From: Capsulimonas corticalis
Lineage (GTDB): Bacteria > Armatimonadota > Armatimonadia > Armatimonadales > Capsulimonadaceae
NCBI RefSeq assembly: GCF_003574315.2
Contig: NZ_AP025739.1
Location: 6,014,001-6,078,000, forward strand
Direction of reading: 5' to 3'
Length of the DNA stretch: 64,000 bases
The notes beneath the pieces are model-generated. The model was not told where the DNA came from and searched no databases. It worked only from the letters and a program-made list of their open reading frames with translations. Positions 1-64,000 of this stretch are shown one piece after another. The position numbers and the translations under genes were made by a program. How positions within the stretch are numbered: the first letter of the stretch is position 1; each line of letters opens with the position of its first letter.

Positions 1-613
1 GCAGCGCGACGATCGGGCGCATGGGATCCAAGCCAAAGCGCTCATAGAACTCCCCATCGGTCATCTGCGGCTTCACGATGTCCAGCAATGGGTGGCCGAC
101 AAAATGCGCGTCCGCGCCAACGGCGTTCAAATAGTCCGCGGACCATGGAAACGGCGTCACAATGCGGTCCGTCGCCGACACCAGCTTGTTCGGCTTACTG
201 CTGGGCGCGTCGGGGATCTCTGGCCGGCGCCACGATCCCGGCGGGAAGTAGTAGAAGACCGGACAGATCCCATGCTGCTTCGCCCAGCGCCCGATCTCCA
301 CATTGAATGCGCCGGCGTCGATGAGCACCAGCGCGTCGGGCGGATTGGCCTTCAAAGACCGTTTGAGTTTCGCGCGCACGGAAAGCAAATACGGGATGCT
401 GAACAGAGTCGCGACGATGCCGATGCTGCTCCACGGATCGCTGTTGTAATGCACGTCCACGCCGGCGGCCGCCATCAGCTTGCCGCCGCCGCCCCACGCC
501 GTTACGGGACGGGGCGCGACAAGCTTGCGCAGAGCCTCCAGCAGCGCCGCTCCCTGGCGGTCGCCGGAAGACTCGCCGGCGATCATGGCGATAGTTATCG
601 GTCGCTCAGACAT
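1..613 (-). CDS. lpxB: Lipid-A-disaccharide synthase (3' end outside window)
   Basis: Reverse-strand reading from the ATG at 613 stays open to the window edge (204 codons). LpxB condenses UDP-2,3-diacylglucosamine with lipid X to form the lipid A disaccharide at the inner membrane. The N-terminus has the family's MIAGESSGD motif (residues 9-17) followed by GGGGKLM, and VGHPLLD is present near residue 180; both are LpxB signatures. The start is 33 nt after the lpxA stop, with GGAG a suitable distance upstream. It is the last visible gene of the lipid A cluster. The C-terminal half, including much of the nucleotide-sugar site, is not in the window. Confidence 0.93.
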   Translation of the reverse strand, partial: MSERPITIAMIAGESSGDRQGAALLEALRKLVAPRPVTAWGGGGKLMAAAGVDVHYNSDPWSSIGIVATLFSIPYLLSVRAKLKRSLKANPPDALVLIDAGAFNVEIGRWAKQHGICPVFYYFPPGSWRRPEIPDAPSSKPNKLVSATDRIVTPFPWSADYLNAVGADAHFVGHPLLDIVKPQMTDGEFYERFGLDPMRPIVAL

Positions 614-645
614 ACGGATGGGCGCTCCTGCGGCAGCCGCCTCCG

Positions 646-1437
646 TCAGCTTCGCGCGGCGTCGTTTTGACGGCCGTTCGATCCGAATCGGATATTTCGA
701 ATAAAGGACAGCAGATAATCGCGCTCCGGGCTCTCGTCAATGTCCGTCTCGATCGTTTCCAGCGCCTGCGACATATTCATGCTGGAGCGATACAGGGTCT
801 TGTAAGCCTGCTTCAGGTCGGCGCGCGTATGCGCGGAGACGCCGGAGCGGCGAAGGCCGATCACGTTCAGGTCCAGGATTTTGCAGGGGCGTCCATCGGC
901 CATCATAAAGGGCGGGATGTCCTGGACAACCTTGGAATAGCCGCCGATCATCGCCAGCTTGCCGATCCGGACGAACTGGTGGATGCCGACGATGCCGCCG
1001 AGCACCACGCGATCCTCCACCTCCACATGGCCGGCGATGCCCACCATGTTCGCCATGGTGATGCCGCTGCCGATCATGCAGTTGTGGCCGATGTGGCAGT
1101 ACGCCATGATCTGATTGCCGTCGCCGATGCGCGTCTCGTTCCCCGCGCCGGCGGCGCGATGGATCGTGACGTGCTCGCGAATCACGTTGTTGTCGCCAAT
1201 GATCAAAAAGCTTTTCTCGCCCTTGAACTTTCGGTCTTGCGGAATGCCGCCAAGGACCGCGCCCGAGAAGATCTCGCAGCCGGCGCCCACGGTGACGTAC
1301 GGTTCGATCACGACGTGAGCGCGCAGCTGCGATCCGTCGCCGATGGAAACCTCGGCGCCGATCACACAATATGCGCCGATCTCAACGTCCTTCCCGATGT
1401 GCGCCGTCGGGTCGATTACCGCAGTGGGATGTATCAT
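646..1437 (-). CDS. lpxA: Acyl-ACP--UDP-N-acetylglucosamine O-acyltransferase
   Basis: First enzyme of lipid A synthesis. It transfers the 3-hydroxyacyl chain from ACP to UDP-GlcNAc in the cytoplasm. The protein (263 aa from ATG 1437) is a hexapeptide-repeat left-handed beta-helix beginning MIHPTAVIDPTAHIG. The CHIGHNC segment carries His115 and His118, matching the catalytic His region of E. coli LpxA (His122/His125). A start 13 codons upstream (1476) is also open, but those extra residues are polar and not family-like. It lies between fabZ and lpxB as in classical lpx clusters. Confidence 0.95.
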   Translation of the reverse strand: MIHPTAVIDPTAHIGKDVEIGAYCVIGAEVSIGDGSQLRAHVVIEPYVTVGAGCEIFSGAVLGGIPQDRKFKGEKSFLIIGDNNVIREHVTIHRAAGAGNETRIGDGNQIMAYCHIGHNCMIGSGITMANMVGIAGHVEVEDRVVLGGIVGIHQFVRIGKLAMIGGYSKVVQDIPPFMMADGRPCKILDLNVIGLRRSGVSAHTRADLKQAYKTLYRSSMNMSQALETIETDIDESPERDYLLSFIRNIRFGSNGRQNDAARS

Positions 1438-1546
1438 CGTTTCTGTCAGACTTTCTCCAGCTTCGCGTCCATTCAAGCGAAGCCTGCTCCAAACTCGCCG
1501 CCGCTCGCGAGACGCCTCGTAGCTCCTCGCGGATCGCCGCGGATAT

Positions 1547-1978
1547 TTACTCCGGCTTTGACAGGACGAACATGATCTCCGCTTCCGCGACGACTTGGTC
1601 CTCGACCCGGGCAGTGCAGTGCACCTTCCCAGTATTGCCTCGCGCCCTCGTCAAGACGGCCTCAATGTTCAATGTGTCGCCTGGGACCACGGGACGCCGA
1701 AATTTGGCGTTGTCGATCGTTCCCAGAAAAGCCAGCTTGCCGCGATGCTCCTCGACCGCAAGGATCATGATCCCGCCGATCTGAGCCATCGCTTCGATCA
1801 CCAACACCCCCGGCATAATCGGACGCTGGGGGAAATGTCCCTGAAAGAACTCTTCATTCACCGTAACGTTCTTGATTCCGACGGCGCGCTTGCCGGGCTC
1901 CAGCTCAAGGACCCGGTCCACTAGAAGAAATGGATAACGGTGGGGCAAAATTTCTTTAATCGCCGCGATATCGAGCAT
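1547..1978 (-). CDS. fabZ: 3-hydroxyacyl-ACP dehydratase FabZ
   Basis: Hot-dog fold dehydratase of fatty acid elongation, which also competes for the 3-hydroxyacyl-ACP used by LpxA and LpxD. The sequence has [13 protein letters not shown] at the N-terminus, [13 protein letters not shown] with catalytic His48, and VIEAMAQ with Glu62. The 143 aa length is normal. An in-frame TTG at 1984 lies 6 nt after AGGAG and the ATG at 1978 lies 12 nt after it, so the true start could be either. It sits between lpxC and lpxA, a common placement that couples acyl supply to lipid A synthesis. Confidence 0.95.
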
Positions 1979-2039
1979 CTTCAATACAATCTCCTAACAG
2001 CAGTACTCACAAAACGGGGCGGCAAGGACCGCCCATCAT

Positions 2040-2885
2040 TTACATTTTACGCAGCAGCGTCGCTAAACTCGTGTTCAACTGGTGTCCCGGCTTGACGGCG
2101 ATCACATGCATCTGGAGAGGTCTGCCGGCCAGCGCCAGATCCCCGATGAGATCCAGCAGCTTGTGCCTGGCGAGCTCATTCTCAAAGCGCGGAGGAGTGA
2201 CATACGCCTCTTCCCCCAGCACCAAAGCGTTGTCGTACGACGCGCCTAATCCCAAACCGCGCGCATGCAGTTGTTCGATTTCGGAAAGAAATCCATACGT
2301 TCGGGCGGGCGCGATCTGCGTCGCGTAATCATCGGACACCGCATCGAACGTAGCGATTTGGCTGCCCAAATACGGATGGTTCGGATAAGACAGCGCCACG
2401 GTCGCCTGAAAATGCGGCGCGGGAAGCGCCAGCACGGACGATCCGGACGCGCCCATCAGCAGCAGCGGCTCGCGCAGCGCGAGAGGCTCCAGCGCGATCG
2501 CTCCGGGGTGCTCGCCGATCCCAGCCGCCTGGATCAGCGCGAGAAACGGCGCCGCGCTCCCGTCCGCAATCGGCAGCTCCGGCCCCGAAACCTCGATCCG
2601 GGCGTCGTCAACGCCCAGCGCCGCCAGCGAAGAAAGTAAATGCTCGACAGTGGAAAGCGTACGCCCGCCTGCATGGATCTGTGTCTGCCGAGACGTATCC
2701 CCGAGATTCTCCGTCAGCGCGGGGATTTCCTGCCCGGATTCCGAGTCGACAAACAAAAGTCCCCTGCCCGGTTCTGCGGGCAAGAGACGCACCCACGCCT
2801 CACTGCCGGAGTGAAGCGCGATTCCATGAAAGCGTTCCGAGGGTTGGAGGAGGGTTTGGCGGCGGCGAGGAAGAGCCAGGGTCAC
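2040..2885 (-). CDS. lpxC: UDP-3-O-acyl-N-acetylglucosamine deacetylase
   Basis: Zinc amidase catalysing the committed step of lipid A synthesis. Zinc ligands are recognisable: His82 in TVEHLLSSL, and His241 and Asp245 in RHKLLDLIGD. The catalytic His268 lies in KPGHQLN. The protein is 281 aa, slightly shorter than the E. coli enzyme but complete. The start codon is GTG, and its first base is the last base of the lpxD TAG stop (TAGTG), so the two genes are translationally coupled. Confidence 0.95.
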   Translation of the reverse strand: MTLALPRRRQTLLQPSERFHGIALHSGSEAWVRLLPAEPGRGLLFVDSESGQEIPALTENLGDTSRQTQIHAGGRTLSTVEHLLSSLAALGVDDARIEVSGPELPIADGSAAPFLALIQAAGIGEHPGAIALEPLALREPLLLMGASGSSVLALPAPHFQATVALSYPNHPYLGSQIATFDAVSDDYATQIAPARTYGFLSEIEQLHARGLGLGASYDNALVLGEEAYVTPPRFENELARHKLLDLIGDLALAGRPLQMHVIAVKPGHQLNTSLATLLRKM

Positions 2886-3913
2886 TAGCTCTTCCCCTTT
2901 TCCAGTTCCGCAAGACGGCGCTCAAGATCCTTGACGTGATCGAAGATTTCCGGCAGCTTCATCTGAAGGGCCTTGGCGCGAAGCTCGGATTGATGCGCGC
3001 GGCCGTAAGGGCCGGAAACAAACGATCCCTTCGGCAAGTCGCTGATGACCGCCGCCTGGGCGCAGACGATCGTGCCGTCGCCGATCGTGACATGGTCCTT
3101 GACGCCGACCTGTCCCGCGAGGATGACGCCGTCGCCGATGTCCACGCTGCCGGACACGCCGACTTGGGCGACGATGACGCAGTTTCGTCCGACCGAGACG
3201 TTATGGCCGATATGGACCTGGTTGTCGATCTTCGTGCCCGCCCCGATCGTCGTGGAGCCCGTTCGGGCGCGGTCGATCGTGACGTTGGCGCCGATCTCGA
3301 CATCGTTCTCGATGATGACGCGTCCGATCTGCGGGATCTTGTAATGACGGTTCTCGATAAACATGTAACCGAAGCCGTCGGTCCCCAGCACGCTGCCGCT
3401 GTGGATCACGACGCTGTCGCCGATCTCGGTATTGTTGTGCAGCACGACGTGCGGATAGATCACGCAGTTCTCGCCAATCACTACATCGTCGCCGATATAA
3501 GCGAACGGATAGATCACGCTGTTCGCGCCGATCTTGACGTTGTCGCCGATATGCGCCAGTGAGTGAATGGAGATGTTTTCACCCTGCGTCAGATTCTCTC
3601 CCAGGATGGCGGACGGGTGGATCCCCTTGTAGACCTTGGGTTCCGGCGCAAAGATGCGCAGGACCTGCGCAAAGGCGAAGCGCGGATTTTTCACACGGAT
3701 GAGCGGCTTGTCCGAAGACTGGCCCGACGCCGGAGCGATCACCGCGGACGCCTGAGAGCGGCCGGCGCTGCTCAGCAGCTTCTCATTTTCCGCGTAGGTG
3801 ATGTCACCATCGCGCGCGTCTTCTATGCTGGAGATGCCAAGGATAGGAATATTAGCGTCTCCTTCCACAGATCCTTGAATCAGCTCCGCGAGCTGTCCTA
3901 CCGTTGTTTGCAT
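2885..3913 (-). CDS. lpxD: UDP-3-O-acylglucosamine N-acyltransferase
   Basis: Third lipid A enzyme, adding the N-linked 3-hydroxyacyl chain. It has the short N-terminal uridine-binding domain (residues about 1-100), then a long run of hexapeptide repeats (IGANSVI, IGDDVVIGENC, IGHNVSVG and similar), and a C-terminal helix rich in K/E (HVKDLERRLAELEKG). The catalytic His region is the NQVHIGHNVSVG segment. 342 aa is typical. The gene overlaps lpxC by one base and starts one base away from the stop of the lipoprotein gene upstream. Confidence 0.95.
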   Translation of the reverse strand: MQTTVGQLAELIQGSVEGDANIPILGISSIEDARDGDITYAENEKLLSSAGRSQASAVIAPASGQSSDKPLIRVKNPRFAFAQVLRIFAPEPKVYKGIHPSAILGENLTQGENISIHSLAHIGDNVKIGANSVIYPFAYIGDDVVIGENCVIYPHVVLHNNTEIGDSVVIHSGSVLGTDGFGYMFIENRHYKIPQIGRVIIENDVEIGANVTIDRARTGSTTIGAGTKIDNQVHIGHNVSVGRNCVIVAQVGVSGSVDIGDGVILAGQVGVKDHVTIGDGTIVCAQAAVISDLPKGSFVSGPYGRAHQSELRAKALQMKLPEIFDHVKDLERRLAELEKGKS

Positions 3914-3914
3914 G

Positions 3915-5135
3915 TCAGTTCCTTTTACTTCCCGCCGTCATGCTCGAATCGAGTGTCTGCGATGGTATCTCGCTTGTAGGCGATGCAGTCTCGCTGATGC
4001 GCGATGTGATCTCGCTTTTCCACACGCCGGCTTTTAAAGCCGTGGCGACCTCGGCCGTCAGATCCTTCGCTCCCGGGCCGGGTTTTCCAAATACAATGGA
4101 CCAATTCTTTTCCGCCGCGGCGTCCAGGGCCGCGGTTCGGGTATCCGCCCGCAGATAACTGCGCCATCGATCGCGTTGCGCGGCGATCCGCTGCTCGCCG
4201 GCCGCCAGGTCCCGCGCGTTCGACGCGCCTGCGATCCCCGCTTCGCGGACGGTCTGGGCGGACAGCGCGCCGACCAGCGGCGCGCTGGTCGTCTCAGCCG
4301 CTCCGATCTGCGCCAGCAGACCTTCCCGCTCGGTATGCAGCCGCAGCGCCTCTCGCTCGGCCTGACGCGCATCCTCCGCCTTCAGCGAGGTCTCCAGCGC
4401 GGCGTACTTCTGGGCGACATAGTCGGCCCGCGCCTGGAGGGCGTCGCGGATCTCATTGGCGCGCTGCGATCTCGCGGCGGCGATCGCCGCCAGGTGCGTC
4501 GTATCGGCCGCATCGTAGCGCGCCTGCTTGTCCACAAGATCCTGCCTGGCTTGCAGCAGCTCGGGCGCCGGCGGCGTCGAAAGCTTCCAGTGATCGATCG
4601 TATCTTTTAAGGCGCGGATTTGCAGCATCAGGTTGAGCTTTTCCTGCGTCTGCTCCGCGATAATCCGGTCATACTCGGCGGCGTAACGGTTCTCGATCGC
4701 CAGCAGCGCGGTCTGATACTGCTGCTCCGCCTCCACCTTCCAGGTGCGGCTCTCGCGGCGAAGCTGCAAATCACGCTCCTCGGCGCTCCGCGCCCGCAGC
4801 AGCGCCAATTGCCGCGCGCCGAGCGCCTCCAGTCGGCGACGCTCCCCGTCCAGGCCCACATCCGGCCGGCTCGGGGCTGAAATGTCGATTGCCGGCAGCG
4901 TATCGAGTGAGACATCGCCCAGCACGCTCTTGTCGCCCGCCGCCCCTTTGCGGACCTCGGCGATCGCCTCATCGAATTGACCGATATTGCGCCAGCCTGG
5001 GTGCATCGGCGTCAGCTGGTCCAGATCCACCACGCCCGAGCGCGTCACGACCGCCGGGGGAGCCTTGCGCCCACAGCCGGCGATCGTCGCGAGAGCGAAG
5101 GCGCAGCAGATCAAGCCGATGCGGCGGTCGCTCAT
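3915..5135 (-). CDS. OmpH/Skp-like coiled-coil lipoprotein
   Basis: 406 aa. The N-terminus is a lipoprotein signal with lipobox ATIAGC (Cys21), so the protein should be membrane-anchored in the periplasm. Residues about 95-290 are long charged helices rich in A/E/R/Q, predicted coiled coil. Near the C-terminus EKNWSIVFGKPGPGAKDLTAEV parallels the OmpH ending EKGLAVVFDSAVAVYTSNDISDEV encoded by the next gene, so I infer a second, enlarged Skp-family periplasmic chaperone tethered by lipid. It lies one base from lpxD and one base from ompH, clearly within the operon. The extreme C-terminus contains a 7-residue repeat from a 21-bp tandem repeat. I do not recognise a named family. Confidence 0.75.
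   Translation of the reverse strand: MSDRRIGLICCAFALATIAGCGRKAPPAVVTRSGVVDLDQLTPMHPGWRNIGQFDEAIAEVRKGAAGDKSVLGDVSLDTLPAIDISAPSRPDVGLDGERRRLEALGARQLALLRARSAEERDLQLRRESRTWKVEAEQQYQTALLAIENRYAAEYDRIIAEQTQEKLNLMLQIRALKDTIDHWKLSTPPAPELLQARQDLVDKQARYDAADTTHLAAIAAARSQRANEIRDALQARADYVAQKYAALETSLKAEDARQAEREALRLHTEREGLLAQIGAAETTSAPLVGALSAQTVREAGIAGASNARDLAAGEQRIAAQRDRWRSYLRADTRTAALDAAAEKNWSIVFGKPGPGAKDLTAEVATALKAGVWKSEITSRISETASPTSEIPSQTLDSSMTAGSKRN
3959..4021 (-). repeat. Three tandem imperfect 21-bp repeats
   Basis: Three consecutive 21-bp units (3959-3979, 3980-4000, 4001-4021), each starting GCGATG and containing TCTCGCT, encode the heptads EITSRIS, ETASPTS and EIPSQTL at the C-terminus of the OmpH-like lipoprotein. 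The phase is kept, so unit gain or loss would change protein length without a frameshift. Confidence 0.8.
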
Positions 5136-5136
5136 G

Positions 5137-5799
5137 CTACTTGTTGAGCCGCTTGATCACTTCGTCCGAAATGTCATTGGACGTATAGACCGCGACGGCG
5201 GAATCAAAGACCACGGCCAGCCCCTTCTCCTTCGCCACGGCGGCGATCGCCTGCTTGACGGTCTCGGTAAACTGCGCGTTGATCTTGTCGGCCTCCGTCT
5301 TGAACTGATCGCTGTACGATTCGCTCAGCTGCTGCAAGACCTGCCGCGCCTGGGTCTGCTGGGCGGTCAGCGCGCTCAGGCGGGCTTTGTCGTCCGCCGT
5401 CGCGTCCGCCTTCTGCTGCAAAGCGCGCAGATCCGCCGCGTCCTTGCTGGACTGCGCCTGAAGCGCGGTGATCCGCGCCTTGTCCGCATCCGTCGGCGCG
5501 GCCTTGGAAAGCAGCGTCTGAAGCTCCTGCTGCTGGGGCAGGTTCAGCATGTCGCTCGCCGATTGCGTCTTCAACTGGTTGGAAAGACGGACGTTGATAT
5601 CCTGGATGCTCCGCTCCAGGTCCGCGCGCTTGGTGTATCCCGCCTGGATCTTCTGCAGATCCACGCTGCCGAACGAAACCGTCGCGTCGGCGGCGCAGGC
5701 GGCGCGCACGCCGCCCAGAACAGGGGCGCCGACCAGGGTCAGCGCGATTGCGGCGGAGGCGAAGGAGCGTCGAAAATAGGATGTCGATAGGGTCTTCAT
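5137..5799 (-). CDS. OmpH/Skp family periplasmic chaperone
   Basis: 220 aa with a Sec signal peptide (hydrophobic residues about 12-30, ending ACAADA). The mature protein starts VSFGSVDLQKIQAGYTKRADLE, the usual OmpH opening. A long alanine/glutamine-rich helical middle forms the tentacle-like coiled coil. The C-terminus LAVVFDSAVAVYTSNDISDEVIKRLNK returns to the body domain and is diagnostic of the family. Skp chaperones unfolded outer-membrane proteins to the BAM complex. It sits directly downstream of bamA, the same order as in many diderms. Confidence 0.92.
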   Translation of the reverse strand: MKTLSTSYFRRSFASAAIALTLVGAPVLGGVRAACAADATVSFGSVDLQKIQAGYTKRADLERSIQDINVRLSNQLKTQSASDMLNLPQQQELQTLLSKAAPTDADKARITALQAQSSKDAADLRALQQKADATADDKARLSALTAQQTQARQVLQQLSESYSDQFKTEADKINAQFTETVKQAIAAVAKEKGLAVVFDSAVAVYTSNDISDEVIKRLNK

Positions 5800-5872
5800 A
5801 AGTTATCCATTCACAATAGTCGCCGCGGAGGCGCCGGTCATACAGACGAAGCGATCCGCCGGCGAGTTCCGA

Positions 5873-7840
5873 TTAAAATGATTGCCCGATGCTAAACTGG
5901 GTCTTCCCGCCCTCGCGGCCGACGGCGTAATCGACGCGGATCGGGCCGATCGGGGTCACCAAACGGATGCCGACGCCGAAGTTCGACGACAACGACAGCG
6001 TGTCGTGCTGCTTCAGGCTGGCGTCCTGGTAAATGCTGCCCCAGGCGTCGCCGACATCCGCCAGGAGAACGCCCTGGAGATTGCCGTCTTTGCCCACCGG
6101 AATGCGCAGCTCCGACTGGAACAAGGCCAGGTTGCTGCCCCAATAGCGGTCCGTCTGGTAGCCGCGCAGTGAATCCGCGCCGCCCAGGAAGTACTGCTCG
6201 AAGAACGGTACGTTTTTGTTCGTGGCGCCCAGAAGCAAGCGCACCGCGAAGACCCGCTTGGGCTCACGGAAGTCTCCGGGCTTTCGCGGCCCCTGGAGGC
6301 TGATATACTGGCGCAGATCGATGCCGACCTTGGTGAAGACGTGCCGACCCGGCTGCAGCGGTCCCGGCGCGTTGTTCACCGTCGTCGTATTCGCGACGCC
6401 GGCTTCGAACGAGAACGCGCGCAGGGCTCCGGCGGCCGGAGAGATATCGTTATCACGCGTGTTGCTGGTGCCGTTGAAGCCCAGCGCGCTGACGTTGCCG
6501 ATCTGCCGGATGAACAGGTCCTGCGGCGGAAGCTGAACATCGTTCGCGCGGACCTGCTCGGTTCGGCTCGAAATACCGAACGAGAACGTGTCGCTGAGCG
6601 GACGCGCCAGGTTCAGCGTGGCGCCTCGGCGCTTTTCGATATAAGTGTTGTTGCTGCCGTCGGTGCCCGAGAACGTATCCGAGGCAAAACGGTAGATCGC
6701 GCGATCGTAGAGGTTCGCGCTTAGCGACGTGTGGTGGCTGTCCAGATAGGGCTCAAAGAACCCCAGCTCCAGATCGCTCTGGCTGCTGCTGCCGCCCACT
6801 TCCCACGTCAGGCTGACGCGCTCGCCCAGGCCCCGGAAGTTGTTCTCGGCCAGCTCGGCGCGTCCCACCAGATTGGCGCGGTCGGAGTAGCCGACGCCGA
6901 CGGAAACCTGGCCGCTGCGCTTCTCCACCACCGGGATGGAAATGATGACCTTGCCGACATCGGTCGGGATCTCTTCAAACGGTCCGACCTGATCGAACAG
7001 ACCCAGATTGTAAACCTTGGTCAGCTCTTTTTGCAGACGCCGCTCGTCCAGAACGTCGCCGGCCTTGCTGCGCATCTCACGGGTAATGACAACGGCTTTC
7101 GTCTTCTTGTTACCCTTAATCTGAATCGATTCAATATGCGCTTCGATCAGCGGAATCGTCAGAACACCCGTGTTCGGATCGATGTTGATGTCCGAGCTGA
7201 CGTCGAAGATATAACCCTGCGAACGGACATATCCCGTCTGGCGATCGAACAAATGCGCCAAATCACGCACGAGCACCGTGGTGTTGAGGACCTGGCCTTC
7301 CTTGATCTCCATCAGCGATTTCAGCTTGTCGGAGGGGATGGTCGGCTCGCCGGTTGGGGTGTTCGCGTTGAAGGCGATCTTCTTGATCACCGGATTTTCA
7401 ACCACGGTGTAAACGACCTGCACTCCGCCGTCCGGCGTCTGCACGGCGTTCAGGCCGATATCGCCGTTGAAGTACCCCATGTTCTTGATCGACTCGCGAT
7501 CCTTATCCGCGTTATCCGGCGTATATTGATCGCCGGCCTTCTGGGTCAGAACCGCCTGGATCGCATCGGTCGAGATCGTATGGTTGCCTTTGATCACGAC
7601 TTCGGCGATCTTGCCCTTCAGCGCGGGAGCAGTCGGAGCGGGAGCGGCGGCCGGGGCGGCGCCCCCTGCGTCTGGGAGAGTGATCGCCGGAGCAGGATCT
7701 GGCGTGGCGGGCGCCGGAGCGGCGGTTTGCGCCAGGACCGGATGAGAGGCGGCGAGGCCGTCGGCCAGAATGGAGGCGGTGATCGCGAGCATGCACGCAG
7801 ACTTCGCGGCGTTCGCTCGATGTTTATTCCAGATTGTCAA
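5873..7840 (-). CDS. bamA: Outer membrane assembly factor BamA (Omp85)
   Basis: Core of the outer-membrane protein insertion machine. After a signal peptide and an Ala/Pro-rich linker (to about residue 75) there are three POTRA domains: about 78-150 (AEVVIKGNHTI...VVENPVIKKI), 150-232, and 233-312 (IESIQIKGNKKTK...VVEKRSG). The Omp85 beta-barrel follows to the final aromatic residue (SIGQSF, a classical barrel end). The barrel carries FLGGADSLRGYQ, the family's VRGF-type loop motif as LRGY. 655 aa with three rather than five POTRAs is short compared with E. coli but usual outside Proteobacteria. Confidence 0.95.
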   Translation of the reverse strand: MTIWNKHRANAAKSACMLAITASILADGLAASHPVLAQTAAPAPATPDPAPAITLPDAGGAAPAAAPAPTAPALKGKIAEVVIKGNHTISTDAIQAVLTQKAGDQYTPDNADKDRESIKNMGYFNGDIGLNAVQTPDGGVQVVYTVVENPVIKKIAFNANTPTGEPTIPSDKLKSLMEIKEGQVLNTTVLVRDLAHLFDRQTGYVRSQGYIFDVSSDINIDPNTGVLTIPLIEAHIESIQIKGNKKTKAVVITREMRSKAGDVLDERRLQKELTKVYNLGLFDQVGPFEEIPTDVGKVIISIPVVEKRSGQVSVGVGYSDRANLVGRAELAENNFRGLGERVSLTWEVGGSSSQSDLELGFFEPYLDSHHTSLSANLYDRAIYRFASDTFSGTDGSNNTYIEKRRGATLNLARPLSDTFSFGISSRTEQVRANDVQLPPQDLFIRQIGNVSALGFNGTSNTRDNDISPAAGALRAFSFEAGVANTTTVNNAPGPLQPGRHVFTKVGIDLRQYISLQGPRKPGDFREPKRVFAVRLLLGATNKNVPFFEQYFLGGADSLRGYQTDRYWGSNLALFQSELRIPVGKDGNLQGVLLADVGDAWGSIYQDASLKQHDTLSLSSNFGVGIRLVTPIGPIRVDYAVGREGGKTQFSIGQSF

Positions 7841-7903
7841 ACAACAATGCTCCCTTGTGTCGGCTCAAAGCGCGAGATTTTCAAAACTTGACGGCTGCAT
7901 CTT

Positions 7904-8581
7904 TTAGATCTTGTAATACGGCTCGACACGCTGACGGACCATTCCGCGCGCCCGATTCAAACGGGTTTTCACCGCTTCCATCGTCAGCCCCGTCACCTCG
8001 GCGATCTCGTTGTAAGACATGCCTTCCATCTCACGGAGAACGAGCACGACTTTGTACTCAGAGGCGAGGCTGTCGACGGCGCGCTGGACAAGAGCGCGCA
8101 GTTCTTTCTGCTCCAGCACCCGGGCGGGAGAGAAGCTCCAGTCGGCGATCTCGCGGGTTTCCGCGATCATGTCATCGCCGCCGTCCACGGAAACTCCGGC
8201 GTCCAGCGACGGCCCCTCGGCCTGTCGAACGCGGTCCCGCTGTTTGAATCGATTTTTGCAGTGGTTATGCGCGATCCGGTACAGCCATGTGTACACATGG
8301 GCGTCACCCCGGAACTGGCCGCGGGCCTTGTACGCGGAGACGAATGTCTCCTGTGTCAGATCGGCGGCCTCGTCATAATCGCCGATCCACTGGTAGATCA
8401 CATTGAACAGCGGCTTATTATACCGCTCCACCAGCGCGTCGAAGTCGTGAACGAGCTCGTTTTGCGCTCGCTTGGTTTCTAGGGCTTCCGTGGCGCTGCG
8501 CAATTCGTCTTCCTGGGCGGCGGTTTGCTGGGCAGCCCCGTCGGCCTTAGTTTTCCAGCGAGCGCGCGGCGCCTGCGCCAT
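7904..8581 (-). CDS. ECF (RpoE-like) RNA polymerase sigma factor
   Basis: 225 aa sigma-70 family member with only regions 2 and 4. Region 2 includes FDALVERYNKPLFNVIY, DEAADLTQETFVSAYKA and VYTWLYRIAHN (promoter melting and -10 recognition). Region 4 is ALVQRAVDSLASEYKVVLVLREMEGMSYNEIAEVTGLTMEAVKTRLNRAR with its helix-turn-helix. A 40-residue polar extension precedes region 2. It is 63 nt upstream of bamA on the same strand and about 100 nt downstream of tamB. No anti-sigma gene is adjacent. The position suggests it governs the envelope genes around it, by analogy with RpoE, but no target promoter can be proven here. Confidence 0.93.
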   Translation of the reverse strand: MAQAPRARWKTKADGAAQQTAAQEDELRSATEALETKRAQNELVHDFDALVERYNKPLFNVIYQWIGDYDEAADLTQETFVSAYKARGQFRGDAHVYTWLYRIAHNHCKNRFKQRDRVRQAEGPSLDAGVSVDGGDDMIAETREIADWSFSPARVLEQKELRALVQRAVDSLASEYKVVLVLREMEGMSYNEIAEVTGLTMEAVKTRLNRARGMVRQRVEPYYKI

Positions 8582-8679
8582 AACGTCTATCCTTAGGACA
8601 AAAACCGATAAAAAAAGTTTCGTTTATTTTGCGTCCCGCGCTCAGCCTCCGGTTCCACGGAGTTTGAACGACGCGGACG

Positions 8680-11600
8680 TCAGAATCCGAAAACGCCCTC
8701 CAAAGCCATGGTCTGGTTCTTTTGGTCATCCGTCGAGATGCTGAGCTGGAGCCGATTCGTCAGCGCGTAGCCAAGTTTGAGCGTGTAGTAAGGCGTCGCC
8801 AGCAGCGAATTCACCGGACTTGTCTCGCGTGTTCCCAGGCTTTGAGAATAACTGAGCTCCAGCCGGTGGCCGAGCGGTTTGGTGAGCGTGACGAAACTTT
8901 GCGTATCCGGCGAATAGTCTACCACAACACTGGACAGTCCGAACGCGGTCGCCAGGCGATCTTCGAGCGGTTCGAGCAGCATCGGCAGTCCGATGGACGC
9001 CAGCGCCTGCCCCATCTGCTGTTTGATCGCGGTCTCCGCGCTATTCGAGCCGGCCAGCAGCCCCATGAACGCGCCCTGAGATCCGAGCGCGGCGAGCATC
9101 TGCGAGCGAGACAGTCCGCCAGGGCTCGAATCCAGGTCGATTTGCAGACGATCGGGATCGTCCAGAAGCCCGTAGATGTGCGCGGTGATCGTGTAGCGCT
9201 GCGGCCGATCGTAATTCGGACTTGCCTGATTGGCCGCAGTGGTGGAGCCGGAAAAACCGCCCGTTGCATACGATTGGTTCGCCGCGAGCATCGACGGCGA
9301 GATCGAAACCGCCGCCTGCGCGTACAGGTCCACGCGCTTTTCCAGAACCTTTTCGCCGCTTCCGGTTTCATCCGTCGCGGGATAACGCAGGTCCACGATA
9401 CCGATCGGCTTGATAAACTTCAAACGCGTGGACGGCGGCAGGATAAACTGCCCCTTGTAAACATTCAAATGCGCGGCCAGTTTCGGCGCCGTCAGCGACC
9501 CTCCCAGCGACAGATCGCCGTTCGCGTCGGCGCGCAGCAGTCCCGTCCGCGCCACGAACGTTTTGCCGGGCTTCTCCAACTGCACATGGACATCGAATCG
9601 CGGATCGAAGGGGGGCAGGCCCGATCCCGGTCCCGCCGGAGGCTGCGCCGAGGGAATACCGATCGTCGCGCTGCTCACCAGCATCGGCTTGCCGGCCGGC
9701 GTCGCGATCAAAGGCGATTTCAGCGCTCCCGTAATTGATAGGTCGCCTGTCAGTTTACCCTGCGCAGCGCCATTGTAGTTCTTCATCAAGTACGCCTGGC
9801 GGCTGCTTTCGTCAATTTGCAGGGCGTTTAAGCGCATCAGCAGCGCCAGACCCGGCTCCGCTCCGAAGGTCGCGCCTCCGGAAAGTTCGAATCCCCCGCC
9901 CTTGCTCGACTTGCCCGTCAGCGTAAAGATCGACGCGGATTTGTCGTTGAAGCCGATGACGCCGTCGAGATCGGTCAGCGCGGTGTCGAGCCCGTGGAAG
10001 GCGACTCCGGCCTTGGCGATCGTGATCTTTCCCTGGATCGCGCGGTTCGCGCCGCCCGGGGCCACATCCACCGTCGCCGTCACCTCGCCCGTCGTCCGGG
10101 CCGGATCGATGCTGGGCGACGCGGCGGCGAGCAGCGACAGGTTCATCAGGCGCAGCTCGGCGTGCAGCGGCTCGGTCGTCGGCAGGCTGTTCAGCGACGG
10201 ATCGAGTCGGTTCCACTGGAAGGGCACGCTTCCGGACAGAGTGGCGAGTGGGTTGCCGCTTTTGTCATAAGCCGTCAAACCATCGATGCTGAGGATCTTT
10301 GCGCCTCCCGGATGCGCGGAAGCGACGGTGATCGTCGTCGCCTTGATTCCTCCCAGCGTATAAACACTCTGATCGTCCGTGGAAGTTCCGGCGACGGCGG
10401 CGACTTTTGGGCGGGCCTGATACCCGGGATCAGTCACATTGACCGAGGCCGTGAGATCCGGCGATTTGGTCAGCCCCATGGCGTCGACGCGAACGTTGCT
10501 GATTTCGCCGGTCAGGGTGCGGGTTTTCGGCAGGAAGCTGTCAAAGATCGACAGCGGAACATAGCTGGCTTCGAAATCGGCGTCGATCTTGCCGTCCAGA
10601 TCCGCGCTTCCCTCCGCCGTCAGCAGCGTACGATCGTTGGCGATCCGCAGCGGGTTGTCGGCGTCGATGCTCACCAAGCGGTTGACATAGCTGACGCCGC
10701 CGGTGAGGTCGTTCATGACCAGCCCAAACGCCTTGAGGTCCTTGCCGACCAGAGCGAGATGGGACTTGCCGTGAGCGCCCGGCTCGTACCCGAACTTGGC
10801 GTCCAGACTGGTCAGCGAGTTTGTCCCCATCTGGAAGCCGTCGATCCGCAGGTCGCCTCGCGCGGCCAGAGCGTTCATCGGGCCGCTCAGCGCGAAGGAC
10901 GGCAGCGACAGCCGCGCGGCGAGCGGACGCGGCAGCGCGTCGATCTTCGCCAGCAGCGACTGCCCGGACGGCGTGTCTCCAAACTTGCTGTCGCGCATCG
11001 TCTCGACAATGTGCGTGACGGTTTCCGGAGAATCGGTCGGGATATGCGCGGCGAGCGCCAGGCTGGGAACGCGCTTCGGATGCTGCGGCGTCGGCAGCGT
11101 CACCCGGAACGAATCCAGGATGTAGCGGATATGGCTCAGGTCGCCATTCGGCTGAAGCGTTTGGAAATCGAACTCCCACGGATCCTCGCTGCTTTTCACC
11201 ACGCCGTCGGCATATGAACCGAAGCCGGTGAACAGCGCCAGTTTCTGACCGTTGATACTGAGGTCGCGACCGACCAGACCAAAGGTGACCTCGGGAGATT
11301 TGACGGACCCGCCAAGAGATCCCGAGAAGTCGATATCCCCCAGCACATTGGCGACCGGATCGGTGTACCGATGGAATCGGTTCATGGAAACGTTGGTGCC
11401 GGCGAAGATCCCATTAATGTTGCCCGTCGCCGAATTCCACTGCGCGTCCCCGGTCACCGTCGCCGAGCCCGATCGCACGACCGCCTTTTCGAGGTGGATC
11501 GTCTTATCCGCATAGGCGATATTGGCCTGCGCGTGATCGACGCGGTAGGCGTTCACCGAGCCGTGATCGATCGTCAGCGAGCCTGTGACTTCCGGAGTTT

Positions 11601-13785
11601 CCAGGCGTCCGCCGATTTTGAACTTCCCGGCGGCCACCCCGGTCACCGTCGGCAGCGCGTTCGCGACAACCGTCGCCGCCTTGGATTTGCGCAGCAGCTT
11701 GTCCGCCTTGACCTGAGCCTTGGGATCGACCAGCGACATAAAATCCGGAATATTGCCTTCGGCGAAGCTGGCGCGCAAATCCAGAACGGGGTTGCCGGAG
11801 GCAATCTTGGTGATCGTTCCATCCACATACGCCCGCGCGGGATAGCGGCGGATGTAGATATCCTGAAGGCGCATGCCATTGGGGCTGGCCGCAATGCGCC
11901 CGGTCACGGCGTCCAGATTGATATTGTTGACATGCGCGTGGAAGAGGTGCAGATCGCCCTCGGCGCGCGGCGAGGAAACGCTGCCGGTCAAACGGCCCTG
12001 GAAGAACGCCAATCCGTCGATGTCCTGCTGCGTGTAGGGCCGCAGCAGCGGCCCGAGCTGAAGCGCCGCCGCATTGATGGAGAGGTCCAGCACGGGGTCA
12101 TTGCTCGCCAGCGAGATCTTGCCGCTTGCCGTTCCCGCGCCGTGTGTGTCGGCGATCAGCACTCGATTCAGCGTCAGCCCCTGACCATCGACATAGGTGA
12201 GCCGGCCCTTCAGGGTTTGCAGCTGCGTCCGCTGGAGCCGCGCGCGTGCGACCGTGATGTTGGAGACAATGGTCAGCGGTCGCCCGGCGTTTCCGCCCAC
12301 AAACGCGACATCGGCCAGCCCGCCGAACGACGTCTTGCTGGGCTGGGCCATGCGCAGCTGCGACAGATCCAGGCCCTGACCGCGCCCCGCGAAGCTCAGG
12401 ACCGGCGTTTTGCCGGTCAGGTTCGCGCTGCCGCGCAGAGAGATCGCGCCCTGTCCCACCCGTCCGGTCAGCAGCGGCACGGAGACGACTTTGTTGGCGT
12501 AGACGCCGTGCGCGCGAAGGTCGCGGATGAGATTGCCCTGGATGGTGATCGCGGGGGCGGCGACATCGCCGACAATCTCCGGTGCGGTGACGGGACCGGT
12601 AATCCGCGCCGAGACCGACACCGGAGCGACGGAAACGCCTCGGGGCATCCGAAGCTGGGGAAGAACGGCCGCGAGCGCCGCAATGGACAAGCGGCGCGAA
12701 CTGGCCGTCAGAGTCACCTGGGGATGCTTGAAGTCCAGCACCACTCCCTGAGCGGCGAGCGCCTGCCCGGCGATCGAAGCGCCGCCATGGAAGAACAAGC
12801 CCGACTGCGTAAAGCTGGCCTGCCCGCCAATATCGCGGATTGGGCCGCGCAGCGCGCGGTTATTCGCCAGGGAAACAACGCCGCCGCGCACGCTCACGCT
12901 GCCGGCGGCGTCCAGCGCGCTTGTTTTATTCGGCGAATAAAGCAGCAGGTGCGCATCCGCGCGTCCGCCGGCGATGCGCAGCTGCGGGAGCGCGCGCGCA
13001 TAGGCGGCCCAGTAAGCGGCGTCGAAGTTCTGTCCGTCCAGCACGAGCCGAAAGTTGTGAGCCGTCTTGCGCGAGGCCGCGCCTTGCAGCGCCAGCCCAT
13101 CGAACAGATTCTGGTTTCCCTGGCCGGAGACATTGAAATAGGCCGTCTGCTCGGAGTGGAGATTGACGAGAGCCTCCACCGCTTGCAGATTGGTGAGGGC
13201 CATGCTCTGACGGCCGATCCTCGGCGCGGTGTAGTCGCGAAAGGTAAGGGATCCGCGATGCACGATCACGCGTCCCACGAACGGTTTCGTGGTGGTCGTC
13301 GTCTTGTTTTCCAGGATATCGGAGAAGTTAAAGCGTTTGTCGGGGAACTGCTCGACCAGCAGTTTCGGGCGATCCAGAATGACGTCGCCAACGGCGTGCG
13401 CGGGGTTGCCGCTGTCGAAGATCAGCGCCCGCCAGTCGTAATAGACGGTGAGGCGCGGCGCGATCAGCGCCGCCTCGCCGTTGCGCTCCGCGAAGGTGGC
13501 CCCGGTGGAGACGGCGATATCGTCCAGGGTCAATATTCCGGGAGTAGAGTACGCCACGCGGCCGATGCGGACTTCGTGTTTGATCTGCCGGGAGATTTCG
13601 GCGGCGAGAATGGGAGGGAGATCGGCGCTGAGCAGGAGCCAGACGCCATGCAGCGACACCGCGGCGGCGACCGTAATCGCCGCCAAGGGCCCGGCGACAA
13701 GCAGCCGGGACGCCCACCGCGCGGAGCGGGGCAATGTGGGTCCGCGCAGAGGACGCGCGGTAACCGGCATTTTCCGAATTCTCAT
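8680..13785 (-). CDS. tamB: TamB-like translocation/assembly (AsmA-like) protein
   Basis: 1701 aa giant envelope protein with one N-terminal transmembrane anchor (residues about 25-55). A very long series of beta-rich repeats with alternating hydrophobic residues follows, as in the lipid-carrying beta-groove proteins TamB, YhdP and AsmA. The C-terminal 350 residues (LNVYKGQFILPPST..., LYAQAAVSISP..., YTITAHIYGLLDDPDRLQIDLDSSPGGLSRSQMLAALG...) match the DUF490/TamB_C domain. Known members bridge the inner and outer membrane and are linked to outer-membrane protein insertion and phospholipid transport. No TamA gene is adjacent, but bamA is just downstream, so this TamB may work with BamA. Confidence 0.9.
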   Translation of the reverse strand: MRIRKMPVTARPLRGPTLPRSARWASRLLVAGPLAAITVAAAVSLHGVWLLLSADLPPILAAEISRQIKHEVRIGRVAYSTPGILTLDDIAVSTGATFAERNGEAALIAPRLTVYYDWRALIFDSGNPAHAVGDVILDRPKLLVEQFPDKRFNFSDILENKTTTTTKPFVGRVIVHRGSLTFRDYTAPRIGRQSMALTNLQAVEALVNLHSEQTAYFNVSGQGNQNLFDGLALQGAASRKTAHNFRLVLDGQNFDAAYWAAYARALPQLRIAGGRADAHLLLYSPNKTSALDAAGSVSVRGGVVSLANNRALRGPIRDIGGQASFTQSGLFFHGGASIAGQALAAQGVVLDFKHPQVTLTASSRRLSIAALAAVLPQLRMPRGVSVAPVSVSARITGPVTAPEIVGDVAAPAITIQGNLIRDLRAHGVYANKVVSVPLLTGRVGQGAISLRGSANLTGKTPVLSFAGRGQGLDLSQLRMAQPSKTSFGGLADVAFVGGNAGRPLTIVSNITVARARLQRTQLQTLKGRLTYVDGQGLTLNRVLIADTHGAGTASGKISLASNDPVLDLSINAAALQLGPLLRPYTQQDIDGLAFFQGRLTGSVSSPRAEGDLHLFHAHVNNINLDAVTGRIAASPNGMRLQDIYIRRYPARAYVDGTITKIASGNPVLDLRASFAEGNIPDFMSLVDPKAQVKADKLLRKSKAATVVANALPTVTGVAAGKFKIGGRLETPEVTGSLTIDHGSVNAYRVDHAQANIAYADKTIHLEKAVVRSGSATVTGDAQWNSATGNINGIFAGTNVSMNRFHRYTDPVANVLGDIDFSGSLGGSVKSPEVTFGLVGRDLSINGQKLALFTGFGSYADGVVKSSEDPWEFDFQTLQPNGDLSHIRYILDSFRVTLPTPQHPKRVPSLALAAHIPTDSPETVTHIVETMRDSKFGDTPSGQSLLAKIDALPRPLAARLSLPSFALSGPMNALAARGDLRIDGFQMGTNSLTSLDAKFGYEPGAHGKSHLALVGKDLKAFGLVMNDLTGGVSYVNRLVSIDADNPLRIANDRTLLTAEGSADLDGKIDADFEASYVPLSIFDSFLPKTRTLTGEISNVRVDAMGLTKSPDLTASVNVTDPGYQARPKVAAVAGTSTDDQSVYTLGGIKATTITVASAHPGGAKILSIDGLTAYDKSGNPLATLSGSVPFQWNRLDPSLNSLPTTEPLHAELRLMNLSLLAAASPSIDPARTTGEVTATVDVAPGGANRAIQGKITIAKAGVAFHGLDTALTDLDGVIGFNDKSASIFTLTGKSSKGGGFELSGGATFGAEPGLALLMRLNALQIDESSRQAYLMKNYNGAAQGKLTGDLSITGALKSPLIATPAGKPMLVSSATIGIPSAQPPAGPGSGLPPFDPRFDVHVQLEKPGKTFVARTGLLRADANGDLSLGGSLTAPKLAAHLNVYKGQFILPPSTRLKFIKPIGIVDLRYPATDETGSGEKVLEKRVDLYAQAAVSISPSMLAANQSYATGGFSGSTTAANQASPNYDRPQRYTITAHIYGLLDDPDRLQIDLDSSPGGLSRSQMLAALGSQGAFMGLLAGSNSAETAIKQQMGQALASIGLPMLLEPLEDRLATAFGLSSVVVDYSPDTQSFVTLTKPLGHRLELSYSQSLGTRETSPVNSLLATPYYTLKLGYALTNRLQLSISTDDQKNQTMALEGVFGF

Positions 13786-13842
13786 GCGGCGGCCGGCCTC
13801 GCGGCGCTAGGCCGGGCGGGGATATTTCGTCTCAGTAAGGCG

Positions 13843-14799
13843 CTAAGCAGCGTCCCGGCTCGCGGCCCGCATCGCCATAAACTTATCGCTGAACTCTTTG
13901 GCGTTGTAGGAAGAACGGATGAACGGGCCGCTGGCGACAAAGAGGAAGCCCATCTGCTCCCCGATCTCTTTGTATTCCGCGAACCGGTCCGGATGTACGT
14001 ACTCGACCACATCGAGATAATTCTTCCCTGGCTTGAGATACTGTCCGATGGTGACCGCATCGACGTCGTGCGCCTTCAGGTCCTCCATCAGCGCCACGAC
14101 TTCGTCCTTCGTTTCGCCAAATCCCACCATGAATCCGGACTTGGTGTAGATCTCCGGGTCCGCCTGCTTCACATACTGCAAGAGCTGGAGCGAGCGGCTG
14201 TAGCGCGCCTGCGGGCGCACCTTTCGGTAAAGTCGCGGAATGGTCTCAATGTTGTGATTGAAAATATGGGGCTTCGCATCTACGACGGTCTGGATGTTGG
14301 TTTTGTTCCCCAGAAAATCGGGCGTCAGCACTTCGATGATGGTGTCGGGAAGAAGCTTGCGCAGCCAGTGGATCGTCTCAGCGAAGTGGTGCGATCCGCC
14401 GTCGGGCAGTTCATCGCGGTTGACGCTTGTCACGACCGTATGCTTCAGGCCCAGCGCGGCGGCGCTTTCGGCGAGGCGCTGCGGCTCCATGATGTCGAGC
14501 GCTCCGCCTTTGCCGGTCTTAACGGCGCAGAAGCGGCAGGAACGGGTGCAGGTGTCGCCCATGATCATGAACGTCGCGGTGCGCTTGGACCAGCACTCGC
14601 CCAAGTTCGGGCAGCGCGCTTCTTCGCAAACCGTGACCAGCTTGGAGGATCGCATCAAGTCCGTGACTTCTCCGATATCGCGCCGTTTCGGCAGCTTGAT
14701 CGTCAGCCACTCCGGGATGCGGCGGTTGACGACGGCGGGCGGTTCGGCGAGACCGACAGAGCCCTTGGGGAGAAGATCGACTTGTATGAGATCAGCCAT
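13843..14799 (-). CDS. lipA: Lipoyl synthase
   Basis: Radical SAM enzyme that inserts two sulfurs into the octanoyl chain of lipoyl-dependent enzymes. Both clusters are visible: the auxiliary 4Fe-4S ligands Cys58, Cys63 and Cys69 (CEEARCPNLGEC), and the radical SAM CxxxCxxC at Cys84, Cys88 and Cys91 (CTRSCRFC). The conserved RSSYNA segment that ligates the auxiliary cluster is near the C-terminus. 318 aa is normal. It is first in the minus-strand block and has its own promoter at 14823-14852. Confidence 0.96.
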   Translation of the reverse strand: MADLIQVDLLPKGSVGLAEPPAVVNRRIPEWLTIKLPKRRDIGEVTDLMRSSKLVTVCEEARCPNLGECWSKRTATFMIMGDTCTRSCRFCAVKTGKGGALDIMEPQRLAESAAALGLKHTVVTSVNRDELPDGGSHHFAETIHWLRKLLPDTIIEVLTPDFLGNKTNIQTVVDAKPHIFNHNIETIPRLYRKVRPQARYSRSLQLLQYVKQADPEIYTKSGFMVGFGETKDEVVALMEDLKAHDVDAVTIGQYLKPGKNYLDVVEYVHPDRFAEYKEIGEQMGFLFVASGPFIRSSYNAKEFSDKFMAMRAASRDAA

Positions 14800-14822
14800 A
14801 ATTCCTACACTTTCCGTGCTTC

Positions 14823-14852
14823 ATTATAGCCGCGCGCGCTTCGAAAAGTCAA
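14823..14852 (-). promoter_or_regulatory. Sigma-70-type promoter of lipA
   Basis: On the minus strand TTGACT (14852-14847), an 18-nt spacer and TATAAT (14828-14823) precede the lipA ATG by 23 nt. Near-consensus boxes. Confidence 0.7.
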
Positions 14853-14922
14853 GATTGATCCCCCTACTCTTCCGGGGCTCATCTGCCAATAATCCATAGT
14901 GAGTGTCATCAGGAGGACTAAT

Positions 14923-15861
14923 ATGCGTCTTGTCACGCGTTCCGATTTCGACGGCTTGATCTGCGCCGTCTTACTTAAGCAGGTCGAACAAGTGGACTCG
15001 ATCAAATTCGTGCATCCCAAGGATCTGCAGGACGGAGCATTCGAAGTCGAAGCCCAGGACATTCTTGCGAATGTTCCTTATGTGCCCGGCTGCTGCCTCT
15101 GGTTCGACCATCACGCCACTGAGATCGCCCGCGTCGTCGGCAAGCAGCAGTTCGTCGGCGAGTGCCGGCTGGCTCCCAGCGCCGCACGCGTTATATACGA
15201 TTACTACGGCGGCGCGTCGCGCTTCCCCGGCATCGAAGAAATGATGTTCGAGGTGGATAAAGCCGACTCGGCGCAGTTCAGCCGCGACGAGATCCTGAAC
15301 CCGAAGGGCTGGGCGCTGCTTTCATTCGTCATGGACGCGCGCACGGGCCTGGGCCGCTTCAAAGACTACCGAATCAGCAACTATCAATTGATGTATGAGC
15401 TGATCGACGCCTGCATGACCATGACGATCGACGAGATTCTCAACCTCTCCGACGTGCAGGAGCGCGTCGTCCGCTACTTCGAGCAGGACGTGCTGTTCCG
15501 CGAAATGCTGCAAAAGCACACCTGGACCGAAGGCGACACGATCGTCACGGACCTGCGCGAAGTCGATCCGATCTTCTGCGGCAATCGGTTCCTGGTCTAC
15601 GCCATGTGGCCGAAGCAGAACATCTCAATCTGGATCGTCAACGGATTCCGCAACCAGAACTGCGTCTTCGCCTGCGGCCACAGTATCGTGAACCGCTCGT
15701 CGGAAGCCAATGTCGGCGCCGTCATGCGCGCCCACGGCGGCGGCGGCCACGCTCCCGCCGGCACCTGCCAGGTGGCGCACGAGGATTTTGACGCGACGCT
15801 CAAGCACATCGTGTCGGAGTTCAATGCGGGGAAAACCGCGGAGCTGCAAAAGGCGGCGTAG
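14923..15861 (+). CDS. DHH-family phosphoesterase (exopolyphosphatase-like)
   Basis: 312 aa. The N-terminus MRLVTRSDFDGLICA holds the DFDG metal-binding motif, FDHH (Asp62-His64) is the DHH signature, and GGGGHAPAGTC near residue 275 is the DHHA1 substrate-binding end. Families with this layout cleave short oligoribonucleotides, pAp or polyphosphate using two metal ions. The exact substrate cannot be assigned from sequence. The start at 14923 is supported by a perfect AGGAGG 6 nt upstream. It is a single gene between divergent lipA and a convergent stalk-domain gene. Confidence 0.85.
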   Translation: MRLVTRSDFDGLICAVLLKQVEQVDSIKFVHPKDLQDGAFEVEAQDILANVPYVPGCCLWFDHHATEIARVVGKQQFVGECRLAPSAARVIYDYYGGASRFPGIEEMMFEVDKADSAQFSRDEILNPKGWALLSFVMDARTGLGRFKDYRISNYQLMYELIDACMTMTIDEILNLSDVQERVVRYFEQDVLFREMLQKHTWTEGDTIVTDLREVDPIFCGNRFLVYAMWPKQNISIWIVNGFRNQNCVFACGHSIVNRSSEANVGAVMRAHGGGGHAPAGTCQVAHEDFDATLKHIVSEFNAGKTAELQKAA

Positions 15862-15872
15862 GGGCGTCCGAA

Positions 15873-15898
15873 GTCCCACAAGCGAAATCTTGTGGGAC
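15873..15898. terminator. Hairpin between convergent genes
   Basis: Perfect 10-bp stem (GTCCCACAAG / CTTGTGGGAC) with a 6-nt loop between the stops of the DHH gene (15861) and the convergent stalk-domain gene (15916). No clear T-run, so it is a probable bidirectional terminator only by position. Confidence 0.5.
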
Positions 15899-15915
15899 CG
15901 GAATGCGAGATCGTT

Positions 15916-16356
15916 CTATCGCGTGGCGGTGTTAATGAGCACGGTGCGGGTGTCCGGCTGCCAATCGACCGAGGCGCCGAGGGCTTCGCTGGCGAAGCGC
16001 AGGGGAACATAGGTGGTCGCGACGACCATGAGCGGGGCGATAGTGAGGGTTCTGGGCGTTCCGTCCACCAGCGCTTGATTGGAGCCGATGCGGATCCGGA
16101 ATTCGTGGCCGGGTCGCGCGCCGATGATGGTTTCGGTCGCCGCTTCCCAGCGGATCTTGCCGCCGAGCTGCTGAAAGACTCCGCGCAGCGGGACGAACAC
16201 ATTGCTGCCGCCGACCATGATCGGCGCGGCGCCGCTGAACATCACCTGCTGCTTATTCACCATAACCGTAACATTCGCCGGCGTGCTTGCGGGGGTATCC
16301 GCATGGGCCGGCATGGCGAGCAATCCCGCCGCAACGATCCAATACTTCGTCTTCAT
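15916..16356 (-). CDS. Secreted stalk-domain protein (copper amine oxidase N-like)
   Basis: 146 aa with a Sec signal peptide (MKTKYWIVAAGLLAMPAHAD). The mature protein is one copper-amine-oxidase-N/stalk domain (PF07833 type), seen in VFVPLRGVFQQLGGKIRWEAATETI and TYVPLRFASEALGASVDWQPDTRTVLI. Despite the name the domain has no oxidase activity; it is a small extracellular beta module. Start supported by AAGGAG. It is a close paralogue of the next upstream gene (16610-17122), with matching signal peptide, domain and promoter region. Confidence 0.85.
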   Translation of the reverse strand: MKTKYWIVAAGLLAMPAHADTPASTPANVTVMVNKQQVMFSGAAPIMVGGSNVFVPLRGVFQQLGGKIRWEAATETIIGARPGHEFRIRIGSNQALVDGTPRTLTIAPLMVVATTYVPLRFASEALGASVDWQPDTRTVLINTATR

Positions 16357-16508
16357 ATGCTTCTCCTTGTTGCCTATGATCGATGGATATGGAACCGCTC
16401 AGCGGTGAACGTCTCTTCTTTGTGAGAATACTATACCACTGCTTCCATGGAAACGGAGCGCCCGCCTGCTCGGGTTTCATTTTTCTTAACGGCGGACACA
16501 AAACAAAA

Positions 16509-16547
16509 GCGCGCTGTGGGACAATTTTGTTCCACAGCGCGCTTTTT
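16509..16547. terminator. Bidirectional rho-independent terminator
   Basis: 15-bp GC-rich stem (left arm 16509-16523, right arm 16528-16542, one G-U) with T-runs on both sides (TTTTTG on plus, TTTTGTTTTG on minus). It lies 67 nt past the stop of the minus-strand stalk gene 16610-17122. Confidence 0.85.
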
Positions 16548-16609
16548 GCGGTCTTAGAGATCGTCTTAAAATCCACGCCGGCCGCCGGAATGGAGGCCAA
16601 GCGGAGCGA

Positions 16610-17122
16610 TTAGTGTTTGACGGTTGTCGTCGTGGTCGTGGTCGTCGTCTTTTTGACCACAGCCTCCGTGGGCGCCGACGTGATCAGGACGGTGTGCGTG
16701 CTCGGCTCCCAATCGACCGAGGCTCCGAGCGCTTCGCTGGCGAAGCGCAGGGGCACGTAGGTGGTCTCGTTGATCACGCGCGGGGCGACCGTCAGAGTCC
16801 GCTGCGTTCCATCGACAAGAGCCTGATCGGATCCGATTCGAATGCGAAACTGGTGGCCGGGACGGGCGCCGGTGATCACCTGCGTCGCCGATTCCCACTG
16901 GACCTGACCGCCAAGCTGTTCGAAAACACCGCGAAGCGGCACAAAGACGCTGTCGCCGCCGATCATGATCGGACCAGGTCCATTGAACGCCACGCGCTGC
17001 TGGTTGACCGTGACAATCACCGCCTCCGGCTGCGTGGTCGTCCGCTGAGTGATCACCGTTGTGTCCGCATGCGCGGCCGTCGCCAGCAAGCTCGCCGCCG
17101 CGATCCATAATTTCGTATTCAT
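16610..17122 (-). CDS. Secreted stalk-domain protein, paralogue with Thr tail
   Basis: 170 aa from ATG 17122 (AAGGAG upstream; longer in-frame starts would lack the signal peptide). The signal peptide MNTKLWIAAASLLATAAHAD is followed by a PF07833-type stalk domain nearly identical in layout to the 15916-16356 protein (VFVPLRGVFEQLGG, TYVPLRFASEALGASVDWEPSTHTVLI). It differs by a C-terminal tail with nine consecutive threonines (KKT9VKH) and a Thr/Gln-rich N-terminal linker. A tandem duplication produced the pair. Function unknown beyond an extracellular or periplasmic location. Confidence 0.83.
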   Translation of the reverse strand: MNTKLWIAAASLLATAAHADTTVITQRTTTQPEAVIVTVNQQRVAFNGPGPIMIGGDSVFVPLRGVFEQLGGQVQWESATQVITGARPGHQFRIRIGSDQALVDGTQRTLTVAPRVINETTYVPLRFASEALGASVDWEPSTHTVLITSAPTEAVVKKTTTTTTTTTVKH

Positions 17123-17253
17123 TACTCTGCTCCTTCGGCCTATGACCGTTATGAAGAAAGCGCTCTTCCATAAGCGCAAGTGCTGGTTTCTTATACCACT
17201 GGCTCCCAGAAACGAAACGCCCGCCTCCTGAGCGGCAAATTCCCCGTGACAAA

Positions 17254-17290
17254 AGACGCCCTCCGTTCCCAATGGGAACGGAGGGCGTCT
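17254..17290 (-). terminator. Rho-independent terminator downstream of the tRNA-like gene
   Basis: Perfect 17-bp stem (17254-17270 with 17274-17290), 3-nt loop, followed on the minus strand by TTTTGTC. It lies 22 nt past the 3' end of the tRNA-like gene at 17313-17384, which is the only minus-strand gene it can terminate. Confidence 0.8.
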
Positions 17291-17312
17291 CAAATTTGTA
17301 TTCTTGCGGATT

Positions 17313-17384
17313 AGGCGGCGGGCCGACTCGAACGACCATCTCTCCAATTGCCGTGGAGCGTTTTTCCTTTAAACCAACACCGCC
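17313..17384 (-). tRNA. tRNA-like gene, anticodon position GCA, atypical
   Basis: Folds as a cloverleaf of 72 nt. Acceptor GGCGGTG/CGCCGCC (one G-U), D arm with G18G19 but one stem mismatch (10-25 region), perfect 5-bp anticodon stem CTCCA/TGGAG, variable loop AGAT, T arm GGTCG-TTCGAGT-CGGCC, discriminator U73, no encoded CCA. The anticodon position reads GCA (Cys), and U73 is a Cys/Gly-type discriminator. Position 33, almost always U, is G here, and position 14 is U instead of A. It is therefore either a degenerate tRNA-Cys or a tRNA mimic. It is divergent from the repeat/MoxR/vWA operon and has its own terminator. Confidence 0.6.
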
Positions 17385-17434
17385 GTGTATGCTTGCCGAG
17401 GATTGCGTTATTCCACACTTTCGGAGGGATGTCC

Positions 17435-17464
17435 TTCGAGGCGGCGATCGATTGCGAGTATAAT
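17435..17464 (+). promoter_or_regulatory. Promoter for the repeat/MoxR/vWA operon, probably leaderless
   Basis: TTCGAG (17435-17440), 18-nt spacer, TATAAT (17459-17464), then only 6 nt before the ATG at 17471. A transcript from this box would begin at or next to the start codon, and there is no Shine-Dalgarno, which is the arrangement of leaderless mRNAs. Confidence 0.6.
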
Positions 17465-17470
17465 AGGGAC

Positions 17471-19024
17471 ATGATGTCCGAACGCTCCGAACTCCAAGAG
17501 GCCCAAGACCCACAAACGCCGGCTCATCGACTGCGAGAGCTCGCCGCCAAGCAAAGGAGTTCGGCCGTCGCCAGGGCCGTCGCCGAGAACCCAAACTCAC
17601 CGCCGGATCTCCTCGCGGCGCTGTGCCATCGTATCCCCGAAGCCGTTCTCAACAACCCGGCGCTGCCGCTCGTCCTCCTGGAAAACCCCGCATGGACGAA
17701 GAGACTGGCTCCCGAGGCCGCGCTGCAGATGCTGAAATTTGAGACAGCGCCCGCCGATTTATTGCATATGCTCGCCAGGCAGCCAGGATTGGTCGGACAC
17801 ACAGCGCGCCTGCATGTCGGGATCGCCGGCGAATGCGGCCCGAATTGGGAATCGGAAGCGCGCGAGGCGCTTTGGGAATCTTCGGGGCTGCCGGGTCGCG
17901 ATGGAAATTTCCCCGTTCGGCTGCTGGAGCTGGACCTCGTCGCCGGCTGGCTCGCCGAGCCACTGGCCGCGCATTGGGACAGCAAAGTGCGGCGCGCGAC
18001 CGCGCGAAGCCCCCATACGCCAAGGGAAGTTCTGCAGCCGCTGCGGCGGGCGGGAGGATCGCACGACTTAAACAGCGTGGTTCCGGCGGACCCCGCCATG
18101 CCGTCCCCAGCACTCGAACGCCTTGCGCGCGGTGGTTCCTGGGCAAAACGTCTGGCGGCCCGGCACCCCAATACGCCGATCGCCGTCCTGGAAAAGCTGG
18201 CAAGCGAAGATAATGAAGCCATTCGATGGAGTCTGGTGAAGAATCCTTCGACACCGACGCACTTAATCGCCGGCCTGACCACGAAACTTGGAGACAACTT
18301 TCGCCGGGGGTGCGCCCGCGATCCCGAGACGCCGCCGGCCTCTCTGGAGATTTTCGCCTCAGACGCCGTGCGGGACGTACGGTGGATGGCGGCGCGTAAC
18401 CCCCATACGCCACCCTCCGCGCTTTCGGCGCTGACGCGCGACGTGGACGCGCGGGTTCGGCAAGGCGTGGGCCGGAATGCCTCGGCTTCCGCCGAACTGC
18501 TCGCCCTTCTCGCAGGAGACTCCGGACGATGGGTGCGCCTGGCCGCGGCGCGCCACCGAAACACCCCGGCGGACGCCCTGGCGGCTCTGGCCGCGGATGA
18601 AGACGAGGAAGTTCGCCAGTCCGTGGCCCGCCGCGATCTTCCGCCGGCGCATCCACCAACGCCGTCGATGAAGAAGGCGCCGCCGGCCTTGTTGTCCAAT
18701 GCGCCCCGGGCGAAGCCGGCTCGGACTGCGGCGCATCCTGTGGAGGTTACTCAGTTACTGCATTCAGCTTGGTCGCGCGGGGAGTGGCTGGAAAAAGCCG
18801 TCGCCCTATCCTGTCCGAATGTGGATCCGAAAGATATCCTCGAAGGCGCGATTGATCCACTCTGGACCTGCCGCATCGCCGTGGCGCGCAACCCGGCGTT
18901 GCTGTTATTTGCGCTGGAACGACCCGAACTGTCGGATCTCGCGCATCGTCTCGCGCGCGACGGCAACCGTCTGGTCCGCGCGGCGGCGCGGGCGTCTCTT
19001 GAGGAGCAACACATTCCATTATGA
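17471..19024 (+). CDS. Leucine-rich-repeat-variant (LRV/HEAT-like) repeat protein
   Basis: 517 aa, first gene of a three-gene operon. It is built from about ten degenerate 22-25-residue helical repeats with the signature (R/K)NPxTPxxxLxxLAxDxxxxVRxxVA, for example HPNTPIAVLEKLASEDNEAIRWSLVKNPSTP and NPHTPPSALSALTRDVDARVRQGVGRN. Such repeats form a curved solenoid used for protein or nucleic-acid binding. There is no catalytic motif, signal peptide or cysteine cluster. A linker with many Ala/Pro (about residues 395-425) separates a C-terminal repeat block. It overlaps the ATPase gene by ATGA. I infer it is the recognition or scaffold subunit for the MoxR/vWA pair. Confidence 0.75.
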   Translation: MMSERSELQEAQDPQTPAHRLRELAAKQRSSAVARAVAENPNSPPDLLAALCHRIPEAVLNNPALPLVLLENPAWTKRLAPEAALQMLKFETAPADLLHMLARQPGLVGHTARLHVGIAGECGPNWESEAREALWESSGLPGRDGNFPVRLLELDLVAGWLAEPLAAHWDSKVRRATARSPHTPREVLQPLRRAGGSHDLNSVVPADPAMPSPALERLARGGSWAKRLAARHPNTPIAVLEKLASEDNEAIRWSLVKNPSTPTHLIAGLTTKLGDNFRRGCARDPETPPASLEIFASDAVRDVRWMAARNPHTPPSALSALTRDVDARVRQGVGRNASASAELLALLAGDSGRWVRLAAARHRNTPADALAALAADEDEEVRQSVARRDLPPAHPPTPSMKKAPPALLSNAPRAKPARTAAHPVEVTQLLHSAWSRGEWLEKAVALSCPNVDPKDILEGAIDPLWTCRIAVARNPALLLFALERPELSDLAHRLARDGNRLVRAAARASLEEQHIPL

Positions 19025-20022
19025 CCCCGGTGGAACTGACCGAATATTTACAAAGCCTCATCTCCCACCGAATTCTGATCAGCGCCATGCTCTGGGGACC
19101 GCCCGGCGTGGGAAAAAGCAGCATTGTCGCCCAGACGGCGCGGCGCAACGGACTGGACTTCGTCGATGTGCGCCTGTCGCAGCTCGCGCCGACCGACCTG
19201 CGCGGGCTGCCCGTGCCCGAAAACGGCGTATCGCGCTGGTATCCGCCGGAGTTCCTGCCCACCGGCGGAACCGGTATTTTGTTCCTGGACGAACTGAATA
19301 TGGCGCCGCCGGCCCTCCAAGGCATCGCGCAGCAGTTAATTCTTGACCGCCAGGTCGGCTCCTACCGAGTGCCCGAAGGCTGGTACGTGTGGGCGGCCGG
19401 CAACCGCAAAGAAGATCGGGCGGCGGTCTTCGACATGCCGGCGCCGCTGGCGAACCGCTTTCTGCACCTGGAGATCACGCCGGATCTGACAAGTTTTAAA
19501 GCGTATGCCCTGCGCGAGGGAGTCCAAGAGCAGATCATCGCGTTTCTTTCGTTCCGCCCCGCTCTGCTGTACGCATTGTCCCCCAACCAGCCGGCTTGGC
19601 CCTCGCCCCGATCGTGGGTGATGGCGAGCCGCCTGCTCGCGGCAGGTTTGGACATCGCGCCGACGGTCGGGGCCGGCGCGGCGTCCGAATTCGCCGCCTA
19701 TCGGGCGCTGTACGCGGCCCTTCCCGACCTGGAGCCGATTCTGGAGGGACGCGCCGGGGGCGTTTCCTTCCCGGCGGAGCCATCGGTTCGGTACGCAGCG
19801 ACCATTGGCCTCACTGTCCGCGCCGACGAGCCAGAGAAGGCGCTGAACGTCTTCCGCTGGATGGCCGACCAGGCGCCGCCGGAGTGGGTTCAGCTCTTCG
19901 CCGCCGACATGCTGCGACTGATGCGGGAGCGAGGGCAGATGGGCATGCTGGCGCCCTTGATCCTTAAGGAGCCACGCTTGCAGCAATTTCTGCGCGACTA
20001 CCAGGAGCTGCTGCGGCAGTAA
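19021..20022 (+). CDS. MoxR-type AAA+ ATPase
   Basis: 333 aa. Walker A is GPPGVGKS (residues 26-33) and Walker B ILFLDEL (86-92). The sensor region is VWAAGNRKEDRA, with an arginine-finger-like PLANRF and a C-terminal lid. MoxR ATPases act as chaperones that remodel or activate a partner vWA protein, usually encoded next door, as here (vWA gene 4 nt downstream). The start codon overlaps the stop of the repeat gene, so the two are coupled. A cytosolic complex with both neighbours is likely. Confidence 0.9.
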   Translation: MTPVELTEYLQSLISHRILISAMLWGPPGVGKSSIVAQTARRNGLDFVDVRLSQLAPTDLRGLPVPENGVSRWYPPEFLPTGGTGILFLDELNMAPPALQGIAQQLILDRQVGSYRVPEGWYVWAAGNRKEDRAAVFDMPAPLANRFLHLEITPDLTSFKAYALREGVQEQIIAFLSFRPALLYALSPNQPAWPSPRSWVMASRLLAAGLDIAPTVGAGAASEFAAYRALYAALPDLEPILEGRAGGVSFPAEPSVRYAATIGLTVRADEPEKALNVFRWMADQAPPEWVQLFAADMLRLMRERGQMGMLAPLILKEPRLQQFLRDYQELLRQ

Positions 20023-20026
20023 TTCC

Positions 20027-21139
20027 ATGCCCTTTGAACCAGATCTGGAGCGGCGTCTAAGCGCATCCTTGCTGCGCCTGCGCGCCCAGGCTCCGTTCTT
20101 CGCCACCCTGGCGTTGTTCGCACGGATCCTGCCGACGAACACTTGCCGAACGGCGGCAACGGATGGCCGCGATATCTTCTTTTATCCCGAGTTCCTGCGC
20201 GGCCTGCCGCCCGCCGCGACGGATGGAGTGCTGCTGCACGAAGTCCTGCATGCCGCCTTGCTCCATATTCCGCGCCGGGGCGGCCGGGAGCCGCTGCTAT
20301 GGAACATCGCGGCCGACATTGTGGTGAACGGGATCATCGACGCGCTGCCCGATTTCGCTCTGCCGTCCGACGCAGTCCGCGATCGGCAATTGGAGAAGTT
20401 TAGCGTGGAGGAAGTGTACGATTTGCTGATGCGCGATGGCGCAACGCAATACGCGCAGGGGATGCCGGACCTGCTGGAAGACGGCCCCGTTCCGGGAGGC
20501 GCCGCGCTGGAAGCGTACTGGCGGCTGGCGCGTGAACAAGCCAGCATACTGGCCCAATCCGCCGCTCAAGGAACCGTTCCGGCGGGGCTGGCGCGTGAAC
20601 TGGGCGCGCTGGGGCCGGCCTCGCTGGACTGGCGATCGACCCTCTGGCGTTACCTCGCCCGGACGCCCACGGACTTCGAAGGCTTCGACCGCCGCTTCCT
20701 GGGCCGTGGCCTGTATTTGGAGACATTGGAGGCGGAGACGCTCAAAGCCCACATCGCCATCGATACGAGCGGATCGGTCTCGAACGCCCAGATGGATCAG
20801 TTCGCCGCCGAGGTGAGCGGCATTTTGAGCGCCTATCCGCACATCCAGAGCGACCTCTTCTACGCCGACGCCGCCCTGCATGGCCCCTACCCGCTGTCCG
20901 CCGATACCCCGATGCCTCCGCCGATCGGCGGAGGCGGCACCGACTTCCGCCCCTTCTTCGCCGCCGTTTCCCAGAACTCATCCCCATTCGCCGACGCCGT
21001 CTGCGTATACCTCACCGACGGCATGGGCGTCTTCCCGAGCCCCCCGCCGACTCTGCCAGTTCTGTGGGTCGTGACGCCAGGCGGCATCGCCCTCTCGGCG
21101 TTCCCGTTCGGCGAAGCCGTTCGCCTGCTGTCGTCTTAA
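20027..21139 (+). CDS. vWA-like protein with putative metallopeptidase domain (DUF2201/COG3864 type)
   Basis: 370 aa. The N-terminal domain has HEVLHAALLH (His71, Glu72, His75, His80), a zinc-metallopeptidase HExxH with a further His. The C-terminal von Willebrand A domain has the MIDAS residues DTSGSVS (Asp246), GGGGTDF and YLTDGMG. This two-domain layout beside a MoxR ATPase is a recurring pairing; the substrate is unknown. The 3' end is of special interest: the last 13 codons plus the downstream tRNA-like gene are duplicated at 22812-22973. A tRNA-like gene on the other strand ends 7 nt from this stop. Confidence 0.85.
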   Translation: MPFEPDLERRLSASLLRLRAQAPFFATLALFARILPTNTCRTAATDGRDIFFYPEFLRGLPPAATDGVLLHEVLHAALLHIPRRGGREPLLWNIAADIVVNGIIDALPDFALPSDAVRDRQLEKFSVEEVYDLLMRDGATQYAQGMPDLLEDGPVPGGAALEAYWRLAREQASILAQSAAQGTVPAGLARELGALGPASLDWRSTLWRYLARTPTDFEGFDRRFLGRGLYLETLEAETLKAHIAIDTSGSVSNAQMDQFAAEVSGILSAYPHIQSDLFYADAALHGPYPLSADTPMPPPIGGGGTDFRPFFAAVSQNSSPFADAVCVYLTDGMGVFPSPPPTLPVLWVVTPGGIALSAFPFGEAVRLLSS

Positions 21140-21259
21140 ACCGTGAGAAGCGGGCGGGACTTGAACCCGCATCTTTGCCTTGCAAAAGCAATGCTCTTCC
21201 TTTAAGCCACCGCTTCTCCCCCACAGTTTCCACAGGCCGCCTGCTTTTCCCTGCGAGTT
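21098..21259. repeat. Direct repeat copy A: vWA 3' end, tRNA-like gene and its 5' flank
   Basis: 162 bp collinear, without gaps, with 22812-22973. The last 117 bp of each copy agree at 108 positions by eye. Five of the nine differences are in or next to the anticodon arm. The first 42 bp are the last 13 codons and stop of the vWA gene. Confidence 0.85.
21146..21216 (-). tRNA. tRNA-like gene, anticodon position TGC, atypical
   Basis: 71-nt cloverleaf. Acceptor GAAGCGG/CCGCTTC, D arm GCTT-AAAGGAA-GAGC, anticodon stem TTGCT/GGCAA with loop TTTGCAA (anticodon UGC, Ala; U33 present), variable loop AGAT, T arm GCGGG-TTCAAGT-CCCGC, discriminator U73, no CCA. It lacks the G3-U70 pair that AlaRS needs (A3-U70 instead) and has U73 instead of A73, so charging with alanine is doubtful. 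The flanking GA and TC extend the acceptor helix to 9 bp, pairing position 73, which is odd for a tRNA. Its T arm and variable loop resemble bacterial tRNA-Gly(UCC). Confidence 0.65.
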
Positions 21260-21298
21260 GTGAGAAAATCTAAGTGTATGGTGAATATGCGATCGCCT

Positions 21299-22222
21299 TT
21301 AAAATAGCGCCCCATGACATCCTGGGCACAATACGATCTGATCGTCCAAATACAGCGCCCTCACCGCGAGACGTTCGCGAACAGACTTCTCGCGCCCCAC
21401 GACTTTGAACGAGTGATTCTTTAAATACTCCAAGATCAACATGTCTGTCGCGTTGAGCGCACCGAGCGGCGCCTGCTGAATGAAGCCGTCGATCACATCG
21501 CGCCGTTTGAAAAGCGATGGATTCTGTTCCAGTTGGGGATGACGCTCGTAAAAGTCTTTCACCAAATGGAGAGTGCGCAATTCCGCCTCGAAACGTCGAT
21601 AGTATAAGTAATGCTCAATACGCAGCCGGTCCTCCTCGGAAAAAATATCAATCGAAGATATTCGATGACATTGCGCGCAAACAGCCGAAGCGAAGCCAAA
21701 CGACCTTTGCTGCGACCAAGTGGCGGCAGGTGAATATGTGAAGCCGCATACAAGGCACTCTGTGTCCTCTTCAGGGAAAGGATGTTTCCATCTATCGATG
21801 GGGGTTCTCGCCTTGCATCGAGGGCAGTGGCAATGAATTGTATAAGAACCGAAATCGACGTGTCCAGGTGGACGCAGCTTGACAAACAAATCAAGATCTG
21901 CCTTAATGCTGAGATTGAGAGCAGCCTGAAATCCGCGTACTCCATAGTCATATTCGCAAGGCAATGCGGAGAGATCCGCAGCAATCCAGAAGATGAGTTC
22001 CGCTTGCTCTCGACTGAGTGGCGATTCCATAAACCAGCCATAATAAATGGGGTCAGTTTTTGGGAACGCCGCTTTGAACCGCTCCATCAAACCAAGCCGA
22101 GCAATCTGGTCTTCAAGCCTTTCCTCAGATTTCGCCTCAAAGAGACTGCACCATCCCGAGAGAGCTGTTTTCAATCCTGGCACGTTCAACTCCCAATTGA
22201 TACTCTGGCGTGTTTCACTCAT
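21299..22222 (-). CDS. Uncharacterised protein with four Cys-pair metal sites
   Basis: 307 aa from ATG 22222 (an in-frame TTG at 22234 lies closer to GAGGAG). I do not recognise the family. The middle has CHCPRCKAR...CLVCGF and then CAQCHR, and the protein ends with CPGC, so one or two structural zinc sites are likely. The rest is mixed helical and aromatic-rich. Base composition is visibly more AT-rich than the neighbours. The gene lies between the two copies of the tRNA-like repeat, so acquisition after the duplication, or insertion between repeat copies, is plausible. It is divergent from the DUF1877 gene. Confidence 0.6.
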   Translation of the reverse strand: MSETRQSINWELNVPGLKTALSGWCSLFEAKSEERLEDQIARLGLMERFKAAFPKTDPIYYGWFMESPLSREQAELIFWIAADLSALPCEYDYGVRGFQAALNLSIKADLDLFVKLRPPGHVDFGSYTIHCHCPRCKARTPIDRWKHPFPEEDTECLVCGFTYSPAATWSQQRSFGFASAVCAQCHRISSIDIFSEEDRLRIEHYLYYRRFEAELRTLHLVKDFYERHPQLEQNPSLFKRRDVIDGFIQQAPLGALNATDMLILEYLKNHSFKVVGREKSVRERLAVRALYLDDQIVLCPGCHGALF

Positions 22223-22272
22223 TGTCCCGATCAATTCTCCTCAAGATTTTCGTTCACCGACGCCATGCCTGC

Positions 22273-22278
22273 TATAAT
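22273..22278 (+). promoter_or_regulatory. -10 box upstream of the DUF1877 gene
   Basis: Perfect TATAAT with a poor -35 (TTCGTT, 18-nt spacer), 41 nt before the ATG at 22320. Confidence 0.4.
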
Positions 22279-22319
22279 GTTATAAAGATACTTCCGCCCC
22301 AAGGATTGCGAGTCCATTC

Positions 22320-22802
22320 ATGAGTATGATGTACCATCTCGTCCAAATCGACGAGGACGCATTGGAGACGCTGCTCCAGCAGCCGAAGCAGATCCGCTCC
22401 ATTATCGACAAGGGCGGTCCGTCGACAACGACGCTGGACAAAGCATGGCAGGGATTGCACTTTCTGCTGACAGGGACCGCTTGGGAGGGTAATCTGCCAA
22501 GCGCTTATTTGTTGGAGGGAGGGGCGCCTGTCGGTAAGGTCAATGTTGGATTCGGGCCAGCCCGCGCGATGCGTCCCTCGGACGTGCGCGCGTTCGACAA
22601 TCATCTTTTGATGGTCTCCCCGGAGACATTGGCGGAGCGACTGGATCTGGCCAAGATGGTGGCCCTCGATATCTATCCGTTTCACGCGCAGGACTCGCAC
22701 GAGGACACCCTGCGATACCTGCAAAGCTACTTCGAAGACCTTCGCAAATGCGTTCATGACGCAGCCGCCAACGGACGCGGGCTAATCACGTATATCGCTT
22801 GA
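22320..22802 (+). CDS. DUF1877 (YfbM-like) family protein
   Basis: 160 aa cytosolic protein. It resembles DUF1877 in the opening YHLVQIDEDALETLLQ, the central LDKAWQGLHFLLTGT, the glycine-rich middle, and the terminal segment that places helices around YLQSYFEDLRKCVHDAAANGRGLITYI. The family has no established function and is often found next to toxin-immunity or accessory genes. Its stop (22800-22802) is only 9 nt before the vWA 3'-end remnant, so the gene appears to have replaced the rest of a duplicated vWA gene. Confidence 0.75.
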   Translation: MSMMYHLVQIDEDALETLLQQPKQIRSIIDKGGPSTTTLDKAWQGLHFLLTGTAWEGNLPSAYLLEGGAPVGKVNVGFGPARAMRPSDVRAFDNHLLMVSPETLAERLDLAKMVALDIYPFHAQDSHEDTLRYLQSYFEDLRKCVHDAAANGRGLITYIA

Positions 22803-22811
22803 TTGCGCCCG

Positions 22812-22853
22812 GCGTTCCCGTTCGGCAACGCGGCGATGCTGTTGCGCGCCTAA
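22812..22853 (+). pseudogene. Remnant of the 3' end of a second vWA gene (13 codons and stop)
   Basis: The 42 bp translate as AFPFGNAAMLLRA-stop, aligned without gaps to the vWA ending AFPFGEAVRLLSS-stop (21098-21139). The first 15 bases are identical. The distance from the stop to the following tRNA-like repeat is the same 3 nt in both places. There is no start or body upstream; the DUF1877 gene occupies that space. I infer an ancestral duplicate of the vWA-tRNA-like unit that lost its 5' part. Confidence 0.75.
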
Positions 22854-22859
22854 AAGGTG

Positions 22860-22930
22860 AGAAGCGGGCGGGAGTTGAACCCGCATCTTTGCCGTGAAAG
22901 GGCAACGCTCTTCCTTTGAGCCACCGCTTC
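22860..22930 (-). tRNA. tRNA-like gene, anticodon position TTC, atypical
   Basis: 71-nt cloverleaf with the same body as the copy at 21146-21216: acceptor GAAGCGG/CCGCTTC, D arm GCTC-AAAGGAA-GAGC, variable loop AGAT, T arm GCGGG-TTCAACT-CCCGC, U73, no CCA. The anticodon stem is TTGCC/GGCAA and the loop CTTTCAC, the typical tRNA-Glu loop (anticodon UUC). The acceptor helix can again extend by two pairs. A shared body with a Glu-type loop in one copy and an Ala-type loop in the other is not expected of ordinary tRNA genes. Confidence 0.65.
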
Positions 22931-23081
22931 TCCCCCACAGTTTCCACAGGCCGCTTGCTTTTCCCTGCGAATTATTTGAGAATGAATCGGCCGCAAAATC
23001 TTCAATAATTACACTGAGGAGAACAGAAGAGAGAGTAACGGAATGGGAGTAACCCGAAATACAACACCATGTGGAAATGGA

Positions 23082-23309
23082 TTAGCGCGTAAAGAGCTTC
23101 TTGACGCGGCTGAGAAGCGTGGGCGGCGTCGAGGGCGATGGGGCGTTAGGCGGAGCATCTCCAACGGCGAACATTACTCCTACGAGTTCAGGGGGTTTCT
23201 CACGTTCCGCTTTCACTTGCCGGTCAACGGCCGCGCAGCCGGTGCAGTATTCATCCGTCATGTTTTCCGTGTCTTGTCCACAGACTTTACAAGGCATTCC
23301 AAAATTCAT
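23082..23309 (-). CDS. Small zinc-ribbon-like protein
   Basis: 75 aa from ATG 23309. CKVCGQ...CTGC at the N-terminus is a four-cysteine zinc knuckle, followed by a charged linker, a Pro/Ser-rich stretch and a basic C-terminus (LLSRVKKLFTR). Function unknown. TAGAAT lies 8 nt before the ATG with no Shine-Dalgarno, suggesting a near-leaderless transcript. An overlapping plus-strand reading frame (23043-23357) has no protein-like features. The 150 bp between this gene and the tRNA-like gene contain nothing else I can support. Confidence 0.55.
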   Translation of the reverse strand: MNFGMPCKVCGQDTENMTDEYCTGCAAVDRQVKAEREKPPELVGVMFAVGDAPPNAPSPSTPPTLLSRVKKLFTR

Positions 23310-23439
23310 AGTTTTGAATTCTACCATGAAAATGTACGCCTGCTATGTTATTTATAAGGAAGATCTAATTTTATTTTTTGCAATGTTGTAAACATGCCTG
23401 CCGAACAACAATTACCAAGGCACTTACCAGAAAACAGTA

Positions 23440-24324
23440 TTATTCCACTTGACTGATCTGATGCCAAAGCGGCAGTAACGGAATGCGGCTGACGCTGGAG
23501 AATTGGGCGTCGCCGCTTTCGATGACGATCCATTGGCCGTCTTCGAGTTGTCCGATATCGATGGCGACATATGGCGTGTCCAGTCGACGGGCGGCTTGCA
23601 CGGCCAGCGCTAACACCGCTTTGTTCTCTTCCACACTCAGCGCGCTCAGCGGATCATCGCCTTCCCAGTAGTATCCGTACCCAAGGATCTCAGAGCGATA
23701 GAGAAAGACACGATACTCGCGGCCGATGGGAAACCCCTGCGCTGTCTTGTTGACATGACGAATGGAGACTAGCTTTCGAAGGACGACACGGCCGCGCGTT
23801 CGGCCTTCCAAACTGAGGTATTGCGATGTCAGCAGCCGCACTTCGTCGGCGGTCTCCGCCACGCACGCCTTCCAGCCGCGCGCTTTGCGCGACTGTACCG
23901 CTCCCTTGACGAACACCGGCAATCCCAGCGTCTTGATAGCGTCATCGCACTGATCGGGATCGGTCACGATGATCGACTTCGGCGTCAATCCCGCGAGCCG
24001 CTCGTAAGCCCGGTCGAACTCCTGCGCGCGCAGATGCTCCTCCGGGGTGTTCAGCAGACGGATCCGTTTCTCCAGCGCCAATCGGTAAACGGCGTCGTAA
24101 TGCTCCGGCGTCGGGATATACCCGTTCCAAACGCCCGGCGTCTCCCCCTCCTGTACGGGAATGTGCGCGAACGCATCCGAAGGACTTTCCAATCCCTCGA
24201 AACCCTGCGGGATATAGTAAACCCGGCATCCCGTTAGTTTTGCCGCCTCCGTCGCGGCCTGGAGCTCACGAGAACTGGGCGTCGGCTCCAGATAGCTGGA
24301 GGCTTCACTGAGTACGATCATCAT
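23440..24324 (-). CDS. ATP-grasp domain protein
   Basis: 294 aa. An N-terminal Rossmann-like part (MMIVLSEASSY) precedes an ATP-grasp fold: SIIVTDPDQC, GLPVFVKGAVQSRKARGWKAC (the nucleotide-binding Lys), the LRKLVSIRHV strand, GREYRVFLYRSEILGYGYYWEG, and the metal-binding end YVAIDIGQLEDGQWIVIESGDAQFS. Such stand-alone enzymes ligate a carboxylate to an amine; the substrate cannot be inferred. Resembles the DUF4343-type ATP-grasp group. It starts with ATGATG and lies 39 nt from the SPFH gene on the same strand. Confidence 0.8.
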   Translation of the reverse strand: MMIVLSEASSYLEPTPSSRELQAATEAAKLTGCRVYYIPQGFEGLESPSDAFAHIPVQEGETPGVWNGYIPTPEHYDAVYRLALEKRIRLLNTPEEHLRAQEFDRAYERLAGLTPKSIIVTDPDQCDDAIKTLGLPVFVKGAVQSRKARGWKACVAETADEVRLLTSQYLSLEGRTRGRVVLRKLVSIRHVNKTAQGFPIGREYRVFLYRSEILGYGYYWEGDDPLSALSVEENKAVLALAVQAARRLDTPYVAIDIGQLEDGQWIVIESGDAQFSSVSRIPLLPLWHQISQVE

Positions 24325-24363
24325 CTTATCGCGAAGTGTACCCGATCGCGATTGCTCCTTCGG

Positions 24364-25272
24364 CTACTGCCCCTTCGTCGGCGTGTCCGACAGCAGGCTC
24401 TTGAGGTCGATGATCGTTCCCCCACCCGCGCCGGTCTGCACTTGCGGCAGGTGGCCGTCCCATTTGGTGATCCATTCGCGCGCCAGGACTTTTTGGCCGC
24501 CCTGCGTATTCAGCGCCTGGGCTTTGATCCGGTTGGCTTCGGCCTCGCCCTTGGCGGTGGTGACGGCGGTCTGGGCTTCGAGATCGGCTTGCGCCAGGAT
24601 GTACTTCTGCTTTTCGGAGTTCTGCTGGGCGACTTGCTTCTGCTCGATCGCATTGTTGAATTCCTGGGAGAAGTCGAAGTTCTTCAGACTGACGCCGTTG
24701 GGCTCAACGATAATATTATAGGCGAGCAGGCGGGCGGCGAGCGTGTCGTCGACTTCGGTTTTTACTTGCTCGCGCCGGCGGATCAGTTCCTCGGCGGTGT
24801 AGCGCGCCGTGACGGCTTTCAGGGTTTCCTGCACGGCGGGGCTGATGATGCGGTCCGCGTAATCCGGGCCGACATCTCGGTAGAGCTTACCGAGGGTCAC
24901 GGGGTTGACGTGGAAGTTGATCGCGACGTCCGTTTTGACGACCTGCAAGTCCTTGCTGGACGCCGCCGCTTCCGCCTCGGTCTTCTGGGTGCGAACTTCC
25001 ATTAGGTCCACGGTTTGCGCGAACGGCAGAACGAAGTGCGCGCCCTCGTCCAGCACGCCGTTGACGGCGCCGAATTGCAGCAGCACGCCGCGATATCCGG
25101 CGGGGACCGAGATGTAGCTGGACGCCAGAACGCCGCCAATCAGCAGCAGGACGCCAAGGACGCCGCAGATTTTTCGGACTTGCGATCGCGCGTGCGCGGC
25201 GCCCTCAGCCAGCTGGGCGGGCGCGACGGCCGCGACGATGAGAAGGATTACGCCTAGCACGACGAGAAACAT
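24364..25272 (-). CDS. SPFH/prohibitin-family membrane protein
   Basis: 302 aa. Two hydrophobic N-terminal segments (about 1-20 and 34-53) precede the SPFH domain (ISVPAGYRGVLLQFG...VLDEGAHFVLPFAQTVDLMEVRTQK...). A long Ala/Glu/Gln coiled coil follows (about 215-265, VAQQNSEKQKYILAQADLEAQTAVTTAKGEAEANR). Prohibitin-like proteins form large ring or cage assemblies on the inner membrane and regulate proteases or membrane domains. RBS AAAGGAAA upstream. Possibly co-transcribed with the ATP-grasp gene. Confidence 0.9.
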   Translation of the reverse strand: MFLVVLGVILLIVAAVAPAQLAEGAAHARSQVRKICGVLGVLLLIGGVLASSYISVPAGYRGVLLQFGAVNGVLDEGAHFVLPFAQTVDLMEVRTQKTEAEAAASSKDLQVVKTDVAINFHVNPVTLGKLYRDVGPDYADRIISPAVQETLKAVTARYTAEELIRRREQVKTEVDDTLAARLLAYNIIVEPNGVSLKNFDFSQEFNNAIEQKQVAQQNSEKQKYILAQADLEAQTAVTTAKGEAEANRIKAQALNTQGGQKVLAREWITKWDGHLPQVQTGAGGGTIIDLKSLLSDTPTKGQ

Positions 25273-25374
25273 AAAATGTTGTTTCCTTTCTTAATGATCT
25301 ATCGAATATGACCCGAAATGCGCCCGTTGGTTGCAGCCGGTTATTCGAGATCGCTGGAAAGGCGGAAAGTGCAA

Positions 25375-26403
25375 ATGATGGCGCGTTACTTCTCTTTGCT
25401 TCTGGCTGCGGGGATCGTCTGTCTGAGCGCTCCTCTGGCGTTCGCCGGCGGCGAGCTGCCGCCAGTCTGGCATCTGGAAAAGGATGGGCCCGGCGTGCGG
25501 ATGACGGCGCATCTGGAGCGGCGAGTCGTGACGGATGGGGAGCCGGTCGATACTCTATTCGCGACGCCGACGCCGCCCACGCTTCCCTGGCAGGACCATA
25601 TCGTCGCACGCATGTCCGTCGATGGTCGTCCTGCGGGAGACCAGGTGACGGAGGGAAGCGCGCACAAGCGCAAAGTCACCGTCGCCGAGTTCAATCAAAC
25701 GAAGGCGGTGACGGTGGCGACGGACATTACGGCGATGGTCTACCGTTTCCGAGTCGTCGCCGGGCCGCCAAAGGCCGCCGTTCCGGATCTCTCCCGAGCA
25801 GAACGCGCGCACAGCCTCGCGTCCATCGGTAACCTGGATTATCAAACGCCGAAGTTTCAGGCGTACATCGCCAGGCATGATCTGACCTGGCGGCGTCACG
25901 CTGGGGAAAGCCTTGATGACTTTATCCAGCGGGCGGCGCGGCAAGTTAAGAACGACTTCACCTATTTCGACGGCGACCAGGACCGCCATGTTTCGGCGCT
26001 GGCGGCCTCATGCAGGGGCGACTGCGGCGCCATCAACGGGGTGTTCGCCGCCGTGATGCGGCAAAACGGCGTTCCGGCGCAGCTCTGGGCGGGTTTTCGA
26101 CGGCTTCCGACAATGCCGGACGCGTGGCAGCCGCACGTGATCGCGAGCGTCTTCGTCCCGAAGTCGGGATGGCTTCCAGTGGATTTGGTCAGCGGAGATC
26201 AAGTGGTGTTTGCAATGTCCGGAGAGAACAACGCGGTCTTTGTCACGCACATCGACGATGGGTTCGTGCTCAACCCGAAGGGCTGGAGCACGCTGTGTCC
26301 CGACTGGATGCAGCCTACCGCATTTTACTATCGCGGCGGCAAAATCGTCTCCGGTCTGGACTGCGCCGCCGAGATCAAATTCTCGAAGGCGTACAATCCG
26401 TAA
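25375..26403 (+). CDS. Secreted transglutaminase-like cysteine protein
   Basis: 342 aa from ATG 25375, which gives a clean signal peptide (MMARYFSLLLAAGIVCLSAPLAFAGG) after an AAGGCGG-type RBS. The C-terminal half is a transglutaminase-like core with a catalytic triad that can be read off: Cys217 in CGAINGVFAAVM, His254 in QPHVIASVF, and Asp270 in VDLV. The N-terminal half is a beta-rich domain of unknown type. Bacterial members are usually peptidases or peptide cyclases in the periplasm; activity is not assignable. Confidence 0.8.
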   Translation: MMARYFSLLLAAGIVCLSAPLAFAGGELPPVWHLEKDGPGVRMTAHLERRVVTDGEPVDTLFATPTPPTLPWQDHIVARMSVDGRPAGDQVTEGSAHKRKVTVAEFNQTKAVTVATDITAMVYRFRVVAGPPKAAVPDLSRAERAHSLASIGNLDYQTPKFQAYIARHDLTWRRHAGESLDDFIQRAARQVKNDFTYFDGDQDRHVSALAASCRGDCGAINGVFAAVMRQNGVPAQLWAGFRRLPTMPDAWQPHVIASVFVPKSGWLPVDLVSGDQVVFAMSGENNAVFVTHIDDGFVLNPKGWSTLCPDWMQPTAFYYRGGKIVSGLDCAAEIKFSKAYNP

Positions 26404-26406
26404 GCT

Positions 26407-27195
26407 CTAATGCGCCTTATCTCGCAGCATTTTGCTGGCGGCGGGAAGGATTAGACGCTCCCAAAGCGCGTACTCTTTGGCGGACGGGTGCAGGCCGTCG
26501 CTCGCCGTCAGGTCCGGCGCATTCGCCATCTGCTGAGACAGCGGGTAAACGTCGACAACCGGCAAGCCGCGCCGGGCGGCCTCGTCCTGAATGATCGCGT
26601 TGAACGCGATGATTTTTGACGCCGCTTCGCTTTGCCGCGCGTATTCGGCGCCGCTGCGCGTGACGGTGAAGTCCGGGATGGTGACCAGCAAAATCTTCGA
26701 CTTGTCCGGAAGCGCGCTTTGCATTTGGTCGATCAGCGCGGCCAGTTGGATCCGAAACTCCTCTGCGGTTGTGGCCCGGTAAGTATCGTTGACGCCGATC
26801 ATCAGCGTCGCAAACGTAGGCGACTGCTTCCGAAAGACCGGCGTCTCCACTTCCAGCGCCTGCCGTGTCGTCCAGCCCGCGACGCCCAGGTTCGCGGCGA
26901 GACCGATCGGGATCCCGTGGGCGCGCAAGTGGCGGGTCAGCAATGCAGGCCAAGATTGGCGAGGCGTCGCCCCCGTCCCACACGTGTAACTGTCTCCCAC
27001 CGCGACGTAGCGTATGTCCGAGGGCGCGACCTTTTGAATGAGAAACGGCTGCGAATTCTCCGCGCCGCTATCGATGCGCGGCGCCGCCAGAGCAGAATCT
27101 CCTGACGGAGTGCGCAGCGACCACAGGAGTGACGACAAGGCAGCGAAGGCAAGCGCAAAAAGAGCGTTTCGATTGCGCTGGGAATGGGTGGACAT
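26407..27195 (-). CDS. SGNH/GDSL-type hydrolase
   Basis: 262 aa with an N-terminal hydrophobic anchor or signal (about 9-27). Block I GDSYTCGTGATPRQSWPALL holds the catalytic Ser, block II is NLGVAGWTT, block III IGVNDTYR, and block V DGLHPSAKEY supplies Asp and His. The family hydrolyses esters; enzymes beside glycosidase loci often deacetylate polysaccharides, but no substrate can be named. Convergent with the transglutaminase-like gene, with only 3 nt between stops. Confidence 0.87.
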   Translation of the reverse strand: MSTHSQRNRNALFALAFAALSSLLWSLRTPSGDSALAAPRIDSGAENSQPFLIQKVAPSDIRYVAVGDSYTCGTGATPRQSWPALLTRHLRAHGIPIGLAANLGVAGWTTRQALEVETPVFRKQSPTFATLMIGVNDTYRATTAEEFRIQLAALIDQMQSALPDKSKILLVTIPDFTVTRSGAEYARQSEAASKIIAFNAIIQDEAARRGLPVVDVYPLSQQMANAPDLTASDGLHPSAKEYALWERLILPAASKMLRDKAH

Positions 27196-27365
27196 GCATC
27201 ATGATATCATGGCGCCGAGGGAAGAGCAATCCCATTCCGGCGTCTGTAACCAGGCATTCACCCATTTGTCGATCGTGATGGAATTTGGGAACCTTCTCGG
27301 TACATTTTTCGCCCCGAATACAGTATTATCACTACCGACCGCCATTTTGCTAAGGAGCATCGAAA

Positions 27366-27869
27366 ATGATCAACGCCGAATATGGATGGGATGACGACGA
27401 CGACGCGCAGGACACGGACGAGACGCAGCAGGATGACACGGAGAACGACGATTCCGACTCCAGCGACGACAGCGGTTCGTACGATAACAACTCCGGCGAC
27501 AGCTCGTCAGACGACAACTCCCAGGATGACGATTCGGAGGATGCGCAATCCGATGGCGACGGAGCGCAGGCGCTCGCCGACGCCGCGCCGCATGAGGTGG
27601 ACGCGCATCGCAATCTGATCGGCGATACGCTTCAGCATCTTTCGGACCAGGGTATCGATGTGGAGTCCCTGGCGGAGCGCGCCGGTGTGGACAGCGCCGA
27701 TGTGAACGAATTGACACACGGCGATCTCGCGGGCATCACGCAGTACATCGCGCAGCATCACCCAGAAGCGCTGCAAGCTGTTTCGGACCGTTATCCCGCC
27801 GCGCAAGGAATTCTCGGCGCCATCACCGGCAGCGGCGGCGGCTTCCTGGGACGTCTCTTCGGTCATTAA
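27366..27869 (+). CDS. Acidic low-complexity protein with helical C-terminal domain
   Basis: 167 aa. Residues 9-65 are almost only Asp, Ser, Asn, Gln, Glu and Thr, a strongly negative and surely disordered segment. Residues about 75-150 look like a small helical domain (LIGDTLQHLSDQGIDVESLAERAGVDSADVNELTHGDLAGITQYIAQHHPEAL), and the tail is Gly-rich. RBS AAGGAG upstream. No family recognised. It is 35 nt from the dienelactone hydrolase gene and may share its transcript. Confidence 0.7.
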   Translation: MINAEYGWDDDDDAQDTDETQQDDTENDDSDSSDDSGSYDNNSGDSSSDDNSQDDDSEDAQSDGDGAQALADAAPHEVDAHRNLIGDTLQHLSDQGIDVESLAERAGVDSADVNELTHGDLAGITQYIAQHHPEALQAVSDRYPAAQGILGAITGSGGGFLGRLFGH

Positions 27870-27904
27870 CGCGCCGACGCCAGGTTCGACAAGGAAGTGA
27901 ACTG

Positions 27905-28663
27905 ATGACCATTACTGAAGAACTCGCGACGCTGGACACGCCGTTCGGACCGATGCAAACTCAGGTCTTTCGGCCGGCGGCGCCGGGCCGCTATCCCGGT
28001 ATCCTCTTCTACTCGGAGATCTTCCAGATCACCGGCCCGATCCGCCGCGCCGCCGCCCAGCTTGCGGGCCACGGCTATGTGGTCGCCGTTCCGGAGATCT
28101 ATCACGAGCTGGAGCCTGCCGGAACCGTGCTTTCCTACGACGAAGCCGGCGCCGAGCGCGGCAACGCGCACAAGACGACCAAGGAACTGGCAAGCTACGA
28201 CGCCGACGCCCGCGCGGCGCTCGACTTCCTATCCGCGCATCCGAGCTGCACCGGCAAGCTGGGAACGATGGGCATCTGCATCGGCGGGCACCTTGCCTTC
28301 CGCGCCGCGACTAACTCGGACGTCCTCGCCGCCGCCTGCTTCTACGCGACTGACATCCACAAGCGCAGCCTCGCCAAGGGCATGAACGACAACACCATCG
28401 ATCGCATCCCCGAGATCCAAGGCGAACTCCTCATGATCTGGGGCCTGCAAGACCCGCATATCCCCCGCGAAGGACGCGCCACGGTCTACAAAGCCATCGC
28501 CGACTCCGGCGCGCGCTTCACCTGGCACGAGTTCAACGGCGCCCACGCCTTCCTCCGCGACGAAGGCCCGCGCTACGACCCCGCCCTCGCCCGCGTTACC
28601 TTTGGCCTCGCACTGGAGCTGTTCGGCCGAAAACTTGGCGAGGGAGACGTGCGTGTCGATTAG
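27905..28663 (+). CDS. Dienelactone hydrolase family protein
   Basis: 252 aa alpha/beta hydrolase. Catalytic triad Cys125 (GICIGG nucleophile elbow with Cys, as in true dienelactone hydrolases), Asp183 (GLQDPH) and His214 (GAHAF). Glu38 in YSEIF is the conserved residue that activates the thiol. The family opens dienelactones in chloroaromatic breakdown, but many members have other ester substrates. RBS AAGGAAG. It converges on the AraC gene with 22 nt between them. Confidence 0.88.
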   Translation: MTITEELATLDTPFGPMQTQVFRPAAPGRYPGILFYSEIFQITGPIRRAAAQLAGHGYVVAVPEIYHELEPAGTVLSYDEAGAERGNAHKTTKELASYDADARAALDFLSAHPSCTGKLGTMGICIGGHLAFRAATNSDVLAAACFYATDIHKRSLAKGMNDNTIDRIPEIQGELLMIWGLQDPHIPREGRATVYKAIADSGARFTWHEFNGAHAFLRDEGPRYDPALARVTFGLALELFGRKLGEGDVRVD

Positions 28664-28685
28664 ACGACTGGGGAGCATCCGGGCG

Positions 28686-29462
28686 CTAACTTCCCCGCAA
28701 CCGGCCCGGACTGCTCCCCGTGTTTGTTTTGATATGCCGGCTCAAGTGGCTTGCACTGTGAAAGCCGCACTGCCCCGCCACCGTCTCCAGCGTCAAATTC
28801 GTATGGTGCAGCAGCGCCAGCGCGTGCTGAATACGGATGGACCAGAGATAATCCATCGGCGTTTGCCCGTGAACGCGGGCAAAGTAGCGGTTGAGGGATG
28901 CGGGCGAAAGGCACGCTTTCGAGGCGATCTCCGCGATCGTCAGACTCTCCCGGTAGCGGCGGCGCATTACGTCCTCGGCCGCCTGCGCGGCCTGCTCCCA
29001 TGCCGAACGATTCTGCGCGGCGTGAGCGCGGCGCAATAATTGCTCCAACCGCTCCATCAGCACGTCCATCATCCGCTCCCACCCTTCCTCCTGGCGACGC
29101 CACTCGCGCAGAAGGGCTTGCGCCGTCTGCGTCAGACTAAGATCGGCGTCGTCATGGCAAACGAGCGGCAGATCCTCCGCGCTCCACGGAGTCCATTGGA
29201 GGTAGATCAAGCGATAATCGGAATCGGCATAGTCAGCGTGCGGAAGATCGGGAGGGTGGATGAGCGCCATGCCAGGATGCATCGTATGAATGATCTCCCC
29301 CTGGCGCGTCCGCATACGACCGGCTTCATGAAAGATAAATTCCCAGAGATCGTGCCGGTGCAGAATCATATCCTGCCCGCGCCGTGCATGGTGTTCTCCC
29401 ATAAAACGAACGCGACTGGCATTGCTGAAATTTGAGTGCAATAATGGGACATCGTCGTGCAT
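28686..29462 (-). CDS. AraC-family transcriptional regulator
   Basis: 258 aa. An N-terminal cupin-like sugar-sensing domain (HRHDLWEFIFHEAGRMRTRQGEII, MHPGMALIHPPDLPHADY) is joined to the tandem helix-turn-helix C-terminus (about 160-258; SLTIAEIASKACLSPASLNRYFARVHGQTPMDYL and ETVAGQCGFHSASHLSRHIKTNTGSSP). It is divergent from the GH31 gene with a fully shared promoter region of only 61 bp, so it most likely controls the hemicellulose locus in response to a sugar. The ATG is 5 nt after its -10 box, hence probably leaderless. Confidence 0.92.
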   Translation of the reverse strand: MHDDVPLLHSNFSNASRVRFMGEHHARRGQDMILHRHDLWEFIFHEAGRMRTRQGEIIHTMHPGMALIHPPDLPHADYADSDYRLIYLQWTPWSAEDLPLVCHDDADLSLTQTAQALLREWRRQEEGWERMMDVLMERLEQLLRRAHAAQNRSAWEQAAQAAEDVMRRRYRESLTIAEIASKACLSPASLNRYFARVHGQTPMDYLWSIRIQHALALLHHTNLTLETVAGQCGFHSASHLSRHIKTNTGSSPGRLRGS

Positions 29463-29490
29463 TGCTCATTCTATCGTGTTCGTTTACAAT
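29462..29490 (+). promoter_or_regulatory. GH31 promoter overlapping the araC-like promoter
   Basis: TTGCTC (29462-29467), 17 nt, TACAAT (29485-29490), 34 nt upstream of the GH31 ATG. It lies over the opposite-strand promoter, with its -35 touching the regulator's start codon. Confidence 0.6.
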
Positions 29491-29496
29491 TGTCAA
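29468..29496 (-). promoter_or_regulatory. Promoter of the AraC-family gene, leaderless arrangement
   Basis: Consensus TTGACA (29496-29491), 17-nt spacer, TAGAAT (29473-29468), then 5 nt to the ATG at 29462. Confidence 0.72.
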
Positions 29497-29523
29497 AGTA
29501 AAAGACGATCTTCGGAGCGACAC

Positions 29524-32364
29524 ATGCAACTTTTTGATTTTCCCTCGCACGGATCGATAAGGCGGCGATCCCTGCCCTTCGCTCTCGCGGCGGTGACAAT
29601 GGCGGCCCTCGCCTCCTACCCGGCTCCCCGGCCCCTCGCTGCGGAGCCGCTGCCGGTAGTTTCGGTACAGAAGCAAAACAACGGCGTGACGCTTCAGCTG
29701 AGCCAGGGCGCGCTGCGCCTGCAAGTCTGCACGCCGCGCGTCATCCATGTGACTTACAGCGCAGACGGCAAATTTCCCGATCAGCGCGTTCCCGCCGTCA
29801 TCGCGCACTATACGCCGACGCCCTTCCAAATGACGACGACCGGGCAGTCGATTACCCTCTCAACGGGGCAGGTCCAGGCGCAGGTCGATCGCAAGAGCGG
29901 CGCTGTTCGGTTTTTGGACGCCAAAGGCGCGCCGATTCTGAGTGAACCAAGCACGGGCGGCAAGTCGCTGACGCCGGTGACGCTTGCCGGGCCAAAGCCT
30001 GTAGAATCGTACAAGGCGCATCAGGAGTTCACGCTGCCCGCCGATGAAGGCATTTACGGCCTGGGCCAGCATCAAGACGGATACATGGACTACCGAGGAT
30101 CGATCGTCAACCTGGAGCAGACGTATATCGCGGACCTCGCCATTCCCTTTCTGGTCTCCAGCCGGGGCTATGGGCTCCTCTGGAACAACCCCGCCGCCAC
30201 GACATTCTCCGCCGGCGGCTCTCCAGGAACGAGCATCCCCTCCGCACAATTGTTCTCCGACGACGGCAAGCCCGGCGGCCTGACCGGAACGTACTTCAAA
30301 GGCGAGAACTTCGACACGCAGGTCGCGCAGCGTGTCGATCCAAATATCGACTTCCTATGGACGAACGATCCGCCGATGGGACTGCCCAAGGAGCACTACA
30401 GCGTGCGCTGGACGGGATTTTTGCAGGCGCAGCAGGCCGGCGATTATGAGATCGTGACCTCGACCGATGACGGCGCGCGCCTCTGGATCGACGACAAGCA
30501 GGTGGTGGATGACTGGAACGCCCGGGCGGTCAAGAGCAATGTCGCCAAAGTGCATTTTGACGCCAACAGCCGCCACAAAATCCGCTTTGAATACTATCAA
30601 GGCGGATACGACGCCGTGGCGCGCCTGAGCTGGCGGCTGCCCGCTGTGAGCGGCCTGACGACCTGGGACGCCAAAGCCGCCGACGCCATCGATTACTACT
30701 TCTTCTATGGCCCCTCGCTGGATCATGTGCTGGCGGACTACCGCCAGGCGACGGGGCAGGCGCCGATGTTCGGCAAATGGGCGCTGGGCTTCTGGCAGTG
30801 CAAGGAGCGCTATCAAACGCAGCAGGAGTGGCTGGACATCGCGCACGAGTATCGGACACGCCAGGAGCCGATCGACAATATCGTTCAGGACTGGTTCTAC
30901 TGGGACCCATCGCCGTGGGGATCACACCGGTTCGATCCGAAGCGTTATCCCGATCCGGCGGCCGCTATCGCGACGCTGCACAACGACGATCATATGCACT
31001 TCATGATTTCGGTCTGGGGAAAATTCGTGCCGGGGACCGCCGAGCATCCGGACGCCAATTACGATCTCATGGATTCCAAGGGCTTTCTCTATCCGCCCGG
31101 TCCGGGAACGACCGAGCGCTATTACGACGCCTTCAATCCCGACGCACGGGCGCTCTATTGGTCGCGAATGCGGGATCAGATCTTTGATAAGGGCGTGGAT
31201 GGCTGGTGGCTGGACGCGGCGGAGCCGGAGATCAACGGGACATCAATCTCTGAGTTTCCCACCGCCGCCGGCCTCGGCGCGCTGGTGCGCAACGCCTGGC
31301 CGCTCATGCACACCACCGCCGTTTATCAGGGCCAGCGCGCCGCGACGGACAAAAAGCGCGTCTTCATCCTGACCCGCTCGGGTTACACCGGACAGCAGCG
31401 CAACTCGGCGGCGATCTGGTCCAGCGACATCACGGGAACTTGGGACGTTTACCAGCATCAGATTCCCGCCGGCCTGAACATCGGCCTCTCGGGCATTCCC
31501 TACTGGACCACCGACATCGGGGGCTTCTTCTGCAACTATCCCGGCGGCTCCGCGAACGAGGAGTACCGAGAGCTGTTTACGCGCTGGTTCCAATACGGCG
31601 CCTTCTGCCCGATCTTCCGGGTGCATGGCACCAGCACGCCGAAAGAGCTCTGGCGCTTCGGTCCACAGTACGAGCCCATCTTAGTCAAGTACGACAACCT
31701 GCGCTATCGGCTGATGCCCTACATTTACTCGCAGGCCTGGCGCGTCACGAACGAAGGAACGCTGATCATGCGGCCCCTCGTGCTGGACTTCCCGCAGGAC
31801 AAAACCGCTCGGGAATCGAAGGATGAGTTCCTGTTCGGCCCATCGATCCTCGTTTCGCCCGTCACGCAAAAGGGCGCGACCACGCGCGACGTCTATCTGC
31901 CAAAAGGCGCCTCGTGGACCGACTTCTGGACCGGAGAGAAATTGGGGGAAGGCAAAACAATCACGGCCGCCGCGCCAATTGACACCATGCCGCTTTCCGT
32001 GAAGTCCGGCTCGATCCTGCCGATGGGGCCGCTGGTCCAGTATGTCGCGGAGAAACCCGCCGATCCCATCGAACTGCGCGTCTACGCTGGCGCCGATGGA
32101 TCGTTCGCGCTCTACGAAGATGAAGGGGATAATTACAACTACGAAAAGGGCGTCCACGCCACGATTCCATTCACGTGGAGCGATCGCAAGAAGACGCTGA
32201 CCATCGGCGCGCGCCAAGGATCGTTCCCCGGCATGCTCGCCCAGCGCACATTCAAGATTGTGTGGGTGCGTCCCGGTCACGGCGTCGGCCTGGGCAACGG
32301 TAACGAACCCGCCGACAAGATCGTGACTTATTCGGGCAAATCGGTCACCGTCTCCGCTCCGTAG
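29524..32364 (+). CDS. GH31 alpha-glycosidase with PA14 domain (alpha-xylosidase-like)
   Basis: 946 aa from ATG 29524 (CGGAG upstream; the longer in-frame extension lacks protein-like sequence). A signal peptide ending near residue 40 is followed by the GH31 N-terminal beta-domain. A PA14 module (about 250-372: GLTGTYFKGENFDTQ...YYQGGYDAVARLSWR) is inserted before the catalytic barrel. Nucleophile Asp564 in GWWLDAAEPE; acid/base Asp635 in WSSDITGTW. The PA14 insertion in this position is known from xyloglucan alpha-xylosidases (Cellvibrio Xyl31A type), so that specificity is the best guess. Expressed opposite the AraC regulator. Confidence 0.88.
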   Translation: MQLFDFPSHGSIRRRSLPFALAAVTMAALASYPAPRPLAAEPLPVVSVQKQNNGVTLQLSQGALRLQVCTPRVIHVTYSADGKFPDQRVPAVIAHYTPTPFQMTTTGQSITLSTGQVQAQVDRKSGAVRFLDAKGAPILSEPSTGGKSLTPVTLAGPKPVESYKAHQEFTLPADEGIYGLGQHQDGYMDYRGSIVNLEQTYIADLAIPFLVSSRGYGLLWNNPAATTFSAGGSPGTSIPSAQLFSDDGKPGGLTGTYFKGENFDTQVAQRVDPNIDFLWTNDPPMGLPKEHYSVRWTGFLQAQQAGDYEIVTSTDDGARLWIDDKQVVDDWNARAVKSNVAKVHFDANSRHKIRFEYYQGGYDAVARLSWRLPAVSGLTTWDAKAADAIDYYFFYGPSLDHVLADYRQATGQAPMFGKWALGFWQCKERYQTQQEWLDIAHEYRTRQEPIDNIVQDWFYWDPSPWGSHRFDPKRYPDPAAAIATLHNDDHMHFMISVWGKFVPGTAEHPDANYDLMDSKGFLYPPGPGTTERYYDAFNPDARALYWSRMRDQIFDKGVDGWWLDAAEPEINGTSISEFPTAAGLGALVRNAWPLMHTTAVYQGQRAATDKKRVFILTRSGYTGQQRNSAAIWSSDITGTWDVYQHQIPAGLNIGLSGIPYWTTDIGGFFCNYPGGSANEEYRELFTRWFQYGAFCPIFRVHGTSTPKELWRFGPQYEPILVKYDNLRYRLMPYIYSQAWRVTNEGTLIMRPLVLDFPQDKTARESKDEFLFGPSILVSPVTQKGATTRDVYLPKGASWTDFWTGEKLGEGKTITAAAPIDTMPLSVKSGSILPMGPLVQYVAEKPADPIELRVYAGADGSFALYEDEGDNYNYEKGVHATIPFTWSDRKKTLTIGARQGSFPGMLAQRTFKIVWVRPGHGVGLGNGNEPADKIVTYSGKSVTVSAP

Positions 32365-32441
32365 ATCGCGGCGTAATAATCCCATGCGGGGTCGGTGGCG
32401 AATGGATTGCGAATATGAAGCGTGAAAGCGATTCAGAAAAT

Positions 32442-32612
32442 GCCGGCGGTTCAAACCGCGCCTGCAAGAGCGCAGAAACCCGCCTGCGCGGGCTACATCA
32501 TCGAAAACGATACCGTCCAATAGAACGTTCACATTAGGCGATGCCGTTAAGGACAATGTAGTCCCCGCAGGGGGACTTCTGCGCTCTTGCAGGCGCGGTT
32601 TGAACCGCCGGC
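32442..32612. repeat. Long palindromic element, copy 1
   Basis: Perfect 36-bp inverted repeat (32442-32477 with 32577-32612) enclosing about 100 bp, whose ends are themselves hairpins (ACCCGCCTGCGCGGGCT and GTCCCCGCAGGGGGAC). Each arm contains the small palindrome CGGTTCAAACCG. It shares the outer frame GCCGGCG...CGCGCCT(G/A)CAAG with the element at 46661-46794. No gene in the 296 bp between GH31 and the CDGSH gene. Confidence 0.88.
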
Positions 32613-32660
32613 GCTAATGATTAGGCGCCGGCCTGATAGCCCTATCAAGCCTCCACCCAA

Positions 32661-32888
32661 TTATCCCTCAGCCTTAACGGCCGCTTCGGCGGCGTCGAAG
32701 CCGATTTTGCTGTGCGTTCCGTCGCAGAACGGCTTATTCACCGAAGCGCCGCAGCGGCAAAGGGCGACGCCTTTGCGGCCTTCCGGAATGGCGATCGCAT
32801 TGCCCTCATGATCGACGAGCGCGATGGCCGTCGCCGGCTCGACCCAAAGCGGTCCATTTTTCAAAACTTCAATCGTAACCTCTGCCAT
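32661..32888 (-). CDS. CDGSH iron-sulfur domain protein
   Basis: 75 aa. LCRCGASVNKPFCDGTH is the CDGSH-type 2Fe-2S motif (three Cys and one His ligand; here CDGTH). The N-terminal half (VTIEVLKNGPLWV, IALVDHEGNAI) is the small beta cap. Start at 32888 supported by AAGGAG 8 nt upstream. Small bacterial CDGSH proteins are redox or Fe-S handling factors of uncertain role. Confidence 0.9.
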   Translation of the reverse strand: MAEVTIEVLKNGPLWVEPATAIALVDHEGNAIAIPEGRKGVALCRCGASVNKPFCDGTHSKIGFDAAEAAVKAEG

Positions 32889-33029
32889 GGGTGTTTCTCC
32901 TTGGTTGGAATACCGACGTCTTATTCCCCGGGGCATAGGGCTATTCCTTCCGGGCTCATGCCCGCCGGATCGTGCTCTACAAGAATCCACCAGTTTCTCC
33001 CATCGCCAATATTTTCTTCGTCTGCTTAC

Positions 33030-33058
33030 TTGACAACAGTTAGTCCATTTGATAGAAT
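33030..33058 (+). promoter_or_regulatory. Promoter of the first GH43 gene
   Basis: TTGACA (33030-33035), 17-nt spacer, TAGAAT (33053-33058). Predicted 5' leader of about 140 nt before the ATG at 33204. The 315-bp gap 32889-33203 holds this promoter and the palindrome at 33157-33175. Confidence 0.72.
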
Positions 33059-33156
33059 TACCACAATCGATAAAACAGAGTTTCTTAATCGCCATCATTG
33101 ATAAAAACAAAGTGCGAGGAGGCAGATTCGACTCACCCATTGGCAACAGAGATTCT

Positions 33157-33175
33157 TATTGCATGAATCGCAATA
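33157..33175. promoter_or_regulatory. Operator-like inverted repeat in the GH43 leader
   Basis: TATTGC-N7-GCAATA, perfect 6-bp arms, between the promoter and the GH43 start. Could bind a LacI- or AraC-type regulator; the protein is unknown. Confidence 0.4.
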
Positions 33176-33203
33176 CAGAAAACAACGATAGGAGACGACA
33201 CTG

Positions 33204-34601
33204 ATGTTTCACCCTCTCAAGCGTAAGCTCACTTTGATGATCGCCGCCCCGTGTCTGGCGCTCGGCCTGGCGGCCGCTCCCAGCCACGCCGGCACATACA
33301 CCAACCCAATCGTCACAGGCGCGGCCGACCCGTTCATTACCTATGCGAACGGCAGTTACTATCTGCTCAGCACCAGTCTGAGCAATGATATCCGCATCTG
33401 GCATTCGCCGTCGCTCGCTACTCTGGGCTCTGGTCCTCCCGCCTCGGTTTATAACACCGGCGGATTTTATGAGTCCGCGGAGATGTATACGTTTAACGGC
33501 CTCTGGTACATCTACTACACCCAGTATCCCAACTCCATTGACGTGCTGGAGAGCGACAGCGGCAACCCCATCGGCTCCTACCACTTCAAAGCGCAGCTCA
33601 CGAACAATACTTATGACGGTTCGCTGCTGAAGATGCCCAATGGACAGCTTTACCTGATGGGATCGACTTATGGGAACATCGTCATCCAGCCAATGTCCAA
33701 TCCCTACACCGTCAGCGGCGGCCAGAGTTCCATCGCGCATATCGATCAGGGATGGGAAAGCGGCGTCATTGAGGCCCCCGAGGCTGTGTGGCGTAACGGA
33801 CAGCTCAATATCGTCTACTCGTCGGGCGGCTATAACCAGGCGAACTACGCCGTCGGCTCACTGCACTTCAACGGCGGAGATCCGACCAGCGCCGGGTCCT
33901 ACACTAAGCTCGGCGGTCCCTTGTTCACTGGAAATCCCGGCGCGGGAGTGAATGACGCCGGCGTCGCCAGCCCGTTTCTGTCTCCCGACGGGACGCAGAC
34001 CTATTTCTGCTACTCCGACTATCCGTCCCAGGGCGCGCCGGATTCGCAGCGCAGTATTCTGGCGCAGCCGATGAGCTTCGACGGCGCCAATAACCCTGTG
34101 TTCGGAACCGCCATCGGCCCCGGACAGCCCATCCAGCTTCCATCGGGCGACCCCGGCAACGCCACGGGTATCGTAAACGGCGCGCTGTATTCCCTGACGA
34201 ACGTGGCGTCGGGATTCGCTCTGGACGACACCGCCTGGGGAACGACGGCGGGCACTCAGATCGAGCTCTGGGACGACTGGGGCGGCGCGCCGCAGCAGTG
34301 GCGGTTCACCCTACAGCCCGACGGCGCTTACACGCTCACGACCAGTCTCGCCAATATGAACATTGACGATCCCAATGGCTCCAACACCTGGGGGCAGCAT
34401 CTCCAGTTATGGGCGCCGAACGGCGCGACGCCCCAGGAGTGGCGTGTGACGCGGCAGGCGGACGGCGCTTACACCCTGATCAATGTCGCGGCGGGGCTGG
34501 CGCTGGACGATCCGAACGGCGCGGGGCCGCACGGAACGCTCGTGCAGCTGTGGCCGGCCAACGGCGCCACGGCGCAGGAATGGCGTCTCACGCAGCATTA
34601 G
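33204..34601 (+). CDS. GH43 glycosidase with C-terminal ricin-type lectin domain
   Basis: 465 aa. Signal peptide (about 1-29). Five-bladed GH43 propeller with putative base Asp42 (GAADPFI), pKa-modulating Asp138 (TYDGSLL) and acid Glu190 (VIEAPEA). The C-terminal 135 residues are a beta-trefoil of three repeats with QxW motifs (QQW, QEW, QEW) and SGFALDD/NMNIDDPNG/AGLALDDPNG loops, a CBM13/ricin-like carbohydrate binder. GH43 enzymes are mostly arabinofuranosidases and xylosidases. Followed by a terminator and a second GH43 with the same lectin tail. Confidence 0.87.
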   Translation: MFHPLKRKLTLMIAAPCLALGLAAAPSHAGTYTNPIVTGAADPFITYANGSYYLLSTSLSNDIRIWHSPSLATLGSGPPASVYNTGGFYESAEMYTFNGLWYIYYTQYPNSIDVLESDSGNPIGSYHFKAQLTNNTYDGSLLKMPNGQLYLMGSTYGNIVIQPMSNPYTVSGGQSSIAHIDQGWESGVIEAPEAVWRNGQLNIVYSSGGYNQANYAVGSLHFNGGDPTSAGSYTKLGGPLFTGNPGAGVNDAGVASPFLSPDGTQTYFCYSDYPSQGAPDSQRSILAQPMSFDGANNPVFGTAIGPGQPIQLPSGDPGNATGIVNGALYSLTNVASGFALDDTAWGTTAGTQIELWDDWGGAPQQWRFTLQPDGAYTLTTSLANMNIDDPNGSNTWGQHLQLWAPNGATPQEWRVTRQADGAYTLINVAAGLALDDPNGAGPHGTLVQLWPANGATAQEWRLTQH

Positions 34602-34609
34602 ACGCTGCG

Positions 34610-34640
34610 GCCGCTCCACGGAAATGTGGAGCGGCTTTTT
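34610..34640 (+). terminator. Rho-independent terminator after the first GH43 gene
   Basis: Perfect 10-bp stem GCCGCTCCAC/GTGGAGCGGC, 6-nt loop, then TTTTT. It lies between the two GH43 genes, so the second must have its own promoter or rely on read-through. Confidence 0.88.
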
Positions 34641-34678
34641 CGCATCGCTTACCCGAGAACGAAAGGACAGCAACCGTG

Positions 34679-36208
34679 ATGACAGGCGTCTACAAAAGAA
34701 AACAACGCTTCTTAACGATGAGGCTAACGGCCTTCGGCGCGCTGACCCTCCTGGCCGCTCCCTGGTCGGCGCACGCCCAATCTCCCGCCTCGTTCACTTA
34801 CCAAAATCCGATGCCGCGCGGCGTGGTGGATGGGCTGCGCGATCCTTACATCGTCAATGTCGACGGCGTCTGGTATATGACCGGCACCGCAAAGCCATTC
34901 TTCCAATTTCAATACGCCACGCTTGGCGCCAACCCCGGAGTGCCGCTTTACTCCTCCACGGATCTGAAGACCTGGACCTATCGGGGGATCATCGTGCCGC
35001 GCGTCCAAGGATCCTGGTATCAGGATAACTTCTGGGCGCCGGAGATCCACGTCAAATCCGTCAACGGCGTCCGGCGCTTCTACTGTACATTCAATGGCGA
35101 CAACGCCGATCAGAATAGTCCGGAGGGCGTCGGGCTGGCGGTCGCTAATAATATCACCGGCCCCTATACGGTGCTTACGCCCAACGCGCCGCTGACGTAC
35201 GGCAACGATGGCGGCATCTTCACCGACAGCGACGGCAATGACTATCTCTTCATTGCCGGTATCTCCGCCATGCCCATCGATCTCGCGAACGCACGCGTCA
35301 CAGGCGCGGCGTGGCCGGTGCTCGGTCCCAGTCCAACGCCGCAGTGGGATGGCGGAACGGGCGTCGGCGTGGAGGACCCGGACGTCATCAAGATCGGCGC
35401 GACTTACTACTGCTTCTATTCGTCCTGGGGCTGCGGTTACGGAGCGGGGTACGCCACGGCCACCAATATCCACGGACCATGGACCAAGTACGCCGCCAAC
35501 CCTATCTACGGAGCGCAGAATCCGGCGGCCTGTGCGGCCTCGGGCGCGGCCTATACCCAGGCCCCCAATGTGCCTTACCGAGAGATCGGAGGCGGCGCGC
35601 CGTTTGTCGGACCCGATGGGCGATGGTGGCTGAGCGCTCACTTCGCCCTGATCAATCCGGACCCGGCCACCACACAATACTGGGGCTGGGAGCAGCCCGG
35701 ATTCGATCCGCTGCCCTTCCAAAACGGGGCGTTCCTGCCGCAAACGCCAAGCTGGACAGCGCAGTCCGTCCCCCTGCCGCTCACATCGGGCTTGTACGCT
35801 CTCACCAACGCAGCGTCAGGCTTCGCCTTGGACGATACGAACTGGGCGACAACCGCCGGCAACCTGATTGAACTCTGGGACGCCTGGTACGGACCGCCGC
35901 AGCAATGGCGCTTCACGCTTCAGCCCGACGGATCCTACACGCTGACAAGCAGTCTGGCGAATATGAACATCGACGATCCTAACGGCCTGAACACCTGGGG
36001 ACAGCATCTCCAGCTCTGGTATCCCAACGGCGCGACCGCACAGAACTGGCTTCTCTCGCCGCAAGCGGACGGCGCTTATACCCTGAACAACGTCGCGGCG
36101 GGCCTCGCCCTGGACGATCCGAATGGATTAGGACCGCATGGAACCCTCGTGCAGCTGTGGCCGGCGAATGGCGCGCCCGCGCAGGAATGGCGACTGACCA
36201 GACAGTAG
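34679..36208 (+). CDS. GH43 glycosidase with C-terminal ricin-type lectin domain, paralogue
   Basis: 509 aa from ATG 34679 (a GTG one codon upstream is also possible; AAAGGA precedes both). Signal peptide ends AHAQ. GH43 features: LRDPYI (Asp55 base), WAPEIHV, and GVEDPDVIKIGATYYCF with the candidate acid Glu. The C-terminal lectin trefoil is close to that of the preceding gene (SGFALDDTNW, NMNIDDPNGLNTWGQHLQLW, AGLALDDPNGLGPHGTLVQLW), while the catalytic domains differ more. This suggests domain sharing by duplication or recombination. Secreted hemicellulose-debranching role inferred. Confidence 0.86.
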   Translation: MTGVYKRKQRFLTMRLTAFGALTLLAAPWSAHAQSPASFTYQNPMPRGVVDGLRDPYIVNVDGVWYMTGTAKPFFQFQYATLGANPGVPLYSSTDLKTWTYRGIIVPRVQGSWYQDNFWAPEIHVKSVNGVRRFYCTFNGDNADQNSPEGVGLAVANNITGPYTVLTPNAPLTYGNDGGIFTDSDGNDYLFIAGISAMPIDLANARVTGAAWPVLGPSPTPQWDGGTGVGVEDPDVIKIGATYYCFYSSWGCGYGAGYATATNIHGPWTKYAANPIYGAQNPAACAASGAAYTQAPNVPYREIGGGAPFVGPDGRWWLSAHFALINPDPATTQYWGWEQPGFDPLPFQNGAFLPQTPSWTAQSVPLPLTSGLYALTNAASGFALDDTNWATTAGNLIELWDAWYGPPQQWRFTLQPDGSYTLTSSLANMNIDDPNGLNTWGQHLQLWYPNGATAQNWLLSPQADGAYTLNNVAAGLALDDPNGLGPHGTLVQLWPANGAPAQEWRLTRQ

Positions 36209-36301
36209 CCCCGCACTCGTCTTACACGCCCGGCGATTTTCATTGCCGGGTTTCCTCATGCCGCATTGTCGCCGATTGTGGATGCAACAGTCATGACGTT
36301 C

Positions 36302-36329
36302 TTGCCCCTCTTGCCAAAGATGCTATAAT
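36302..36329 (+). promoter_or_regulatory. Promoter of the zinc-ribbon gene
   Basis: TTGCCC (36302-36307), 16-nt spacer, TATAAT (36324-36329), 34 nt before the ATG at 36363, with TGGAGAG as RBS. Confidence 0.6.
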
Positions 36330-36362
36330 AAGCGCAGAACGCCAAAGTAATGGAGAGACCCC

Positions 36363-36998
36363 ATGGCTGTGATCAAATTCGTCCAGAACTACAACGACCT
36401 CTCGACCGATCAGGGATATCAGTTCCGATTCCACTGCGACCACTGCGGCAACGGATATGAATCCACTTACCAGCCGAACAAAATGGGCATGGCCGGCGAC
36501 TTACTGCGCGCGGCGGGCGGCTTGTTTGGCGGACTGCTCGGCAGTGTCGGAAACTCGACTTATGAAATCCAGCGCGCCGTCGGCGGCCCCGCGCATGACA
36601 AAGCGCTGCAGGAAGCCGTGAATGAGATCAGCCCGCTATTCAGCCAGTGCCGACGCTGTGGACAATGGCGCTGCAAGGATGTCTGCTGGAACGATCAAAA
36701 GGGGCTCTGCAAGAGCTGTGCGCCGCTGCTGGCCGAAGAGATCGCGAGCGCTCAGGCCACCGCCGCGCGCGACCAGGTTTACACCAAAGCGCAGGAGACC
36801 GATCAGACACAGGGCGCGAACCTGTCCGTTCAGGCGACCGCCACTTGTCCGCACTGCGCCGCGCCTTCCGGGACCGGCAAGTTCTGCGCCGAATGCGGCG
36901 GCGTCCTCGCCGCCACCCTCAATTGCGTTTCCTGTTCGGCCGAAATCCCGTCGTCCGCAAAGTTCTGCCCGGAATGCGGCTCCCGCCCGCGCGGATAG
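36363..36998 (+). CDS. Multi-zinc-ribbon protein
   Basis: 211 aa, no signal peptide. Four Cys-rich sites: FHCDHCGNGYES near residue 25; CRRCGQWRCKDVCWNDQKGLCKSC in the middle; and two C-terminal ribbons, CPHC...CAECGG and CVSC...CPECG. A Gly-rich hydrophobic stretch (about 43-62, LLRAAGGLFGGLLGSVG) may contact membrane. A cytosolic adaptor is likely; no enzymatic motif. Confidence 0.75.
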   Translation: MAVIKFVQNYNDLSTDQGYQFRFHCDHCGNGYESTYQPNKMGMAGDLLRAAGGLFGGLLGSVGNSTYEIQRAVGGPAHDKALQEAVNEISPLFSQCRRCGQWRCKDVCWNDQKGLCKSCAPLLAEEIASAQATAARDQVYTKAQETDQTQGANLSVQATATCPHCAAPSGTGKFCAECGGVLAATLNCVSCSAEIPSSAKFCPECGSRPRG

Positions 36999-37049
36999 GC
37001 AAACTCGGTTACTCCGGCTCATTCCTCTCACAACCTCCCTCGGCAGCTG

Positions 37050-37090
37050 GCCCGCGCGATCATAATGATCGTCGCGGGCTAATTTTATTT
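37050..37090 (+). terminator. Rho-independent terminator after the zinc-ribbon gene
   Basis: 13-bp stem with one bulged T (GCCCGCG-CGATCA / TGATCG-T-CGCGGGC), 3-nt loop, then TAATTTTATTT. Confidence 0.85.
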
Positions 37091-37246
37091 GGCGAAAATT
37101 GCCGCCGCTGTCGGCGAATGGAAGCCGATTCTCCAGTTTTCGGTGGAAACTGCCGATATGTAGTCAGGCCGTCTGCTATACGTGCGGAGCGGCCATCCTA
37201 TGCGCGCCTCTGAGCACTTCGGCGCCCTTCACTCGATGAGGATCAG

Positions 37247-38272
37247 ATGAAAAAATCTACCGGAGCAATCCTACTCCTGACGACACTGGCGATCTGCGCG
37301 CTGCTGGTGTCCTGCTTCTTCTCCGATTCCGGACGCAAAGAGAACCGCGCGGACGCCGCGCCGCTGATGCTGCCGGCGGCGCACATCTTGGAAGAATCGA
37401 TTCAACCCATTCCCCTCACGGTAAACCTCGATCCAAACAAAGTCGCTCTCGGGCAGCAGCTATTCCATGACGGGCGCCTCTCCCACGACAACACCATTGC
37501 CTGCGCCAATTGCCACAGCCTGGCCAAAGGCGGCACGGATCAGATGGTTCACTCGACCGGGATCGGCGGCGCTCAGGGCGGCATCAACTCGCCCAGCGTC
37601 CTCAACAGCGGCGGCAACTTCGTGCAGTTCTGGAACGGACGCGCGGCCACGCTCGAAGATCAGGTCAACGGCCCGACCCATAACCCCAAGGAAATGGGAT
37701 CGAACTGGCCGGAGATCATCGGCAAGCTGAGCAAGGACGACAAGTATCCCGCGCTGTTCGCAAAGCTCTACCCAGACGGCGTGCAGCCGCAAAACGTGCG
37801 CGACGCCATCGCGACATTCGAGCGCTCGCTGACGACGCCCAACTCGCGGTTTGACAAATATCTGCGCGGCGACGACGCCGTGCTCACGACGCAGGAAAAG
37901 CACGGCTACCGTCTCTTCAAGGAATTCGGCTGCGTCTCCTGCCACCAGGGCCAAAACCTCGGCGGCAATATGTACCAGCAGTTCGGCGTCATGGCCAACT
38001 ACTTCAAAGAGCGCGGAACCCCGGAAACGGACGACGACCAGGGCCGATTCACCGTGACCAAGCGCGAACAGGACCGCCACGTATTCCGCGTGCCCAGTCT
38101 GCGTAATGTCGAACTGACGGCGCCCTATTTCCACGACGGCACGGCGACGACACTGCCGCAGGCAGTCGAGATCATGGCGAAGTACCAGCTGGGACGGCCG
38201 CTCGCCCCGGAAGATCTTGTCGACATCGTCAAATTCCTTCAAACACTGAGCGGCGACCAGAAAGGGAATTAG
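37247..38272 (+). CDS. Di-heme cytochrome c peroxidase family lipoprotein
   Basis: 341 aa. Lipoprotein signal with Cys23 (LLVSC). Two heme c sites: CANCH (Cys86, Cys89, His90) in the N-terminal domain and CVSCH (Cys229, Cys232, His233) in the C-terminal domain. Conserved [21 protein letters not shown] and [17 protein letters not shown] segments mark the CcpA/MauG family. It reduces H2O2 with electrons from periplasmic cytochromes, or oxidises a partner. It ends 2 nt before a chemoreceptor gene, so peroxide or redox state may be the signal sensed. Confidence 0.9.
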
Positions 38273-38274
38273 TC

Positions 38275-40287
38275 ATGAATGCATCGAACGTCAAGACCAT
38301 CGCGGGTGGAGTCGCCGTACTTTCCCTGCTCGCGTACTGCTTCGTCAATACGCGCTCCCTTCCGGTGCGCGCCAACGAACAGGCCGTGACCGATATCACC
38401 CGCATGAAGCAGCTCGATTCGCTGCTCACCGAAGAAGTGCTGGAGCTGCGCTTCTCGCTGCTGACGAACTATGATCCGATCGTCGCGACGAACAACCAGC
38501 TAACCTCGGTCAAAGCGGCGCTGCCGGACGATCTCAAGGCGGCCGCCGGCGCCCATCCCAGCGCCGAGCTGTCACAGCACACGCAGACATATCTCGACAC
38601 GATCGAAAGCAAGCAGCAAATGGTGGAGGACTTCAAGTCCGGCAACGCCATTCTCAAAAACTCGCTGGCGTGTCTGCCCAAGCTGTCGGCGACGCTGATC
38701 GCTCAGCTCCCGAGCTCCGACACCCCCCAGGCGCGTCAGGTCGATGAACTGCTGCGCCAAACGCTGATCTATCATCTCAGCAACAGCAAGGAAATCAAAG
38801 CGGAGCTTGGACCGCTGATGGACAAAATCGCGGCGTCACGCAGCAGCTATCCGGCCGATCTTCGCGGAGATCTGGATCTGTTTCTGGCGCACGCCCGGAT
38901 GATCGTCACCCAAAAAGAAAAAGTCGACGGCATGCTGGTTGGACTGGTCTCCGCGCCCAGCGCCCAGAACAACGACGACCTGCTGGCGACCTATCAAAAA
39001 GACTACCATGTGCTCCAGCAGCGCGCCAACTTCTTCAGCGTCCTGATGTACGCGCTCTGTATCCTGCTGATCGGAGCAGTGGCGCAGATCCTGCTCGCGC
39101 TTCGGGACAGCAGCCAGGCGCTCAACCGGTCCAATGAAACCCTCGAAGAGCGCATCGAGGAGCGCACCCGGGCGCTCAGCGGCGCTCAGTCCGAGATGTC
39201 GGGACTTGTCACGCATCTGCGCCAGGTCATGCGGCAGGTGAAGCAGAGCGCCGATACGGTCTCCAACACCGGCGCCTCCCTCGCCGCGGCCGCCGGACAG
39301 ACTGGCAGCGTCGCGGGCCAGATCGAACAGTCGATGCAGCAGGTCACGGAAACGGCGCACGGCGCCGCCCAGGCCAGTGCGGAGATGGCGGCCCGCAGCC
39401 AGTCGCAGCGGCGCGGCGTAGAGCACGCCGACGCCTCGATCCAGCAGACGGCGCACGCGATCGAATCGCTGGCGCAATCGGCCGATCAGGTCGCCTCGGC
39501 GGCGAACCAGGCGACGAGCATCGCGCAAAGCGGCGGCAAAGCGCTGGAGCAGACGATCGATCGCATGGGACGCATTCAAACGCAGGTCGAAGCCAGCGCC
39601 GAAGCGATCCAGGAGCTGGGACGACAGGGCAAGCAGATCGGCGCGATCGTCGAGACAATCGACCAGATCGCCGAGCAGACCAACTTGCTGGCGCTGAACG
39701 CCTCCATCGAAGCGGCGCGCGCCGGCGAACATGGACGCGGCTTCGCCGTAGTCGCCAATGAAGTCCGCAAGCTGGCCGAACGCTCGACCGCCGCGACAAA
39801 GGACATCAGCGAGCTGGTAGGCGGTATCCAGAAGGGCGTCGCCGGAGCGGTGCGCTCGATCGAAGCAAGCAGCGCGGAAGTCGCCGAAGGCGCCGCGCAG
39901 AGCCATGAAACCCGCACGGCCCTGGCGCAGATCCTGCAAGCGGCCGAGCTGGTCGCCAGCGAAGTGCGCGCCGTTTCCCAGACCGCCGGCGGCATGAACG
40001 CGACGATCCAAAGCGCTCTGACGACCGTCGCGGATGTCCGAGAAGCGGCGGAAGAGAATCAGGTCGCGGTGGAGACGCTGCGGGCGGCGGCGTCCGATGT
40101 CTCCTCCAGCGCTCAGTTCGTTTCCGGGCTCGTCGAAGATCAATCCGTCGGATTGGCGCAGGTCGCAAGCGCCGCCGATGAACTCAATGCAATGGCGCAC
40201 GGACTGCACGAATTGATTCGTCAGTTCCCTCTGGACAACGAAGCGCAAACGCCCTCCCAGGAGAAACAGCTCCTCAGAGCCGCGTAA
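38275..40287 (+). CDS. Methyl-accepting chemotaxis protein with DAHL-like sensor
   Basis: 670 aa. Transmembrane helix 1 (about 9-27). The periplasmic helical region contains [30 protein letters not shown], typical of the double all-helical ligand-binding (DAHL) type. Transmembrane helix 2 is at about 246-266 ([25 protein letters not shown]). The cytoplasmic coiled coil follows, with the invariant hairpin tip [38 protein letters not shown]. There is no HAMP domain that I can recognise. It signals to CheA/CheW encoded elsewhere. Tightly linked to the cytochrome c peroxidase gene. Confidence 0.9.
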
Positions 40288-40313
40288 TCTCTCATTCAAA
40301 AGGAAAGACTGTG

Positions 40314-40544
40314 ATGACGACTATCAAGAATATCGCGGCCCTCGCCGTGTGCGCGGCGCTCGCCGCTGGGACCATTGTCCACGCCGAGACGCTCACCTGC
40401 CCCGTCACGAAGCTGAGCATTGCGTCGCCGAAGGCGGCCGTCGGCAAGAGCACGTACAAACACAAGACGTATTACTTCTGCACGTCGAACTGCAAAATGC
40501 TCTTCGACAAGAATCCCGCCAAGTTCGCGGGCAAGTCCCACTGA
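40314..40544 (+). CDS. Secreted YHS/TRASH-like metal-binding protein
   Basis: 76 aa from ATG 40314 (a GTG at 40311 is adjacent; AAGGAAAG upstream). Signal peptide ends VHAE. The mature part, TCPVTKLSI...KTYYFCTSNCKMLFDKNPAKF, is a YHS/TRASH-type module with Cys ligands usually used for copper or another soft metal. It follows the peroxidase-chemoreceptor pair by 26 nt and may be in the same transcript, with the terminator just after it. Confidence 0.75.
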   Translation: MTTIKNIAALAVCAALAAGTIVHAETLTCPVTKLSIASPKAAVGKSTYKHKTYYFCTSNCKMLFDKNPAKFAGKSH

Positions 40545-40576
40545 GGCTTCGCGCCTTCATCGTCACGGCTTCCACG

Positions 40577-40616
40577 AAACCCGACCGGCCTCGCGCCGGC
40601 CGGGTTTATTTTCTTT
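40577..40616 (+). terminator. Rho-independent terminator
   Basis: 12-13-bp stem (AAACCCG-CCGGC / GCCGG-CGGGTTT with one mismatch) followed by ATTTTCTTTTT. Confidence 0.85.
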
Positions 40617-40764
40617 TTGGCGTCCGCCTCTTTTCAAGCTCCCTGTCCTTGCAACTTTTCCGATTCTTCCGAGTCTCACTTATTGACAGGCAATTTGGCC
40701 AGCGGCGTGGCATACTAACAGAGGATATTCGTTCAGCCGCACGACGCGGCGGGAGGCGCAGACG

Positions 40765-42393
40765 ATGAAGTGGATTTGGGCGCTCACAGCGGCAATAGTC
40801 ATCGGCGCCCTCGGTGGGTGCGATTCGCAGCAGTCGGCGCCGCCGGATGGACCAACCGACATCTCGGCGGACTCGGGAAAACCGGCGGACCTTACGATCC
40901 TTTCCGGATCGGAAAACAAGCCGCTCGAACCGATCATTCAACGCTATGCCCACGATCACAATCTGACGGTCCGCATGGATTACGCGGGATCCGTGGATAT
41001 CATGCAGCAGCTGGAGAACAACACAGTCGCGGACAACGCCGTGTGGCCCGCGAATTCGCTTTGGAACACCCTCGGCGACACCCATAAGCTGGTCAAGCAC
41101 TCCGAGAGCATCATGCGGACGCCGGTCGTGTTCGGAGTCAAAAAATCCGTGGCGGCCAAGCTGGGATGGATCGGCAAGCCCGTCACCGTCGAACAGATCC
41201 TCCAGGCGGCGGAGTCCGGCCGGCTGCGTTACATGATGACGTCGGCGACGCAAAGCAACTCCGGCGCTTCTGCCTATATCGGCTACCTTTACGCCTTCTC
41301 CCACAATCCCGAAGTCCTGACCATGGAGCAGCTGCAAAAACCCGAATTGCAGGCAAAAATCAAGCGGATCCTGGGGACGGTCAATCGGTCGGCGGGAAGC
41401 TCCGGATGGCTGAAGGACCTCTTTCTCTCCAAATACGACAGCTACGACGGGATGGTGAATTACGAGTCGGTGATCATCGACGCCGACAAGGAGCTTGTCG
41501 CGGCCGGCAAAGAGCCGCTTTATGTGATCTATCCCGTGGACGGCCTGGCGATCGCCGACTCGCCGCTGGGATATGTCGATAAGGGCGACGCCGCGAAGGA
41601 GAAGCAGTTTCTAGACTTGCAGCAGTACTTGCTTTCCCAGCCGGTGCAGCAGCAGCTGCTCGCGCAGGGACGGCGCGTCGGCCTGGTCGGCATGTCGCTG
41701 ACCAATGCGGACAAGACCGTGTTCAATCCCGACTGGGGCATCGATCCCAAGCGTGTCCTCTCCCCCATTCGCTTCCCCAGCGCGGATGTGCTGCGCGCCG
41801 CCCTGAACCTTTATCAGAGCGCGCTGCGAAAACCATCGGTGACGGTGTACTGTCTGGATTTCTCCGGCAGCATGCAGGGGAAAGGCGAAGAGCAGGTGAA
41901 GTCCGCGATGAGGCTCCTGCTCGATCAGCAGCAGGCGAAGCAGCAATTGCTGCAAGCGTCCCCGCAGGACAAAACAACGGTGATCGCCTTCAGCGATCAT
42001 ATCCTGGGTGAATGGTCGGCGGTCGGCAACGATCCCGCCGCGCTGAGCGCGCTCGACGCGAAGGTCAACGCCTTGAACGCCGATGGCGGCACGGATATCT
42101 ACCACCCCGCCATGCGCGCCTTCGACATCATCAAGCAGCAGCCGAACCTGGAGCAGAGCTTTCCCGCCGTGATCTTGATGACGGACGGGCAATCCAACCA
42201 GAACCTCTTCACGGACTTCACACAGCATGTCGATCCCATGGGATTGAAAGCCGATGTCCCCGTCTTCGCCATTCTCTTTGGAGACGCCGACAAGAGCCAG
42301 CTTCAGCAGCTGACGGACCACACGTCCGGGAAGATCTTTGACGGGTCGCAAAACCTGGTCGGCGCGTTCCGCGAAGTCAAAGGTTACAATTGA
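40765..42393 (+). CDS. Substrate-binding and vWA domain lipoprotein
   Basis: 542 aa. Lipobox ALGGC (Cys19). The N-terminal two-thirds is a periplasmic solute-binding fold (LTILSGSENKPLEPIIQRYAHDHNLTVRMDYAGSVDIM, TSATQSNSGASAYIGYLYA, YVIYPVDGLAIADSPLGY). The C-terminal third is a vWA domain with a complete MIDAS: DFSGSMQG (Asp365), NADGGTDIY, and MTDGQS (Asp474). The ligand is unknown. The gene has GGAGG upstream and leads a three-gene operon with a small membrane protein and another solute-binding protein. Confidence 0.85.
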   Translation: MKWIWALTAAIVIGALGGCDSQQSAPPDGPTDISADSGKPADLTILSGSENKPLEPIIQRYAHDHNLTVRMDYAGSVDIMQQLENNTVADNAVWPANSLWNTLGDTHKLVKHSESIMRTPVVFGVKKSVAAKLGWIGKPVTVEQILQAAESGRLRYMMTSATQSNSGASAYIGYLYAFSHNPEVLTMEQLQKPELQAKIKRILGTVNRSAGSSGWLKDLFLSKYDSYDGMVNYESVIIDADKELVAAGKEPLYVIYPVDGLAIADSPLGYVDKGDAAKEKQFLDLQQYLLSQPVQQQLLAQGRRVGLVGMSLTNADKTVFNPDWGIDPKRVLSPIRFPSADVLRAALNLYQSALRKPSVTVYCLDFSGSMQGKGEEQVKSAMRLLLDQQQAKQQLLQASPQDKTTVIAFSDHILGEWSAVGNDPAALSALDAKVNALNADGGTDIYHPAMRAFDIIKQQPNLEQSFPAVILMTDGQSNQNLFTDFTQHVDPMGLKADVPVFAILFGDADKSQLQQLTDHTSGKIFDGSQNLVGAFREVKGYN

Positions 42394-42406
42394 AAAGGAG
42401 CGCTTT

Positions 42407-43015
42407 GTGACGCAGCGTCCTAACCCATCGGGACAGCAGCCTAACGGACAGACCGACATCATCCCCGGCGTGGTCGCCGTCGTCGCGCTGGCGCTGCTCG
42501 TGATGGTCGAGCATATGCCGCCGCTGCTCGCCGTCGTCCTCGCCGCACTGACCTACGGCGGCGTATGGCTGCTGACGCGACGAACTCCGGCGCCCATCTC
42601 GCAAACCGAGTTGCAGAAGGCGGCGGCGCTCGACCTGCTCGGCCAAAGCCTGACCAGCCGCGACCTCGCGCGCCGCGTCCGCGATATCGCCGCGCGGGCG
42701 ACGTCGATCCTCACATATCTGGCCTCGAACCCGGATCAAGACGCGCAGTGGCGCGAGTACATCCGCGAATGTCTGGACGCCACACTGGACAATACCCGGC
42801 GGTTCGCGTCCCTGGCGGGCCGGCTGCGCGACGCCTCCCACCCGGCGATCCGCGACTTTACCGAATACACCACGGCGGTCCTTCAAACCCTCGACGATAT
42901 CAACACGAAGATGGTGGACGAGGACGCCGCCACATTCTCCGCGCACATCGAGTCGTACCAATCAACACTGAAGGAACTCAATCAGATCTATCTGGGCAAA
43001 GGAAACACCGAATGA
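42407..43015 (+). CDS. Two-TM membrane protein with helical domain (XpaC-like?)
   Basis: 202 aa from GTG 42407, 13 nt after the previous stop, with AAAAGGAG. A hydrophobic hairpin (about 23-60: GVVAVVALALLVMVEHMPPLLAVVLAALTYGGVWLL) is followed by a soluble helical domain (RDLARRVRDIAARATSILTYLASNPDQ...ATLDNTRRFASLAGRLRD...LDDINTKMVDEDAATF). The layout recalls XpaC/BCIP-phosphate hydrolysis family proteins that accompany TelA, but no telA is adjacent and the assignment is tentative. Confidence 0.65.
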   Translation: MTQRPNPSGQQPNGQTDIIPGVVAVVALALLVMVEHMPPLLAVVLAALTYGGVWLLTRRTPAPISQTELQKAAALDLLGQSLTSRDLARRVRDIAARATSILTYLASNPDQDAQWREYIRECLDATLDNTRRFASLAGRLRDASHPAIRDFTEYTTAVLQTLDDINTKMVDEDAATFSAHIESYQSTLKELNQIYLGKGNTE

Positions 43016-44124
43016 AGCAGAGAGCAGGTCTGATCCTCTTGATCGCCGTCGCCCTCGCGGTCGTGATTTACTCGATGATCCACAAGCCGCAGGCGCAGCT
43101 CACCGGCCCGGCGCAAACGCAGACGGGACAGGCGGTCCCCGCCGCGATCGATGTCCACGGGTATATTGGCGGAGAAAAGCTGGGATTTCTGGCCGATCCA
43201 GACGTCACGCGCATCCTGAAGGACAAGTACGGGATCCATGTGGACGCCACCAAGCTCGGCTCCATCGAGATGGTTCAGGGACAGACAGCCGGACAGGATT
43301 TCCTGTGGCCCTCCAGCCAGGTGGCGCAGGAGCTTTACAAAGAACGCGGCGGCAAGATGGTGAAGTCGGACATCATCTTCAACTCGCCGATTGTGCTTTA
43401 CTCCTGGGACTTTGTGACGGACGCCTTGATCAAGGCCAAAGTCGTCTCCAAGCAGGGCGCCGAGTACTATATCGTCGACTTACCGAAGCTGATCGATATG
43501 GTGAATAAGAAGACGAAGTGGAAGGATATCGGACTGGATCAGCTCTACGGCGCGATCTCGGTGCGCTCCACCGACCCGGCCAAGAGCAATTCGGGCATGA
43601 TGTTCGCCGGCCTGATGGCGAACATCTCCAACGGCGGCGAGGTGGTGGACGACTCCACGGTGACGAAGACGCTCCCCACACTCAAGTCGTTCTTCGGGCG
43701 GCTTGGCTATATGGAGGGCAGCTCCGCCGACCAGTTCGATCAGTTCCTGAAGATGGGAGAAGGCGCGAACCCATTGGTGGTCGGTTACGAAAGCCAGCTC
43801 GTGGAGTTCGGCATGGCGAACTCCCAGTACCGGGATATGCTCAAGCAGCGCATCCGGATCCTCTACCCGCGCCCGACGGTCTGGAGCAGCCACCCAATGA
43901 TCGCGCTCAACGACAAAGGCGCGAAACTATTGGACGCCCTGCAAGACCCGGAGATCCAAAAGATCGCCTGGGAACAGCATGGCTTCCGCTCCGGTCTTCT
44001 TGGCGCGCAGAACGACCCAAAAGTCCTACAGCTCGCCGGGATCCCGGCGAAGATCGAGAACGTGATCCCGATGCCGACGCCAAGGGTGATGGAGCGGATT
44101 ATCAAAAGCGTGGGCGGAGAATAA
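43012..44124 (+). CDS. Membrane-anchored solute-binding protein
   Basis: 370 aa. One N-terminal TM anchor (about 5-22). The rest is a type II solute-binding fold (IDVHGYIGGEKLGFLADPDVTRILKDKYGIHVDATKLGS, WPSSQVAQELYKERG, STDPAKSNSGMMFAGLMANI, GVVVGYESQLVEFG-like strand, RIRILYPRPTVWSSHPMIALND). It overlaps the membrane-protein gene by ATGA and parallels the solute-binding half of the first gene. No ABC permease or ATPase is encoded nearby, so it may act as a sensor rather than a transporter subunit. Confidence 0.8.
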   Translation: MKQRAGLILLIAVALAVVIYSMIHKPQAQLTGPAQTQTGQAVPAAIDVHGYIGGEKLGFLADPDVTRILKDKYGIHVDATKLGSIEMVQGQTAGQDFLWPSSQVAQELYKERGGKMVKSDIIFNSPIVLYSWDFVTDALIKAKVVSKQGAEYYIVDLPKLIDMVNKKTKWKDIGLDQLYGAISVRSTDPAKSNSGMMFAGLMANISNGGEVVDDSTVTKTLPTLKSFFGRLGYMEGSSADQFDQFLKMGEGANPLVVGYESQLVEFGMANSQYRDMLKQRIRILYPRPTVWSSHPMIALNDKGAKLLDALQDPEIQKIAWEQHGFRSGLLGAQNDPKVLQLAGIPAKIENVIPMPTPRVMERIIKSVGGE

Positions 44125-44170
44125 ATTCAGAAGACGTCTCGCGGAGTCGCGCCGCCCGTTCCCGATTTGC

Positions 44171-44210
44171 CGCTCATAAACACCGGCTCCTCGGAGTCGT
44201 TTATTGAGCG
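44171..44210. terminator. Hairpin between convergent genes
   Basis: 11-bp arms with one bulge (CGCTCATAAAC / GTTTATTGAGCG) and an inner GGCTCC/GGAGTC hairpin, between the stops of the solute-binding gene and the small TM gene. No strong T-run. Confidence 0.45.
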
Positions 44211-44407
44211 GCGGGAGCCATCGGGGGAGTCGATGTGTTTTGGCGATGCTGATGATACTGCTTGGAGTGCGCCTCGTCCAGATAGGGGCCAGTATGATCC
44301 GGGCCTCGATACACCACAAAGAAGATGCCGACGATCAGCGCCAGCGCCACGGCCATAATAATTCCCACCACGACAGGGGAGATGGGTTTAGATTTCCAGG
44401 AAGTCAT
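44201..44407 (-). CDS. Small single-pass membrane protein
   Basis: 68 aa. MTSWKSKPISP is followed by one long TM helix (about 11-33) and a hydrophilic His/Gln/Pro tail. No family recognised. It follows the prepilin-type gene on the same strand but beyond that gene's terminator (44461-44488), so read-through or a separate promoter is needed. A small single-TM protein behind a prepilin-type gene could be a partner of it. Confidence 0.6.
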   Translation of the reverse strand: MTSWKSKPISPVVVGIIMAVALALIVGIFFVVYRGPDHTGPYLDEAHSKQYHQHRQNTSTPPMAPAAQ

Positions 44408-44460
44408 CGTTCTACCTCAACGCCAAATGGCTCAGTGCTCGCCATTCCGTTCAAAACAAA

Positions 44461-44488
44461 GAAGCGCCGCCCATGGGAGCGGCGCTTC
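44461..44488 (-). terminator. Rho-independent terminator of the prepilin-type gene
   Basis: Perfect 10-bp stem GAAGCGCCGC/GCGGCGCTTC with 8-nt loop, followed on the minus strand by TTTGTTTT. 15 nt past the prepilin-type stop. Confidence 0.85.
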
Positions 44489-44502
44489 CAGGGAAAACTC
44501 GA

Positions 44503-45339
44503 CTACGGAGTCGCGGGCTTCTTAGCGTACCAGTAGTAAGTGCCGCCCTGCGGATATGTCGGCGTGACCTTTCGGCTGTTGCGCGCCCACTTCACATGCC
44601 CATCATACCACAGGATATTTCCGCCGCCCGTATGGCGCAAAACGGGAGCCGTGCTCGTCGTGAGACCGCCGCCCCAATCGACGCCGTAATAGTTGCCGCT
44701 GATGTCCGTAAGGAACGTCGCCCAGACGTTGTAATTGCCAAACACGTTGTTCTGATAATCCCGGCCAAGCGCGCCGTCGAGCATCAGGATCGTTTCCGAA
44801 GGCTGATCGATCGACGCTTCGGGATTCTGGGCGCGGTCGTCGCCATAACTCACCGCCGTGGTTCCTGCATTGCCAAAGTCAACAATGGCGTTGCCGTCGG
44901 AGCTGACCAAACTGTTGTAGGCGTAATCCAGCGTCCCTTTGCCAGCGCCGCAAGAGTTAGGATTCAACGTACAATCCGTGGCGCCGTCGTCATTAAAGTG
45001 GTCGTTCGCGGTTGCGTCCGGGCACTGGAAAACGCCGAGCGATTTTACATAGGGCCAAAGGAGTTCCGCGTACGTGACACGGCCGCCTTGACAGCCGCCA
45101 GCCGCGGCATCCCACTGCGTGCACTCATAAGCGCCGCTGTAGACGCTGTCATTATCCGAGGAATACTGAACTTCCGCAATCCCAAGCTGGCGAAGATTCG
45201 AGGCGCAGGAGATCTGGCGGGCCTTTTCGCGGGCTTTGGCGAAGACGGGGAAGAGAATTGCCGCGAGAATCGCGATAATGGCTATGACGACGAGGAGTTC
45301 AATGAGCGTAAATCCCCGGCCGATGGTGCGCTTTGTCAT
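44503..45339 (-). CDS. Prepilin-type N-terminal methylation domain protein with H-X9-DG C-terminus
   Basis: 278 aa. [34 protein letters not shown] is a textbook type IV pilin/pseudopilin processing site and helix (cleavage after the Gly before Phe, with Glu at position 5). Downstream is [20 protein letters not shown] and the C-terminal [16 protein letters not shown] (H-X9-DG). Planctomycetota and Armatimonadota carry many such paralogues, thought to be pseudopilins or surface proteins. The gene has a long 5' leader with a strong promoter and a LacI-type operator. Confidence 0.92.
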
Positions 45340-45404
45340 GACGTGTACCCTTTTCTTCTCCAGATCGATACTACGCTGGAGATATTGAGATGATGAGAGA
45401 AACG

Positions 45405-45447
45405 AAAAAAGGCGACTCTGCCGAAACGGCGCCGCGAAAGCGCGGCG
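45405..45447 (-). promoter_or_regulatory. Two mutually exclusive hairpins, possible attenuator
   Basis: On the minus strand, CGCCGCG-CTTT-CGCGGCG (45447-45430) shares its 3' GGCG with a second hairpin closed by GGCG...CGCC (45433-45411) that runs straight into TTTTTT. The second looks like a terminator and the first like its anti-terminator. It lies in the prepilin-type leader about 70 nt before the gene. Only structure by eye supports it. Confidence 0.4.
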
Positions 45448-45569
45448 TCCACGAAAAGCAAAACTATGTCAAGCCGGGGCGTGAGAACCATTCTCCGCGC
45501 CTCGGATGAGTCGGCGTAAATTCGATTCGGACAGGCGTAATGAACGGGAAAGGCGACATTGCCGGAGAT

Positions 45570-45587
45570 CCCGTAAACGTTAACGGG
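45570..45587 (-). promoter_or_regulatory. LacI-family operator
   Basis: CCCGTAAACGTTAACGGG, an 18-bp near-perfect palindrome centred on CG with the AACGTT core typical of LacI/GalR operators. It lies just downstream of the -10 box (about +3 to +20), the classical roadblock or repressor position. Confidence 0.65.
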
Positions 45588-45596
45588 AATGAATTG

Positions 45597-45625
45597 AGTA
45601 TATCGTAGTTTTTGGGATCTGTCAA
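45597..45625 (-). promoter_or_regulatory. Consensus promoter of the prepilin-type gene
   Basis: TTGACA (45625-45620), 17-nt spacer, TATACT (45602-45597) on the minus strand. The 432-bp gap 45340-45771 is explained by this leader and by the opposite promoter at 45706-45734. Confidence 0.75.
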
Positions 45626-45705
45626 GAATCGTTTGAGAAATTTTCCGTCGGCAAGTTGCATTACAAGCCGCATACCGATACGCAGTGAAACGTATCGACG
45701 CCGGA

Positions 45706-45734
45706 CTGGCAAGCGTACGGAGATCGGGTAAAAT
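45706..45734 (+). promoter_or_regulatory. Promoter of the ADP-ribosylglycohydrolase gene
   Basis: CTGGCA (45706-45711), 17-nt spacer, TAAAAT (45729-45734), 37 nt before the ATG. Confidence 0.5.
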
Positions 45735-45754
45735 ATTGGCGGAAGATCGCCAAT
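45735..45754 (+). promoter_or_regulatory. Operator-like palindrome at the transcription start
   Basis: ATTGGCG-N6-CGCCAAT, perfect 7-bp arms, directly after the -10 box of the ADP-ribosylglycohydrolase gene. It could be a repressor site or a 5' mRNA hairpin. Confidence 0.5.
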
Positions 45755-45771
45755 GAAATGCGGAGGAAGTC

Positions 45772-46566
45772 ATGCTGGGAGCGATTGCCGGCGACGTCAT
45801 CGGATCGGTGTACGAGCGCAATAACGTCAAGTTTCAGGACTTTCCCCTGTTCAGCGGCCACTGCCGCTTCACCGACGATTCCGTGCTGACGGCGGCGGTC
45901 GCGGAAGTGCTGCTGGAGGGAGATGCGGAAAGCCACGAAGCTTATGTGGACAAGTTCCACGAGTTTTTCCATCTCTACCCGGACGCCGGTTTCGGCGGAA
46001 CCTTCTTCGACTGGGCGCGCTCGCGCAGCCGCCTGCCCTACGGAAGCTGGGGCAACGGCTCCGCCATGCGCGTCAGCCCCATCGGCTACGCGTTCGACAC
46101 GCTGGACGAGGTTCTGGCCGAAGCCAAGATCAGCGCCGAGGTGACGCACGACCACTCCGAGGGGATCAAAGGCGCGCAGGCCATCGCCGCCGCCGTCTTC
46201 CTCGCCCGTCACGGCGAAAGCAAAGCGTCGATCAAAACCGAGATTTCACAGCGCTTCTCCTACGATCTGCGCCCTACCCTGGACGAAATCCGTCCCTCCT
46301 ACCGATTCTACGTGTCCTGCCAGGGCTCCGTCCCCCAAGCCATCACCGCATTCCTCGAATCGGAGAATTTTGAAGACGCCGTGCGCAAAGCCATCTCCCT
46401 CGGCGGCGACAGCGACACCCTCGCCTGTATGGCCGGCGCCATCGCCGAAGCCTTTTACGGGGGCGTCCCTGACCCCATCGCCGAGCGGACCATCAAACAC
46501 CTCGACACGCGACTGCGGGCGACGGTGGAAGAGTTTGCAACAGTGTATGGAAACGACGTGTTATGA
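45772..46566 (+). CDS. ADP-ribosylglycohydrolase (DraG-like)
   Basis: 264 aa. It opens MLGAIAGDVIGSVYE as the family does. FTDDS (Asp35, Asp36) and GGDSDTLACM (Asp213, Asp215) supply the di-metal ligands that release ADP-ribose from modified side chains or nucleic acids. RBS AGGAAG. No ADP-ribosyltransferase gene is nearby. With the macro-domain gene at 51033-51659 it gives the window two potential ADP-ribose-processing proteins. Confidence 0.9.
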   Translation: MLGAIAGDVIGSVYERNNVKFQDFPLFSGHCRFTDDSVLTAAVAEVLLEGDAESHEAYVDKFHEFFHLYPDAGFGGTFFDWARSRSRLPYGSWGNGSAMRVSPIGYAFDTLDEVLAEAKISAEVTHDHSEGIKGAQAIAAAVFLARHGESKASIKTEISQRFSYDLRPTLDEIRPSYRFYVSCQGSVPQAITAFLESENFEDAVRKAISLGGDSDTLACMAGAIAEAFYGGVPDPIAERTIKHLDTRLRATVEEFATVYGNDVL

Positions 46567-46660
46567 CTAACTGGTATTATGCAAGCCTGTCGTCGGCGAT
46601 TAATGCGTTTTGCCGATTTAATGACGCAATCCACACAAAAATGCAGGCGGATTTCGTAGT

Positions 46661-46794
46661 AAGGCCGGCGAATGAATTCGCGCCTACAAGTACGGCCGTC
46701 CCCCTTCGGGGACTTCGGAACGTTTATGACCACGTTTCTGAACCCGCGAAGGCGGGTGACCGTACTTGTAGGCGCGAATTCATTCGCCGGCCTT
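46661..46794. repeat. Long palindromic element, copy 2
   Basis: Perfect 35-bp inverted repeat (46661-46695 with 46760-46794) around 64 bp that contain two smaller hairpins (CCCCCTTCGGGGAC and ACCCGCGAAGGCGGGT). The outer arms continue imperfectly for about 15 bp. Each arm contains the small palindrome CGAATGAATTCG, in the place where copy 1 has CGGTTCAAACCG. It lies between convergent genes (268-bp gap) and could double as a terminator. Confidence 0.88.
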
Positions 46795-46834
46795 CTGACG
46801 AATTACGCAATCGAAAAACCTATCCCAGCAAGCC

Positions 46835-49800
46835 TCACTGATGGGACGCAATCCAATCCCGCAGCGCAACGGCGAATTGTGAGTCGTTGAGAGGCATGAC
46901 TGAGTCGAGTTTACCGCCGGCCTGCCACCAGCCCGGGAAAAAGACGTGTCCGCCGGCGGGAACGTATGCGTCCAGCGCTTTGATGGTTGCATCGTAGACG
47001 GCGTGGTCGTCCGCCTTCATGTTCGGAGCGGTGTGCCACTCAAAAATCCCCCAGTCATGGCTGTACTGCGTGAGTTTGGCGACGTCGATGGGGCCAAAGC
47101 GGGTAATGCCCAGTGCGCCGGATGGATCGTATCGCCCCGTCCAGATTGGATCGCCGCCGCTGCGGACGCGTCCTGGGCTGACCTCCTCGCCCGGGATTTG
47201 GTGGGCGTAGAGGATCGATTGAGGGATGCCGGCGCGGATCGCTGCGCGCATTACGTCCGCGACGAAATGTTTGATCTCGAACTGGCGGAAGCCGAAGGCG
47301 GGATGGTCGGGATTGCCCGGCGGATACTGGCCGCCGTGGTCGGGGACATCCCAGCTCCAGGCGTTCCAGAACTTATCCGCCGGATCGCGTTTGCGCGGGG
47401 CGTCAAAGCCGCCGGGAGTGGCCCCGGGTCCGGTTTGCGGCGATGGCGTGAAGTTCTTGTCGGTGATCGCAGACGGGTACCGGGCAAGGTCCCAATAGCG
47501 CAGAGTCCATGTCGAGAAGTTCGCGCCGAACCATTGATTGAATGAACTCCCGGTTCCGCCAGAGCGCGCGGGACTGGGATCGTCGTAGAACTGGCTTCGC
47601 AGCGCGCCGTGAGTACGAATGAATGGGCCGACGATTTCCGCCGGCGCTCCCTGGCCGGCGTAGTCGCCCGCCGTGTCGTCGTACTTGCCCGTATGCCGCA
47701 GCCAGTCTCGAAATTCCGTCACGGCGTAGGGAGAGTAGTCGGCCAGCAAGTCGTCGCGCTTTTCGCCCCCGGTCGCCAGCTCCTCCTCAATACAGGCGTT
47801 CACGGCGGCGATCTCGCCGGGATACTCTGCCATCACCCCATGAATTTCTTTGGCTTCGCGGCGGACTTCCGCCATCGCGGCGTCATGAATGGGAGCGCAG
47901 TAGCGAGACGGCGTCGGGACTTGCCAGTCGCGGCTGGGAAACTCCGGGCTGCCTTTTTGATCGACCACGGATTCGCCGTTCCAGGTCACGCCGTCGAGCC
48001 GCCACTGCATCCGTCGATAATCCTTGTCCAGCAGCGGCGGATAGCCGAAGCTGCCGCTGTGGCTCTGCACGGCGATAATCACGCCGACGGAAAGATTGTT
48101 CGCCTTCGCCATCCGGCAGTGGATCCGGAGGGACGGCGTGGAGTGGAAGATGTGCGAAAAGCCCACCTTGATGCGTCCCTGATTCTGCCCGACCTGCGCC
48201 TTGAGCTTCGTCATTTCCGTCTGAAGGTCGGCTTCGGTGAAGTCTTTGCCGCCGACGCCTGAAACCGTATCGAAGATCGCCAGGAAATCGAGCGGCGGCT
48301 GCGATCCGGCGCGGGCATGAGAAACGGCGGGAGCAGGAACCACAACTTTGGCGACGCTCAAAATCTCACGCGACGACGCTCCGGCCTGTATCTCATAGGA
48401 GCCGGGATCGACTCGCCACTGATTTGTCGCCGGATCAAAGTAGGAAAATGCCTCCGGGCCGAGCTGAAAATCGACTCGTCGGGATTCCCCGGCTTTGAGC
48501 GAGATCTTCTGAAAGGCTTTCAGTTCGTGAACCGGGCGCGAAACGGAGGGTTTCAAGGGCCGGACATAAATCTGGACTGTTTCCACCCCGGCGCGCGTCC
48601 CTGTGTTCTTCACCGTAACGTTGAGGGAAACGCGGCCATTGTGCTGAATGGCGTGTAGAGGTCCGAAAGAGAACGTCGTGTAGCTCAGGCCATAACCGAA
48701 TGGGAACTGTGGATCGACGTGTTTGGTGTCGTAATACCGATACCCAACCATCAATCCTTCTTTGTAATCCACTTCGTCGTTGTTCTGCGTTCCGAGCAAT
48801 CGGCTGGGCGAATCCTCAAGACGCTTCGGCCAGCTAAAGGGCAGCCGTCCCGAAGGATCGATGCGCCCGAACAGCACATCGGCGATGGAGTTTCCTCCCT
48901 CCATCCCTGGGTACCAGGCCTCAACGAGGGACGAGACATTCGGCAGCCAGCCGCCGACCTCCAGGGGAGAGCCATTGATTAACACGACGACCGTTCTGGG
49001 ATTCTGCCGAGCCACCCGATTGATCAGCATCTGCTGAACCGGCGGGAAATGCATATTCGTGCGATCGCGTCCCTCGGAATCCAGGCTATGATCGATGCCG
49101 CCGACCACGATTACGGCATCCGCTTTTCGGGCCGCCGCATCCACGGCCGCCCACGACCGCGGCGCGCTCGGCGGCTCCCAGGTTAGGCTCACGGCGGCGT
49201 CGCCCGGCTGGCGCGTATAGTCCACGCGCAGGTCAAACGGTTTGCCCGCCTGCATCTCGACCACGGCGGTCGCCGCAGGGCGGCCTTGCGCGGCGTTGAC
49301 GACCGCGACCGGCGCCCCGCCGCCGGCTTCGACATACAGCCAGGCTTCGCCCTTGGCGGCGATCCGGATCGTGTACGTGCCGGTCACTTTCGGGATCACG
49401 CGGCCGATAAATTGAGCGCGAAACCCGGCCGGCGGAATCTTGGGATCGGGTGAACGCATCTCCCACATGAAGTTCACCTGCGGTTCGACACGCTGCGCCG
49501 CCGGCTCACTTCCGCCCTGGGCGAAGTATTTCGCCTGGAACCCGGGCGCGCCGTTGACAGGCTGCATGACATCCGTGGGAATAGGCTGGAAACCACCCAG
49601 ATCGTCGGTCGAAAGATACTGAACTTTGTCGCCCATCACGCGGCGAATCCCCGCCAGCGGCGTGATCTCATAAGGCCCCTGAACCCATGAGCTTCCGCCA
49701 AGGCCGATCACACAAAAGCGCTTGTCGGCGCTTGGACCAAGCACCAGGACGTTTTTCAAGCGGGCGGGATTGAGCGGCAGCAGATGGCGGCTATTCTTGA

Positions 49801-50839
49801 GAAGCACGATCCCCTGGGCGGCAACCTCGCGGGCGACGCGCTGATGCGCCGGGGTATTGCAATTTGCTCCCGCCGTCAGCGTCCGATCACTCAGCAGCCC
49901 GATGCGAGCGTAGACGCGAAGCACACGCCGCGCCTTATCATCGATCACGCTTTCGGGGACACGGCCCGCCTTGACGGCTTCCAACAGCGGCGCGGCAAAT
50001 CCGCACACGCCGCCCGGCATGGAAACGTCCAGCCCGGCCAGCGCCGCTTTTTCCGTGGAGCGGGTTTGCAGCCAGTCGGTCAGGACCATGCCGTCGAATC
50101 CCCACTCGCCCTTCAAGATCCCGTTCAGCAGCACCCGGCTATCGCTGACAAAATCGCCATTGACGCCGTTGGCGCTTGTCATAACGGACCAGGCGTGACC
50201 GTCCTGCACCGCCGCCTTGAAACCCGGCAAATAGATCTCATGCAGCGTCCGCGAATCCACCATGGACATGTAGTTGTTTCGATTGTCCTCGCGGTTGTTA
50301 CAGACGTAGTGCTTGATACACGCGGCGACGCCTTCGCTTTGAATGCCCCGCACATTCGCCGTCGCGAGGTGTCCATTGAGATAAGGGTCTTCGGTGTAAT
50401 ATTCGAAAAAACGTCCGCCCAAAGGATCGCGCTGAATATTGATCCCCGGTCCGAGCAGGATCCCCTGCCCGCCCGCCCGTGTTTCCTCCCCCATTACCTT
50501 GCCGGCCGCCTGAATCAAATCGGGGTTCCAGGTCGCTCCGAACATGACGCCGGATGGGAACGCGGTCGTCGGCCCGGCGCCATGCGGGCCGCGCGGGCCG
50601 TCCGTCAATTGCAGATCGGGAATATGAAGGCGAGCAACACCGCGAAAGCTCGGGCCGGTCCCAGAACAAAGGCTCACCTTTTCCTCCAGCGTCATCTGTT
50701 TCAGGACATCATCGACCTGTTTCTCTAACGCCGAACTTCCAGGCGGCGTGGTCTCTGCGTTGAGCGGCGTTTCCAAAGCGCCAACGGCCGCAAGCAGAAG
50801 GAGGGCGAAGGCGTAAACAGACCAGCGGCGACGGTTCAT
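46835..50839 (-). CDS. GH3 glycosidase with PA14 and FnIII domains fused to a C-terminal glycosidase-like domain
   Basis: 1334 aa from ATG 50839 (GGAGAAAT upstream; gives signal peptide ending LNAET). The GH3 barrel has nucleophile Asp255 in GMVLTDWLQT. The GH3 C-domain is split by a PA14 module (about 430-550). An FnIII-like domain ends near 833. Ordinary beta-glucosidases of this type stop there. Here about 485 more residues follow, with barrel-like strands and many Trp/Tyr (GRIKVGFSHIFHSTPSLRIH, MAEYPGEIAAVNACIEEE, SPYAVTEFRDWLRHTGKYDD, FGFRQFEIKHFVADVMRAAIRAGIPQSILYAHQIPGEE, YSHDWGIFEWHTAP), resembling an uncharacterised TIM-barrel hydrolase. A secreted bifunctional enzyme is inferred. 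Confidence 0.85.
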   Translation of the reverse strand: MNRRRWSVYAFALLLLAAVGALETPLNAETTPPGSSALEKQVDDVLKQMTLEEKVSLCSGTGPSFRGVARLHIPDLQLTDGPRGPHGAGPTTAFPSGVMFGATWNPDLIQAAGKVMGEETRAGGQGILLGPGINIQRDPLGGRFFEYYTEDPYLNGHLATANVRGIQSEGVAACIKHYVCNNREDNRNNYMSMVDSRTLHEIYLPGFKAAVQDGHAWSVMTSANGVNGDFVSDSRVLLNGILKGEWGFDGMVLTDWLQTRSTEKAALAGLDVSMPGGVCGFAAPLLEAVKAGRVPESVIDDKARRVLRVYARIGLLSDRTLTAGANCNTPAHQRVAREVAAQGIVLLKNSRHLLPLNPARLKNVLVLGPSADKRFCVIGLGGSSWVQGPYEITPLAGIRRVMGDKVQYLSTDDLGGFQPIPTDVMQPVNGAPGFQAKYFAQGGSEPAAQRVEPQVNFMWEMRSPDPKIPPAGFRAQFIGRVIPKVTGTYTIRIAAKGEAWLYVEAGGGAPVAVVNAAQGRPAATAVVEMQAGKPFDLRVDYTRQPGDAAVSLTWEPPSAPRSWAAVDAAARKADAVIVVGGIDHSLDSEGRDRTNMHFPPVQQMLINRVARQNPRTVVVLINGSPLEVGGWLPNVSSLVEAWYPGMEGGNSIADVLFGRIDPSGRLPFSWPKRLEDSPSRLLGTQNNDEVDYKEGLMVGYRYYDTKHVDPQFPFGYGLSYTTFSFGPLHAIQHNGRVSLNVTVKNTGTRAGVETVQIYVRPLKPSVSRPVHELKAFQKISLKAGESRRVDFQLGPEAFSYFDPATNQWRVDPGSYEIQAGASSREILSVAKVVVPAPAVSHARAGSQPPLDFLAIFDTVSGVGGKDFTEADLQTEMTKLKAQVGQNQGRIKVGFSHIFHSTPSLRIHCRMAKANNLSVGVIIAVQSHSGSFGYPPLLDKDYRRMQWRLDGVTWNGESVVDQKGSPEFPSRDWQVPTPSRYCAPIHDAAMAEVRREAKEIHGVMAEYPGEIAAVNACIEEELATGGEKRDDLLADYSPYAVTEFRDWLRHTGKYDDTAGDYAGQGAPAEIVGPFIRTHGALRSQFYDDPSPARSGGTGSSFNQWFGANFSTWTLRYWDLARYPSAITDKNFTPSPQTGPGATPGGFDAPRKRDPADKFWNAWSWDVPDHGGQYPPGNPDHPAFGFRQFEIKHFVADVMRAAIRAGIPQSILYAHQIPGEEVSPGRVRSGGDPIWTGRYDPSGALGITRFGPIDVAKLTQYSHDWGIFEWHTAPNMKADDHAVYDATIKALDAYVPAGGHVFFPGWWQAGGKLDSVMPLNDSQFAVALRDWIASHQ

Positions 50840-50982
50840 AGATTTCTCCAGGCGTTTGTCTAAAATTGCAATCAATGCGTTAGGATGTGGATTTTCGTTC
50901 GATAAGCCATGATTGGAGGGCATCCCACTTTAAAGACAGTCAGCAACGCAACATGTTTCGTAATTTTTCGCAAAAGCAGCCT

Positions 50983-51005
50983 GCCGTATCGATTAGCGAC
51001 ACGGC
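50983..51005 (-). terminator. Weak terminator of the macro-domain gene
   Basis: 9-bp stem (GCCGTGTCG/CGATACGGC with one G-U) 28 nt past the macro-domain stop, with TTTT eight nt later on the minus strand. Confidence 0.45.
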
Positions 51006-51032
51006 GGGGGCAAAATCGTTCGCGGGCAGCGC

Positions 51033-51659
51033 TTACGCGGGAGGGCGGGCTTCGCTCAGGCGAACATTGACGCGGTCGTCGGAATCGGCGCCGGCGTCGA
51101 GGGAGATATCAAGATTGGGGGCTTTGCCCAGAGCGATATGGTCGTAGGCGGCGCGCATTTGGCGGGCGGCGCGCAGGGGCGGCATGAAGCCGTTGGCGGT
51201 GCAGAGGCCGGGCACAAGGAGGCGCCGGATCGGCGCGTCGTGATTTGCGTTGTACTCGCGGACGGCGCGCAGCGCGCCTCGGAAGGCGAGGTACGCGTTG
51301 ACAGTCTTGGAGACGTTTTGCGGGACGCGCATGGTGGGGGCGCAGACGAGGTAGGGAAACTGGAGGATGCCGGTGGGAACGACCTCGGCGAGACCGACGA
51401 GCAGTTCCCCGCCGTGGCGCTGCGCGATCGCCTGCTGCACGGCGATTTCGACCTCTTCGCCCAGAAATTCAATGATATCCGCATCCAATCCCCCGTCCAT
51501 TCGGCCGAAGGAGTTGGCGGGCGACACGAGCGCGTCGGCCTCCACGCCGAAGATCGTGTCGCAGACGACTTCAACGCCGGGCACATCGGTAAAGTAAGCT
51601 TCCCAGGCTTGCACGACGGGAAGATAGTGGTCACAGAGTATAATGTGGAAATCATCCAT
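51033..51659 (-). CDS. Macro-domain protein
   Basis: 208 aa. DTIFGVEADALVSPANSFGRMDGGLDADI is the macro-domain ADP-ribose loop (SPANSFGxMDGG), and LLVPGLCTANGFMPPLRAARQMRAAYDH is the conserved C-terminal helix. Macro domains bind or hydrolyse ADP-ribose, including 2' or 1'' phosphorylated ADP-ribose made during RNA repair. It is divergent from hen1 with 53 bp between start codons, so co-regulation with the repair genes is likely. It lacks the two-strand linkers of tail-type macro proteins. Confidence 0.85.
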   Translation of the reverse strand: MDDFHIILCDHYLPVVQAWEAYFTDVPGVEVVCDTIFGVEADALVSPANSFGRMDGGLDADIIEFLGEEVEIAVQQAIAQRHGGELLVGLAEVVPTGILQFPYLVCAPTMRVPQNVSKTVNAYLAFRGALRAVREYNANHDAPIRRLLVPGLCTANGFMPPLRAARQMRAAYDHIALGKAPNLDISLDAGADSDDRVNVRLSEARPPA

Positions 51660-51712
51660 GTCTTAGTTTACCTTCCCGTCCGCTCCGCACGATCAAAAAC
51701 CACGGAATCACA

Positions 51713-53191
51713 ATGCTTCTTACGATTACCACCACGCATGTCCCCGCGACCGATCTCGGATACCTGCTCCACAAGAACCCCGCTCGCGTTCAGACATTCA
51801 CGCTGAACTTCGGCAAGGCGCATGTCTTTTACCCCGAGGCGACCGACGAGCGGTGCACGGCGGCGCTGCTGCTGGACGTCGATCCGGTCGATTTGTCCCG
51901 CTCGAAAAACGGCGTGCGCGGCGGCGGGCAGCCGCTGGAGCCATATGTCAATGACCGGCCCTACGCCGCGTCGTCGTATTTGAGCGTCGCCATCTCGCAA
52001 ATATTCAGCAGCGCGCTCGGCGGCCGATGCAAGGATAAGCCCGAGCTTCCCGCGCAGTTGCTGCCGCTGACCGTCCGGATCTCCGCCCTTCCCTGCCGCG
52101 CCGGCGGCGCGGAGCTTCCGGAGCGGCTATTTGGGGCGCTGGGATACACCGTGACTGCGGAGCCGCACGCGCTGGACACGACGTTTCCCGAGTGGGGCGA
52201 CAGCGCTTATTACACGGTGACGCTTGCCGGAACCGTTCGTCTCAGCGATCTGCTTTCGCACCTCTATGTCTTGATTCCCGTGCTCGACAACGATAAGCAC
52301 TACTGGGTCGGGGACGAAGAAGTGGAAAAACTACTGCGCCAGGGCGAAGGCTGGCTGGGCGCGCACCCGGAGCGTGAACTGATCGTGCGGCGTTATCTCA
52401 AGTACCGCCATACACTCGCCGATGAAGCGCTGGCGCGTCTGGTGGGCGACGAGGAGCCGGAAGTTCTCGCCGCCGATGAAAGCGAGACCGCCGCTTCCGA
52501 GTCCGAGGAGCCGGCCTCGGATGCCGCCGCCGCTCCGACGATGGAGGAAGCGCCGAAGCGCGAGCGGCGCGGCGGCCTGCATGACCAGCGCCTGGAAACG
52601 GTCCGCGATACGTTGAAGGCGCACGGCGCGCGGCGCGTGCTGGACCTGGGTTGCGGCGAGGGCAAACTGCTGCGCCTGCTGCTCCACGAACCGTCGTTCA
52701 TGGAGATCTGCGGGATGGACGTTGCGCACCGCTCGCTGCAAATCGCGGCGGACAAACTCCATCTCGACCGAATGTCGGAACGCCAGCGGGAGCGCCTGAC
52801 GCTGTTCCAGGGATCGCTGATCTACCGCGACAAGCGCCTGGAAGGGTACGACGGCGCGGCGGTCGTCGAAGTGATCGAACATCTCGATCCATCACGATTG
52901 GAAGCCTTCGAGCGGGTGATCTTCCAGTACGCCAAGCCGGGCGTCGTGGCGCTCACCACGCCGAACGCTGAATACAACGTCGTCTTTGAAACACTGCCCG
53001 AAGGGAAAATGCGCCACTCCGACCACCGCTTCGAATGGACGCGCGCCGAGTTTGAAGCCTGGGCCGGCGGCGTCGCGGAGCGACACGGCTACACGGCGGC
53101 CTTTTCGCCGATCGGTCCGGAAGAAGACGGCGTCGGCGCGCCATCGCAGATGGCGGTGTTTACGCGAACGCCGCGAGCCATGACGGAATAG
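51713..53191 (+). CDS. hen1: 3'-terminal RNA ribose 2'-O-methyltransferase Hen1
   Basis: 492 aa. The N-terminal half (MLLTITTTHVPATDLGYLLHKNPARVQTFTLNFGKAHVFYPE...) is the bacterial Hen1 domain that activates Pnkp. The C-terminal half is a SAM methyltransferase with LDLGCGEGKLLRLL (about 308) and the Hen1 metal ligands Glu386, Glu389, His390 and His438. The H390-to-H438 spacing of 48 equals that reported for Clostridium thermocellum Hen1. It methylates the 2'-OH at the break before ligation, so the repaired RNA resists re-cleavage. No clear RBS; pnkp follows after 78 nt. Confidence 0.95.
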   Translation: MLLTITTTHVPATDLGYLLHKNPARVQTFTLNFGKAHVFYPEATDERCTAALLLDVDPVDLSRSKNGVRGGGQPLEPYVNDRPYAASSYLSVAISQIFSSALGGRCKDKPELPAQLLPLTVRISALPCRAGGAELPERLFGALGYTVTAEPHALDTTFPEWGDSAYYTVTLAGTVRLSDLLSHLYVLIPVLDNDKHYWVGDEEVEKLLRQGEGWLGAHPERELIVRRYLKYRHTLADEALARLVGDEEPEVLAADESETAASESEEPASDAAAAPTMEEAPKRERRGGLHDQRLETVRDTLKAHGARRVLDLGCGEGKLLRLLLHEPSFMEICGMDVAHRSLQIAADKLHLDRMSERQRERLTLFQGSLIYRDKRLEGYDGAAVVEVIEHLDPSRLEAFERVIFQYAKPGVVALTTPNAEYNVVFETLPEGKMRHSDHRFEWTRAEFEAWAGGVAERHGYTAAFSPIGPEEDGVGAPSQMAVFTRTPRAMTE

Positions 53192-53269
53192 CGGATCAGA
53201 AATCCCGGTTACGAAACCCGGGACACGCGAGCCGCAAGAACTTTAGGTAATAAGTACAGGTACACGCAA

Positions 53270-55825
53270 TTGAATATCAAGATCCCCGAACTCGCGATGG
53301 TCGTGCTGGTCGGCGCGTCCGGGTCGGGAAAATCGACATTTGCCCGCAAGCATTTTCTGCCGACGGAGGTCCTTTCGTCGGACTTCTGCCGGGGCCTCGT
53401 CGCGGACGACGAGAACGATCAGTCGGCGACCAAGGACGCTTTTGAGGTCCTGCACTATCTGACGGACAAGCGATTGACGCTGGGTCGCCTGACGGTGATC
53501 GACGCTACCAATGTGCAGCCGGAATCGCGTAAGCCGCTCGTGGAGATCGCGAAACGGCGGCACTGCCTGAGCGTCGCGATCGTGCTCAACCTTCCGGAGT
53601 CGGTCTGTCACGAGCGCAACGCCGCGCGTCCCGACCGAAGCTTTGGCCCGCATGTTGTGCGCAACCATACGCAGAGCCTGCGCCGGTCGCTGCGCGGACT
53701 GGAGCGCGAAGGCTTCCGATATGTCTTCGTGCTGAACAGTTTAGAGCAAGTGGACGCGCTGACGATTGAACGCGAGCCGCTGTGGAACAACAAGAAGCAC
53801 GAACACGGACCGTTCGACATCATTGGCGATGTCCATGGATGCTTCGATGAGCTGCGCACGCTGCTCACAACGCTGGGCTACGCCATCACGCAATTCGATG
53901 GGAAGTTCACGGTCGCTCCGCCGCCCGGCCGCAAGGCGCTGTTTGTCGGCGACTACGTCGATCGCGGCCCGCGCACGCCGGATGTGCTGCGTCTGATCAT
54001 GGATATGTCGGAGGCGGGTCAGGCGATCTGCGTTCCGGGCAACCATGACGCGAAGCTCCTGCGCAAGCTCTCGGGAAAGATGGTGCAGGTAACGCATGGG
54101 CTGGACAAAACGCTGGAGCAGATAGCGCCCGAGCCTCCGGAGTTCACCGGGCGCGTGCGGACGTTTTTGGACGGCCTGGTCAGCCATTATGTGCTCGACG
54201 ACGGCAAGCTCGTCGTTTCGCACGCCGGACTGAAAGAATCCATGCAGGGCCGCAGCTCGGGCGAAGTCCGCTCCTTCGCGATGTACGGAGAGACGACAGG
54301 CGAAACGGACGAGTTCGGTCTGCCCGTGCGCTACAACTGGGCGTCGGATTATCGGGGGCGTTCGATGGTCGTCTACGGCCACACGCCGATCCCCGAGCCG
54401 CAGTGGCTGAATAACACGCTCAATATCGACACGGGCTGCGTCTTCGGCGGCAAACTCACGGCGCTTCGCTACCCGGAGCGCGAGATCGTCTCGGTCCCGG
54501 CGGCGCAGGTCTACGCCGAACCCGTCCGTCCCTTCCTGCCGGATCCCTCACAAACCGCCTTGAGCGCGCAGCATCTGGACGACGGCATGCTGGAGATCGA
54601 CGATGTCACCGGCAAGCGTCTGATCGAATCGACTCTCGCGGGAAACATCACGATCCGCGAAGAGAACTCCATCGCCGCGCTCGAAGTCATGAGCCGCTTC
54701 GCCGCCGATCCGCGCTGGCTGATCTACCTGCCGCCCACGATGTCGCCCTGCGAAACCTCGCTGCTGCCGGAGTTGCTGGAGCATCCCGCCGAGGCGTTCG
54801 CGTACTACCGCAACCAGGACGTCGCGCGCGTGGTCTGCGAAGAGAAACATATGGGTTCGCGCGCCGTCGTGATCGTCTGCCGCGACGAGGACGCCGCGCG
54901 CAAGCGCTTCGGCGTTCCGGAGACCGCTCTGGGGACTTGCGTCACGCGCACCGGCCGCCGCTTCTTCGACGACGCCGCATTGGAGCGCCAGTTTCTGGAG
55001 CGCATTCGGGACGCCGCGACAACATCGGGACTTTGGGACGACCTGAAAACCGATTGGATGGCGCTGGACTGCGAGCTTATGCCCTGGTCCGCGAAGGCGC
55101 AGGAGCTCGTGCGCCGCCAGTACGCCGCCGTCGGCGCCGCCGCGCAGGCCAGTCTCTCCGACGCCGTGGACGCCCTGGCGTTGACCACTGCGCGACTGCC
55201 GGAAGCCGAGGCGCTGCTCGCGCAGTATCAAGACCGTCAGGCGATGACGACGAAATATGTGGAGGCGTATCGCCGGTACTGCTGGCCGGTCTCCTCGATC
55301 GACGACTTCAAACTCGCGCCATTCCATCTGCTGGCGACCGAAGGCGCCGTGCATGCCGACAAAGAACACGTCTGGCATATGGACACGCTCGCCAGGCTCT
55401 GCCGCGCCGACGAAGCGCTGCTGCTGGCGACGCCCTACCGCGTCGTCGATGTCAACGACGAAGCCGAAGTCGCCGCCGGCGTCGCGTGGTGGACCGAGTT
55501 GACCGGACGCGGCGGCGAAGGCATGGTCGTCAAACCCTGGGATTTCATCGCCCGTTCGGGTCGCGGTCTCGTGCAGCCCGCCGTGAAGTGCCGCGGCCAC
55601 GAATACCTGCGCCTCATCTACGGCCCCGAGTACACCGCGCCCGCCAACATCGACCGCCTGCGCAGCCGCCGTCTCAACAGCAAACGCTCCCTCGCCCTGC
55701 GCGAGTTCGCCCTCGGCGTCGAAGCCCTGGAACGCTTCGTCCGCCGCGAACCCCTGCGCCGCGTCCACGAATGCGTCTTCGGCGTGCTGGCTCTGGAAAG
55801 CGAGCCGGTCGATCCGCGCTTGTAG
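53270..55825 (+). CDS. pnkp: Polynucleotide kinase-phosphatase-ligase Pnkp
   Basis: 851 aa, TTG start. Three modules in the canonical order: 5' kinase with P-loop GASGSGKST (15-23); binuclear metallophosphatase with DIIGDVHG (about 182), GDYVDRG (about 227) and GNHD (about 257); and adenylyltransferase/ligase with the nucleotidyl Lys526 in EEKHMGSRAVV. It heals and seals RNA cut by ribotoxins, mainly in anticodon loops, and needs Hen1 for full ligase activity. A small hairpin (53203-53223) lies between the two genes. The RBS is weak. All key residues are intact. Confidence 0.95.
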   Translation: MNIKIPELAMVVLVGASGSGKSTFARKHFLPTEVLSSDFCRGLVADDENDQSATKDAFEVLHYLTDKRLTLGRLTVIDATNVQPESRKPLVEIAKRRHCLSVAIVLNLPESVCHERNAARPDRSFGPHVVRNHTQSLRRSLRGLEREGFRYVFVLNSLEQVDALTIEREPLWNNKKHEHGPFDIIGDVHGCFDELRTLLTTLGYAITQFDGKFTVAPPPGRKALFVGDYVDRGPRTPDVLRLIMDMSEAGQAICVPGNHDAKLLRKLSGKMVQVTHGLDKTLEQIAPEPPEFTGRVRTFLDGLVSHYVLDDGKLVVSHAGLKESMQGRSSGEVRSFAMYGETTGETDEFGLPVRYNWASDYRGRSMVVYGHTPIPEPQWLNNTLNIDTGCVFGGKLTALRYPEREIVSVPAAQVYAEPVRPFLPDPSQTALSAQHLDDGMLEIDDVTGKRLIESTLAGNITIREENSIAALEVMSRFAADPRWLIYLPPTMSPCETSLLPELLEHPAEAFAYYRNQDVARVVCEEKHMGSRAVVIVCRDEDAARKRFGVPETALGTCVTRTGRRFFDDAALERQFLERIRDAATTSGLWDDLKTDWMALDCELMPWSAKAQELVRRQYAAVGAAAQASLSDAVDALALTTARLPEAEALLAQYQDRQAMTTKYVEAYRRYCWPVSSIDDFKLAPFHLLATEGAVHADKEHVWHMDTLARLCRADEALLLATPYRVVDVNDEAEVAAGVAWWTELTGRGGEGMVVKPWDFIARSGRGLVQPAVKCRGHEYLRLIYGPEYTAPANIDRLRSRRLNSKRSLALREFALGVEALERFVRREPLRRVHECVFGVLALESEPVDPRL

Positions 55826-55845
55826 AAGAAAGTAAACTTGTCGCC

Positions 55846-57807
55846 ATGAAAAATCTCAACGGAAATAGTTTTCCGCCGGCTTTGACGCCGGCGGTCATGC
55901 TGAGCATTGTTCTCTCTGCTTCGGTCGCGACCTATGCCGCCCCGCCACTGGAAACAATCGGAGGCGGTACGGTTACCAGCCCCGCGATCGGACCGGCGCC
56001 GTCGTTTGGGCTGGGCGGGCCCAATATGACGCTCGTGAAGAATTGGCGATTTGGGGCGAAGGGCACGGTGAAGAACGACGCGGATATGAGCGCGAATTTC
56101 TATTATCATGACCAGTTCGGGACCATCAACAATGGCGGCAAGTATGGGTCGAACATCGTCTCGCCGGACGCCGCGAACGCCATCGGCGGCCAGCCTATCG
56201 AGGGGGTAGACAGTCCGCCGGTTCGGAAGTTCATGGCGGATTCTCTTCGCACCTACCTCACGCCCCTGCACGGCGCCGCCAAGGTCCAGGTTTGGAATCA
56301 TAACGCCGGGAACGGCTCGTTTATGTCGAAATGGCGACTGCCCAGCGGCGGCCCGCAGCTAGGCCGGGATATCGTCTGGGAAACGCGCGTGCGCTATGTC
56401 ACGCCCCCCTATTTCTGGTTTGCCCTCTGGACAGCCGGCAACAAATGGAAATGGGACGGGACCGCCCAGGGCGCGGAACAAGATCTGGTGGAAAGTTTCG
56501 GCTACGACAACGGCGGCGGAAACACCAACTACGATGGCCGTTTCTGGCACTCCAACTCCGTGGCTAACCCCAGCAAGGACACCGTGGACTACTCGGGCTG
56601 GGGAACGGCCATGTCGAAGCTGGGAATCCAATCCTACGACGCCGCCCAATACCATATCTGGACCTGGGTCTACAAAAAAGACGGTTCGTTCGCCATGTAC
56701 GTCGATGGGATCAAAGTTCAAAGCGGATCCAATTACCATTGGACATACGGCAACACCGCCAAGGACGAGCCCATCGACATGGACTTCCTGTTCGACGCAG
56801 GATGGGGGCATAACCAGATCGGCAGCGTGAATAAGGAGCTGGACGCCTCGGCCTTCGACGGAAAATATTACGAATGGAGCTACAGCCGCGTCTATCTCAG
56901 CGGTGACGGCCGCGTTCCGGCCGGCGGGCCGCGCGCTCTCCCAGGAACGATCCGGGCCGCCGACGCCAACGTTGGCGGCCCGGGAGTCGCCTATGGCCGA
57001 GAAGCGAACGGCGGCCAGTGGCGCAAGTACACGGTTCAAGTCGCCGCGGGCGGACACTATCATTTCCGCTTTCAGGTAACCTCGGCGAGCGGCGGAACGT
57101 TCCATGTGGAGGACGAAAACGGGGTCGATTTGACCGGAACACTCACGGCGCGCGCGGGGAGCAAGAACGCATCGATCGCCGCGCCCGCCACGCTGTCCGC
57201 CGGAGCGCACACGCTCAAGTGGATGCAGGACGGAGGCGGAGTAAAGTTCCTCAGCGCGACGGTCGTGAAAGCCGCCGGCGCCAGCGCGGTGTTTGTCAAG
57301 ACCGACACGACGACACAGGGGGCGTGGAAAGGGAGATATGGGGCCGACGGATATGGCATTGCCGGCGACGCGGAGCAGCCGCCAGGCTACGGCGCGATCA
57401 GCCGCACGGGGTGGACCGCGATATGGAGCAAATCCACGACCGAACGGCGCGCACTACAAAAATCCGCCGGGACGGACTGCGTCGCCGGACAGTGGGGATG
57501 CAGCGACAAAAGCTACGACATCGACTGCAAATTCCCGGACGCCGCCGTCCATCAGGTCGCCCTTTATGGCGTGGACTGGGACGCCAACGGGCGCAGCGAG
57601 ACGATTCAAGTCGTGGACGGCGCCACCGGCGCGGTGCTGGACACGGAAGAGTTAAATACTTATGTCGCCGGCAAGTATCTGGTTTGGAACGTTCAAGGAC
57701 AAGTAATTTTCCGTGTTAGCGTCACAAGCCATTGGACAAATCCCGCACTCAGCGGAGTCTTTTTCGACCCGCCTCCCCGCCCGTCCAAGAAAACACTCCA
57801 TCAATAA
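55846..57807 (+). CDS. Secreted GH16-like (laminarinase-fold) protein with C-terminal beta modules
   Basis: 653 aa from ATG 55846. Signal peptide ends TYAAP. Residues about 60-365 are a concanavalin-A-like jelly roll: LGRDIVWETRVRYVTPPYFWFALWTAGNKW, then EQDLVE (Glu211, Asp213, Glu216), the ExDxxE catalytic motif of GH16. Two beta modules follow: a CBM6-like one (about 370-475, RAADANVGGPGVAYGREANGGQWRKYTVQV...) and a terminal module (about 480-645, with CVAGQWGC and YDIDC). A secreted beta-glucanase or galactanase is the best guess. It starts 21 nt after pnkp but is functionally unrelated. Confidence 0.8.
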   Translation: MKNLNGNSFPPALTPAVMLSIVLSASVATYAAPPLETIGGGTVTSPAIGPAPSFGLGGPNMTLVKNWRFGAKGTVKNDADMSANFYYHDQFGTINNGGKYGSNIVSPDAANAIGGQPIEGVDSPPVRKFMADSLRTYLTPLHGAAKVQVWNHNAGNGSFMSKWRLPSGGPQLGRDIVWETRVRYVTPPYFWFALWTAGNKWKWDGTAQGAEQDLVESFGYDNGGGNTNYDGRFWHSNSVANPSKDTVDYSGWGTAMSKLGIQSYDAAQYHIWTWVYKKDGSFAMYVDGIKVQSGSNYHWTYGNTAKDEPIDMDFLFDAGWGHNQIGSVNKELDASAFDGKYYEWSYSRVYLSGDGRVPAGGPRALPGTIRAADANVGGPGVAYGREANGGQWRKYTVQVAAGGHYHFRFQVTSASGGTFHVEDENGVDLTGTLTARAGSKNASIAAPATLSAGAHTLKWMQDGGGVKFLSATVVKAAGASAVFVKTDTTTQGAWKGRYGADGYGIAGDAEQPPGYGAISRTGWTAIWSKSTTERRALQKSAGTDCVAGQWGCSDKSYDIDCKFPDAAVHQVALYGVDWDANGRSETIQVVDGATGAVLDTEELNTYVAGKYLVWNVQGQVIFRVSVTSHWTNPALSGVFFDPPPRPSKKTLHQ

Positions 57808-57916
57808 CCCAAGCTTTACTTGCCGTATGGATCCACGGCGTTAATTCCCCTATGACTCTCTGAAAATTTTGCCGATAATAACAACCGAGCAAATGAGATA
57901 ACGCAGGGGGCAGATT

Positions 57917-59839
57917 ATGATTACTTCGGTCAAAGGGAAGCTGGGATTTCTCTCCAGTATCTTCGTCTTAGGGTTACTTGCCGTGACCGCGATTTTATGG
58001 ATATCGACGTCCAAGCTGGGCTTCTTGCTGACCGATGCGCTGACGCAGGACGCGCCGTCCGTACGAGCCTGCTACGAGATGCAGGTCGCGAAAAAATTCC
58101 AGGGGGAAACCTTAGGACTGTATGTCGCGCACAGCGAGGACAAGCGAGTCGATCTTTGGCGTCAGCAGAACGCCGAATTTGACAAGTGGCTCGCTGCTTA
58201 CCTCGCACTTGATATTACGCCCGCGGAAAAATCTCTGGTTACGGATATCCAATCGAATCAGGCGATATACGTTCAGAACGGCGAAACATTGATCGCGATG
58301 GTCAAGAACAACGATCGTAACAAGACGAAGGCGTACTTCGACCAGTCGATCGATCCGCTGGACCAGCATATCTTTGACGATCTGAGCCAATTGGAAGATA
58401 TTAACACTGGACTGATGGCGACGAAGCTCCAGGTCTCGCGCAAGGCGACAAAAGAAGCGGAAACTCTGGGAACGATCGTTCCCGTGGTCGTGACGCTGAT
58501 CGGAATATGGCTTTCCCTCGTAATTATCCTCCGCATCCTCTCCTCCATCGCGGCGATCTCCAATCGCCTCGCCGCGCTTCAGACGGGATCGATCCGCAGC
58601 CTGACACTGGCGGTCAACGCCATGGAGGGTGGCGATCTGACAGTCGGAGCGACATCGTCAGTGAAGCCGCTGGAAATCACCAGCAAGGACGAATTTGGCG
58701 TGATGGGCGGCGTATTCAACGCCATGCTGGCGGACACCGATTCCATGATTGTCTCGTTTGGGCAATCCCAAAACGCCGTCGCCGATCTGGTGCGCAGCCT
58801 TCAGCAATCGGCCGCGCATTTGGCGTCCACCTCCAAGGTTCTTGCAACAACGGCGGAGCAGGTCGGCGCGGGGATCGAGGAAGTGAGCGCGACCACGGAG
58901 CAAGTGGCGCACGCAAGCGAGCAGTCGGCGATCGGAGCAAGCGAAGTGGCGCAGGGTTCCAGCGCTCAGGCTCGCTCGCTCACGATAGGGTCCGGAAAGA
59001 TCCAGACACTCGCGGCGTCGGCGCGGACAATCGCCGAGGAAGCCATCGGGGCGGCGGACGCTGCGGCGGAAGCCAATCGCGCGGCGGCCACCGGAGCGAA
59101 AGCAGTCAATGAAACCGTCACGGGCATGGCCGCCATCCGTCAAAAAGTCGCCCATTCCGCCGACACGATCCAAAGCCTGGACGCGGCGTCTCAGGAAATC
59201 GGCGGCATTCTCAGCATCATCGAGGGGATCGCGGAACAGACCAATCTTCTGGCCTTGAACGCGGCGATTGAAGCCGCGCGGGCCGGCGAGGCCGGGCGCG
59301 GCTTCGCCGTGGTCGCCGATGAAGTGCGAAAGCTGGCCGAGCGCGCGGGAACATCCACCAAGGAAATCGCCACGCTCGTACAGACCGTGCGCCTGCATAC
59401 GGCGGACGCCGTACGAGCCATGGACGACGGGACAAAGGAAGTCGCCCGAGGAACACGGCTCGCCGAGGAAGCAGGCGCGTCGCTCGCATGTATTGAGGAC
59501 GTCATCGGACGAGTGACGAAGCGCATTGAGGAGATCAACGCGACGAGCGGCCAGATGAGCCGGACCTCCACCGAGGCCGCCGAATCCATCGCGGAAGTCG
59601 CCTCCATCGTGGAGCAAAGCAGCGCCGCCGCCGAAGAAATGAGCGCCTGCGCGGAGGAAGTTTCCGCGTCTGTACAAACCGTCGCCAGCACAACCGTCGA
59701 GCAGGCGGCGGCCGTCGAAGAGATGGTCGCATGCGCCGCGACTCTGGCGTCGATCTCGCAGGAGCTCGTCGAGCAGACCGCGCAGTTCCATGTGGGCCAC
59801 GCGACGCCCACGGCGCTACGTCTGTCAAAAGCCGCCTAA
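57917..59839 (+). CDS. Methyl-accepting chemotaxis protein (4HB-type sensor)
   Basis: 640 aa. TM1 (about 10-30). The periplasmic helical sensor of about 160 residues ([41 protein letters not shown]...) is a four-helix-bundle type. TM2 is about 188-212. The HAMP-like region (about 225-285, [43 protein letters not shown]) is longer than usual. The signalling hairpin is [39 protein letters not shown]. Start chosen at the first ATG after a purine-rich GGGGGC. Confidence 0.92.
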
Positions 59840-59854
59840 CGCCGGCTTGCCGTA

Positions 59855-59928
59855 TTGACATTCCGCGTCTCGATTGAGTAGTATTCTCCGTGTGAGCCAC
59901 CGTCCCGGACGGACAATCACACGGAGAA
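59855..59928 (+). promoter_or_regulatory. Promoter followed by an interrupted palindrome
   Basis: TTGACA (59855-59860), 18-nt spacer, TAGTAT (59879-59884). Overlapping the -10, a perfect 12-bp inverted repeat TTCTCCGTGTGA/TCACACGGAGAA (59884-59895 with 59917-59928) encloses CCGTCC-C-GGACGG. It drives the SpoU methyltransferase gene 68 nt later. The palindrome could be an operator, a structured leader or the terminator of the chemoreceptor gene (no T-run). Confidence 0.55.
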
Positions 59929-59996
59929 CCACTCTGTCAACGCGCCGCCGACGCAGCGCATGTCCACCTCGCCAGGATGAAAGATCCTGCCCATGA

Positions 59997-60845
59997 ATGA
60001 CCAAAACCAAAGCTACCCTGACGCGCATCGCCGATTCGTCCCGGCGCGACACTGTTTCCCTTTTTGATCTCCTCGCGCAGCGCGAAGCGCGCGACCGCAC
60101 CCACTTCTTCCGCATCGAAGGCCTACGGCTATTCGTCAAGGCCATGGAATGCGGCGCCGAGATCCAGTCGGCGATTGTTTCCGCCTCACACTCCGATACT
60201 CCCGCCGCCCAGCGCGCACTACGATATCTTCAGGACCATCGCATTCCCACCACCCACGTCTCCGACGAATGTCTCGCCCGCATCACGCAGACGGAAGACC
60301 CGCAGGGGTTCGCCGCCATTGTCAGGCAGCGCTGGGAATCGCTTGCCGACATTACCCCATCCGCCGACCTTTGCTGGGTCGCCTGTGAAAGCGTCCGCTC
60401 GCCCGGAAACCTGGGGACGATCATCCGCACCGGCGATTCCGTCGGCGCGGGCGGAGTCATCCTGCTGGGCAAGTCAACGGATCCTTATGCTCCCTTAACC
60501 GTACGCGCCTCCATGGGCTCGATTTTCGCTCAGCGTTTCATTCGCTCCACTTTTCAAAACTTCGCCACGTGGAAACAGCAGGCAGGCGCGCATCTCATCG
60601 GCACATCGCCTCAGGGCGCGTACGACTACCGCGAAGTCTTGTACCAGCGCCCAACGGTGCTGTTCATGGGGTCCGAGCGCAAGGGTCTCTGGCCGATCCA
60701 CCAGTCATTGTGCGATGAACTGGTCCGTATCCCCATGGCCGGCTCCGCGGATTCGCTCAATCTCGCCGTCGCCGCCGGGATTATGCTATTCGAGATCTTC
60801 CGGCAGAACCATCCCGCCCCGGCGGATCTCCTCCGTTCGGGATAA
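59997..60845 (+). CDS. TrmH/SpoU-family RNA 2'-O-methyltransferase
   Basis: 282 aa. The N-terminal substrate-binding domain (about 1-115) is followed by the SPOUT knot with its three motifs: VRSPGNLGTIIRTGDSVG (motif 1, with catalytic Asn/Arg), VLFMGSERKGL (motif 2), and IPMAGSADSLNLAVAAGIMLFE (motif 3). Family members 2'-O-methylate ribose in rRNA or tRNA; the exact target is not assignable. Two ATGs overlap (59993, 59997); only the second is in frame. Confidence 0.9.
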   Translation: MTKTKATLTRIADSSRRDTVSLFDLLAQREARDRTHFFRIEGLRLFVKAMECGAEIQSAIVSASHSDTPAAQRALRYLQDHRIPTTHVSDECLARITQTEDPQGFAAIVRQRWESLADITPSADLCWVACESVRSPGNLGTIIRTGDSVGAGGVILLGKSTDPYAPLTVRASMGSIFAQRFIRSTFQNFATWKQQAGAHLIGTSPQGAYDYREVLYQRPTVLFMGSERKGLWPIHQSLCDELVRIPMAGSADSLNLAVAAGIMLFEIFRQNHPAPADLLRSG

Positions 60846-60850
60846 AAACA

Positions 60851-60888
60851 TCCCTTCCTCCTGCGCCCCAAGACGCAGGAGGAAGGGA
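60851..60888. terminator. Terminator between convergent genes
   Basis: Perfect 15-bp stem TCCCTTCCTCCTGCG/CGCAGGAGGAAGGGA with 8-nt loop. The minus strand continues TGTTTTTA, so it serves best for the GH5-like gene. Confidence 0.85.
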
Positions 60889-60896
60889 AGACTTGC

Positions 60897-62051
60897 TTAC
60901 AGGCCGAACTTATTGATCGAGTACCACTGCAATGTCCAGCAGCAGTTATGCCAGTTGTTGACGCCGTAAATGATGCTGAGGTTGTCCTGACCCGTCGGGT
61001 CGTAGTCCCAGGCGAGCGCCCCCGCCCATCCTAAATACGACGCCTGATTGATAAAGCTGCCAGTGACGTTATCCTGAGTCGTCCAGTTCCCCGTCGTGCG
61101 CGGCCCATATTCCGCCAGCACGATCGGTTTGTCGATCTGCGGATACGGACCGCCGCTGCCCAGGCTGAACAAGCTCGGGCTGTCGGAATAGCTGTGATAG
61201 TCGTAGAAGTTCAGCCCCACGCCCCCAACCCGGTTGTAGAAGTTTCCCGTAGCGAAGCTGTTGACATCATCTGTGCTGCATGTGACTTGTGTGCTGCTAT
61301 TGACACTGTGAATGGCCTGCGCTGTATTGTAAATATAGCTATGCAACTGCGACCAGTTACAGTACCCCGAGGACACAGCATAGTTGCACTCATTCATGAT
61401 GTCATAACCATAAACGCCGTAATTACCATTGAATGTCTGAGCCAGCGGTTTGACGACATTGTTGAGAAAGTCGGTTTGAGCGCCGGAATCAGTGACCCAA
61501 TTGACGACCTTGCCGCCCCCGCCCGCCGGGTAGCCATTCTGCGCGATGTCGGAGTTCGTATTGATCGTCAGCTCCAGCGCCAGGCCATGGTTATTGGCGC
61601 GCTGGACCATGTCCTTGAGATTGTTCAGAAACGTCCCATCGATGCCGGTGATGTGGCCGTTGCTCCCGAAGGTCAACCCCTGAAGAGCCTCGAAGAGCCA
61701 GACGCGCACGACATTCGCATGCATATTCTTGATGTCGGCGTAATATTTATCCACATCGGAGCCAACATAGCTATAGCCATAGTTGGTGTAATGGTTTGGA
61801 CCGATGTCATGACCATAATTGGACGTCCCGTTTTTCATCCAGGGCAGATTAACCCCATTGATATGCTGGTACGAGCCGCGCACGACCAGGGATTTCGCCT
61901 GCGCATGAACCGCGCGGACACTGCCGGTCAAAAGCGCGACGGACGCCAAAAGCGCCAGCGACGCCGTTGCGGCGACAGCGCCGATCCGACGAGCGCAGAT
62001 CCGGGGCGCCGATCGTAAATCGAACTGTGGGACGTGAGAAGTGAGCTCCAT
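60897..62051 (-). CDS. GH5-like secreted glycosidase
   Basis: 384 aa. Twin-arginine-like or long Sec signal (charged N-terminus, hydrophobic about 24-45, ending VHAQA). The TIM barrel has acid/base Glu221 in DIMNEC and nucleophile Glu314 in VLAEYG, the clan A pattern (NE and E), and HANVVRVWLFEALQG on strand 2. Closest in feel to GH5-type endo-mannanases or cellulases, but GH5 subfamily or related families cannot be separated by eye. It ends at the barrel with no carbohydrate-binding module. Confidence 0.8.
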   Translation of the reverse strand: MELTSHVPQFDLRSAPRICARRIGAVAATASLALLASVALLTGSVRAVHAQAKSLVVRGSYQHINGVNLPWMKNGTSNYGHDIGPNHYTNYGYSYVGSDVDKYYADIKNMHANVVRVWLFEALQGLTFGSNGHITGIDGTFLNNLKDMVQRANNHGLALELTINTNSDIAQNGYPAGGGGKVVNWVTDSGAQTDFLNNVVKPLAQTFNGNYGVYGYDIMNECNYAVSSGYCNWSQLHSYIYNTAQAIHSVNSSTQVTCSTDDVNSFATGNFYNRVGGVGLNFYDYHSYSDSPSLFSLGSGGPYPQIDKPIVLAEYGPRTTGNWTTQDNVTGSFINQASYLGWAGALAWDYDPTGQDNLSIIYGVNNWHNCCWTLQWYSINKFGL

Positions 62052-62155
62052 TGATATTCAGCCTTTCCTGTACCGCAAAAGTATCGATTAACACATAATA
62101 TACCAACGACACTGATTGATATATATTAATCCTATTAATCAACAGCAAAAGTATA

Positions 62156-63076
62156 TCACGGTTCTATTTCTCTGTCAAGAAAGTTTTTCTCCAGCTCGCG
62201 CATAAGCAGTTGGATAAACGCCTGCAATGCGGCAGAGCGGTATTTGTCGACGCGATAAATAGCGGACAGCCGCTGGCGGGCGGCGGGGGCGTCTTGCAGA
62301 GTGAGAGCCGCGAGGCGGCTGTCCGTGATTTCCGAGTGAACGGCGAGCAGCGGCAGGATGGAAACGCCCAGCCGCGCTTCGATCATCTTCTTGATCGCCT
62401 CGACGTTGTCCAGCTCCATCGACACCGTCTTTTCAACGCCGGCCTCCATAAACAAACGGTCCACTTGGCGCCGGAGGCTGGTTTCCGTCTGCATCAAGAT
62501 GAGAGGAATGCCCGCGAGCTGCGAAACCCGGATCCCCTCTTTTTGCCTCGCGAGCGCGTGATCTGGATATGTGACGGCGACGTTCGCATACTCGGCGAGC
62601 GTAACGGAAGCGATCCCCGGCCTCTCGCGAAAATCCATCACGACCGCCATATCGACGGCGTTTGCCAGCACCATCTCCGCCACGCGCGCGGACGCGCCCG
62701 TATGCACGCTCATCTCCACGCCCGGGTGCTCTTCGCGAAATCGACGCAGCAGCGGCGGCAGAAGATACGTCGCCGCCGTGCTGCTGGCCCCTACGGAGAG
62801 ATGTCCAGAGACGCCTTGCGCCACATCCCCCACCGCTCGCCGCGCTTCATCCGCCAGACGCAGTATCTCCAACGCGTACGGATACAGCGCGGCGCCGGCC
62901 GCCGTCAATTCCACGCGACGCCCCAGACGGTCCAGCAGCCGCGTGCGCAGTTCCTGCTCCAGGGCCGCGATCTGCCGGGTTACCGCCGGCTGCGTCAGCG
63001 ACAGCTCCTCCGCCGCCCGTGTAAAGTTCTTCTCGGAAGCGATCTTGACGAACGCCTCCAATTGCCTCAGTTCCAT
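62156..63076 (-). CDS. LysR-family transcriptional regulator
   Basis: 306 aa. Winged HTH at residues 1-60 (MELRQLEAFVKIASEKNFTRAAEELSLTQPAVTRQIAALEQEL) and a LysR substrate-binding domain to the end. Divergent from the methyltransferase gene, with a typical LysR box in the shared 116-bp intergenic region, so it probably controls that gene and itself. The 104 bp on its 3' side are AT-rich with no gene and hold the GH5 promoter region. Confidence 0.94.
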   Translation of the reverse strand: MELRQLEAFVKIASEKNFTRAAEELSLTQPAVTRQIAALEQELRTRLLDRLGRRVELTAAGAALYPYALEILRLADEARRAVGDVAQGVSGHLSVGASSTAATYLLPPLLRRFREEHPGVEMSVHTGASARVAEMVLANAVDMAVVMDFRERPGIASVTLAEYANVAVTYPDHALARQKEGIRVSQLAGIPLILMQTETSLRRQVDRLFMEAGVEKTVSMELDNVEAIKKMIEARLGVSILPLLAVHSEITDSRLAALTLQDAPAARQRLSAIYRVDKYRSAALQAFIQLLMRELEKNFLDREIEP

Positions 63077-63098
63077 ATGCCCCTACTATGTGATTTTG

Positions 63099-63113
63099 TT
63101 ATCGCTCAGATAA
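63099..63113. promoter_or_regulatory. LysR-type operator
   Basis: TTATC-N5-GATAA, perfect inverted repeat of T-N11-A type, 22 bp from the regulator's start and 12 bp upstream of the target -35 box. Confidence 0.7.
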
Positions 63114-63124
63114 ATAACTTTCAT

Positions 63125-63153
63125 TTGCATTATACCAGCGGACACAGTACAAT
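63125..63153 (+). promoter_or_regulatory. Promoter of the methyltransferase gene
   Basis: TTGCAT (63125-63130), 17-nt spacer, TACAAT (63148-63153). The operator sits just upstream, the usual activator position. Confidence 0.7.
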
Positions 63154-63192
63154 AGAGTCAATCACCGATGAAGAAACAGGAGGATGGCGAGT

Positions 63193-63993
63193 ATGAGCAC
63201 GAACAGCGAAGCGGCGGCTCCGGCGCGCTCGGCGAAAGAGCAATTCGATAAGCAAGCCGCGCATTACAATGCGCAGTGGAACACATGGAGCGCGGAGACG
63301 CTCGATTGGCTCCTCGCCAACTCCGGGCATCGACCCACGGACAGAGTTCTGGATGTCGCTACGGGAACAGGCTTTACGGCGCTGGCCTTCGCGCCGCATG
63401 TGGCCGAAGTCGTTGGCGGCGATGTCTCGACCGGGATGCTGGAGCAGGCGCGCAAGCAGGCGGAAGAGCGCGGCGTGACCAACGCCACCTTCCAGGAAGC
63501 TCCCGCCGAAGCCCTGCCCTATCCCGACGCAGCGTTCGATATCGTCGTCAGCCGGATCGCGCCCCATCACTTTCTGAATATCCAAAAATTTGCTTCCGAA
63601 GCGGCTCGAGTCTTAAAGTCCGGCGGCCGGTTGGCGCTCGTGGACACCAGCGTTCCCGACGACGATTGGGAAGCCGCCGATTGGCAGAACGCCGTGGAGG
63701 TCCTGCGCGATCCGTCCCATGTGCGCAACTATACGCCCCGAGAATGGCGCAAGATCTGGGAAGACGCCGGCCTGACTGTGGAGACCATTGGCGACGCCGG
63801 CGGCGGCATCACCATCCCGCTGTCCGATTGGATCTTCAAAGCGGGCTGCACGCCGGATCAGGCGCAGCAAGTCCGCGACCAATTTGCGAACGCTCCCGAG
63901 AGCGCGAAGGCAATTTACAATATCGTGACACAGCCCGACGGCGAGACGGTGTTTACATGGCGGCGGGTAGCGGTTCGCGCGGTGAAGCCGTAA
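63193..63993 (+). CDS. Class I SAM-dependent methyltransferase (UbiE-like)
   Basis: 266 aa from ATG 63193, which has AGGAGG 9 nt upstream; the ATG at 63184 is only one base from that RBS and is unlikely. Motif I VLDVATGTGFTALAF, motif II VVGGDVS, LPYPDAAFDIVVSRIAPHHF (motif post-II), and LKSGGRLALVDTSVPDD. UbiE/Coq5-type small-molecule methyltransferase; substrate unknown. Regulated by the divergent LysR protein. Confidence 0.88.
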   Translation: MSTNSEAAAPARSAKEQFDKQAAHYNAQWNTWSAETLDWLLANSGHRPTDRVLDVATGTGFTALAFAPHVAEVVGGDVSTGMLEQARKQAEERGVTNATFQEAPAEALPYPDAAFDIVVSRIAPHHFLNIQKFASEAARVLKSGGRLALVDTSVPDDDWEAADWQNAVEVLRDPSHVRNYTPREWRKIWEDAGLTVETIGDAGGGITIPLSDWIFKAGCTPDQAQQVRDQFANAPESAKAIYNIVTQPDGETVFTWRRVAVRAVKP

Positions 63994-64000
63994 AAATAGT

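Follow-up and report, generated by a model that had tools for sequence, protein, structure and literature searches.

A family of tRNA-like RNAs with variable anticodon arms, probably non-decoding, is linked to SDR, LRR, and MoxR genes in Capsulimonas corticalis and other bacteria

The window analyzed here, a stretch of 64,000 nucleotides from the single 7.65 Mb contig of the C. corticalis genome, contains three tRNA-like genes that surround an operon encoding LRV, MoxR (AAA_5), and DUF2201 proteins. tRNA-like RNA 1 lies on the minus strand (17313-17384, read 17384→17313), where ARAGORN calls a 72-nt tRNA-Cys with a GCA anticodon. Divergent from it, on the plus strand, are the genes for the LRV-repeat protein (17474-19024), a MoxR-type AAA_5 ATPase (19021-20022), and a DUF2201 putative metallopeptidase with a vWA-like domain (20027-21139). 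tRNA-like RNA 2 (21145-21218, minus strand; 21145-21216 in the ARAGORN call) is a nominal tRNA-Ala with a UGC anticodon, a 9-bp acceptor (GAGAAGCGG/CCGCTTCTC), and no CCA, and is convergent with the DUF2201 gene, ending 5 nt from its stop codon. tRNA-like RNA 3 (22859-22932, minus strand; 22859-22930 in the ARAGORN call), a nominal tRNA-Glu with a UUC anticodon, likewise has a 9-bp acceptor and no CCA. It also ends 5 nt from a DUF2201 stop codon, here in a remnant of the DUF2201 C-terminus (LRPAFPFGNAAMLLRA*, 22803-22853, plus strand), so the gene end and the tRNA-like were duplicated together. The two copies have a 40-nt 5' flank in common (21219-21258 and 22933-22972, both minus strand). Between the duplicated segments lie a gene for a 311-aa protein without a family match (21299-22234, minus strand) and a DUF1877 gene (22320-22802, plus strand), and an R2K ATP-grasp gene is found further on (23440-24324).

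Read 5' to 3', tRNA-like 1 consists of a 7-bp acceptor stem (GGCGGUG/CGCCGCC, with one U-G pair), a 3-nt linker (UUG), a D stem (GUUU/AAAC) with the loop AAAGGAA, a single G, an anticodon stem (CUCCA/UGGAG) with the loop CGGCAAU, a 4-nt variable loop (AGAU), a T stem (GGUCG/CGGCC) with the loop UUCGAGU, and U73. The initial annotation described a good cloverleaf with perfect anticodon and T stems; direct reading confirms the perfect anticodon stem, G18G19, and U73, but the T stem carries one U-G pair. The D-stem mismatch and U14 also described there are artifacts of a one-base shift in register. In the GTTT/AAAC register (gene letters) the D stem is perfect, the D loop provides A14, A15, G18G19, and A21, an A15-U48 pair can form, and the cloverleaf energy is 4 kcal/mol better, at -24.4 as opposed to -20.2 kcal/mol. 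The ARAGORN call bears out the annotated GCA anticodon, and direct reading the G at position 33 (window base 17352), so the U33 of an elongator tRNA-Cys is absent. Since a whole-locus DNA search in relatives found no homologous locus, base 33 is read from one sequence and may reflect a sequencing error. CCA is not encoded; AATCC follows the gene, and CCA could still be added afterwards. A 16-bp hairpin (17255-17290, -33.9 kcal/mol) followed by TTTT lies 22 nt downstream, as annotated, and is the likely private terminator (17250-17290, minus strand), while a simple scan recognized no sigma-70-like promoter for this gene. Judging from sequence, tRNA-like 1 and its relatives are probably expressed.

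Single-sequence folding of tRNA-like 1 is not significant (z -1.0), and its minimum free energy fold is slightly unlike the cloverleaf. The Rfam tRNA model (RF00005, threshold 29 bits) leaves it unreported even at E 5, and all other Rfam families run on the locus gave nothing credible for it. Given this unexceptional fold and the miss by the Rfam tRNA model, the case for tRNA-like 1 is made by comparison. tRNA-likes 2 and 3 pass the same model with 68 and 69.9 bits and share with tRNA-like 1 the AAAGGAA D loop, the AGAT variable loop, and U73, which agrees with the earlier proposal of one family. Together with a fourth copy at 7346109, which is separated by 14 nt from a downstream SDR gene and the LRR gene after it, they make up the own-genome members, four tRNA calls that share a D loop of the form AA[A/C]GGAA, the variable loop AGAT, U73, and the lack of CCA. 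The acceptor is 9 bp long in copies 2 and 3, and 7 bp in copy 1 and the fourth copy. The genome also encodes an ordinary tRNA-Cys(GCA) at 364273, with U33 and an encoded CCA; tRNA-like 1 is thus not the only tRNA-Cys and is unneeded for decoding, in keeping with the earlier view that it is not a normal decoder.

Other odd tRNA genes occur elsewhere in this genome. About 20 extra tRNA genes over about 9 kb (1204505-1213169, L040) look like a foreign tRNA array; among them, Leu(UAA) and Leu(UAG) have short variable loops, and a Trp has a long variable loop. A chimeric tRNA-Val(CAC) (6918065-6918140, L066), possibly the trace of a past insertion at a tRNA gene, is identical in its 3' half to the normal tRNA-Val at 7023230 and has an unrelated 5' half. 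Two low-scoring tRNAs adjoin at 6411438-6411665 (L142), a Thr(UGU) whose 3' half is unusual and a nominal Ser(UGA) with a class I body.

To extend the comparison to other genomes, several searches were made. A strict D-loop/variable-loop pattern applied to 291 genomes of the phylum returned the own genome and one match at control level, the pattern being too strict, and a first covariance model with flanks was set aside. A covariance model of the four own copies, run over 81 genomes, gave ordinary tRNAs up to about 60 bits and also arrays of tRNA-likes lacking CCA elsewhere in the phylum. In four genomes (G007, G011, G060, and G017), the tRNA-likes adjoin relatives (44-58% identical) of the SDR gene beside the fourth own copy. 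Furthermore, the tRNA-likes of G007 alternate divergently with LRV genes, as copy 1 does with the LRV gene of the window. An independent model was built from seven RNAs of G060, G007, Variovorax, and Massilia only, with the own genome excluded. It scored copies 2 and 3 at 82 and 77 bits, higher than any ordinary tRNA of the genome (at most 59), and tRNA-like 1 at 47 bits (E 1e-8), within the ordinary tRNA range. As tRNA-like 1 scores like ordinary tRNAs, its membership also rests on the loops that it shares with the other copies, on its lack of CCA, and on where it lies; because of this score and its 7-bp acceptor, it might be a decaying copy. More generally, weak members and ordinary tRNAs overlap in the covariance models and are told apart by SDR adjacency.

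A second search used the SDR proteins alone as queries over GTDB genomes. Among the best 80 loci, a tRNA-like lies upstream of the SDR gene on the same strand in 20, which come from Cyanobacteria, Proteobacteria (Pseudomonadota), Bacteroidota, Actinobacteria (Actinomycetota), SAR324, Desulfobacterales, and Armatimonadota. The same order, with a hairpin between the RNA and the SDR gene, was later met on a Deinococcus plasmid that the protein search brought up. In total, one small set of protein genes recurs next to tRNA-likes in at least eight bacterial lineages. The initial annotation is therefore incomplete, since it covers three copies of what is a much larger family with links to particular protein genes in many phyla. 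The model matches at L167 and L184 proved to be ordinary tRNA-Arg genes and were left out. No tRNA-like was found at the Xanthomonas and Rhodanobacter SDR loci with the first model, or at Nostoc and other SDR loci with both models, and many SDR genes lack one.

The SDR has an N-terminal helical part, a four-cysteine zinc-ribbon-like motif, and a FabG-like fold, for which Foldseek returned generic FabG-type SDRs only. tRNA-like-bearing SDRs, many of them on long branches, cluster on the SDR tree, though in a patchy pattern, with 6 changes compared to 18.4 for shuffled labels. An LRR gene of the ribonuclease-inhibitor (RI) type, closest to ribonuclease-inhibitor and NLR repeats, follows the SDR gene in 18 of the 20 loci with a tRNA-like and in one of the other 60. 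On independent pairs of the SDR tree, this association amounts to 3 against 0-1, which is not significant, the few independent contrasts leaving the comparison underpowered. Actinobacterial loci run in the order tRNA-like, SDR, LRR, ankyrin, MoxR, vWA, with ankyrin proteins between LRR and MoxR. The MoxR, which follows in eight of them, is 33-38% identical to the window MoxR over the aligned part, and a recognizable DUF2201 (25-27% identical) is present in six of those eight. As these loci join SDR–LRR with MoxR/DUF2201, the window operon and the separate SDR–LRR locus of the genome look like two halves of one system.

This linkage has limits on the side of the operon. Several MoxR-DUF2201 operons lack a tRNA-like (G007, C4; G017, C364); in G007, an operon of LRV paralogues, MoxR, and DUF2201 stands at a third place without tRNA-likes. 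Other DUF2201 genes in relatives had no neighboring tRNA-like, so DUF2201 by itself does not account for the link. Even so, the family and its gene linkage are well supported, and it is highly likely from gene order that the family belongs with SDR, RI-type LRR, LRV or ankyrin, MoxR ATPase, and DUF2201/vWA proteins.

By sequence, the family appears to keep the tRNA body, with G18G19 in the D loop, the T loop, and the tertiary pairs, while mostly lacking an encoded CCA and usually having a 9-bp acceptor. The typical acceptor/T combination is 9/5, giving 14 stacked base pairs, and both extra acceptor pairs are present in 28 of 39 distinct family acceptors compared to 11 of 60 ordinary CCA-tRNAs (p 2e-7). 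Covariation in homologues, suggested earlier as a check, is seen in all four stems of the seven RNAs from other genomes: 96.9% of cells are paired, 13 pairs changed on both sides, and the covariation score is 0.71 compared to 0.32 for shuffles and at most 0.21 for slid structures. The anticodon arm, on the other hand, is 3-4.5 times more variable than the rest (0.35-0.41 differences per site compared to 0.08-0.13 elsewhere, in three sets of relatives), and two copies in Microseira differ almost solely in this arm. With the anticodon arm free-running, neither U33 nor the anticodon is conserved. Position 33 in the 42 seven-base family loops is U in 27, C in 12, G in 2, and A in 1, compared to U33 in 59 of 60 ordinary tRNAs (p 3e-6); G33 is accordingly not peculiar to tRNA-like 1, as position 33 is other than U in 15 of the 42. 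C36 occurs in 26 and A37 in 31 of the 42 loops, so that the anticodons predicted for the family favor Ala, Gly, Glu, Asp, and Val. One 103-nt tRNA-like in G007 (L134:7328-7430) has an extra structured insertion in the anticodon arm, with the acceptor, D, and T arms kept.

The long acceptor, the lack of CCA, the poorly conserved U33, and anticodon arms that can be exchanged appear to speak against decoding, and 17313-17384 is very probably a member of a family of small non-decoding tRNA-like RNAs. Some members end in CC or CCA, so their aminoacylation may occur. For tRNA-like 1 taken singly, the G33, the missing CCA, the miss by the Rfam tRNA model, a fold slightly off the cloverleaf, and the normal tRNA-Cys elsewhere would also suit a pseudogene, an ordinary decayed tRNA-Cys. 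Such an origin is quite unlikely, given that two better-kept adjoining sisters share its D loop, variable loop, and U73, that the body is retained while the anticodon arm varies, and that the stems covary and the same gene neighbors recur in other phyla.

The position of many members, about 15-170 nt upstream of the SDR start, raises the alternative of a cis-acting leader that regulates the downstream SDR gene, or the divergent LRV gene, by a mechanism such as cleavage by RNase P or a repressor that binds tRNA. Although a terminator-like hairpin sometimes stands between tRNA-like and SDR (L144, L257), a leader role is improbable for RNAs that have private terminators and hypervariable anticodon arms, reach nine copies per locus, are in some cases on the strand opposite to their neighbors, and can be away from any SDR gene (the window, L138). 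No more probable is an RNA antitoxin or partner in a toxin-antitoxin-like module. The cyanobacterial and Deinococcus loci share with type III (ToxIN-like) systems the layout of RNA repeats, terminator, and protein gene, and arrays are interleaved with paralogous protein genes at L134 and L135. Here, however, the RNA has a tRNA fold and the protein is an SDR with a FabG-type fold and not a nuclease, and this SDR occurs widely at loci that lack a tRNA-like.

The proximity to SDR genes across many phyla and the CC or CCA ends of some copies could also indicate a substrate or aminoacyl-donor carrier for SDR chemistry. This is slightly less probable again, as most copies lack CCA, one array holds anticodons of many amino acids, and the tyrosine position of the catalytic YxxxK motif is Thr in an invariant HPHTNMAK motif. 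A tRNA-type attachment site with gene cassettes inserted around it is the least probable reading: the 311-aa protein and DUF1877 genes stand between two direct repeats (DUF2201 end, tRNA-like, and 40 nt) that contain copies 2 and 3, and tRNA-likes alternate with paralogous genes at L134 and L135, but the variation lies in the anticodon arm and not the 3' half, and the terminators and covarying acceptors speak for a functional RNA. The alternating genes at L135 (7250-9467, G060) are two paralogues of 315 and 321 aa without a Pfam match, arranged like the LRV paralogues in G007.

In place of these alternatives, a non-decoding tRNA-like might serve as a bait or decoy for anticodon-attacking nucleases, with SDR/LRR/MoxR/vWA proteins as the read-out. 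This suggestion, which is possible but doubtful, is drawn from the constant body and variable arm, the repeated copies, the ribonuclease-inhibitor-type LRR, and the MoxR–vWA partners. The RNA would resemble a tRNA to enzymes that attack the anticodon arm, while its long acceptor and missing CCA would bar it from the ribosome; with a constant body and anticodon arms exchanged among copies, one set of copies could cover several attackers. SDR/LRR or LRV/ankyrin adaptors would sense binding or cleavage of the tRNA-like, and the MoxR ATPase would relay the signal to the vWA/metallopeptidase partner. Protein binding, bait function, and signaling are all steps that we infer. No anticodon nuclease or RNA-repair gene was identified near the tRNA-likes. 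The associated protein genes resemble, by analogy, a cellular alarm or defense system, and a bacterial immunity-like system whose RNA recognition part consists of tRNA mimics with interchangeable anticodon arms that trigger a MoxR-vWA response is somewhat more doubtful than the bait role. As a whole, the combination of non-decoding family member and bait mechanism is the best explanation at hand, held tentatively and at a little short of even.

Since tRNA finders list such RNAs as ordinary tRNA genes with odd anticodons, inventories of tRNA genes are distorted. Should the linkage prove functional, MoxR–vWA systems would gain an RNA component whose loop diversifies, and there would be a concrete and testable candidate for a means by which bacteria could sense or survive anticodon nucleases. 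In addition, natural tRNAs with 14-bp acceptor domains could be probes of how RNAs are excluded from the ribosome.

In the literature that the analysis covered, there was no earlier report of this tRNA-like family. Burroughs and Aravind, in 2016, reportedly described a 'novel tRNA-like molecule' in SPFH/Band-7 RNA-repair systems, which might be the same RNA. In a general scan of neighboring genes, no Ro/TROVE, RtcB, or SPFH was recognized. The allo-tRNAs and irregular tRNA polycistrons resemble the family in their lengthened acceptor, very diverse anticodons, and array arrangement, and some are unusable in translation or have an extra loop between the acceptor and D stem (Mukai et al., 2017; reviewed in PMC7609411). 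However, in allo-tRNAs the acceptor domain is 12 bp (8/4 or 9/3) and the variable arm is long, whereas copies 2 and 3 and most relatives are 9/5, copy 1 is 7/5, and the variable loop of the family is 4-5 nt; the fixed link to SDR/LRR/MoxR/vWA genes is also a feature of the tRNA-like family. Acceptor domains of 13 bp set tRNA-Sec apart from normal tRNAs (PMC7609411).

The bait or decoy idea has a precedent in YrlA, a bacterial Y RNA found with Ro60/Rsr and RtcBA, whose tRNA-like domain has been proposed as a competitive inhibitor of anticodon nuclease (PMC7790460). YrlA resembles the family as a non-decoding tRNA mimic whose gene lies next to an RNA-damage or RNP system, while the full cloverleaf is particular to the family. 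On the protein side, the closest comparison is with the MoxR-vWA ternary (VMAP/bpX) systems, proposed conflict systems of which some have diversified sensors (PMC7159879; PMC10907252). The window operon shares with them adjacent genes for a MoxR AAA ATPase and a vWA protein (19021-21139) and a variable third part, which is LRV in the window and ankyrin in Actinobacteria, as opposed to bpX or VMAP. The MoxR proteins score below the bpMoxR cut-off, PADLOC gave no defense match, NCBIfam gave no equivalog name, and the text of the 2020 paper on these systems contains no tRNA-like RNA, SDR, or ankyrin part. In some of the ternary systems the diversified component is a sensor; in the family described here, the diversified component would be an RNA.
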